A DNA stretch of 34,712 nucleotides from Methanobacteriota archaeon (GTDB taxonomy: Archaea > Thermoplasmatota > Thermoplasmata > Methanomassiliicoccales > Methanomassiliicoccaceae), in contig JAAYTA010000061.1 in the NCBI GenBank assembly GCA_012518185.1, positions 1-34,712 on the forward strand. The letters run 5' to 3'. Below the pieces are notes generated by a model. The model ran no database searches and was not told where the DNA came from. It saw only the letters and a list, made by a program, of their open reading frames with translations. The first letter of the stretch is position 1. Every line of letters begins with the position of its first letter. Positions 1-34,712 of this stretch are shown here, one piece after another. The position numbers and the translations under genes are program-made.

Positions 1-10
1 TAAGATAAAA

Positions 11-145
11 GGATGGGACAGTCAGGCACAGGAAGTCCTGACAGGAGGCCACACTTGTTTTCATTTTGGAGCACACGACATAGTCTTGAGTGCATTATAA
101 GAGAGTGGACTTACACCCTACCTGTCCCAGACTAGGGATTGGGCC
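11..145 (+). ncRNA. possible structured RNA (unassigned)
   Basis: No reading frame is seen here, but three nested complementary segments suggest a folded RNA: 15-21 (GGGACAG) with 122-128 (CTGTCCC), 24-26 with 117-119 across a 2x2 mismatch, and 33-38 (AAGTCC) with 107-112 (GGACTT). A competing local hairpin pairs 21-26 (GTCAGG) with 37-42 (CCTGAC). The order of an outer terminal helix followed by GGAAGTCC near the 5' side and AGAG..GGACTTAC near the 3' side loosely recalls the P1 and P4 regions of RNase P RNA. The bulged U of P4, the CR-IV motif and the specificity domain are not seen, and the spacing is far too short. Strand is assumed. The element may also extend beyond the left edge. Confidence 0.3.
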
Positions 146-474
146 CGTTAAATTTATACTTTTCGCAATCATTTCGTTTTTGATAAAACAGCTGGGTGAT
201 TATATATCGGTACGAAAAAAATACATATTCTTCGAATAATGTAAAAAGCATGGACTATGCCTAACAATAGAGTGAAAGCAGGAATGGTTGATTTATTTCA
301 TGATTATGTATGCACTGGATGATTAATGTGTAGTAGTTCTTTGAAAATTACTAGATTATGATAAGCATTAAATATGTAAACGTCATCGAAGGCATGTCGT
401 TCTGCCGACCAAGGCCGGTAGACGCGATGATGCAATTGCTATATTCTGCCGACCTGGGCAAAAGTCAAGGTCGA
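146..474. other. non-coding stretch before psmB
   Basis: No open frame of useful length is seen. An AT-rich segment at about 148-160 could be a TATA-like element. The 11-base word TTCTGCCGACC occurs twice, at 400-410 and 444-454. The second copy runs into a 6-bp hairpin, CGACCT (450-455) with AGGTCG (468-473), placed directly before the psmB TATA box. Nothing else is recognised. Confidence 0.5.
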
Positions 475-477
475 TAA

Positions 478-489
478 ATTATATATATA
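478..489 (+). promoter_or_regulatory. TATA box of psmB
   Basis: An alternating TA run (ATTATATATATA) matches the archaeal TATA element. Transcription would be expected to begin about 25 bases downstream, near 503-510, leaving a leader of about 45-50 bases before the ATG at 555. The assignment is by pattern and position only. Confidence 0.6.
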
Positions 490-499
490 GCCGCTTTCA

Positions 500-515
500 T
501 TCGATAGTAATCGAA
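500..515. promoter_or_regulatory. perfect inverted repeat at the presumed psmB transcription start
   Basis: TTCGAT-AGTA-ATCGAA is a perfect 6-bp inverted repeat with a 4-base spacer. It lies at the distance from the TATA box where transcription should start, a usual place for an archaeal repressor operator, or it could form a small hairpin at the RNA 5' end. The core TCGATAGTAATC recurs inside psmB at 691-702. Confidence 0.35.
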
Positions 516-554
516 AGAACATCATCTTTTAACCGCTTTTGAGGTTGATGGCAC

Positions 555-1217
555 ATGGCTAATAATGAGCTTAAGACGGGTACTACCACGATCGGCATAG
601 TGTATAAGGATGGAGTGGTTATGGCCACTGAACATAGGGCCACCATGGGCAACATCATCGCTCACAAGGACGTCCAGAAACTTTTCAAAATCGATAGTAA
701 TCTCGGTATGACGGTCGCTGGATTAGTTGGTGATGCGCAACTCCTAGTCCGATACATGAAAGCAGAGGTAGAGCTATATAAGCTCAAGCGGGGCGCTAAT
801 ATGTCCGTCAAATCTGCTGCCACTCTTTTGAGCAACATCATGCGAGGAGGAGGCGGATCGTACGGATTCTACTACGTCGGACTGATTATGGGAGGAATTG
901 ACGCAGAGGGAGGTCATGTATACTCTCTTGATAGTGCAGGCGGCTCGATAAGAGACGATTACACAAGTACAGGTTCTGGTTCTCCATATGCATACGGCGT
1001 ATTGGAAGATCATTATGTCAAAGACATGGAAGAACAGGACGCTATTGATCTCGCTATCCGAGGCCTTAATGCAGCTATGCGTCGAGATTCTGCATCTGGA
1101 GATGGCTACGCTGTCGCCGTCATAAATAAGGATGGTTTCCGTGAGCTTGGAGCTGAAGAGACCCTAGAAAGGGCTGAGGCCATTGGCTTGCGGATTGGTT
1201 ACGTCCGCCAGAAGTAA
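555..1217 (+). CDS. psmB: 20S proteasome beta subunit
   Basis: Encodes the catalytic beta subunit of the archaeal 20S proteasome, which degrades unfolded and tagged proteins in the cytoplasm as part of an alpha7-beta7-beta7-alpha7 barrel. At 220 residues it has the usual family length. A short propeptide (residues 1-9) ends in TG, so autocleavage before Thr10 would expose the N-terminal threonine nucleophile (mature start TTTIGI). Other family features are the early basic and acidic positions around TEHRATMG and the late SGDGYAVAVI segment that includes the active-site-supporting Asp/Ser region. The start at 555 is supported by GAGGTTGATGG at 541-551. The ATG inside that ribosome site (548) leads at once to a stop. 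aCPSF1 follows in the same direction after 65 bases, a neighbour pairing seen in several euryarchaea. No alpha subunit is in the window. Confidence 0.97.
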   Translation: MANNELKTGTTTIGIVYKDGVVMATEHRATMGNIIAHKDVQKLFKIDSNLGMTVAGLVGDAQLLVRYMKAEVELYKLKRGANMSVKSAATLLSNIMRGGGGSYGFYYVGLIMGGIDAEGGHVYSLDSAGGSIRDDYTSTGSGSPYAYGVLEDHYVKDMEEQDAIDLAIRGLNAAMRRDSASGDGYAVAVINKDGFRELGAEETLERAEAIGLRIGYVRQK

Positions 1218-1282
1218 ATCTCTTACCAATCTACCTTTTTATTATTATAAAATCTAAACTAAAATCTAAGTAGGAATTATTC
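1218..1282 (+). promoter_or_regulatory. psmB end tract and aCPSF1 promoter
   Basis: A pyrimidine-rich run ending in TTTTT (about 1232-1240) after the psmB stop fits an archaeal T-tract terminator. The overlapping TTATTATAAAAT (about 1240-1251) is a good TATA box for the next gene, which would place transcription start only a few bases before the ATG at 1283. Confidence 0.45.
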
Positions 1283-3193
1283 ATGAGCGCTGATAGAATT
1301 ATTGAGGATGCTAAAGAGCATATACGGAAGATAGCGCCTTCCGATGTTAATATAACAGGCATAGACTACGAAGGTCCTGTCGTCGTAATATATACTACAG
1401 ATATGGATAAATTTGCATCCAATAATGATATTGTGAGACAACTTGCACAGGGACTTCGAAGACGAGTAGCCATAAGGCCAGATCCCGATTCTCTCGCAGA
1501 CCCAGATCTCGTAGAGAAGCGACTTCGGGAGATTATCCCCGAAGAAGCACAAATCACAGATATTTATTTTGATGATGATAGTGGGGAAGTGACTATAGAG
1601 GCTATAGCTCCTGGAATAGTCATTGGAAAGCACGGTAGTATTCTGAATGAGATAAAGAAAGACATTGGCTGGGCCCCTAAAGTAGTCCGCGCGCCCCCAA
1701 TCCCTTCTAAGACTGTATCAGACATACGTAATTACCTCCGCCAGATTAGTGATGAGCGTAAATCAATACTTAAGAAAGTGGGCCGACGACTCAGCCGGCA
1801 GAGGATTGAAGGCGAAACCTGGGTCCGAACAACTGGATTAGGAGGCTATCGAGAAGTGGGGCGTTCTGCTACCTTACTGAGTACTAGAGAAAGTAAAGTG
1901 CTCATAGATTGTGGTGTGGATCCTTCAGATCGTGAAGGCGGTACTCCATACTTCAACGCCCCCGAACTACTGCCTTTGGATAGTATTGATGGCGTTGTTA
2001 TTACACATGCTCATGCTGATCATTGCGCATTACTTCCAGTACTCTACAAATATGGCTACGATGGTCCAGTATACTGCACGCCGCCAACTCGTGACCTAAT
2101 GTCACTTAATCAGCTAGATTATCTGAAAGTATCTTTCGGAGAAGGAAAGAAGGCACCATATGATTCATCACATGTTAGAGAAGTAGTAGCACACTGTATA
2201 CCTCTTAAATATGGTGAGACTACAGATATAGCGCCAGATATCCGCCTGACTTTTCAGAATGCGGGACATATCCTGGGGTCTTCAGTATGTCATTTCCACA
2301 TTGGAGATGGATTATACAATATTGCTTTCACTGGCGATATGAAGTTTGAGAGGACTTGGCTATTCAATGCTACCGCTAACAAATTCCCTAGATTAGAAAC
2401 TCTATTCATTGAGGCAACTTACGGCGGACATCGTGATCACCAACCTAGCAGGCATGATGCAGCCAATAACTTGAGAGAAATATGTGAGCGCACGCTTAAG
2501 AAGGGAGGTAAAATCCTGATACCTGTGTTCGCAGTAGGACGTTCACAGGAAGTTATGCTAGTCCTTGAAGAGCTTATGAGAACGGGAAAACTTCCAACCG
2601 TGCCTATTTATCTCGATGGACTTATTTGGGAGGCTACTGCTATTCACACTGCTTATCCTGAATATCTAAATTCACAGTTAAGGACTCAGATATTCCAAAT
2701 GGGGCAGAATCCATTCCTCTCTTCAGTGTTTAAGAGAGTAGAAACTCAGGAAATGAGGGAGAGAATATCTCACGATGGAGAGTCTTGTATCGTACTTACT
2801 ACATCTGGTATGATGAATGGCGGCCCTGTTCTGGAATATTTGAAGAATTGGGCAGATAATCCTCAGAATACGCTCGTATTCGTCGGATATCAGGCTGATG
2901 GCACCATTGGAAGCAAGATTCAGAGAGGGATAAAGGAGATTACATTATCAGAGAGGGGGAGGCCAGTAACAGTTAAGATGCGTATGAATATAGAAACTTC
3001 TGAAGGTTTTTCTGGCCACTCTGATCGCCGTCAACTCATGTCATATATTGCTTCTTTAGATCCTAAACCAGAGAGAATAATTATTGGACATGGAGATGAA
3101 CATAAGTGTATCGATCTAGCGTCTTCGTTGTACAAAAAATTCAATGTTGAAACTCGTGCACCGATGAATCTAGAAACCATTCGTATGAAGTGA
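1283..3193 (+). CDS. fttA: KH-domain beta-CASP ribonuclease aCPSF1 / transcription termination factor FttA
   Basis: A 636-residue archaeal homologue of the CPSF73 endonuclease; the family trims RNA 3' ends and terminates transcription (aCPSF1/FttA). N-terminal KH-type RNA-binding domains cover about residues 1-145 and include GIVIGKHG, a GxxG loop. The metallo-beta-lactamase core carries H242-A-H-A-D-H247, the zinc ligands, plus later NAGHILGSS and FTGD motifs. The beta-CASP insert includes PVFAVGRSQE, and the C-terminal catalytic segment includes FSGHSDRRQL and GHGDEHKC. The length is typical and all key motifs are intact, so an active two-metal nuclease is expected. The gene has its own TATA box just upstream. 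A perfect 10-bp hairpin overlaps the stop codon. Family assignment is very firm; the termination role is established for relatives. Confidence 0.97.
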   Translation: MSADRIIEDAKEHIRKIAPSDVNITGIDYEGPVVVIYTTDMDKFASNNDIVRQLAQGLRRRVAIRPDPDSLADPDLVEKRLREIIPEEAQITDIYFDDDSGEVTIEAIAPGIVIGKHGSILNEIKKDIGWAPKVVRAPPIPSKTVSDIRNYLRQISDERKSILKKVGRRLSRQRIEGETWVRTTGLGGYREVGRSATLLSTRESKVLIDCGVDPSDREGGTPYFNAPELLPLDSIDGVVITHAHADHCALLPVLYKYGYDGPVYCTPPTRDLMSLNQLDYLKVSFGEGKKAPYDSSHVREVVAHCIPLKYGETTDIAPDIRLTFQNAGHILGSSVCHFHIGDGLYNIAFTGDMKFERTWLFNATANKFPRLETLFIEATYGGHRDHQPSRHDAANNLREICERTLKKGGKILIPVFAVGRSQEVMLVLEELMRTGKLPTVPIYLDGLIWEATAIHTAYPEYLNSQLRTQIFQMGQNPFLSSVFKRVETQEMRERISHDGESCIVLTTSGMMNGGPVLEYLKNWADNPQNTLVFVGYQADGTIGSKIQRGIKEITLSERGRPVTVKMRMNIETSEGFSGHSDRRQLMSYIASLDPKPERIIIGHGDEHKCIDLASSLYKKFNVETRAPMNLETIRMK

Positions 3194-3216
3194 TGAGAGA
3201 ACTCTCCTCATCACTT
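3188..3216 (+). terminator. hairpin overlapping the aCPSF1 stop codon
   Basis: AAGTGATGAG (3188-3197) and CTCATCACTT (3207-3216) form a perfect 10-bp stem with a 9-base loop. The TGA stop is inside the left arm. A short A/T run follows. It may act as a 3' end stabiliser or processing site; archaeal termination normally relies on T tracts, so calling it a terminator is an inference. Confidence 0.45.
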
Positions 3217-3276
3217 TAAAAAACACTTTTCCAGTAATTTTATCAAGCCCTTTCTCACCTCTAATAATGGTTATTC

Positions 3277-3822
3277 ATGAGATGTGATGTATGCGGAGTC
3301 GAAAGTGCTGATGAAGACGCATATTGTGATGAGTGTGAAGTGGCTAAGAATGCTTCCTCCACATTACCTTCAGCTATGTCAAAAGATGTATCAGGATCCA
3401 TTGATAAGTATGATTACCCGCCGACTCCATTAACACCTCAGCCTCCACTAAGAAAAAGTGTTCCAGTGAGTAGTTTGAATCTAGTCGAATTATTGTTTCT
3501 AATATCTGGAATTCTGCTTACAGCAGCCGGTTTTCAAAATTTAGGAGTGGGAGTTGAGACTCATTTTGTTCAATTTCTTTTTCTAGGAATAGTGGCTACA
3601 TTCTTGGGATTGATACAGATCGCACTCATCATCATGCCCGATATAATGATGGAGTGGAATAGATATGGTAGCATGCTAACAATCATTATCGCCTTTGTTT
3701 TCCTTATATGGGGCATGGCTGCAACTTTTGGAACTAACGTAGGTGTAAGCGGCGGAATGATATTCGTAGCTGGGCTATCTACTACTTTAGGACTAATGGT
3801 CAATGAAGGAATGATACGTTGA
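3277..3822 (+). CDS. zinc-ribbon protein with four membrane segments, function unknown
   Basis: A 181-residue protein of unrecognised family. The N-terminus has C3-x2-C6 and C17-x2-C20, a minimal zinc-ribbon of the kind often found at the start of archaeal membrane proteins. A Ser/Pro-rich linker (about 25-65) follows, then four hydrophobic segments at roughly 70-88, 100-122, 133-153 and 158-178. The cysteines would face the cytoplasm if the linker is cytoplasmic. The gene is on the same strand as aCPSF1, 83 bases downstream and beyond the hairpin, so it is probably transcribed separately. It ends 8 bases from the end of the opposing taw1, leaving almost no room for terminators. It is a real gene by its composition, intact frame and domain pattern; no function is proposed. 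Confidence 0.8.
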   Translation: MRCDVCGVESADEDAYCDECEVAKNASSTLPSAMSKDVSGSIDKYDYPPTPLTPQPPLRKSVPVSSLNLVELLFLISGILLTAAGFQNLGVGVETHFVQFLFLGIVATFLGLIQIALIIMPDIMMEWNRYGSMLTIIIAFVFLIWGMAATFGTNVGVSGGMIFVAGLSTTLGLMVNEGMIR

Positions 3823-3830
3823 AGATATTC

Positions 3831-4754
3831 TTAGAATATAGGGAGTTCCGACTCATCTCTTCCTAACACAGCTACACGAGAATCATGCCTCTCTTTCAGC
3901 AATTTCATACCTAATTCATTGCCCAGACGTTCAGAGAATTCTCTTATCATGATAGGAGATGGCATATTATCAATAGTCATCCTACGCCTAGAGTCTCCTA
4001 CAAAGACATATCCCTTAGGTTCTACGAATAATGGATCAGCCTTATCATCTAGTCTAGCATACTCTTTTTCCCAGCCCATATTCCAATCTTTAACCAGTGT
4101 ATGACGTATGACCTTACGCGTGTTAAGAGAGGGTAATATTTCCAAGGTACGGTTTAATCTTTCCCAGCCATCCTTTATTCGAGGAATACATAATCTCTTA
4201 TAGATCTCCTCATTGGGTGCTGCCACCGTGACATATAATTGAGATGGTAGAGGATCCAGTTTTTCTAAGACTTCTGGAAATGTGCCATTTGTAACTAAAA
4301 ATGTGCTCATTCCTCGCCGATGACAAACATCTATAAAGCCACCCAGGTGAGGATACATAGTTGGCTCACCGGATAACGATATGGCGACGTGTTTGGGTTC
4401 TCGTGATTCTTCCCAATTTTCTCTTGAGCATCTAGGATCTCCTCCGAATCCAGAGACAAGTTTGCGTTGCTCTTCGATGCAATGATCTAGAATTTCTTCA
4501 GGATCTTTCCATTGTACATCTGTAGCCTCAAATCCTTGCACTCTCCAGCAAAATAAGCAGTTGTGAGTGCATTGATTAACTACAGGAGTCATCTGTAGAC
4601 ACCGGTGAGATTTGATACCATAAAAATCCTGTTTATAGCAAGTGCGACCGTTGATTAACGACTGCTTCATCCAGTGACACAATTTTACTGCAGCGTGATC
4701 ACCATGCATGCGATATTGCTGCTTCTCCAGAGTTCGCTTGACATCAATTGCCAT
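3831..4754 (-). CDS. taw1: S-adenosylmethionine-dependent 4-demethylwyosine synthase (TYW1 family)
   Basis: A radical SAM enzyme that condenses pyruvate carbons onto N1-methylguanosine 37 of tRNA-Phe to form the tricyclic 4-demethylwyosine, the first tricycle step of wyosine biosynthesis. Two cysteine sets are visible at family positions: C26, C39 and C52 for the auxiliary Fe-S cluster, and C62-x3-C66-x2-C69 for the radical SAM cluster. LSGEPTMYP is the SAM-binding GGE-like motif. The 307-residue length fits the archaeal enzyme, which lacks the flavodoxin domain of the eukaryotic one. The gene begins 4 bases after rfcL ends, so the two are almost certainly co-transcribed, although their functions are unrelated. 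No other wyosine gene (Trm5, Taw2, Taw3) is in view. Confidence 0.95.
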   Translation of the reverse strand: MAIDVKRTLEKQQYRMHGDHAAVKLCHWMKQSLINGRTCYKQDFYGIKSHRCLQMTPVVNQCTHNCLFCWRVQGFEATDVQWKDPEEILDHCIEEQRKLVSGFGGDPRCSRENWEESREPKHVAISLSGEPTMYPHLGGFIDVCHRRGMSTFLVTNGTFPEVLEKLDPLPSQLYVTVAAPNEEIYKRLCIPRIKDGWERLNRTLEILPSLNTRKVIRHTLVKDWNMGWEKEYARLDDKADPLFVEPKGYVFVGDSRRRMTIDNMPSPIMIREFSERLGNELGMKLLKERHDSRVAVLGRDESELPIF

Positions 4755-4758
4755 ATTA

Positions 4759-6162
4759 TCAAAACGAGAATAGTCTGGCCTGATTAGGTGCAGACTTGGG
4801 TTCAGCTTTCTTCTCTACATCAATCTTATTATTTTTAGGAGATGAGTGCTCATTAACAAGCTTCTTAGCATCAGCAACTGCTCGCTTAACCTTGGCGCTA
4901 TCAACCTTCGCTCCGAGTAAGAAAGCGATCTCTTCCTGCTCCAACTCCATATCTATTATCATATTTAGCCGAAACTCTTCTTGCCGTTGAAAGAGTAACA
5001 TAAATGATGGTAAAAGATCCTGTTTCGCCGACTTAATTGACATGTGAGCCATATCTCCTAATTTGGCAGAGATTTCATTCTTCAATGCCCGGCTGGCTTT
5101 ACTCCGAGACATTTTCATAAGATACATGGGAAATTGATATCGTATATAGCCACGGATCTCTTTCTGCTTAGCTGCACAGACGCTAAAACTAAGATGATCG
5201 CTCGTGTAGGCCCAGAATCGATAATATTGGCGGCGGCGCACTCTGCTGAGAAAATCATCAGCTCGAGATATTGCCTTCATTCCTCGATATAGATCCATGT
5301 GATCGCGATATGCGTGTGGAAGATTCTCCTCAATCCATAGTAATTTATGATCTGGTGATTCATCTACATCCCTAAGACGAAAGCGGGCCTCTGCTGGATC
5401 CATTCTTTTGAATATATCGTCCATGACTGAATACATCGTCTGCTCTACTTCTCTAAATCCCATAGATATGGTATCTTTCTCATTAATTTCAGTGCGTCCA
5501 GCGGCAAGGGCTTGTAGATCTCGGATAGCAGAACGTAAATCTCCATTACTATTTTCTGCAAGTATTTCTAACGCATTATCACTGATCTTTATGCCTCGAT
5601 CTCTCGCGATGTTGCCGAGGACGTTTCTTACAGTGGGCGCTTTGATGCGCGCAAACTTGACTTGCAATGTACCATTCTTTAATGCCGAACTTCGTCTGCT
5701 CAGTGCATACCAATCATTAACAATTAGGATAACTGGCTGTTTTGTGGAACGTACTAATTCAGCCATGGCTGGTACACCTCCTCTATCTTCACGACCGCTT
5801 ATGTTATCAGCTTCATCTAAAACGATTAATTTGAGTTTGCCATCTTTTGATGATAAATATTCTCCTGTATTGCTAAATGTTTCACCTAAAGCGCCCCTTA
5901 ATGCGATCGATCTTATGGCATCAGCGTTTCGCTGATCAGAGGCGTTCATTTCTACTACATCCCAGTTGTAATCAGCAGCTAGAGCTAAGGCAGCACTAGT
6001 TTTACCAGTTCCTGGAGTACCTATGAGTACTGCAGCCTTCTTTGAAGGATTACCCTTTTCCCAATCCTCAGCCCATCCCTTAAGATCTCGGACGGCTTTG
6101 GGATTCCCTAGAACTTCATCAAGACCCTTGGGGCGATAAGCTTCTGTCCAATCCTCACTCAT
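4759..6162 (-). CDS. rfcL: replication factor C large subunit
   Basis: The large subunit of the archaeal clamp loader, which opens the PCNA ring and places it on primed DNA with RFC small subunits. The AAA+ module has Walker A GTPGTGKT (48-55), Walker B LDEAD (115-119) and a sensor-2-like GDLRSAIRDLQ segment. The helical collar domain fills the centre. A charged, lysine-rich tail ends in QARLFSF (461-467), a C-terminal PIP box for PCNA binding. The length of 467 residues is normal. A TATA-like element (GTATTTATTTATCG read on the minus strand, about 6191-6204) lies around 30-40 bases before the ATG, so the leader is short. taw1 follows directly. FEN-1, another PCNA partner, lies further along at 28336. 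Confidence 0.97.
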   Translation of the reverse strand: MSEDWTEAYRPKGLDEVLGNPKAVRDLKGWAEDWEKGNPSKKAAVLIGTPGTGKTSAALALAADYNWDVVEMNASDQRNADAIRSIALRGALGETFSNTGEYLSSKDGKLKLIVLDEADNISGREDRGGVPAMAELVRSTKQPVILIVNDWYALSRRSSALKNGTLQVKFARIKAPTVRNVLGNIARDRGIKISDNALEILAENSNGDLRSAIRDLQALAAGRTEINEKDTISMGFREVEQTMYSVMDDIFKRMDPAEARFRLRDVDESPDHKLLWIEENLPHAYRDHMDLYRGMKAISRADDFLSRVRRRQYYRFWAYTSDHLSFSVCAAKQKEIRGYIRYQFPMYLMKMSRSKASRALKNEISAKLGDMAHMSIKSAKQDLLPSFMLLFQRQEEFRLNMIIDMELEQEEIAFLLGAKVDSAKVKRAVADAKKLVNEHSSPKNNKIDVEKKAEPKSAPNQARLFSF

Positions 6163-6230
6163 GACAAGCCGAAAAACAGGTTAGTTCGATAAATAAATAC
6201 TCATAGGATAAGCGAATAAGTGGATTGATT

Positions 6231-6581
6231 TCATGATATATACTGAAGTGATGAACCTATTTCGTCATAAGATATTATTTTGATAATTGAATCCTGACCA
6301 AACTCCTCCCTGATTTTATCCTTTTCATTTTCAGATACAATAATAGTAGTATTGATACCTTCTTCTACCGTTTCAGCATACTCTTCTAACACATCAGACT
6401 CACTCCACATTCCTTCTGGCTCAATGAATTCTAACGCAATCAATTCTCCGTTATCTAGTACTCTGATTAACGCCCTGGTCCCTATGGGGGTGTCCATAGT
6501 ATCTCCCTCGAATGAGAGGGTGGAATTTATGCTTTGTAAGAGTGTCAGGCGATTGGCGAGTACGTCAGAAATAATAGACAT
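6231..6581 (-). CDS. small acidic protein, unknown function
   Basis: A 116-residue soluble protein I do not recognise. It is acidic, with no signal peptide, membrane segment or cysteine cluster. The middle part alternates hydrophobic beta-like stretches (TRALIRVLDNGELIALEFIE) with an acidic helix (about 58-76), and the C-terminus again looks alpha/beta. It starts 31 bases downstream of the DUF438-hemerythrin-PAS gene on the same strand, so the two may be co-transcribed. It lies 68 bases before the rfcL start region. The open frame and spacing support a real gene; no function is proposed. Confidence 0.6.
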   Translation of the reverse strand: MSIISDVLANRLTLLQSINSTLSFEGDTMDTPIGTRALIRVLDNGELIALEFIEPEGMWSESDVLEEYAETVEEGINTTIIVSENEKDKIREEFGQDSIIKIISYDEIGSSLQYIS

Positions 6582-6612
6582 GATGAGCCTAAGCTCATCT
6601 AGTCAAATATAT

Positions 6613-7833
6613 TCATTCCTCGTCAAGAAGGCGCTTCTCTCCTTCTAGTTCCATTATACCAGTAACGTTTTGAACGACTTCTACCGCTCCGCGATAATTT
6701 CCACTTTTATCTCGGATCGGATAAAATCTGATGTGTATCTTCTTCCCTTCCATGTTGATCCAGAACTCTGCCTCATCCCTTTCTCCCGATTTGAATTCCC
6801 CAACTATTTTCTGAACAGCATGTAAGCTTTTACTGGGATGGCAATTCTGAACCTTACGACCGATCACCGCTTCAGTCCGTATAAATATACGTTCAGCAGG
6901 CGTGGAGAAATAACGGACTCGATCGTCTTCACCAACATAAGTTATCTCTACAGGTAGAGCATTGAAAATCATATTCACTTCTTCAGCTGTCAGTTTCCCA
7001 GTCAGCAGATCTACTTCTCCATGCTTATCTTCCTTAATGTCTTCAGGCACTATAGGTTGAAATCCAATCTGTGCATGGTGCGGTACAAAAGAACATGCTC
7101 CAATATCATCGAACTGGCGTATTACCTCATTCCATTCTAATATATCCATTACGTTGAGAGCTTGTGGGAACAATACATGGTTTTCTTTGTGGAAATGAGT
7201 ATTTAGCAATGAAAGCAATTGAGATATTGAGCATGCTAATATGTCATATGAGATGCTTGCTCCCTCACTCATTTCATTTATGAACGTAACTATTTCTTTC
7301 TCCTTGCGGCGAAGTACATCGTGTTCCGCCCACATGCGAGCTGGTGGACCAGTTATTCCATGCCGCTCCATATACGGGAATAGGACATTCTCTTCTCTCT
7401 GGAAATGCTTCCTTGACTCACTTAAAAAAGGTGGAAAATCTCTTAATCTATTATGATCAGATTCATCACCTTTTCCGCTGGCAAGTCTGATAGACGAATC
7501 TCTTGCTTTACTGACACATCCTAAGATATAGGCATGCTCTTCCATTAGCGTGTGGATAGGATGTCCTGGAAGCTCAAGGAGTTCCTCTTCAGTTTCAGTG
7601 ATATCTGCCATATAACGTATGTGAGCATCACACAATACTAGCATGTCATCAATGGCCCATCCCTCTTTAGAAAGTTGATTTTCCGCCTCTGCCACCTCGA
7701 AAGGATCTAGAGTTTCCATGAACTTGCGATATGACTGTTCTTGGACATCCTGATCTCCTTCTCGCAACTTGTCAACAAGATTCTTTAGTTTGCTCTTCAA
7801 GCTGCTATCTATCTCAATGCTTACTCCATCCAT
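6613..7833 (-). CDS. DUF438 - hemerythrin-like - PAS domain protein
   Basis: A 406-residue putative sensor. Order of domains: DUF438 (about 15-85), a hemerythrin/HHE four-helix domain (about 90-230), and a C-terminal PAS domain (about 280-392). Likely di-iron ligands are H94 or H100, H143 with E147, H171, and H213/H215 with E217. The PAS part has TYVGEDDRVRYFS and the RDKSGNYRGAVEVVQNVT close. Family members are thought to sense oxygen, nitric oxide or redox state through the iron site, with the PAS domain binding a ligand or relaying a signal. No kinase, HTH or cyclase output domain is attached, so the output partner is unknown; the small gene at 6231 is the immediate downstream neighbour. 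Domain calls are firm, the sensed signal is inferred. Confidence 0.9.
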   Translation of the reverse strand: MDGVSIEIDSSLKSKLKNLVDKLREGDQDVQEQSYRKFMETLDPFEVAEAENQLSKEGWAIDDMLVLCDAHIRYMADITETEEELLELPGHPIHTLMEEHAYILGCVSKARDSSIRLASGKGDESDHNRLRDFPPFLSESRKHFQREENVLFPYMERHGITGPPARMWAEHDVLRRKEKEIVTFINEMSEGASISYDILACSISQLLSLLNTHFHKENHVLFPQALNVMDILEWNEVIRQFDDIGACSFVPHHAQIGFQPIVPEDIKEDKHGEVDLLTGKLTAEEVNMIFNALPVEITYVGEDDRVRYFSTPAERIFIRTEAVIGRKVQNCHPSKSLHAVQKIVGEFKSGERDEAEFWINMEGKKIHIRFYPIRDKSGNYRGAVEVVQNVTGIMELEGEKRLLDEE

Positions 7834-7907
7834 AATTGAATATTGGTAACTTCGTCCTCATCATCTTTTGCATACTTTCTAGCTCAAATGTAATGCATAC
7901 TAGGAGT

Positions 7908-10841
7908 TTATTCGAATCGGAGTACTTCAGCAGGTGAAACTCTACTAGCTCCTCTAGCTGCAGGAATAACAGTAACTAATGTAGCAAGTAGGGCTATTGC
8001 ATCCACGAGCAAGATAGGTTTCCAGGCTATCATGAAATCTATTCCCATGGCGCTGAAGCCGCCATCCCAAAGTAAATAACCAGTAATTATTCCAAGAGTG
8101 GTTCCTATAAAAACACCAAGTACTGCAACGAATGATGATTCCAATGTAAAGTTTGTCACAATCATTCGCTTGGTATACCCTATGGCACGCATCATACCTA
8201 TTTCGATTCGACGCTCGTGTATAGAGCGCATGGTAATTATCCCTAATCCAGTAATGCCAATTATCAATCCCATTGCTAAGAATGCTTTTATGAGATCAAA
8301 TATCCCATTGACTTGTGACACGGCTTCCTTGGCTATGGCACTTATGGGTATTGTGATCAACTGTTGAGGTAAAAACCGATTCTGTAATAGGACTGAATAT
8401 TTCTCAACATCAGTATCATCTACTAATTTAATCATGAATAGATTAGATCCATCTGCCTCTGTTGATGATTTGACTAATTCCTTACTCATGTAGGCTCCGC
8501 TGAATGCACTTTGCTCCATGAATGCCGCTACTGTAAGTGCATGTGATCCGCCGGTAGAATTATTCATGATAATTTGATCCCCGATGGCGACTCCATGGAA
8601 TGGACCTACGTTGATCGATATACCCGTTCCAGACATCTCATTAGAATTGGCTGAACCGTCTAAGATAACTAGCGTAGGGTCCTGTTGCACAGCTAACCAT
8701 ACATCCTTTTCATTGGAATATTTAGTATGGTTCCAATTAGCCAGAGGATAATGTCCTCGCTCATAGAGAGATGATTCTATTCCTATTGCATTATAATAGA
8801 CTTCTTTCGATGCCTCATCATTATCAGTTAACGGTGAGAAAGTAAACGTTGAGTATCCCATGGTAAGTTGGATTATATCTTCAATATTGGTAGAGTCAAT
8901 TATGCCGCCAGCAGTTTCGATCTCGTTCCTCATATCTATTGGCGCAGAGGAGATGGCAATTATGTCAAAACCTCCGGACGTCTCCTCCAACATTTTAGGT
9001 ATACCTACGCCAAGCATACCAGACATCATCGATAGAGTAGTGATAGTGAAGATCACGAGACCGAAGATAAACATACTCATAGCAGTGCGTCCTCTGACTC
9101 GTTGGGGATATGATAAGGCAGTTTTGAAGACGGCTTTATATCCATTTTTCACTCGGAGTAGTCGTGTCAAGACAGCTGCAATAAGATCTGAATTGAACAT
9201 GACTACCATGGATAATGCAGTGACCATGAAAACGCCCGCGATTACGAACATTTCTAAATTACCGTCGTAGGGAAATATCTCCACCCCAGGCATCCATAGT
9301 AATAGCGTAGTGAGACCTGCCACAGTCCAAGCAATACGATCGCCGACAAATCTTCTAATGATCAGGCCCATGGATATTGTTGCTATTGATAGACCGCCAA
9401 GGGCTGGACCCAGTGATTCAGCTGATACACCAACGAACATTACAAGAACGCCGAATAAAAGAGACAATAATCCAAGAAGCAGGGCCTTCTTGTCATTACG
9501 AGGTCGAATTGGTTCAGGGATATTGCGTATTGCTCTAACAATGTTCATGTTAGAAATGCGGCGAGTTACTCCATATATAGTCACTATTGTGAGCAGGAAT
9601 CCTGCTAGATATGCAAGCAATATCGAGGTAGTAGTGAATGTGAAATATTTTGAAATATCAAAAGTGCCAAGGTCCATGACCATGCCAACTGCATTAATTA
9701 ATCCATAAGCTAGCAAGAGACCTACAAAAGTACCAATGGCAGCAGTGACTAAAGCATAAATGAAGCCTTCGTAGATGAACAGCTTTCTCAAATGGCTGCG
9801 CTGCATTCCAACTGCACGAGATATGCCCATCTCGCTTTTACGTTCTTCACCTAACATTGTGAATATATTGATTATCAGGACAATTCCTGCAATAATAGAG
9901 AAGGAGCCAAAAACGAAGAATAAGGAGGTGAACATTGAAACACCCTCCCTTCCGTCTTCAATTATTTGAGCACGATCACCAGATATCTCTAATTTGAGCG
10001 CTGCATAACTGGGAGATTCAATTATCGACTCGATTGTATTTCGAAGTGGACCTGGATCATTTCTTCCATCATTAGTTAATGCAACTGCCAAGTAATTGAC
10101 TAAGTCTTGATCTCCAATTAATTGCTGCGCGTCATCCATATCGAGGTAAATATTCCGGCCACCTGTAAGACCGCCTAGTGCATGATTAGCTACTACAGCC
10201 TCAACTATTAGTTCCAACCTCACTTCTTCGTAATTCAAGATCTTATTCAGAGTGATTATGTCCCCGACTTCAATATCTAATACATGAGCGAGTTTTTCAT
10301 TCACATATACATGGCCAGCAGATGGTAGGTTTTCGATACTTATGCCGCTGTGCGATTTAAATCCACCAAGATTTTTTACTGCATCATCAGATAAGCCAAA
10401 TATTGAGGGATCTGGAATACCAAGTTCAGATCGTTTATTAGTGATTCCTGAAGATGTTCTGAGGAACCAATCTGCCGACTGAATTCCATGGATTCCACGT
10501 ATATCTTCCGAAATAGATTCTACTTCAGAAATGCTATAGAGGCCGTTATTCTCACCGGAGCCTTTGATAAAGAAATCAGATTCCCCATAGGTCTCAGTAA
10601 TCTCACCAACAATCATGTTGTCAAAGGTATCGCTAACTACTAAGGTGGCAGATATTATTGCGGTCCCGACCATTAATCCGGCCAATACTAACGCAGTAGT
10701 CCCTGGTCGGCGTATTACATTTCGGATAGATATGTTGAATAAGATGCGATTCCTAATAGCATCTATTAGAACGAATAATATCGTTAGTAAAAGGATAATT
10801 GCTGGTGCAAATATTGAAGGTAATAATGTAAGTAATACCAC
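7908..10841 (-). CDS. FtsX/MacB-type ABC transporter permease
   Basis: A 977-residue integral membrane protein with two FtsX-like cores. After a hydrophobic N-terminus and NISIRNVIRRPGTTALVLAG, a first extracytoplasmic domain (about 75-305) precedes core one (about 310-430, with EERKSEMGISRAVGMQRSHL). Central helices lead to a second extracytoplasmic domain (about 610-850) and core two (about 860-977, with HERRIEIGMMRAIGY and PAARGASRVSPAEVLRFE at the end). This is the layout of LolCE/MacB-like exporters that act on lipoproteins, peptides or envelope material rather than importing solutes. Its ATPase lies just upstream. The first usual start codon is GTG at 10841, but the frame stays open back to the ATPase stop at 10904, and a GAGGTGAT ribosome site sits before a CTG at 10892; the true start may be that CTG. 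Substrate unknown. Confidence 0.9.
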   Translation of the reverse strand: MVLLTLLPSIFAPAIILLLTILFVLIDAIRNRILFNISIRNVIRRPGTTALVLAGLMVGTAIISATLVVSDTFDNMIVGEITETYGESDFFIKGSGENNGLYSISEVESISEDIRGIHGIQSADWFLRTSSGITNKRSELGIPDPSIFGLSDDAVKNLGGFKSHSGISIENLPSAGHVYVNEKLAHVLDIEVGDIITLNKILNYEEVRLELIVEAVVANHALGGLTGGRNIYLDMDDAQQLIGDQDLVNYLAVALTNDGRNDPGPLRNTIESIIESPSYAALKLEISGDRAQIIEDGREGVSMFTSLFFVFGSFSIIAGIVLIINIFTMLGEERKSEMGISRAVGMQRSHLRKLFIYEGFIYALVTAAIGTFVGLLLAYGLINAVGMVMDLGTFDISKYFTFTTTSILLAYLAGFLLTIVTIYGVTRRISNMNIVRAIRNIPEPIRPRNDKKALLLGLLSLLFGVLVMFVGVSAESLGPALGGLSIATISMGLIIRRFVGDRIAWTVAGLTTLLLWMPGVEIFPYDGNLEMFVIAGVFMVTALSMVVMFNSDLIAAVLTRLLRVKNGYKAVFKTALSYPQRVRGRTAMSMFIFGLVIFTITTLSMMSGMLGVGIPKMLEETSGGFDIIAISSAPIDMRNEIETAGGIIDSTNIEDIIQLTMGYSTFTFSPLTDNDEASKEVYYNAIGIESSLYERGHYPLANWNHTKYSNEKDVWLAVQQDPTLVILDGSANSNEMSGTGISINVGPFHGVAIGDQIIMNNSTGGSHALTVAAFMEQSAFSGAYMSKELVKSSTEADGSNLFMIKLVDDTDVEKYSVLLQNRFLPQQLITIPISAIAKEAVSQVNGIFDLIKAFLAMGLIIGITGLGIITMRSIHERRIEIGMMRAIGYTKRMIVTNFTLESSFVAVLGVFIGTTLGIITGYLLWDGGFSAMGIDFMIAWKPILLVDAIALLATLVTVIPAARGASRVSPAEVLRFE

Positions 10842-10901
10842 TAATGAAATTATGTAACAAGCTATGAAGGCTACTGCTCTAAATCTATTCAGTAGATCAC
10901 C

Positions 10902-11615
10902 TCATAATTCATTTCCAGATGACATATCATTGGAATTATCAGACGAGTTGGCAATATTGCCATCCTGCATGTAGATTATACGATCACACTTAGCTCCTAC
11001 TTCTGGATCATGAGTCACGATGACGAATGTTTGTTTATTTTCATTATTCAATCGTCGCATTAGTGCAACGATTTCATCGGACGTTTTCTTATCTAGATCT
11101 CCAGTTGGCTCATCGGCCCACACAATAGCGGGAGCGTTTGCAAGTGCCCTAGCTATGGTAACTCTCTGCCTTTCACCACCGGATAGTGAGGCAGGTCGTT
11201 GCTGTGCACGATGTGATAAGCCGACGGCATCGAGCAATGATTGCGCTTTTTTTCTTGCATCTCCCGAAGGTGTTCCTGTAATGAGTAGCGGGAGCTCAAC
11301 ATTTTCTACTGCTGTAAGTACTGGGAGAAGATTATAGAATTGGAAGATGAAGCCCATGCGAGTTGCACGAAAATTCGTTTTCTTAGTATCACTCATCTGA
11401 GTGAGTTCTCTTCCTTCGATGCAGATCTTTCCCGAAGTAACATTGTCAATACCGCTCAAACAATTCAATAAAGTAGTCTTGCCGCATCCTGATGGCCCCA
11501 TAATGGCAACCATTTCTCCGGAACCAATTGTGAGATCAATGCCTCTAAGAGCTTCGACCGTTATTGTTCCAGTCTGGTAAACTTTAACCAAGTTCTCGCA
11601 TTTGATGATCGCCAT
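10902..11615 (-). CDS. ABC transporter ATP-binding protein (LolD/MacB family)
   Basis: The nucleotide-binding subunit that powers the FtsX-type permease encoded directly downstream. It shows Walker [10 protein letters not shown] (40-48), a Q-loop at Q92 in [10 protein letters not shown], signature LSGGERQR (144-151), Walker B AIVWADEP (163-170), a D-loop (TGDLD) and the switch histidine H202. Phe-rich [19 protein letters not shown] is typical of the LolD/MacB/FtsE group. The 237-residue length is normal. A TATA-like stretch (TTTTTATCTAA on the minus strand, about 11662-11672) lies about 50 bases before the ATG. ATPase and permease form a two-gene operon with no membrane-fusion or substrate-binding subunit nearby, as expected for a cell without an outer membrane. 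Confidence 0.95.
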
Positions 11616-11749
11616 AAATTATTCCAGCCAGATCAGACTCATACGGCTAACATAGAACTTAGATAAAAAGGCACCCGCATAAGTCGTTATATTGATTTGA
11701 TAAAGAAAAACAAGGAAGAAGTTTAGAAGAAGTTTGTAAAGAGAGGAGT

Positions 11750-12841
11750 TTACTTAGCACCCTTCATGCGGGTCGAATCGCCAACCGCCTCGCTCTCTTT
11801 GACTTCTTTGCCCATATCTTCTTCGAGTTTTTTAAGCTCAGCTTTTAACTCCTCGTGAGAAGGTAGCGGACCTAGGACATCATCAGGCGAGCCAACAGCC
11901 TCTTCTATGTCTCTCCGATCGGTCACATCTCGAGCAGGAGTTTGTCGTCCTACTCCCATATATTCAGACATTCCTTCTAAGACCTTTGTGACTTCAAATG
12001 GTAAAATCCATTTAGTACTCTCTGATTCACCAAGGCTCTGTATAGTTTGGAGAGATAATACTGTCAATGCCTTAGAATCTAGAGGCGCCGCTCCAACAGA
12101 TAATATGCGCAGCTTCTGAGCCTCTCCCTGTGTTTTCAGGATGATGGCGAGCCTCTCACCTTCTGCCTCAACTACTTTCGATTGTCTTGCACCTTCAGCT
12201 TGTAAAATGCGAGCCCTCTTACTACCTTCTGCGGATAATATAGCAGCACGCTTCTCTCCATCCGCTCGTAGGATTGCTGCCCTCCGTAGCCTCTCGGAAG
12301 ATGTTTGCTCTTCCATAGCTTGCTTGACTTTTGGAGCTGGATCAACCTCTCTTATCTCTACTGCTTCGGCCCTGACTCCCCACTTATCAGTAGCCTCATC
12401 AAGAGTATCTCTTAGGCGTAGATTGATTTTTTCACGAGAAGACAAAACATCATCTAATTCCATGTCGCCTATAATGGCACGTAAGGTAGTCTGTGCAAGA
12501 TATACAGTAGCGGAACGATAATTAGTCACCTCAAAATACGCCTTCTTCGGATCGATGACTTTTATGTAAATGATAGCATCAACATGTGTAGGAGAATTAT
12601 CCTTAGTAATTACTTCCTGACTGGGAACTTCTAATACTTGTGTCCTGAGATCAATCTTAGTCACTTCGCTTATCAATGGAGCTACATAATTGAACCCCGG
12701 ATTCAGAGTTCGTTTATACGTCCCTAGAAGAACATATATGGCTTGTTCATACGGCTTTACAATTCTAATCCCCGTGATAAGTATCGCTATAGCAGCGATT
12801 ATTACGAAGATTACCAGCGCAATCGTTATCGGCTCTACCAT
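11750..12841 (-). CDS. SPFH/stomatin-like membrane protein (paraslipin type)
   Basis: A 363-residue membrane-anchored scaffold of the stomatin/prohibitin superfamily. One N-terminal membrane segment (about 4-26) is followed by an SPFH domain (about 28-175) with NPGFNYVAPL and RTQVLEVPSQEVITKDN, and a long coiled coil (about 180-245) built from repeats such as ILRADGEKRA, ILSAEGSKRA and VVEAEGERLA. The C-terminus is charged and probably disordered. Such proteins form membrane rings or microdomains and often control membrane proteases. The upstream nfeD gene overlaps its start by one base (TAATG), the classic NfeD-SPFH pair, so translational coupling is expected. A T-rich run downstream (near 11700-11715, minus-strand sense) is a likely terminator. 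Confidence 0.95.
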   Translation of the reverse strand: MVEPITIALVIFVIIAAIAILITGIRIVKPYEQAIYVLLGTYKRTLNPGFNYVAPLISEVTKIDLRTQVLEVPSQEVITKDNSPTHVDAIIYIKVIDPKKAYFEVTNYRSATVYLAQTTLRAIIGDMELDDVLSSREKINLRLRDTLDEATDKWGVRAEAVEIREVDPAPKVKQAMEEQTSSERLRRAAILRADGEKRAAILSAEGSKRARILQAEGARQSKVVEAEGERLAIILKTQGEAQKLRILSVGAAPLDSKALTVLSLQTIQSLGESESTKWILPFEVTKVLEGMSEYMGVGRQTPARDVTDRRDIEEAVGSPDDVLGPLPSHEELKAELKKLEEDMGKEVKESEAVGDSTRMKGAK

Positions 12842-13359
12842 TATCTCAACTCTTGTCTACACTCGACGGGGATGAAGGCCTCGCCGATGTTCTTTACTCT
12901 AACATGGACTCCTTCGCTATGGATTACTTTAACTCGCGCTCCTACTGGTATTGCCTCATCAGAGGTAGCGCTCCAGACATCACTATCTATCTTCACTTTT
13001 CCCTTTAAATTACCAGGACATACCATAGTTACGACTACTCCTTCCTGACCAATTAGCGATGTAGCTACCGTAGTTGTAGGCGGCATTGGAGGAGAGAGTT
13101 TCTGATACATTTTCACAGTTATGAGCATTAATGGAACTATCAGTATGACTGCGATAATAGGTGACCACCAGCTAAGAAGTATATCTGGAGCGATCATGCC
13201 TATAGCGCCAAGCACTATAAGGACAGTCGCAGGAACCACCATAAATACTCCTGGAGAAAATATCTCAGCGATGAGCATGATGATACCTATAATGATCATT
13301 ATGAGCCCGAGCTCGGCACCGGTCATATTAAGCTTAACCACTAGAGACCATAAAAACAT
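12841..13359 (-). CDS. NfeD-family membrane protein
   Basis: A 172-residue NfeD protein of the short type: a cluster of three or four membrane segments (about 13-85) and a C-terminal OB-fold-like beta domain (about 95-170, with LIGQEGVVVTMVCPGNLKGKV and GARVKVIHSEGVHVRV). The ClpP-like serine protease part of long NfeD is absent. NfeD proteins work with stomatin-like partners in membrane organisation, and the SPFH gene is joined to its stop by a one-base overlap. The start could be the ATG at 13359 or an internal one at residue 12 (MTGAELGLIM), which would begin just before the first helix. A perfect 7-bp inverted repeat lies about 43 bases upstream. Confidence 0.93.
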   Translation of the reverse strand: MFLWSLVVKLNMTGAELGLIMIIIGIIMLIAEIFSPGVFMVVPATVLIVLGAIGMIAPDILLSWWSPIIAVILIVPLMLITVKMYQKLSPPMPPTTTVATSLIGQEGVVVTMVCPGNLKGKVKIDSDVWSATSDEAIPVGARVKVIHSEGVHVRVKNIGEAFIPVECRQELR

Positions 13360-13401
13360 ATGCTGATTTACTCAACCATATTAGATAGAGGAAATAGTTC
13401 G

Positions 13402-13419
13402 TTATCCTTTTTAGGATAA
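13402..13419. promoter_or_regulatory. perfect inverted repeat upstream of nfeD
   Basis: TTATCCT-TTTT-AGGATAA, a 7-bp perfect inverted repeat with a 4-base spacer, lies between the last zinc-ribbon gene and nfeD. It may be an operator for the nfeD-SPFH pair or an RNA hairpin between two parts of a longer transcript. Confidence 0.35.
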
Positions 13420-13451
13420 TGAATGCCCTGATTATAGAAGTCTCGAGCACA

Positions 13452-14045
13452 CTATACTACTAGATGTAATCCTGATGAGCCTGTTATGAATGGTAAATAA
13501 ATCATCTTGGCTTCATTTACCGTGAGAGAATATTCGAGATGCTGAAGTATTCCCGGATTTTCAGCCTCTAAGATCATTACGACAAAATCTGTCAACTCAA
13601 TGGCATCCTCTTGACTGATTATTGTAGGAATACGCTTCACTTCATCAAAGTCTTTCATAATCTCGTAACTGGGATTATTTATGGTCAAGTTTACTGTCCA
13701 ATATCGAAATGCATCTTTATCGATTTGTGATGCTGGCATGTAGATGTAGATTGAGCCATTCCTACCCCCATCCTCCAACTCCTTACCCATCTTAGAGAAG
13801 AAGCCTCCATCTACATCACCTGATGTTATGTGGAACTCAGATAATATCCTCCAGAAAGGAACATAAATACGATTCTCTTTTGGAGAATCTTCAGGGAATC
13901 CTGCAATCTCGTATGATATTTGATCTATCGTCGGAGGATTATATGTATGAATAGCTCTGCAAGTAGGGCAATAAAGCAATTCATCATATGATTCCATGCA
14001 GAGTGTTAGCTCACATTTAGGGCATTTAGCCTGCTGGATCTTCAT
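13452..14045 (-). CDS. zinc-ribbon protein, soluble (third of a tandem set)
   Basis: A 197-residue protein with an N-terminal zinc ribbon, C8-x2-C11 and C26-x2-C29, followed by an alpha/beta region that contains RIYVPFWRI, similar in style to the YPI-PFW stretch of its two upstream neighbours. Unlike them it has no membrane segments; the C-terminus (IYLPFITGSSGLHLVV) is only weakly hydrophobic. It overlaps the upstream gene by four bases (ATGA), which implies translational coupling. It may be a soluble, shortened relative that partners the membrane-bound ones. Function unknown. nfeD and SPFH follow 92 bases downstream. Confidence 0.75.
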   Translation of the reverse strand: MKIQQAKCPKCELTLCMESYDELLYCPTCRAIHTYNPPTIDQISYEIAGFPEDSPKENRIYVPFWRILSEFHITSGDVDGGFFSKMGKELEDGGRNGSIYIYMPASQIDKDAFRYWTVNLTINNPSYEIMKDFDEVKRIPTIISQEDAIELTDFVVMILEAENPGILQHLEYSLTVNEAKMIYLPFITGSSGLHLVV

Positions 14046-15040
14046 ACTATTACCTCTTCTGATGCATCATCTGGATCTATTTCAGATACAGACAAGCTTA
14101 GACGTTCTTTAAAATCTCCCTTGATGACCTCAGATCTATGTTGGAAGAACAAATATGTTATTCCCAATATTATCAATCCTAATATGACGCCTGCAATACC
14201 TACCTCTGATTGATATGATATGGAAGATATTATACCGCCAGCTGAAGTTAACCCTCCTGCTGATGTCCCAAGTGTCACTGCCAAACTTTGATATAATGGA
14301 TCTCGCGGCGCACGTCCACTGAGAACTTGTCCAGTGATGCCGTCTATAGTGACAAAGTATGCGTAATTTTGATAAGTGTAACGAACAATCCATATTGGAT
14401 AATATATCATGCTTTTTTTGTGAATTAGAGAATGTAGCTTTTCGAAAGTTATCTTCGATATATTTGTGCTAGCTCGGCTGCGCGATATGGCATCAGTCTT
14501 GGCATGCTCTATAGCTTCATATTCATCAACGATTAAATCTAATGAAGGTATCTGGCCTATATCTTCAAAATATAATTCACCATTGAAGTTTTGCAATGAT
14601 TGTATGCCCAAATCACTTGGATCGCAGGCCATCTCAGAGAAGTGAGTACCATCGAATATCATCTCCTCTCTGTATATTTTTTCTATGTGATTGTTTCCTT
14701 CAGAATCTGTAGCCTGAAATTCTTCATACCCACATATCCATCCAGCGGTTCGAGTTTCGATATGCCAGAAGGGTAAATGAATGGGATATGATTCTGTAAT
14801 GGTAGCGACACTCTTGAGATCTCTAGCTTTTAATCCCTTCTTCCACCAGTTCTGAACGATCTCTAAAGCACTATCTTTATCCAACTTGTTCTTGAAGGCA
14901 GCAGTATTGAATCCACCATCATTTTCAATGCAAAGAGTTGAGCCGCAATAGCGGCAATTTACTATTACTCCACTTTCACTAGAGAATATGTCGCCTCCGC
15001 AAGATGGACAATTCAGGCTTACTGCTAGCTGATTTTTCAT
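14042..15040 (-). CDS. zinc-ribbon protein with two C-terminal membrane segments (second of a tandem set)
   Basis: A 332-residue protein. The zinc ribbon is C11-x2-C14 and C29-x2-C32. A central region includes KARDLKS, SYPIHLPFWHIE and later MIYYPIWIVRYTYQNYAYFV, then APRDPLYQSLAV just before two hydrophobic segments (about 255-275 and 282-302) and a charged tail. The upstream 250-residue protein has matching blocks (KIRDLDA, YFPIYIF, FFPIWELEYRYQDKIY, PTRDPIRYMSLAI and two helices), so the two are paralogues by architecture and motif. The bulk of the protein is expected on the cytoplasmic side with a C-terminal membrane hairpin. Overlaps downstream by ATGA; only one base separates it from the gene upstream. 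Function unknown. Confidence 0.8.
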   Translation of the reverse strand: MKNQLAVSLNCPSCGGDIFSSESGVIVNCRYCGSTLCIENDGGFNTAAFKNKLDKDSALEIVQNWWKKGLKARDLKSVATITESYPIHLPFWHIETRTAGWICGYEEFQATDSEGNNHIEKIYREEMIFDGTHFSEMACDPSDLGIQSLQNFNGELYFEDIGQIPSLDLIVDEYEAIEHAKTDAISRSRASTNISKITFEKLHSLIHKKSMIYYPIWIVRYTYQNYAYFVTIDGITGQVLSGRAPRDPLYQSLAVTLGTSAGGLTSAGGIISSISYQSEVGIAGVILGLIILGITYLFFQHRSEVIKGDFKERLSLSVSEIDPDDASEEVIV

Positions 15041-15041
15041 A

Positions 15042-15794
15042 TTACGCCCTCCTTGTCATAATAAATGAAGTTGCGAAAATTGCTGCTATCGTTATAGCCA
15101 TTAGGGAGATTCCTGCGGCCATATTCATGGTAGTTAAGAATCCTTCAACAGTTAAGGCAATGAATCCTCCAATGGCTAAAGACATATATCGTATAGGATC
15201 ACGCGTTGGCAATTCTGATGTGAATACATCTGAAGAGTATGCATCTACTATCGCAGTATATATTTTATCTTGATATCTATATTCTAATTCCCAGATTGGG
15301 AAGAATGCTAAAGTTTGTTCTTTAGATTTTCCCGGCAAACTAGTTAGATAATAATTCATGGAAATATCTGGATGAATTATCTCTGCCTCATCAGAATCTA
15401 AATCATCGCCAAGAGATTTAGGATCAATTCCTAAAACATTCAGTTGCCGAGGGCCGTGAAGTATGGTTGATTTAGCAGGTTTGACTATTCGCTCTTCTTT
15501 ATCCCCAATATCTCGTTTGAATATATAGATAGGAAAATATTTTTTATTAGCTATGATGATGTCTGTCAGAGCATCTAAATCCCTGATCTTTGTCGAATTA
15601 TTAATCCATGCTCTAAATGCATCAGCTGCATCATTTTCAGATAACTCAAACGGTATGATTTGATAATAGATAGGTCCTGAGTGGTTGATGTAGATCTGTG
15701 ATGAACAATGAGCACATTTGATGAATTTAATCTCTGCATCGAGTTTTATTATCCCGGCACATTTGGGGCATTTAATATCTCGCATAATATTCAC
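15042..15794 (-). CDS. zinc-ribbon protein with two C-terminal membrane segments (first of a tandem set)
   Basis: A 250-residue protein: zinc ribbon C9-x2-C12 and C27-x2-C30, a central region with FFPIWELEYRYQDKIY and PTRDPIRYMSLAI, and two hydrophobic C-terminal segments (about 203-222 and 226-246) ending in RRA. It is the shorter paralogue of the next gene. The start may be GTG at 15794 or ATG at 15785. A strong TATA box (TTTAAATATA on the minus strand, 15821-15830) predicts transcription starting within a few bases of the GTG, so the mRNA is probably leaderless. This promoter likely drives all three zinc-ribbon genes and perhaps nfeD and SPFH. Function unknown. Confidence 0.8.
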   Translation of the reverse strand: MNIMRDIKCPKCAGIIKLDAEIKFIKCAHCSSQIYINHSGPIYYQIIPFELSENDAADAFRAWINNSTKIRDLDALTDIIIANKKYFPIYIFKRDIGDKEERIVKPAKSTILHGPRQLNVLGIDPKSLGDDLDSDEAEIIHPDISMNYYLTSLPGKSKEQTLAFFPIWELEYRYQDKIYTAIVDAYSSDVFTSELPTRDPIRYMSLAIGGFIALTVEGFLTTMNMAAGISLMAITIAAIFATSFIMTRRA

Positions 15795-15820
15795 ATATGA
15801 TAAATTTTATATTCAAAGTG

Positions 15821-15830
15821 TATATTTAAA
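15821..15830 (-). promoter_or_regulatory. TATA box of the zinc-ribbon operon
   Basis: TTTAAATATA on the minus strand is a close match to the archaeal TATA consensus. Its position 27-36 bases before GTG 15794 would make the transcript leaderless or nearly so. Confidence 0.6.
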
Positions 15831-16128
15831 TCCGTGAAGATCGACAGCCTTTTAAGATATGAAACATGATAATATCGTATTAATTATATCTATATTCACA
15901 TTTGTAGAAACTAGGTCTGAAATCTCACTATTTCTCTAGGACATCTTTTCGCCTATTCTTTGGTAAATACTAGTCGTTGTAATTTTCAACTATGTAATGA
16001 TGCGATTATTAAAAAACCATCGAAGTTAGATTTAAAATGGATAATTAGCAAAAGTAAGTTCTAGAACCATTGATTATGCGATATAACTGATGCTTATGCA
16101 ATGATAAGTATTAATCTAGACTCCTGCA
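15831..16128. other. AT-rich divergent intergenic region
   Basis: Lies between the leftward zinc-ribbon operon and the rightward GNAT gene. I see several TATA-like stretches (for example near 15883-15892 and 16026-16040) but no open frame, tRNA or clear repeat. It most likely holds the two divergent promoters. Confidence 0.5.
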
Positions 16129-17235
16129 GTGGTATTCATTCATCAAATGATCGGGATGCAAAACATGATCGCTGATAGAGTCTCTGCAGATGAGGGAGTA
16201 AGATTAGCCTCATTTTTCAAGGAAGTGATAAACTGGCCCGGTTTCAAACATGCCGGCAGTACAGCAGATTATTGGAATTGGAAATACTTACATAGGCCAT
16301 ATTCCAACTCAATTGGTTATGCAATGTGGTTAAATGAGGAGGTATTATCTCATGCATCTCTTGTCACATCTCAATTATTAGTAGAGAATAATATAATCAC
16401 AGCTGGACAAATGGGAGATCTTTATACTCATCCAGATTATAGGGGAAAAGGTCTCGCAGAACATCTGCTGAGTAGTGTAGAAAATCAGGCTATTTTAGAT
16501 GATATTAAATTAATATTTGCATTTCCATCAGAAATAGGCTGTATGATTATTTCAAAAAGAGGTTATAAGGAGTTACCGATAAAATTCTCTCAATACCGTT
16601 TTATCACTGATCCTTCTGTATTTTTCAAAAAAGTGAATTTTGGATCCATTAAAGGATTAGCTTATAAGGCAATGACGGCAGCTAGAGCGCCTGGAAGGAA
16701 GTCCATACCTAACATGGTAAAAGAGGTGGCAGATATTCCAGAAGATATCGGAAATATGACTAGGGAATTTGAGATGAATTTTGAACTATGCCATCGACAC
16801 GATTATCAATACCTTCAATGGAGATATGCTAACCCTACTGGAGGATATTTTAAGATATTAGTAGCAACAGATAATGGTACTACAGTTGGAATTATTGTCC
16901 TTCGCCCCTACATAGCTAAAGGAATACATTATATGGAAATAGTAGATTTTATGAGCGATCTCAATAGGCCAGAAATAATTAGAAGTCTGCTAGGAGAATC
17001 AATAGCATTAGCGAAGAAAGAGGGCATCTCTGAGATTCAGACATGGATACCTTCAGACCACCCATTCGTTTCTTCCCTGATCCAAGCAGGTTTCATTTCG
17101 AGACCATTGTCAGCCGGTGAGAGGGGATTTCGGATGTTTTGTCACTCTAGACATGATCATGATATAGTGTCGAAGCTCTTAGAAAACGATTCATTGAAAG
17201 CCCATATAATGTTAGGCGATACTGACTGGATCTGA
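16129..17235 (+). CDS. two-domain GNAT-family acyltransferase
   Basis: A 368-residue protein with an N-terminal GNAT domain (about 20-165) and a second GNAT-like half (about 215-345). The first half has YWNWKYLHRPY and the acyl-CoA-binding motif MGDLYTHPDYRGKGLAEHLL; the second has YLQWRYANPTGGYF and a shorter match in LVATDNGTTVGIIVL. The WxWKY/WRY pair is common in acyltransferases encoded in glycan and lipid gene groups. The frame opens at GTG 16129, but in-frame ATGs at 16147, 16156 and 16165 are all plausible starts and no convincing ribosome site decides between them. The radical SAM gene follows 97 bases downstream. The substrate cannot be read from the sequence. Confidence 0.8.
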   Translation: MVFIHQMIGMQNMIADRVSADEGVRLASFFKEVINWPGFKHAGSTADYWNWKYLHRPYSNSIGYAMWLNEEVLSHASLVTSQLLVENNIITAGQMGDLYTHPDYRGKGLAEHLLSSVENQAILDDIKLIFAFPSEIGCMIISKRGYKELPIKFSQYRFITDPSVFFKKVNFGSIKGLAYKAMTAARAPGRKSIPNMVKEVADIPEDIGNMTREFEMNFELCHRHDYQYLQWRYANPTGGYFKILVATDNGTTVGIIVLRPYIAKGIHYMEIVDFMSDLNRPEIIRSLLGESIALAKKEGISEIQTWIPSDHPFVSSLIQAGFISRPLSAGERGFRMFCHSRHDHDIVSKLLENDSLKAHIMLGDTDWI

Positions 17236-17332
17236 ATTGCAGTAATATTTATCGACGTATGCTACTTCATTACACACATAGGCATTAAGAAGTGAGTGCA
17301 TTATCAATCTCATCGGCAGCTAACATTATTAT

Positions 17333-18289
17333 ATGCTGCAGTTGTTCGAACGCTTGATGCGCCCTGTATCGCCAATCCGTCAGTTTCTCCATTACACCGG
17401 TTGGTACATTAGCTCCATCTTTGGCCGGAAGAAACCTCTAGTCAATACTATGGTCATACATTATGGATGCAACCTAAGATGCACTCATTGTGCAGTTGCA
17501 GCAAACGAAGGAAAATTGGAAGGTCCATCTTCAATGACTTGGGAGATGGCTGTAAAAGAGATGCGTTCGGAATATGATAAGGGAAGCCGTATAGTATTTT
17601 TCGAAGGCGGTGAGCCCACCATATGGAGAGATAGAGATAAAGTATTTACAGATCTCATTAATGAAGCAAAACGGATTGGCTATTTTGTAACTGGATATAC
17701 TACGAATGGCATTGGAAACATAGTAGAAGATAGTGAGGCTATCGCAGTCTCATTAGATGGTCCAGAAAAAATACATGATCTAATGCGAGGACCCGGAGCT
17801 TATCAAAAGCTCATGGACAATCTCAGTCGAACTAATCACTCAAATATATTTGCTAATATAACAATAAGTAAGGACAATATGAATTATTTGAGAGAGACTG
17901 TAGAAATAGTTGATAAAATGCCACAACTGCGTGGACTTATGATCAATTTTCAAACACCTCCTCCGACTAAGGGATTACTTAGTTTAGAAGAGAAGAGAGT
18001 ATTAGTGAATGAAGCTCTTGATATCAAGTCGAAAGGCTTGCCTATTATTAACAGCAAGCGCGCTTTGAAAGAGTTATTAATCACAGATTATACAGATAAG
18101 TGTCCTTACTGGGTTTCGAGCTTCATGCTGCCCGATGGAACAAAACACTATGGGTGCCCAATGCGTGCAGTGGAAGCATGTAGTAATTGTGGCTTTGATG
18201 CAGTTAGGGAATACAGACTCATTACTACTGGGAACATAGGTACAATCTTCAGCATGTCAAGGTTTGCAATATCAAAGCCACCACAGTGA
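17333..18289 (+). CDS. radical SAM protein with SPASM-like C-terminal cysteines
   Basis: A 318-residue radical SAM enzyme. The cluster motif is C46-x3-C50-x2-C53 (GCNLRCTHC), followed by FFEGGEPTIWRD (89-100), the SAM-binding GGE motif, and SLDGPEKIHDLMRG, typical of the MoaA/HpnH-like branch. The C-terminal part has C257, C275, C283 and C286, enough for an auxiliary Fe-S cluster. An N-terminal amphipathic or hydrophobic stretch (about 15-30) precedes the barrel. Its 3' end overlaps the opposing UbiA gene by 41 bases. The neighbours, an acyltransferase and a prenyltransferase, hint at lipid, quinone or cell-surface chemistry, but the substrate is unknown. HpnH-like lipid enzymes and peptide-maturing SPASM enzymes are both possible. 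Confidence 0.88.
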   Translation: MLQLFERLMRPVSPIRQFLHYTGWYISSIFGRKKPLVNTMVIHYGCNLRCTHCAVAANEGKLEGPSSMTWEMAVKEMRSEYDKGSRIVFFEGGEPTIWRDRDKVFTDLINEAKRIGYFVTGYTTNGIGNIVEDSEAIAVSLDGPEKIHDLMRGPGAYQKLMDNLSRTNHSNIFANITISKDNMNYLRETVEIVDKMPQLRGLMINFQTPPPTKGLLSLEEKRVLVNEALDIKSKGLPIINSKRALKELLITDYTDKCPYWVSSFMLPDGTKHYGCPMRAVEACSNCGFDAVREYRLITTGNIGTIFSMSRFAISKPPQ

Positions 18290-19217
18290 GTAGTTCTAGT
18301 GCAATAGTCTGCATGAGAAAAAATGGAATTGGTCTCCAAAAGCGCAGGTGATCCTTTTTTCTCTGAATATTAATTGCTGCAATAGCTAGTGGAGATGCTA
18401 GAAATAATATGGCAAAAACAGGCTCTGTCCATGCAGCAAGGCTGATAAAAATATATATCAAAATTGCGAGGAATGATTCTACTCTTATTATATTTTCCAA
18501 CCCTACACGCACAGCTATATTCTTTTCACCTTTAGCTATATGAGCATCATATCCGGGAACTGAGTCAGATATGCGCATTATCATCGCTCCCAGGCCTATA
18601 GCTAATGAGATAAATAGAACAGTGAAAGAAAACTCAGGTATTATTACAAAGTATGAGAAAAATACTATCATAGTGAATGCGATAAATACATCCAATTCAC
18701 CAAGCCCTCTTGCGCCTAGATTTATGGGAGGAGCTGTATAAAAAAAAGCCAGAATAAGAGCAATCAAGCCTAGCGCAATAACTATCCATCCACCATATAT
18801 TAAGATGGGAATAGACAGTATTACAGCGGCGATTGCTAAACATATCATAAGTGTTTTGCCTTGTGATTTAGTAATTATGCCTCGATCTAAAGAATTTCCA
18901 GACCAGAAAAATTTCTGATCGAACATTTTGATAAGTTCTTCATGAAGATCTGGATTATTTTCATAATTAAATCGAAGTTTATCTACCCCACTCTTATGGT
19001 CAAAATAGTCATTAGAGAAATTCACGAATAAAGCCAAGACCATGACATCCAAGAGAATGATGATGGCTATGAACCATTCTTGCGCTACTGTAAGAGCAAA
19101 TGCTACACCAGCGACTGAGGCAAGTAAAAATGGAAGTGTATAGACTATCCTCAATACTTCTTTAGCCTTCTGCCATCTAGTCATATCTTCCGATTTTACT
19201 TTCATCATATCGTCCAC
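18249..19217 (-). CDS. UbiA-family prenyltransferase (MenA-like)
   Basis: A 322-residue polytopic membrane enzyme of the UbiA superfamily, which moves an isoprenoid chain from a diphosphate donor to an aromatic or other acceptor. The first Asp-rich motif is N69-D70-x2-D73 with D79 (SNDYFDHKSGVD); the second is D218-x5-D224 (DSVPGYDAHIAKGEKN), both needed for magnesium-diphosphate binding. FYTAPPINLGARGLGE resembles the MenA subgroup, suggesting a menaquinone-type acceptor, though archaeal lipid prenyltransferases such as geranylgeranylglyceryl phosphate transferase relatives are alternatives. Eight or nine hydrophobic segments are visible. The frame opens with GTG at 19217, but ATG at 19208 has GGTGG a few bases before it and may be the true start. 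Its 3' end overlaps the radical SAM gene. Confidence 0.9.
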   Translation of the reverse strand: MDDMMKVKSEDMTRWQKAKEVLRIVYTLPFLLASVAGVAFALTVAQEWFIAIIILLDVMVLALFVNFSNDYFDHKSGVDKLRFNYENNPDLHEELIKMFDQKFFWSGNSLDRGIITKSQGKTLMICLAIAAVILSIPILIYGGWIVIALGLIALILAFFYTAPPINLGARGLGELDVFIAFTMIVFFSYFVIIPEFSFTVLFISLAIGLGAMIMRISDSVPGYDAHIAKGEKNIAVRVGLENIIRVESFLAILIYIFISLAAWTEPVFAILFLASPLAIAAINIQRKKDHLRFWRPIPFFLMQTIALELLTVVALILQTLTC

Positions 19218-19307
19218 CCGACATCAACGTTTGAAATAAAACCTTTCTTTAGTTAATTTGACAAACGAGATTATGAAAATGATAAGAGGTTTGATAGAGT
19301 TGTGATT

Positions 19308-19583
19308 TTACTCGAGCCTATTCTGCTTATCCATTGCTTGATATTTTGCAAGTACTCTTCCAATAAGTATTATGGAAATAACAGCGACAATGGTTATTAT
19401 AACAGCATAAATTAGCTTCCCTGTTGGATCATCTTCTGCTGGAAATATGCTCTTAATAACCGTCTGTATTGCATCATTCCATGCTAAAGCTGCTACTAAA
19501 CCAAATGCAGCAGTCATTAATGCTACTATAGTTTCGATTATTGTTGTTCTAGTGCTCTTCTCCTCTTCAATTTTTATAGCCAT
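19308..19583 (-). CDS. small membrane protein of the DUF5654 type
   Basis: A 91-residue protein with two hydrophobic segments (about 15-35 and 56-80) separated by WNDAIQTVIKSIFPAEDDPTG. The pattern of LVAALAWNDAIQ in the first helix followed by a short loop and second helix matches the small archaeal DUF5654 family, whose function is unknown. N- and C-termini are charged and probably cytoplasmic. Ninety bases separate it from the start region of the UbiA gene, on the same strand. A TATA-like TTTATAAATAAG (minus strand, about 19628-19639) lies about 45-55 bases upstream. Confidence 0.75.
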   Translation of the reverse strand: MAIKIEEEKSTRTTIIETIVALMTAAFGLVAALAWNDAIQTVIKSIFPAEDDPTGKLIYAVIITIVAVISIILIGRVLAKYQAMDKQNRLE

Positions 19584-19965
19584 ACGGAATGCCTCTAGAC
19601 CATATCTGATTCAAATATTATTATACTTATTTATAAAACAATAAATTATCCATATTCATATAGAGCAGAATAACGTATATTTATCAAAATTAATATATTT
19701 ATTATGTTAAAGTTTATTAGAATATCTTTTCATGTGCTAAACATTCGGATAATATATCCTAATTTATTAGCGATATGAACACTTGATAATAATATGAGTG
19801 ATTTTATGTCTATACTACTAAAGTCACTATTTATCTAAAATTGTGCGATATTCAGAATTAAAATAGGAATAATGACTAATATTTTGGAAAAATGCACAAT
19901 ATTTCAAAGCAAAATTAGACAATATAGTCGTTAACCATCTACCTAAAGGATTATCAACTAAATCG
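19584..19965. other. AT-rich intergenic region
   Basis: Very AT-rich, with many TATA-like and T-rich runs; no open frame beyond about 15 codons. The word ATATAGTCG occurs near 19922-19930 and again near 19969-19977. It carries the divergent promoters for the DUF5654 gene and the FMN protein; I see no RNA gene. Confidence 0.5.
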
Positions 19966-19982
19966 AGATATAGTCGCCAGAT

Positions 19983-20006
19983 GGACAATTGTCCTCAGGC
20001 CAGAGG
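19983..20006 (+). promoter_or_regulatory. palindrome and overlapping ribosome-site hairpin before the FMN gene
   Basis: GGACAATTGTCC (19983-19994) is a perfect 12-bp palindrome. CCTC (19993-19996) can pair with GAGG (20003-20006) around the loop AGGCCA, and this GAGG is the ribosome binding site for ATG 20014. The two structures share 19993-19994 and so exclude each other in RNA. It could be a DNA operator, a translation switch, or both. Confidence 0.4.
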
Positions 20007-20013
20007 CTAATAT

Positions 20014-21633
20014 ATGATATCGATCGAGAACGCGAGGTCGACAACGGGCACCAGGGCAAGAGTGGAAGATATTTCTCCCATGAGCGGAATGTGTCCTTTA
20101 TGTATAGAAGAATGTAATGTTGTATGTGAAGTCGGAAAAGCAGCTTTCCGAGGTAGAGAGGTTTTATACCCAAGTTCAGAACACTTTGGACATTCTACTG
20201 CTGCTTCTAATAAGAACTTCATGCTTGATTGGTCACATTTTCAAATATTATCTGAATTACTAAGTGCTTATGGCATAGAGCCAGATTCAGATAAGGCATT
20301 TTTTGAGAACGCAGACATCACTACGAGGGTTGCTACTAATTCTAAAAAACCAATTGAGCTTAAGCTCCCGATTATTCTTGCCGGACTTGGATCTACTGAA
20401 GTCGCAAAGCGTAATTGGAATAGTCTCGCCAAAGGCTCAGCTATGTCGGGAATAATTGAGGTCATAGGCGAGAATGTATGTGGTATGGATCCCTCTTCCA
20501 TATATGCTAATGGTAAAGTCACTAGTTCTCCAGATATGGAGAGCCGTATCGCATCATTCAGAGACTTATGGGATGGCAAGTATGGTAACATCGCCGTGCA
20601 GACTAATGTAGAAGATATGCGTGGGGGTGTTGATGAATATGTTATCAGCAAATTAGAAGTTGATATAATTGAGAGGAAATGGGGACAGGGAGCTAAAGCC
20701 ATAGGTGGTGAGGTAAGAGTAAAGAGTCTGGAGAGGGCTATAGAGCTCAAAAAGCGAGGATATCTTGTTTTACCAGATCCTCTAGATCCTGAAGTACAGG
20801 CATCATTCAAGGCTGGTGCGTTCAAGACGTTTGAACGTCATTCTCGCGTAGGATTCCCGTCGCAACGTACTTTCGTAGAAGATGTAGAAAAACTACGAGA
20901 AAATGGAGCGAGATATGTATTCCTCAAGACCGGGGCCTATCGTCCTGAAGTTGTGGCTTTCACTATGAAGGTGGCTTCAGAAGCTAAGATTGACCTCCTT
21001 ACATTTGACGGTGCAGGCGGAGGCACCGGTATGAGTCCAGTACCTATGATGAATGAGATGTCAACCCCAACTGTACACTTGGAAGCACAAGTATTGATGG
21101 CAGCTGACATCTTAAAAAAACAGGGTAGATTTGTTCCTGACATCTGTTTTGCCGGAGGATTTACCAATGAGAGTCAGATGTACAAGGCTATGGCTATGAG
21201 CAATCTAGGCGATGGCCCATTAGTCAAAGCAATTGGCATGGCAAGAGCTCCTCTCACTGCTGCTATGAAATCCCAGCATTTTGCTAGACTATCCCAGAGT
21301 GGTAAACTTCCCAGAGTGTTTACGCAAGAATATACGGCTGATCCTCACAGTTTCTTTGTGAGGGCAGGCGAAATAGAGAAGAAATATCCTGGGAGGGTGC
21401 TCGGAGAAGATATCCCCTGGGGAGCTGTAGGACTCAATACATTCTTTGAAGAAAGGATTGGAGAAGGTCTGAAACAGCTTCTTGCCGGCTCCAGGAAATT
21501 CCGTCTCGATCTACTCGATAGATACGATATAGCATCATTGAGTGAATATAGTTCTAAAGTAACTGGGATAGAAACTTTCGATCAAATGGCTGCTAGAACG
21601 ATTCCAGGCATGTTAGAATCATGGGATAAATAA
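20014..21633 (+). CDS. FMN-binding glutamate synthase-family protein
   Basis: A 539-residue protein built around the FMN-binding TIM-barrel domain of glutamate synthase. Barrel landmarks are ILAGLGSTEVAKRNWNSLAKG near the start, KWGQGAKAIGGEV, LLTFDGAGGGTGMSPVPM (the GxGG-type phosphate/FMN loop) and FAGGFTNESQMYKAMAM. The amidotransferase domain of full GltB is missing, so it is not a complete glutamine-dependent enzyme. Archaeal stand-alone proteins of this kind may act with separate subunits or on other substrates such as methylamine-glutamate chemistry; the exact reaction is open. An unusual N-terminus has C27-x2-C30-x3-C34-x3-C38 (CPLCIEECNVVC), able to bind an Fe-S cluster or zinc. The start is supported by GAGG 7 bases upstream, within a possible hairpin. 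No partner subunit is nearby. Confidence 0.85.
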   Translation: MISIENARSTTGTRARVEDISPMSGMCPLCIEECNVVCEVGKAAFRGREVLYPSSEHFGHSTAASNKNFMLDWSHFQILSELLSAYGIEPDSDKAFFENADITTRVATNSKKPIELKLPIILAGLGSTEVAKRNWNSLAKGSAMSGIIEVIGENVCGMDPSSIYANGKVTSSPDMESRIASFRDLWDGKYGNIAVQTNVEDMRGGVDEYVISKLEVDIIERKWGQGAKAIGGEVRVKSLERAIELKKRGYLVLPDPLDPEVQASFKAGAFKTFERHSRVGFPSQRTFVEDVEKLRENGARYVFLKTGAYRPEVVAFTMKVASEAKIDLLTFDGAGGGTGMSPVPMMNEMSTPTVHLEAQVLMAADILKKQGRFVPDICFAGGFTNESQMYKAMAMSNLGDGPLVKAIGMARAPLTAAMKSQHFARLSQSGKLPRVFTQEYTADPHSFFVRAGEIEKKYPGRVLGEDIPWGAVGLNTFFEERIGEGLKQLLAGSRKFRLDLLDRYDIASLSEYSSKVTGIETFDQMAARTIPGMLESWDK

Positions 21634-21810
21634 TCTGAAGCGGCCTAAACCTTTTCTTTTGATTTTTATTATATCAGTATAATAATCCATATATTGTATC
21701 CAACTTGAGTATGTTTAAAATTGAGACTCAATAATCATTAGTACATATTAAATAATTCAAACTCGAATTCAAGATTATCCGCTTATCAAGAATAGATGAG
21801 TAGATAAGGG

Positions 21811-21862
21811 AGGAGTTTAATAAAAAGGAGGGGTGAGTCGCTATATCTGCGCTCAAACTCCT
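21811..21862 (+). promoter_or_regulatory. long imperfect hairpin between the FMN and DUF255 genes
   Basis: AGGAGTTT (21811-21818) pairs with AAACTCCT (21855-21862). Stacked directly inside, GAGTCGC (21835-21841, one bulged T) pairs with GCGCTC (21849-21854) around a 7-base loop. The left side carries a 16-base bulge. TATTTTTCACTTTTT follows. It may be a terminator-like 3' end of the FMN transcript or a leader structure of the next gene. Confidence 0.35.
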
Positions 21863-21916
21863 TATTTTTCACTTTTTCCATACACCTTTTGAAATACTCT
21901 ATTATGAGATGGTTTC

Positions 21917-23956
21917 ATGAGTACCATGACTAGGCGACATGTTAGCACCATATCAAGTGAGTTAAATCGTCTAGCAGACGAGAGGAGTCCATACTTGCTG
22001 CAGCACGCTGAAAACCCTGTGGATTGGTATCCATGGGGAGATGAGGCGTTCCAACGAGCAAAAGAAGAAGATAAGCCAGTATTCCTCTCTATTGGATACT
22101 CTTCATGTCATTGGTGTCACGTAATGGCTGATGAATCATTCCAGGATGATGATGTTGCATTGCTACTCAATGAGAATTTTATTTCTGTGAAAGTTGACAG
22201 AGAGGAGCGACCAGATATAGATTCAACATACATGATGGCTGCTCAGCTTATGTCTGGTACTGGAGGATGGCCCCTTACCATTATGATGACTCCTGATAAG
22301 AGACCATTCTTTGCTGCTACATATTTACCTAAATATAGTAAGCAAGGCATGACTGGCCTCACTGAAATTATACCAATTATATCACAGGCGTGGAGAGAAC
22401 GCCGTGATGAGATAGTAGAAGCATCAGAGAGGATCATTGAAGCAGTTAGGATGTCGAAGCAGCCAACACCAGCAGGCAGAGTAGGCATTGAATCTTTAAT
22501 TGAAGGTTATGAGGGGTTGAAAAAAAGTTATGATACTCGTTATGGAGGGTTCGGTCGAGCACCTAAATTCCCTCTTCCCCATCGCCTCATGTTTCTGATG
22601 CGCTATTGGGATCGTACTGGAGAGCCATATGCCTTAGAAATGGTTAATCATACATTGAAGGAGATGCGGCGAGGAGGCATTTTTGATCAGTTAGGAGGCG
22701 GATTTCACCGCTACTCGACCGATCGAAACTGGAAAGTTCCTCACTTCGAAAAAATGCTATATGATCAAGCATTGCTACTTATGACATATGTGGAGGCTTG
22801 GAAGATTTTCGGAGAAGAAGAATTCCAAAACACCGCTATAGACATTATAGATTATGTATTGGAGCGACTTACCTCACCAGAAGGAGGTTTTTATTCGGCT
22901 GAAGATGCTGATAGTGAGGGTGTAGAAGGAAAATATTATCTTTGGAATGAGGATGAATTATCATCATTTCTAGATTCTGAGGAATTGGCAGAAGCTCGTA
23001 GGATTTTCGGAATCACAGCCAGTGGAAACATGAAGATAAATGGGTACGAGCAAGGAAATGTCTTGAAACTAGAGAATGAAATCACTGATAGCTTTGAACA
23101 AATTAAGCGGAAGATGTTGAGACATCGCAATGAGAGGTCCGCACCATTTCTAGATGACAAAATCATGGCAGATTGGAATGGCTTAATGATTGTGGGCCTT
23201 GCCAAAGCGTACGGTGCATGGCGAGAGCCTCGACATGGTGATGCCGCACGAAATGCGGCAGAATTCGTTCTTAATAATATGATGACTAATAATCAGCATC
23301 ATCATGTATTTCGGGATGATAGCGCAGGGGGCCCTATATTTCTAGATGATTATGCTTTTATGGCATGGGGATTGTTAGAACTTTACTTCGCAGATTTAGA
23401 TCCTCGCTGGCTAAAAGCATCGATAGATATGATGGAATATATGCTAGCTGATTTTGCTGATCCTGAAGGAGGATTTTTCCAAACATCGGAAGAGAGTGAT
23501 CCTATAGGACGTATCAAAGAAGTTTATGATGGCGCGATCCCATCAGGAAATTCGATTGCTCTTATGGTCTTGCACACTCTATATACAATCACAGAGCGAG
23601 AGGACATACTTAATGCTGCGGAGAAGTTAGAAAAAGCATTATCTGGTGCAGTAATCCGCTCACCAGATGCCCATACACAATTCCTAAACGCTGTAGATCT
23701 AAGCATGGGGCCTATCACAAGTATTGTGCTGACAGGGGAGAGTGTTGATGTAGAACCATTCTTAACCGAAATTGGAAAATCATTCATTCCGAGAAAAGTA
23801 GTATTGAATAATTCTAAAGATGCAGGACTGGAAGAGGCAAGTCCTCTCTTAAGAGGAAAGATTGCTACAGAAGTCGCTGCTTACATATGTAAGGAACATA
23901 CTTGTTTGCCTCGCGTAACGGATATACCTTCATTTAGACGTCTTTTAAACTCTTAG
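21917..23956 (+). CDS. thioredoxin-domain protein of the YyaL/SPATA20 (DUF255) family
   Basis: A 679-residue soluble protein. The N-terminal DUF255 thioredoxin-like domain (about 15-175) starts with [21 protein letters not shown] and carries C64-H-W-C67 in a redox-like loop, followed by [15 protein letters not shown] and [13 protein letters not shown]. The rest (about 195-675) is an alpha/alpha-toroid resembling N-acylglucosamine epimerases and six-hairpin glycosidases, with [39 protein letters not shown] and [13 protein letters not shown]. Length and motifs match the widespread family, whose biochemical role is still unclear. The stop overlaps by four bases with the end of the opposing DUF4443 gene. 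No second redox partner is seen nearby. Confidence 0.93.
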
Positions 23957-24537
23957 ATTAGATTGAATGCAGCAGCCATAGCTCCTTCTTCGGCATGTTG
24001 CAAAGTAGTAGATGTTCCAATGATGATCACATCTCCATCTTCTAAATCGAAAAGTCTACGGAGGGCATCGGCCATCTCAGGGCGGTTTTCATCAAGATCA
24101 AAATCTACTGGGATGGTCAGGCAGTTGCCTTTTACTATAACGGTAGTAGCTCCATCGGCACCGGCTTTAATGGCTTGATCACGCTGCTCCATGCCTGTCG
24201 TCACCTTATATGCCATTCCTCTTATCTGTACTGCTACAGAACTCTCTCCGACTGCAATATCTGGCGCATCTAATTCATAAACATTGAGCGGAAATTTACT
24301 TATGAATTCCTCTCCAGGCTTGGTTATCTTAACTCCGGTCTGCTTTACTTCTACCATGCCCTCATCTCGGAGATGGTCGATTATAGTGCGCATGCTACCT
24401 TCGCCCACGCCGATGCGATCCGCAAGTAGTTTTCTACCCTTTCTTCGACCATCGGTGAGGACAGAAAGCGTCTTATATACATGGTAGTCGTTGAAACGGT
24501 GTAGTGGACCATATTTAGGACGATCTATGAACTTCAT
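23953..24537 (-). CDS. DUF4443 protein with N-terminal winged helix (putative regulator)
   Basis: A 194-residue protein. Residues about 15-75 form a winged-helix DNA-binding domain ([35 protein letters not shown] followed by a wing), and about 85-190 match the archaeal DUF4443 domain, which includes [21 protein letters not shown] and the closing [22 protein letters not shown]. The second half looks like a ligand-binding alpha/beta fold. It begins 6 bases after the methionine adenosyltransferase gene, so the two are surely co-transcribed, which suggests, as inference only, a regulator that responds to S-adenosylmethionine or methionine status. It overlaps the opposing DUF255 gene end by four bases. 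Confidence 0.85.
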
Positions 24538-24543
24538 GGCATC

Positions 24544-25815
24544 CTAGAAAAGGGCGATTGAGCCTTTAACAATTTGCCCCGTTAGTTCCTCAATACTGGA
24601 TAATGACTCATTTGTAATATCCCATGCTCGGCCATTCCATTTATGATAATTATTATCATCTTGAGTGATTAATTCTACACTTGCTATCGCAGGAAGATCT
24701 ATAGGACTACCTATTTGTGATAATAGTTTTACTTGAACTTCTAAAATCTCTTCTCCAGCTTCATTAGCAATTCGGGAAGCGATTTGGCTTGCCAGAACAT
24801 TGTAAAGTTTGCCAATATGAGTCACTGGATTTTTTCCAGCTGCAGCTTCAGTACTCATTGGACGAAAAGGAGTAATTAGTCCATTAACTCTATTTCCTCG
24901 ACCAACTGAGCCATCATCTCCATTTTCCATAGATAAGCCACTAAGTGTAAGATAATAGTCGCCTGGATCATCGCTTGATAGATCATCAGCTTGATTGATC
25001 GAAATTTCGACATTATATCCCAAAATATCATGTGCTTTCTGCATACATAACGCCTTTAACTGTTCGATAATACTATGATACTCATAAGGATCAGACACGC
25101 GGGGAGATATTATAGCACATGCAATGATAATATGAATCTCATCCTTGTACCTAGAAGCCATTACTTTAATATCTTTACCAACGGCATCAAGACCATGTTT
25201 AGGCGCCTCATTGCGGATGAATCGCTCCATTGCATATGTTAGGCGTTCTGTATCGGTAAATGGAGCATAGCCTACTCCCAACGATGTATCATTAGCTGGC
25301 TTACATATCTGATGATTAGGTGGACATCTCCTAGCCTGACGTTGATAATTTCTAATTAAATCTTGAGAACCTTTTCCCATCCTCACGTCAACAATGCAAT
25401 CTTCAATATTGAATCCACTTTCCTGAGCGAGCTTAGAATCATGGAAATTTTCTTTAAGATAGGACCGAGCAGCTTTCACTGCCTCACTACGTACTGGCAA
25501 TCTCAATTTTCGATCTTGAAAAGTAGCATCTTCTACCGCTCGGCCCAGTAATATGATATATGGCAGATCGATGATTTTACCTCCGCCAAACCATGTTTCA
25601 GACTGTCCTCCAGACACTTCATTTTGATCAACATTGTGATGAAGTATCTCGCCTACTTCATCTAGATATAATTGACATAATGAGCGACTCACGGCCTCAG
25701 CAATACCATCAGCAATTGAATCGGGATGTCCTATGCCTTTTCTCTCAACAAGCTCTACTATATTTTCACTTACAGGCCTCTTCGCCAGTTTGGACACCAC
25801 GATGTTGCGCTCCAT
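24544..25815 (-). CDS. mat: archaeal-type methionine adenosyltransferase
   Basis: Makes S-adenosylmethionine from methionine and ATP; the product serves the methyltransferases and the radical SAM enzymes, two of which (Taw1 and the protein at 17333) are in this window. At 423 residues it is the archaeal MAT class, which shares little sequence with bacterial MetK. Family marks include [20 protein letters not shown] (N-terminal ATP/methionine site), [15 protein letters not shown], the Gly-rich loop [15 protein letters not shown], and [20 protein letters not shown]. RNase Z lies 39 bases upstream and the DUF4443 gene 6 bases downstream, all on the minus strand, so a three-gene operon is likely. 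Confidence 0.97.
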
Positions 25816-25854
25816 GTTATCTAGAGATTCTTGAGAGTGCTTGCCAAATAATGA

Positions 25855-26772
25855 TTACTGTTGGAAATCTCCATACCTTACAGGAATTGTCATCAAATCG
25901 TGTGCCAACAAAGTGTTTGGAAATATTTCCCTTGCCTCTTCCTCTAGAATATTATTGTCTTCATATCTTGTTGATATGTGTGTGAGTATTAGCTTTTTGA
26001 CCTCAGCATTCAAAGCGATCTCAGCTGCGGCCCTTGCAGTAGAATGGCCGTATTCCAACGCTCCTTCTTCCAGTGATGAATCTAAAGTTGCTTCATGCAC
26101 TAATATTTCTGCATTCCGGGCTGCGTCTACCAATTCCTTATTGGGGCGAGTATCCCCAGAGTATACTATTTTTCGTCCGGGCCTAGACGGTCCTACTACC
26201 TCATCAGGCTCTATTAACCTACTACCGACCGTTACAGCCTTTCCCATTTGCAGCTGAGAATATAATGGACCTTTAGGTATCCCAAGCTTTTGCGCTTTTT
26301 GGTTATTGAATTTTCCCTTACGCTCCGGCTCTTCGATTATGAAAGAAAGTGCTGGAATTGTATGATCTGCAGCCAGTGCTATAACTGAACAGAAACCGAG
26401 GTCAACCTCATCATTATGTGATAATTCATTGATATGAATATTATATAGCGGCTGAAAGGCACCGATAGTTGCCAAAGAAGATACTATTTCAATAGCACCT
26501 TCAGGACCATATATGTGCAGATCCTCTTCTCTGCCGGAAAAATTCATAGACTGTATCAGACCAGGAAGTCCTAAGAAATGATCTCCATGAAAATGAGTGA
26601 TGAATATATTATTGACTTTCATAAATGATAGATTAGATAGCATAAATTGTCGTTGAGTTCCTTCTCCACAATCAAAGAGAAGAACTTCACGCCCAATCTG
26701 TATGGCTAACGCGCTTACACTGCGAGATGGTGATGGTAAGCCAGCTCCAGTGCCCAGGAAGGTTAATTGCAC
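25855..26772 (-). CDS. rnz: ribonuclease Z
   Basis: A metallo-beta-lactamase-fold endonuclease that removes 3' trailers from precursor tRNAs. The 305-residue length is that of the short RNase Z form. The zinc motif is H60-F-H-G-D-H65 (ITHFHGDHFLGLPG). Later family marks are YSGDTRPN, LVHEATLD and LTHISTRY, plus PSRSVSALAIQ near the N-terminus; the flexible-arm region (about 150-200) is present. An ATG start and the standard N-terminus MQLTFLGTGAGLPSPSR leave little doubt about the start. It heads a probable operon with mat and the DUF4443 gene. The small 52-residue gene lies 40 bases upstream on the same strand. Confidence 0.96.
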   Translation of the reverse strand: MQLTFLGTGAGLPSPSRSVSALAIQIGREVLLFDCGEGTQRQFMLSNLSFMKVNNIFITHFHGDHFLGLPGLIQSMNFSGREEDLHIYGPEGAIEIVSSLATIGAFQPLYNIHINELSHNDEVDLGFCSVIALAADHTIPALSFIIEEPERKGKFNNQKAQKLGIPKGPLYSQLQMGKAVTVGSRLIEPDEVVGPSRPGRKIVYSGDTRPNKELVDAARNAEILVHEATLDSSLEEGALEYGHSTARAAAEIALNAEVKKLILTHISTRYEDNNILEEEAREIFPNTLLAHDLMTIPVRYGDFQQ

Positions 26773-26812
26773 AGCTGAGAATCGTGGATGTAGTGATTAA
26801 ATGTTGTGCTAT

Positions 26813-26971
26813 TCAATCATCCTTAGTCTCGCCCTTCTCCCGCCTAGTCTTATTTACTGTAGCGGCAGCGATTCGTTCAGCATCCTCCTCTGATCGCCCT
26901 TGATCCATCTCACTTTTCTTTATGTGCTCATATTGTCTTTCTCTCTTCTGACTCACTCCCTTCATTGGCAT
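26813..26971 (-). CDS. 52-residue conserved-type small basic/acidic protein
   Basis: A short reading frame begins at ATG 26971 and ends at TGA 26813. The product is hydrophilic and rich in Arg, Lys and Glu, with RERQYEHIKKSEMDQGRSEE followed by DAERIAAATVNKTRREKGET. This two-part pattern (a helix with QYEHIK and an A-ATVNKTRRE-GE segment) is one I recognise from many small bacterial and archaeal proteins, some of which carry an uninformative plasmid-stabilisation-like label. No toxin or partner gene is present. It has an alternative start at the second ATG, two codons on. It lies upstream of rnz on the same strand. The coherent match to a known small-protein pattern is the main evidence; function is unknown. 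Confidence 0.75.
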   Translation of the reverse strand: MPMKGVSQKRERQYEHIKKSEMDQGRSEEDAERIAAATVNKTRREKGETKDD

Positions 26972-27051
26972 AATATCAATTATAGGACGCCAGAGATTGT
27001 TAAAATAGATTATACGCAGAAAATTGAAAGAAATTGAGACCTAAGGCAGAA

Positions 27052-27246
27052 TCAGCGCCCTAGGGTTTCTAATTTACGCTCAGTGCGAGTGGACTTTTTG
27101 TATTGTTTATTGTGCTCTCTACATAAGTGTACTCTTCGAGCCTCTTCATCCTTAACGTCGAGACCGGCTCTTTCGCATGCCTCACGCGCGTAGGATCTAA
27201 TAGCAGACTTATCACAGCCCATGATCCCACATTTATCCTCTGCCAT
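27052..27246 (-). CDS. small zinc-finger-like protein
   Basis: A 64-residue basic protein with C6-x4-C11 near the N-terminus and C42-x2-H45 (HLCREH) in the second half, an arrangement able to hold one zinc ion. The intervening region is helical (SYAREACERAGLDVKDEEARR), and the C-terminus is strongly basic (KQYKKSTRTERK), which would suit RNA, DNA or ribosome binding. Small archaeal proteins of this type are common, but I cannot name the family. It is divergent from rpe (97 bases apart) and lies 80 bases upstream of the 52-residue gene. Confidence 0.75.
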   Translation of the reverse strand: MAEDKCGIMGCDKSAIRSYAREACERAGLDVKDEEARRVHLCREHNKQYKKSTRTERKLETLGR

Positions 27247-27343
27247 GCACTGGGAATCTCTTTACTTTCGATAAATATGTTCCGAAACAGAAGATGCATG
27301 TATTTCCAGAATCATTATTATTAAGAAATCGATAGTCTATGAT

Positions 27344-27994
27344 ATGATTAAGATCGCTCCATCTATACTCTCTGCAGATTTTAGCCGCCTAGGAGAAGAA
27401 GTTGAACGCCTAGAATCAGAAGGTGCAGATTGGATTCACGTTGATGTTATGGATGGAATGTTCGTACCTAATATTACCATCGGTCCTGCAGTTATTGAAG
27501 CTATACGTCCATGGACATCACTACCTCTCGATGTTCATCTAATGATAGCATCGCCAGAGCGATATATCAAGCAATTCGCTGATGCAGGAGCTGATCTAAT
27601 AACTATACATGTAGAGGCCACAGAAGATATTGATAATACGATTCAACTCATACACTCACTGGGGAAGAAGGCAGGCTTATCCCTTAATCCAGAAACTCCT
27701 TTTTCTAGAGTGGAGCCCTATCTAAATTTTATCGACTTATTGCTTGTAATGACAGTTCACCCCGGATTCGGCGGTCAATCGTTCATGCCTATAGGTCTTT
27801 CAAAAATCTCTTCTGCAAGAAAAACTTTTGACTTGCTAGGATCTAATGCAGAATTAGAAGTCGATGGGGGCATAAATAGAAGCACGGGGAAGCAATGCAT
27901 AGATGCTGGAGCAACTGTTTTAGCAGCAGGCAGTGCATTGTTCGGGTGCCCTAATATGCGTGAAGAGATGGAGTTGTGGAGAAATATGCGATAG
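27344..27994 (+). CDS. rpe: ribulose-phosphate 3-epimerase
   Basis: Interconverts D-ribulose 5-phosphate and D-xylulose 5-phosphate in the pentose phosphate pathway. The 216-residue TIM barrel has all the catalytic and metal residues: H32 and D34 in IHVDVMDGMFVPN, H65 in PLDVHLM, a VHPGFGGQSF phosphate loop, and D174 in LEVDGGIN. Family assignment is firm. The enzyme is not universal in archaea, many of which make pentoses by other routes, so it may have been gained from bacteria. No transketolase or transaldolase is seen in the window. The ATG at 27344 lies after an AT-rich promoter region shared with the divergent small zinc-finger gene. Confidence 0.95.
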   Translation: MIKIAPSILSADFSRLGEEVERLESEGADWIHVDVMDGMFVPNITIGPAVIEAIRPWTSLPLDVHLMIASPERYIKQFADAGADLITIHVEATEDIDNTIQLIHSLGKKAGLSLNPETPFSRVEPYLNFIDLLLVMTVHPGFGGQSFMPIGLSKISSARKTFDLLGSNAELEVDGGINRSTGKQCIDAGATVLAAGSALFGCPNMREEMELWRNMR

Positions 27995-28055
27995 TTGCAC
28001 GCATAAATTCGCGCCAGGGATGGAATTATAACTAAGGAGTCTGTGGAGATACATT

Positions 28056-28118
28056 ATGAGTGCTTACCATTCGCAAGGTTCATATCTGCCTCATCATATC
28101 TCTGAGATGGTCGAATGA
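28056..28118 (+). CDS. possible 20-residue leader/upstream frame
   Basis: ATG 28056 follows GGAGAT (28045-28050) at good ribosome-site spacing and encodes MSAYHSQGSYLPHHISEMVE before TGA 28116. Its stop overlaps the ATG of the next gene at 28115 (ATGA), the geometry of translational coupling. It could be a coupling leader or simply chance; no homologue is recognised. Confidence 0.25.
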   Translation: MSAYHSQGSYLPHHISEMVE

Positions 28119-28300
28119 AAATAGAATTCACCAGTTCGAGATGGTTCCTATTGTTAGTAACTATCATCCTACCTCTCATACTATTAGCTATTGCTGCAGT
28201 GCTGGATGCTAACATATGTATAATCATAGCCATCCTAATATGGATTGGATCAGCCCTAATGATAATATATATGCCAAGGAATGAGAGACAAAATCCATAA
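28115..28300 (+). CDS. small two-helix membrane protein
   Basis: A 61-residue protein, largely two hydrophobic segments (about 9-28 and 32-52) with a positively charged start (MKIEFTSSRW) and tail (MPRNERQNP). Charge placement suggests both termini in the cytoplasm. No family is recognised. It is followed after 35 bases by fen and may share its transcript. A possible 20-residue frame overlaps its start codon. The composition, intact frame and clear hairpin topology favour a real gene, but it is short. Confidence 0.55.
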   Translation: MKIEFTSSRWFLLLVTIILPLILLAIAAVLDANICIIIAILIWIGSALMIIYMPRNERQNP

Positions 28301-28335
28301 AGGATAAATCATCCTAGGAAAAATGAGGAAGCGCC

Positions 28336-29376
28336 ATGGGCGTGAATTTATCAGCTATAATTACAGCGGAAAATTTATTACTGGAAGATCTTGAGAATAA
28401 AGTCATCGCTATCGATGCTTATAATGCGATCTACCAGTTCTTAAGCATCATACGGGGCCCTGATGGGACTCCATTAAAAGATGCGACGGGAAGGGTAACA
28501 TCTCATTTAACTGGACTGCTTTATCGGAATGTTAATCTCCTCGAGGCGGGGATAAAGCCCATATATGTTTTTGATGGCGTTCCGCATGAACTCAAATCCC
28601 AAACGCTTGCCGAACGTTCTGAGCGGAGAGTAAAAGCTCATCAAGAATGGAAAGAGGCAATCAGCGAGGGAGATATTGAGAGGGCTCGATGCAAAGCTAC
28701 TCAGTCGTCCAGAATGACTAATGAGATTGCAGAATCATCTCGTATACTTCTAACCTATCTAGGCATTCCTGTTGTACAGGCACCAGAGGAAGGAGAAGCT
28801 CAAGCTGCATATATGGCATCTAATGGAGAGGCATGGGCTGCTTCATCTCAAGACTTCGATTCATTGCTTTTTGGTGCGCCTAGATTAGTGAGAAATTTGA
28901 ATATATCTGGCAGGCGTAAGTTACCAGGATCTAGAGGCTATAAGGACATAAATATCGAATTTATTGAGCTTTCCAAAGTACTCGAGGAGAATGAACTACA
29001 GAGTAGAGAACAGCTAGTCGACTTAGCTATTCTCGTCGGAACTGATTATAATCCAGGCATAAGGGGAATAGGCCCTAAGAGAGGGCTAAAGCTCATACAG
29101 AAACATGGGGATCTACAAAGTGCCCTGGACGCCATAAGCGAAGACATACCTCAGGCAGAGTGTATTCAGAAGATCTTCCTTGATAGTGAAAAAATTGAAG
29201 TATCAGGATTAGAGTGGAATGAGCCAGATCGAGATAAGATAATTGATTACTTATCTAGAGATCATGGTTTTTCAAAAAATCGAGTCACGTCAGCATTAGA
29301 TCGCTTAAAGAGTAAGAAACGCGATAATAAATCAGAACAGTCGGGATCACAAGTAAGTCTAGATCGATGGGTCTGA
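28336..29376 (+). CDS. fen: flap endonuclease 1
   Basis: Structure-specific 5' flap nuclease used in Okazaki fragment maturation and repair. The 346-residue protein starts MGVNLSAII and has the N-terminal nuclease domain with D27 (IAIDAYNAIYQFL), VFDGVPHELK, the internal domain with APEEGEAQAAYM and SSQDFDSLLFG, all metal-binding acids, and the helix-two-turn-helix region GTDYNPGIRGIGPKRGL. The C-terminus, QVSLDRWV, is a PCNA-interacting PIP box ending at the last residue. The length is usual. The aligned start and downstream isoleucyl-tRNA synthetase (72 bases away) leave gene boundaries clear. Confidence 0.97.
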   Translation: MGVNLSAIITAENLLLEDLENKVIAIDAYNAIYQFLSIIRGPDGTPLKDATGRVTSHLTGLLYRNVNLLEAGIKPIYVFDGVPHELKSQTLAERSERRVKAHQEWKEAISEGDIERARCKATQSSRMTNEIAESSRILLTYLGIPVVQAPEEGEAQAAYMASNGEAWAASSQDFDSLLFGAPRLVRNLNISGRRKLPGSRGYKDINIEFIELSKVLEENELQSREQLVDLAILVGTDYNPGIRGIGPKRGLKLIQKHGDLQSALDAISEDIPQAECIQKIFLDSEKIEVSGLEWNEPDRDKIIDYLSRDHGFSKNRVTSALDRLKSKKRDNKSEQSGSQVSLDRWV

Positions 29377-29448
29377 TATTGACCAGTTAATGACTTACTG
29401 ACGATAACTTTTAATGAGATAGGCTGTTACCACCCCAGGGACCGAGCG

Positions 29449-32400
29449 ATGATAAAGCAGGTTCAGAATAATTATAGCCCTCCAGAATTGGAAAAAAGAG
29501 TACAGCAGCGATGGATCGAGACTGATGCTTACTGTAAGACTAAGGAGTTACGTGCCTCTGGGCAAGACTATTACTTTGTAGACGGACCTCCTTACACTAC
29601 TGGATCTATTCACCTGGGCACCGCCCTAAATAAGATCATCAAAGATTCTATAATCCGGTATAGGCGGATGCAGAATTTTAACGTCCGTGATCAGCCTGGA
29701 TATGATATGCATGGATTACCTATTGAAGTTAGGGTAGAGAAATCCATCGGCATTAAGAGTAAAAAGGATATTGAAGATTACGGCATAGATCGCTTTATTG
29801 CTAACTGTAGGGATTTTGCGCTGAGTCATCAGAAAATGATGACAGAGCAGTTCAAGGATCTAGGCGTATGGATGGATTGGGATAATCCCTACATGACTAT
29901 TGAGCCAACATATATCGAGGCAGCATGGTGGACTCTAAAGAAGGCGCATGAGAAAGGACTGTTGGTGTCCTCAAATCGAGTAATATCATGGTGCCCTCGT
30001 TGCGAGACAGCACTAGCTGAAGCAGAAATCGATTATTGGGAAGAGAGGGATCCTTCTATCTATGTTAAATTCCCATTGCGCAATGAACCAGATGTATCAT
30101 TACTCATATGGACTACCACTCCATGGACTCTGCCAGCTAATATGGCAGTAGCAGCACATCCTGAATATCGCTACGCCAAGGTGCGCTATAATCGAGAAGG
30201 GGATGAAGACACTATCATTTTACTTGAAGAGCTCATCGAACAAATTGGACAATTGGAGGATTGGGAATCCCATGAGGTGCTGGAAATAATAGAAGGTACT
30301 GATCTAGTCGGTACCGAATACATTCCTCCCTTAGAGGATGAAGTTCCAGTTCAAAAGAACGTAAGTGGCGAATGGGTACATCATGTAGTCCCATCCTCAA
30401 CTGTAGAAGCAGATATGACTGGTCTGGTACACATTGCACCAGGCCATGGTCCTGAGGACTTTGAAATAGGAAAGGAATTCGGATTAGATGTACTATGTCC
30501 TATTGATGAAAGTGGGAAATTCACAGCTGAAGGCGGCAGATACGAAGGGATGTTCGTAAAGAAAGCCGATCCAGTAATTATTGAAGACCTTTGCCTCAAG
30601 GGCCTAATGTTCCATGATGATTCTATAGATCACCGCTATGGCCACTGCTGGAGATGTAGATCAGGCATCTTATTCCGCAACACTGATCAATGGTATCTTA
30701 AAGTTACAGAAGTCAAGGATTTGATGCTGAGTGAGATCTCCCGTGTAAAATGGACTCCGGAATGGGCTGGATCGGGACGGGAATATGACTGGACGGCTAA
30801 TGCAAGAGATTGGTGCATATCTAGACAGCGATATTGGGGAATACCTATTCCAGTCTGGACGTGTGCCAACGGTCACATGAAAGTAATAGGTTCTCGCGAT
30901 GACCTAGAAGGTGGCGAAAATTATAGCCCTAATATGGATCTTCATCGCCCCTGGATAGATGATGTAGTGCTCAAGTGTGAGCATTGTGATGAAGATATGA
31001 AAAGGATAGAAGATGTCCTAGATGTGTGGTTTGATGCAGGAGTAGCTTCATGGGCTGCCTTAGGATATCCGCGTGAAAAGGCTGAGTTTGAAAGATGGTG
31101 GCCTGCTAAATTCATTACTGAGGCACACGATCAGACTCGTGGCTGGTTTTATTCCCAACTTGGCTCTTCCTGTGTCGCATTAGAACGTGCACCCTACGAT
31201 GAAGTATTAGTCCATGGCTGGATGCTCGATGGAAAGGGACTACCTATGTCAAAGTCTAAAGGCAATGTCATAGAGCCATCGGAAGTCATGGAGGAATTCG
31301 GAGCTGATGCACTCCGCTTCTACCTTCTCCGAGTTTCTGCCCCATGGGAAGATGTGTCTTTCCAAATAGAGGGTGTTAGAAATGCCCGCAGGACTCTTAA
31401 CATCTTATGGAACGTTGCCAGTTTCGCGACTATGTATATGAGCATAGATGGCTACGATCATCTAGCAAGTGATAGGGTACTGTTGAAAGACGTACTACGG
31501 CCAGAAGATCGCTGGTTAATATCAAGAGTAGAGGGACTTAAATCTAAGGTATCTAAAAATATAGAGTCTTGTGACCTTCATAGAGCATGCCGAATCATAG
31601 AGGAGTTTATTCTCGAAGATCTTTCACGCTGGTATGTGAGACTGATTCGGGATCGCATGTGGAGAGAGGCAAATGATCTTGACAAGTTAGCAGCATACTA
31701 TACGCTATATGAGGGATTGATGACTGCTACTAAGCTGCTTGCACCTTTCTGCCCACACATTACTGAAGAAATATATCAGGCAATGGATGGAAGTTTAGAT
31801 ACTGTTCATATGACTGATTGGCCAGTTTCTGATAATAATCTTATCAGCGAGGATCTGGAGACATCTATGTCGATTATGCAAGAACTCGTAGATGAGATTA
31901 CTAAGGAGAGGCAGAAAAAGAATGTTAAGCTCCGTTGGCCACTACAGAGGATCATTGTTAGTGTTGACGATGCAAGCACTATCGATCATATACTTCCAAT
32001 GAGAGACGTGTTGCTATCACAGGCTAATATCAAGGAGATTGAATTCATATCTCCCGGAGAAGAGTGGGATGGCCTTATATTAGATGCTGCACCAAATCTA
32101 AGAGCAATAGGTAAGGCTTATAGGCAGCTATCAACTCAAGTGGCTGATTTGTTAAAAAGTACGTCTGCTCAAGATATTAAGGATGCTCTTGATAGAGGAG
32201 ACCTCTCATTTGACATAGATGGAAAAGACATAGTTATAGAGCCCGAAATGGTATCATTCTCTACCTCTGTGCCAGACAATTACGCAGCTGCTGAATTCAA
32301 GCATGGCGATCTATTCATCGATTTCAACATGACTCCAGAGTTGAGAGCTGAGGGTTTTGCTCGGGAAATTATTCGTAGAATACAGCAGATGCGAAAAGAT

Positions 32401-32613
32401 ATGGAATTAGATGTTGAGGAAAATATCCGAGCGGAGATTAATGCCTCTGAAGATATTGAGGAAAACCTCAGGCCATGGCAGGACCATATAATGAAAGAGG
32501 TTAGAGCAATAGAAATGAGATTTATCGATAATCCTCAAGGCGAACATAAAGTGGAATGGGATATTGAGAAACAAGATGTCTGTATAGCTCTTACTTCAGT
32601 GCGTGAATCGTGA
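29449..32613 (+). CDS. ileS: isoleucyl-tRNA synthetase
   Basis: Charges tRNA-Ile with isoleucine. The 1054-residue class I synthetase has the HIGH-type motif at H55-L-G-T58 (TTGSIHLGTALN), the editing (CP1) domain with WTTTPWTLPANMAV and GLVHIAPGHGPEDFEIG, a zinc-type WCPRCETALAEAE segment, the tryptophan/isoleucine-specific WFDAGVASWAALGYP, and the KMSKS loop. The loop reads PMSKS (residues 599-603, GLPMSKSKGNVIEP), with proline replacing the first lysine. The anticodon-binding domain (about 690-850) and C-terminal extension follow. Length fits the archaeal/eukaryotic type. A 9-base word before the gene (29427-29435) is repeated inverted after it (32642-32650). A stable hairpin lies beyond the stop. 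Confidence 0.97.
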   Translation: MIKQVQNNYSPPELEKRVQQRWIETDAYCKTKELRASGQDYYFVDGPPYTTGSIHLGTALNKIIKDSIIRYRRMQNFNVRDQPGYDMHGLPIEVRVEKSIGIKSKKDIEDYGIDRFIANCRDFALSHQKMMTEQFKDLGVWMDWDNPYMTIEPTYIEAAWWTLKKAHEKGLLVSSNRVISWCPRCETALAEAEIDYWEERDPSIYVKFPLRNEPDVSLLIWTTTPWTLPANMAVAAHPEYRYAKVRYNREGDEDTIILLEELIEQIGQLEDWESHEVLEIIEGTDLVGTEYIPPLEDEVPVQKNVSGEWVHHVVPSSTVEADMTGLVHIAPGHGPEDFEIGKEFGLDVLCPIDESGKFTAEGGRYEGMFVKKADPVIIEDLCLKGLMFHDDSIDHRYGHCWRCRSGILFRNTDQWYLKVTEVKDLMLSEISRVKWTPEWAGSGREYDWTANARDWCISRQRYWGIPIPVWTCANGHMKVIGSRDDLEGGENYSPNMDLHRPWIDDVVLKCEHCDEDMKRIEDVLDVWFDAGVASWAALGYPREKAEFERWWPAKFITEAHDQTRGWFYSQLGSSCVALERAPYDEVLVHGWMLDGKGLPMSKSKGNVIEPSEVMEEFGADALRFYLLRVSAPWEDVSFQIEGVRNARRTLNILWNVASFATMYMSIDGYDHLASDRVLLKDVLRPEDRWLISRVEGLKSKVSKNIESCDLHRACRIIEEFILEDLSRWYVRLIRDRMWREANDLDKLAAYYTLYEGLMTATKLLAPFCPHITEEIYQAMDGSLDTVHMTDWPVSDNNLISEDLETSMSIMQELVDEITKERQKKNVKLRWPLQRIIVSVDDASTIDHILPMRDVLLSQANIKEIEFISPGEEWDGLILDAAPNLRAIGKAYRQLSTQVADLLKSTSAQDIKDALDRGDLSFDIDGKDIVIEPEMVSFSTSVPDNYAAAEFKHGDLFIDFNMTPELRAEGFAREIIRRIQQMRKDMELDVEENIRAEINASEDIEENLRPWQDHIMKEVRAIEMRFIDNPQGEHKVEWDIEKQDVCIALTSVRES

Positions 32614-32656
32614 ACCTGAGAGTGAGCTCCATCTAAGATTAGGGTGGTAAAACTCG

Positions 32657-32692
32657 GGGCAAGGAATAGAGATAAATTCTCAATCCTTGCCC
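32657..32692. terminator. hairpin between the converging ileS and aconitase X-Nudix genes
   Basis: GGGCAAGGA (32657-32665) pairs with TCCTTGCCC (32684-32692), a perfect 9-bp stem, with an inner GAGA (32669-32672)/TCTC (32678-32681) stem. It lies between two convergent genes and is flanked by A/T-rich DNA, so it may mark transcript ends on either strand. Confidence 0.5.
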
Positions 32693-32729
32693 ACATAAAT
32701 TATTTATTAAAAAGTTTCATGGCGCATAC

Positions 32730-33500
32730 TTACTCCAGTAAAGAGCGATAGACTTCCTCTAATTCGGGAACTGTCTTCATATTTTTTATCGCATCAGGAA
32801 GCATCCATCTATATTCAGTATGCTCCCAGTCAAGAGTGATAGAACGCTCATTTATTCTGAAGAGATATGGATGAATAATCCAGATCGTATTTCCATCTCT
32901 AACCTTGACAGATTCTCCAGAACGTATGAGCTCGGGATTAATTACACCGATCTCTTCTTGTATCTCTCTAATAGCTGCCTCTTTAGCCGTTTCACCGTCT
33001 TCTACATATCCACTAACAGCTGCCCAATGATCCTTGAATGAGCCGACCTTATTGCTGCGTTTTAGAAGCAAAACCTCATCGCCGCAATGTATGAATGATG
33101 ACACTGCATGAACTTCTTTGACGTCGGGTAATTCTACAGTGCCTTCTGAACCATCTATAATACATAGATCTCCTTCACAGAGTAAAGATAGATCGATACC
33201 ATCTACTAATGGTACTTCCGATAGTACAGCGCCGGTAGCCACTATTGGCTCAGCTGATTCGTTGATTATAGCTGTAGGTAAAGTTCCTACTCTCTTCATC
33301 TCAAGCATGACATATGAGCCGACTGTACTGCCTTTGCCGCGTGGAAATGCAAACACACGGTCTTTTATCGAACTTCCAGGGAGATCGATCAGTTCACCAG
33401 TCGATGGATTTACCTCTCCGAGGAAACTGATTGGAGTATCATTCAGTAGGATCGTCCCTTCAGCTTTACCGCGAGATATACCTCTCCCTTTCAACTTCAT
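32730..33500 (-). CDS. fusion of aconitase X small subunit (swivelling domain, DUF126) and Nudix hydrolase
   Basis: A 256-residue two-domain protein. Residues 1-125 are the aconitase X small-subunit domain (KGRGISRGKAEGTILL, then FPRGKGSTVGSYVML with the likely active-site S58), which with the large subunit encoded just upstream forms mevalonate 5-phosphate dehydratase of the archaeal mevalonate pathway. Residues about 130-254 are a Nudix hydrolase: the box G164-x5-E170-x7-R178-E-I-x-E182-E-x-G-V186 fits exactly. No stop, frameshift or gap lies between the domains. The start ATG overlaps the large-subunit stop by four bases (ATGA). The normal family small subunit is about 130-140 residues, so the Nudix part is an addition. 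It could act on a pathway diphosphate or have a housekeeping role; the sequence does not say which. Confidence 0.9.
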   Translation of the reverse strand: MKLKGRGISRGKAEGTILLNDTPISFLGEVNPSTGELIDLPGSSIKDRVFAFPRGKGSTVGSYVMLEMKRVGTLPTAIINESAEPIVATGAVLSEVPLVDGIDLSLLCEGDLCIIDGSEGTVELPDVKEVHAVSSFIHCGDEVLLLKRSNKVGSFKDHWAAVSGYVEDGETAKEAAIREIQEEIGVINPELIRSGESVKVRDGNTIWIIHPYLFRINERSITLDWEHTEYRWMLPDAIKNMKTVPELEEVYRSLLE

Positions 33501-34675
33501 GATATCAACTCCACAAGGCCCTTAGTATCGCGATAAACCACCTTTTGAGAACATAGAGTGGCTAAGTAGTTACAGGCCTTTCCAGAGTTAGTAGCAGTAC
33601 ATGCAAATCTTTCTTCTATAGGCGTTACGACCATGCAGGTGTCACATACTAATTTACCAAAACGTTCTAGCTCTTTTACCTCTTTTGGACATGAGGCAAG
33701 AGTCTGACGAGAAGTGCAGAACCAAACTTCAGCATCTCCTTGACGGCGGCGACCTTTCAATAATGAAGCTAAATTCCTTATCTCATCAGCCGATAGATGT
33801 GGACAACCAAATGCTATTAATTCTGGATCGTTGCCAGTATTTACTCCTTCTCTAGCAGTCTCCATCTCTTTTTTACCAATTGTGACTTTCTCTAGACCTT
33901 TAAGATCAAAGTCATTGGATTCTGGAGTAATCTCCTCAACATGATACATTGCTACCGAGCCTGAAGCAGCCATGGCAGCAGCTAAGGTCTTTAGTTGATC
34001 TACAGTTGGTCTGATCCCTCTAAAATAAGGAATTCTAGCTCCTACGATGGCACCGGCTGCCTGGCCCAGCATGGAATAATCAATGTCATCTCCCTCTACA
34101 TCTATAATTACTGCCGGTGCACGATTTTTATCAATGTGTAGTCCATATTTGGGAGTCTTACCTATTATAGCTGCAGCAAGAGCTCCTGGGCCGCCCTCAC
34201 GGTTAGTCTTTGCCCCTATCGCAGAGTTTGCAAAGCTTAATGCACTTGATTCTGCCCAGGCAATATGCTGTCCCCTCTTTGGCATATTTAGATCAAAATA
34301 TGGTGTGCATGAGCAATTTGAAGTAACTCCTAGCCTCTCATAGCAATCGATAATGTGTTGCTGCCGATCAGCGAAGCGTGGATTAATGCCCATTTCTTCC
34401 CAGCGACTTCGATCCATTCCCGCAGGATTTAGAGTAGCAGGCACACATATACGAGCATCTGCCATCTCTTCTAATAGGCCAATGCCTCCTTCTCCAATAG
34501 TCTTATATGAAACTCCAGATAGGTGCGCAGAGCTTATAGGTACTAGCTCTTCCGCACCGTAAATGTCCCCAAGTGCTACGAGTAATTCCATAGCCTTGCG
34601 CTTACCTTCTCCGCTCTCGCCTGCAAGGATGGCTTCCTCGTCCCTATTTAATTGCATTATATCTCTGTAAGTCAT
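33497..34675 (-). CDS. aconitase X large subunit (mevalonate 5-phosphate dehydratase)
   Basis: The 392-residue catalytic subunit of aconitase X, which in archaea is established as phosphomevalonate dehydratase: it removes water from mevalonate 5-phosphate to give trans-anhydromevalonate 5-phosphate, later decarboxylated to isopentenyl phosphate. It has ISSAHLSGVSYKTIGEGG, FADRQQHIIDCYERLGV, SCTPYF with C123, AESSALSFANSAIGAKTNREGGPG, FGCPHLS, CDTCMVVTP and TATNSGKACNY, containing the likely Fe-S cysteines. It ends four bases inside the start of the small-subunit-Nudix gene (ATGA), so the two polypeptides are made in coupled amounts. Presence of this enzyme argues against the mevalonate 3-phosphate route typical of Thermoplasma. 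Confidence 0.93.
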   Translation of the reverse strand: MTYRDIMQLNRDEEAILAGESGEGKRKAMELLVALGDIYGAEELVPISSAHLSGVSYKTIGEGGIGLLEEMADARICVPATLNPAGMDRSRWEEMGINPRFADRQQHIIDCYERLGVTSNCSCTPYFDLNMPKRGQHIAWAESSALSFANSAIGAKTNREGGPGALAAAIIGKTPKYGLHIDKNRAPAVIIDVEGDDIDYSMLGQAAGAIVGARIPYFRGIRPTVDQLKTLAAAMAASGSVAMYHVEEITPESNDFDLKGLEKVTIGKKEMETAREGVNTGNDPELIAFGCPHLSADEIRNLASLLKGRRRQGDAEVWFCTSRQTLASCPKEVKELERFGKLVCDTCMVVTPIEERFACTATNSGKACNYLATLCSQKVVYRDTKGLVELIS

Positions 34676-34712
34676 CTGCCATTAAAACCATTTGGAACAA
34701 GCGTAGCTGACA

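Follow-up and report, generated by a model that had tools for sequence, protein, structure and literature searches.

The window analyzed here is a whole contig of 34,712 nucleotides from an archaeon of the order Methanomassiliicoccales. A minus-strand gene pair lies at its end, and the contig stops at 34712, 37 bases beyond the start of the large-subunit gene. The features are as follows.

32730–33500, minus strand: small subunit fused to a Nudix hydrolase, 256 aa, a single open frame (ORF, Pfam, AlphaFold2)
33497–34675, minus strand: probable large subunit of mevalonate-5-phosphate dehydratase (PMDh; AcnX type IIb), 392 aa (PF04412, E = 1e-149; 7cnr_A, E = 9e-97)
33497–33500, minus strand: ATGA overlap of the large-subunit stop and the small-subunit start (sequence)
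33129–33500, minus strand: swivel domain (DUF126/AcnX_swivel), residues 1–124 (PF01989; 7cnr_B, E = 6e-31; Foldseek rank 1, TM 0.91 to target)
33327–33329, minus strand: Ser58 of GSTVGSY, corresponding to Ser62(S), the general base in T. kodakarensis AcnX (alignment; PMC8184944)
32733–33119, minus strand: Nudix domain, residues 128–256, joined through a linker just a few residues long (PF00293; pLDDT 95.5; Foldseek)
32943–33011, minus strand: Nudix box G164–V186, exact GX5EX7REUXEEXGU (sequence)
32805–32828, minus strand: subfamily signature WEHTEYRW, residues 225–232 (alignments)
29449–32613, plus strand: ileS, a convergent neighbor kept across the class that marks the ancestral locus (neighborhood comparison)
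28336–29376, plus strand: FEN-1-like nuclease, the second conserved neighbor (Pfam, neighborhood comparison)

Pfam assigns residues 24–99 of the 256-residue protein to AcnX_swivel_put (E = 3e-27) and residues 133–252 to NUDIX (E = 2e-17), while residues 7–389 of the 392-residue protein match AcnX (E = 1e-149). AlphaFold2, run with 16 homologs, generates two confident domains for the fused protein (mean pLDDT 93.1), with the swivel reaching to about residue 123 and the Nudix domain starting at about residue 128. Foldseek matches the halves separately, one to the small subunit of T. kodakarensis AcnX and the other to MutT-like Nudix hydrolases. The preliminary description of this DNA, which reported one open frame, a perfect Nudix box from G164 to V186 and ATGA coupling to the large subunit, is accurate in these respects.

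The frame between the swivel and Nudix domains is open, and this architecture is shared by 58 distinct sequences that come from many independent assemblies. Chance and frameshift are thereby excluded, and the fusion is confirmed as a genuine single protein. Nothing speaks for an assembly or frameshift error that merged two adjacent genes, and we give this reading practically no credence. The fusion is common to 76 sampled genomes, single-contig assemblies included, and an internal stop occurs in only one of them. The artifact is thus rejected on the conservation and distribution of the fusion. The sole irregular case is genome G400 (L102:7664–8451, plus strand), where the Nudix part carries a frameshift found in this genome only, through either assembly error or recent loss.

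Distribution of the fusion and its dehydratase half

A profile of the whole fusion recovers it at full length in 57 of 57 sampled Methanomassiliicoccales genomes and in 19 more that represent eight further families within the class Thermoplasmata. In the rest of the phylum, swivel and Nudix genes are separate, and among the matches listed for 121 Thermoproteota all are separate, with no fusion. The lineages with DUF126-Nudix fusions sought by the preliminary description are therefore found across much of one class and not among the matches listed for Thermoproteota, and its view of the small subunit as ordinarily a protein on its own, about 130 aa long, agrees with the separate swivel genes of both groups. 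Given this distribution, the fusion looks like an ancient, derived trait of Thermoplasmata. The Nudix tree requires few changes for the history of the fusion, with too few columns for a firm count of origins, and places the window sequence among the Methanomassiliicoccales, nearest to UBA386, DTU008, and RumEn M1. In fusion neighborhoods across the class, ileS and FEN-1 are the sole conserved genes, with no isoprenoid genes among them.

The active-site residues of the dehydratase are well preserved. In the small subunit, Ser58, Thr59, Val60, and Leu27 are invariant across the fusion alignment; in the T. kodakarensis enzyme, Ser62 is the general base, and Val64 and Leu27 also have roles in the active site (PMC8184944). 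Compared with 7cnr_A, the large subunit keeps the three cluster cysteines (CTPY, GCPH, and D-x-C-x-V) and the substrate residues (Glu of AESSA, Asn of TLNPAG, and Lys of NSGK). The pair thus combines a swivel that bears GSTVG and the catalytic serine with an adjacent large subunit that has the cluster cysteines and MVA5P-binding residues of AcnX type IIb, and we strongly infer that the two form a mevalonate-5-phosphate dehydratase. As in A. pernix PMDh and T. kodakarensis TK1247/TK1248, there are two subunits from adjoining genes, with the active-site residues of both. Known archaeal PMDh small subunits end at about 130–140 aa, whereas here a Nudix hydrolase continues in frame. Our literature search found no paper on PMDh together with Nudix, and DUF126 with Nudix only in an Arabidopsis N-degron paper; the fusion gives a known enzyme subunit a domain variant that is apparently undescribed.

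The Nudix half and its separation from the dehydratase

The Nudix box, GYVEDGETAKEAAIREIQEEIGV, agrees exactly with the hydrolase consensus GX5EX7REUXEEXGU, its REUXEE part reading REIQEE. The domain adopts the Nudix fold in the model (pLDDT 95.5), with a TM of 0.8 to several Nudix hydrolases, and is predicted to be a catalytically active, metal-dependent pyrophosphatase. Its Foldseek matches are MutT, NudI, RppH, and Ap4A hydrolases, NudB, NudI, and NudJ are among the nearest characterized folds, and the solved sequences and folds closest to it are nucleotide hydrolases. With enzymes of the MutT/NudI/NudB type (3grn, NudI, DHNTPase, Ap4A hydrolases) it has the fold, the exact Nudix box, and the length in common, but it is only about 20–25% identical to them and carries its own signature, WEHTEYRW, the conservation of which among stand-alone relatives partly reflects how these were chosen, as several were fetched with the pattern. 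It also falls below the cut-off of every NCBIfam equivalog (NudB, NudI, MutT, NudG, RppH, and NudC; best score 41.1 bits vs 103). Assignment of a substrate through a curated family or the nearest structure failed, since all matches were below cut-off or about 20–25% identical.

The preliminary description also pointed to the likeness with type 1 IPP isomerase (IDI1). The two belong to one distant Nudix homology clan and have an isoprenoid setting in common, but the IDI1 motif is GX5EX7RRAXEEXGI (PMC5389931), with RRAXEE where the Nudix half has the hydrolase form, and IDI1 is absent among the listed structural and sequence matches. The window's genome carries the type 2 isomerase (IDI2). Of 41 relatives tested, nearly all have it too (37 over the family cut-off), the few exceptions being fragmentary genomes. 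The Nudix half as a missing IPP isomerase is rejected, because IDI2 is present and the IDI1 motif is not.

Both halves of the fusion are under purifying selection. The Nudix box is intact in 57 of the 58 distinct fusions, and pairwise dN/dS is 0.06–0.18 for the Nudix half and 0.04–0.19 for the swivel (simple Nei–Gojobori estimates, with some dS near saturation). The one exception, G211, has two copies that have divided the jobs (L099 and L098). The copy beside the AcnX large subunit keeps GSTVG but has a dead Nudix box, with EVVEAALGL in place of REUXEEXGU; the other, elsewhere in the genome, has lost GSTVG and has a decayed swivel but an intact Nudix box.

Several lineages have parted the halves altogether. 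In Sysuiplasma (L045) and in genome G404 the locus lacks the large subunit and the swivel is decayed past Pfam detection, while the intact Nudix gene still adjoins ileS and FEN-1, as at the Methanomassiliicoccales locus. The G404 genome has IPK, but neither an AcnX large subunit nor UbiD or UbiX over cut-off. Across the Sysuiplasma-like family (f18), Nudix is kept in 7 of 8 genomes and UbiX is missing in 6 of 8. Five genomes of genus g29 (G123, G308, G406, G408, and G412) likewise lack AcnX and keep Nudix; their UbiD matches are of a longer type (about 500 aa), and they lack the shorter type of the AcnX-bearing genomes, which is probably the pathway decarboxylase. In G341 and G344, AcnX and a stand-alone swivel form a separate pair, and a Nudix of the same group lies elsewhere. 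HHalign identifies the decayed domains as swivels with probabilities of 97.2% (Sysuiplasma-like) and 96.6% (the f7 group), and in the Nudix tree these sequences nest within fused clades. For two f12 proteins (L046 and L095), the N-terminal region reaches only 7.6% against the swivel, too little to identify it as a decayed swivel. Some of the genomes with losses are drafts, which weakens single absences but not the overall pattern. As Nudix stays intact after loss of the large subunit, the swivel or UbiX, and as the G211 copies have split, the Nudix half has a job of its own.

Contexts of the subfamily and the role of the Nudix half

Stand-alone archaeal kin (such as L051, L105, and L170) are similar in domain sequence and size (about 130 aa) but, unlike the window protein, are unfused and lie mostly away from AcnX; the prospect of stand-alone Nudix genes beside aconitase X was in the main not realized. 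At 15 of 18 Thermoproteota loci (L170–L187) the stand-alone gene comes immediately after aroC, chorismate mutase, and tyrA; its other neighbors are a thiD-thiN gene and, on the opposite strand, thiC. In a DPANN archaeon (L054:2919–4004, plus strand) a subfamily Nudix is in one frame with a Ham1/RdgB-type ITPase. In the Thermoproteota genome G488 (L174:3548–4888, minus strand) its fusion partner is an IF-2B domain whose nearest match is ribose-1,5-bisphosphate isomerase (PDB 5yfs, E = 9e-46). Some Nudix hydrolases cleave PRPP to ribose 1,5-bisphosphate. This fusion suggests that a Nudix reaction supplies R15P, PRPP being one possible source. A group of stand-alone members in another class adjoins a PIN-KH ATPase, Trm5, a geranylgeranyl-reductase-like gene, and PcrB/GGGPS. 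The contexts of the kin do not converge on isoprenoids; many have to do with nucleotides or small diphosphates, as would fit a pyrophosphatase acting on such compounds.

Plant NUDX1 and NUDX3 are Nudix hydrolases that take the terminal phosphate off prenyl diphosphates; they and NudB act in this way on IPP, DMAPP, or GPP. In E. coli, NudB converts IPP to IP and DMAPP to DMAP, and NudB, NudI, and NudJ all act on IPP/DMAPP (PMC6058358). In the window's own genome IPK, IDI2, and a polyprenyl (GGPP)-synthase-like gene adjoin on one strand (L151:5788–8622, minus strand). IPK is present in all 25 class genomes tested, in one as a fragment. In genus g29 (L139–L142), 10–17 kb separate a Nudix with a decayed swivel from IPK and IDI2, and metK and a radical-SAM-type gene lie in this interval; we judge this proximity weak as pathway evidence, as it was seen in four genomes, all of one genus, and the intervening genes are unrelated.

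The reading we favor, with a probability of roughly 55%, is that an independent small-molecule pyrophosphatase was merged with the dehydratase by operon fusion. A stand-alone archaeal Nudix gene would long ago have been appended in frame to the gene for the PMDh small subunit, and the fusion then fixed in much of Thermoplasmata. By its conserved residues and the solved structures, the swivel half would still pair with the large subunit and supply the serine base for the dehydration of mevalonate 5-phosphate to trans-anhydromevalonate phosphate. The Nudix half would work as a metal-dependent pyrophosphatase with a role independent of this step, most likely on a common small diphosphate or nucleotide in house-cleaning or salvage, and the benefit of fusion would be fixed co-expression instead of substrate channeling. 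The retention of Nudix without the large subunit in Sysuiplasma, in G404, and in the five g29 genomes counts in its favor. On the other side, fixation over so deep a group suggests more than chance co-expression. Lineages without AcnX still make isopentenyl phosphate and have IPK, so a metabolite link would survive the loss, and Nudix does lie near IPK/IDI2 in g29 and beside GGGPS and a geranylgeranyl-reductase-like gene in another class. Sequence alone does not tell which substrate a Nudix enzyme takes.

The main competitor, to which we give clearly lower odds, is a pathway-linked hydrolase that returns IPP and DMAPP to IP and DMAP, either as a return valve against IPK or as a source of DMAP for the UbiX prenyl-FMN of a UbiD-type decarboxylase. 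The fixed fusion to a PMDh subunit, the isoprenoid gene cluster in the window's genome, and the NudB, NudI, and NudJ folds all favor it, as does a Phe of the genome's UbiX that aligns with F181 of the DMAP-specific Pseudomonas enzyme. It fits less well with G404, which keeps Nudix without the large subunit, UbiD, or UbiX in a family mostly devoid of UbiX, with four subfamily-bearing genomes (L049, L050, L055, and L057) that have no IPK over cut-off, with a Thermoplasmatales-like family (f9) that has IPK but only weak Nudix matches, and with the unrelated contexts of the kin (Ham1, R15P isomerase, aro/thiC). The link to isopentenyl phosphate put forward in the preliminary description is thus favored by the fixed fusion, the presence of IPK in all class genomes tested, and the related folds, and opposed by the survival of Nudix after partner loss, the carriers without IPK, and the diverse contexts; a specific role in isoprenoid synthesis is possible, and the evidence is mixed.

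A narrower form of this proposal concerns cofactor supply. F181 is not the sole determinant in Pseudomonas UbiX, as its mutation alone left specificity unchanged (PMC6541611). Because the pathway makes IPP and DMAPP from IP, a DMAP-dependent UbiX in such archaea would presumably need DMAP from DMAPP. That the Nudix half provides it, for the prenyl-FMN of the decarboxylase that acts next after the dehydratase, strikes us as doubtful. If true, the pathway's end product would feed the synthesis of a cofactor that the pathway itself needs, and the enzyme responsible would be part of the dehydratase, one step ahead of the decarboxylase. The persistence of Nudix where UbiX and UbiD were not found weakens DMAP supply as a general function and argues against it as the only role. 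A non-catalytic or regulatory Nudix half, which would tune or stabilize PMDh on binding a nucleotide or a prenyl diphosphate, is improbable. In its favor, the very short linker must hold the domain near the dehydratase, but the catalytic glutamates are conserved in 57 of 58 distinct fusions, and Nudix is retained after loss of the dehydratase.

Archaeal membrane lipids are all made through mevalonate pathways, and little is known of how these are controlled or of their side reactions. That one of the pathway enzymes carries a covalently attached hydrolase across a class that includes gut methanogens offers a directly testable lead, and the lineages with parted halves reveal which half can be lost. 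Should the Nudix half act on IPP/DMAPP, it would provide a return valve or a cofactor supply inside the archaeal pathway; should it act on nucleotides, it would be a clear warning against inferring function from fusion alone.

Elsewhere in the window, three successive genes at 13452–15794 (minus strand; 197, 332, and 250 aa) have no Pfam match. The protein encoded at 6613–7833 (minus strand) combines DUF438, hemerythrin, and PAS domains and is possibly a redox or oxygen sensor, in a host that is presumably an anaerobic methanogen.
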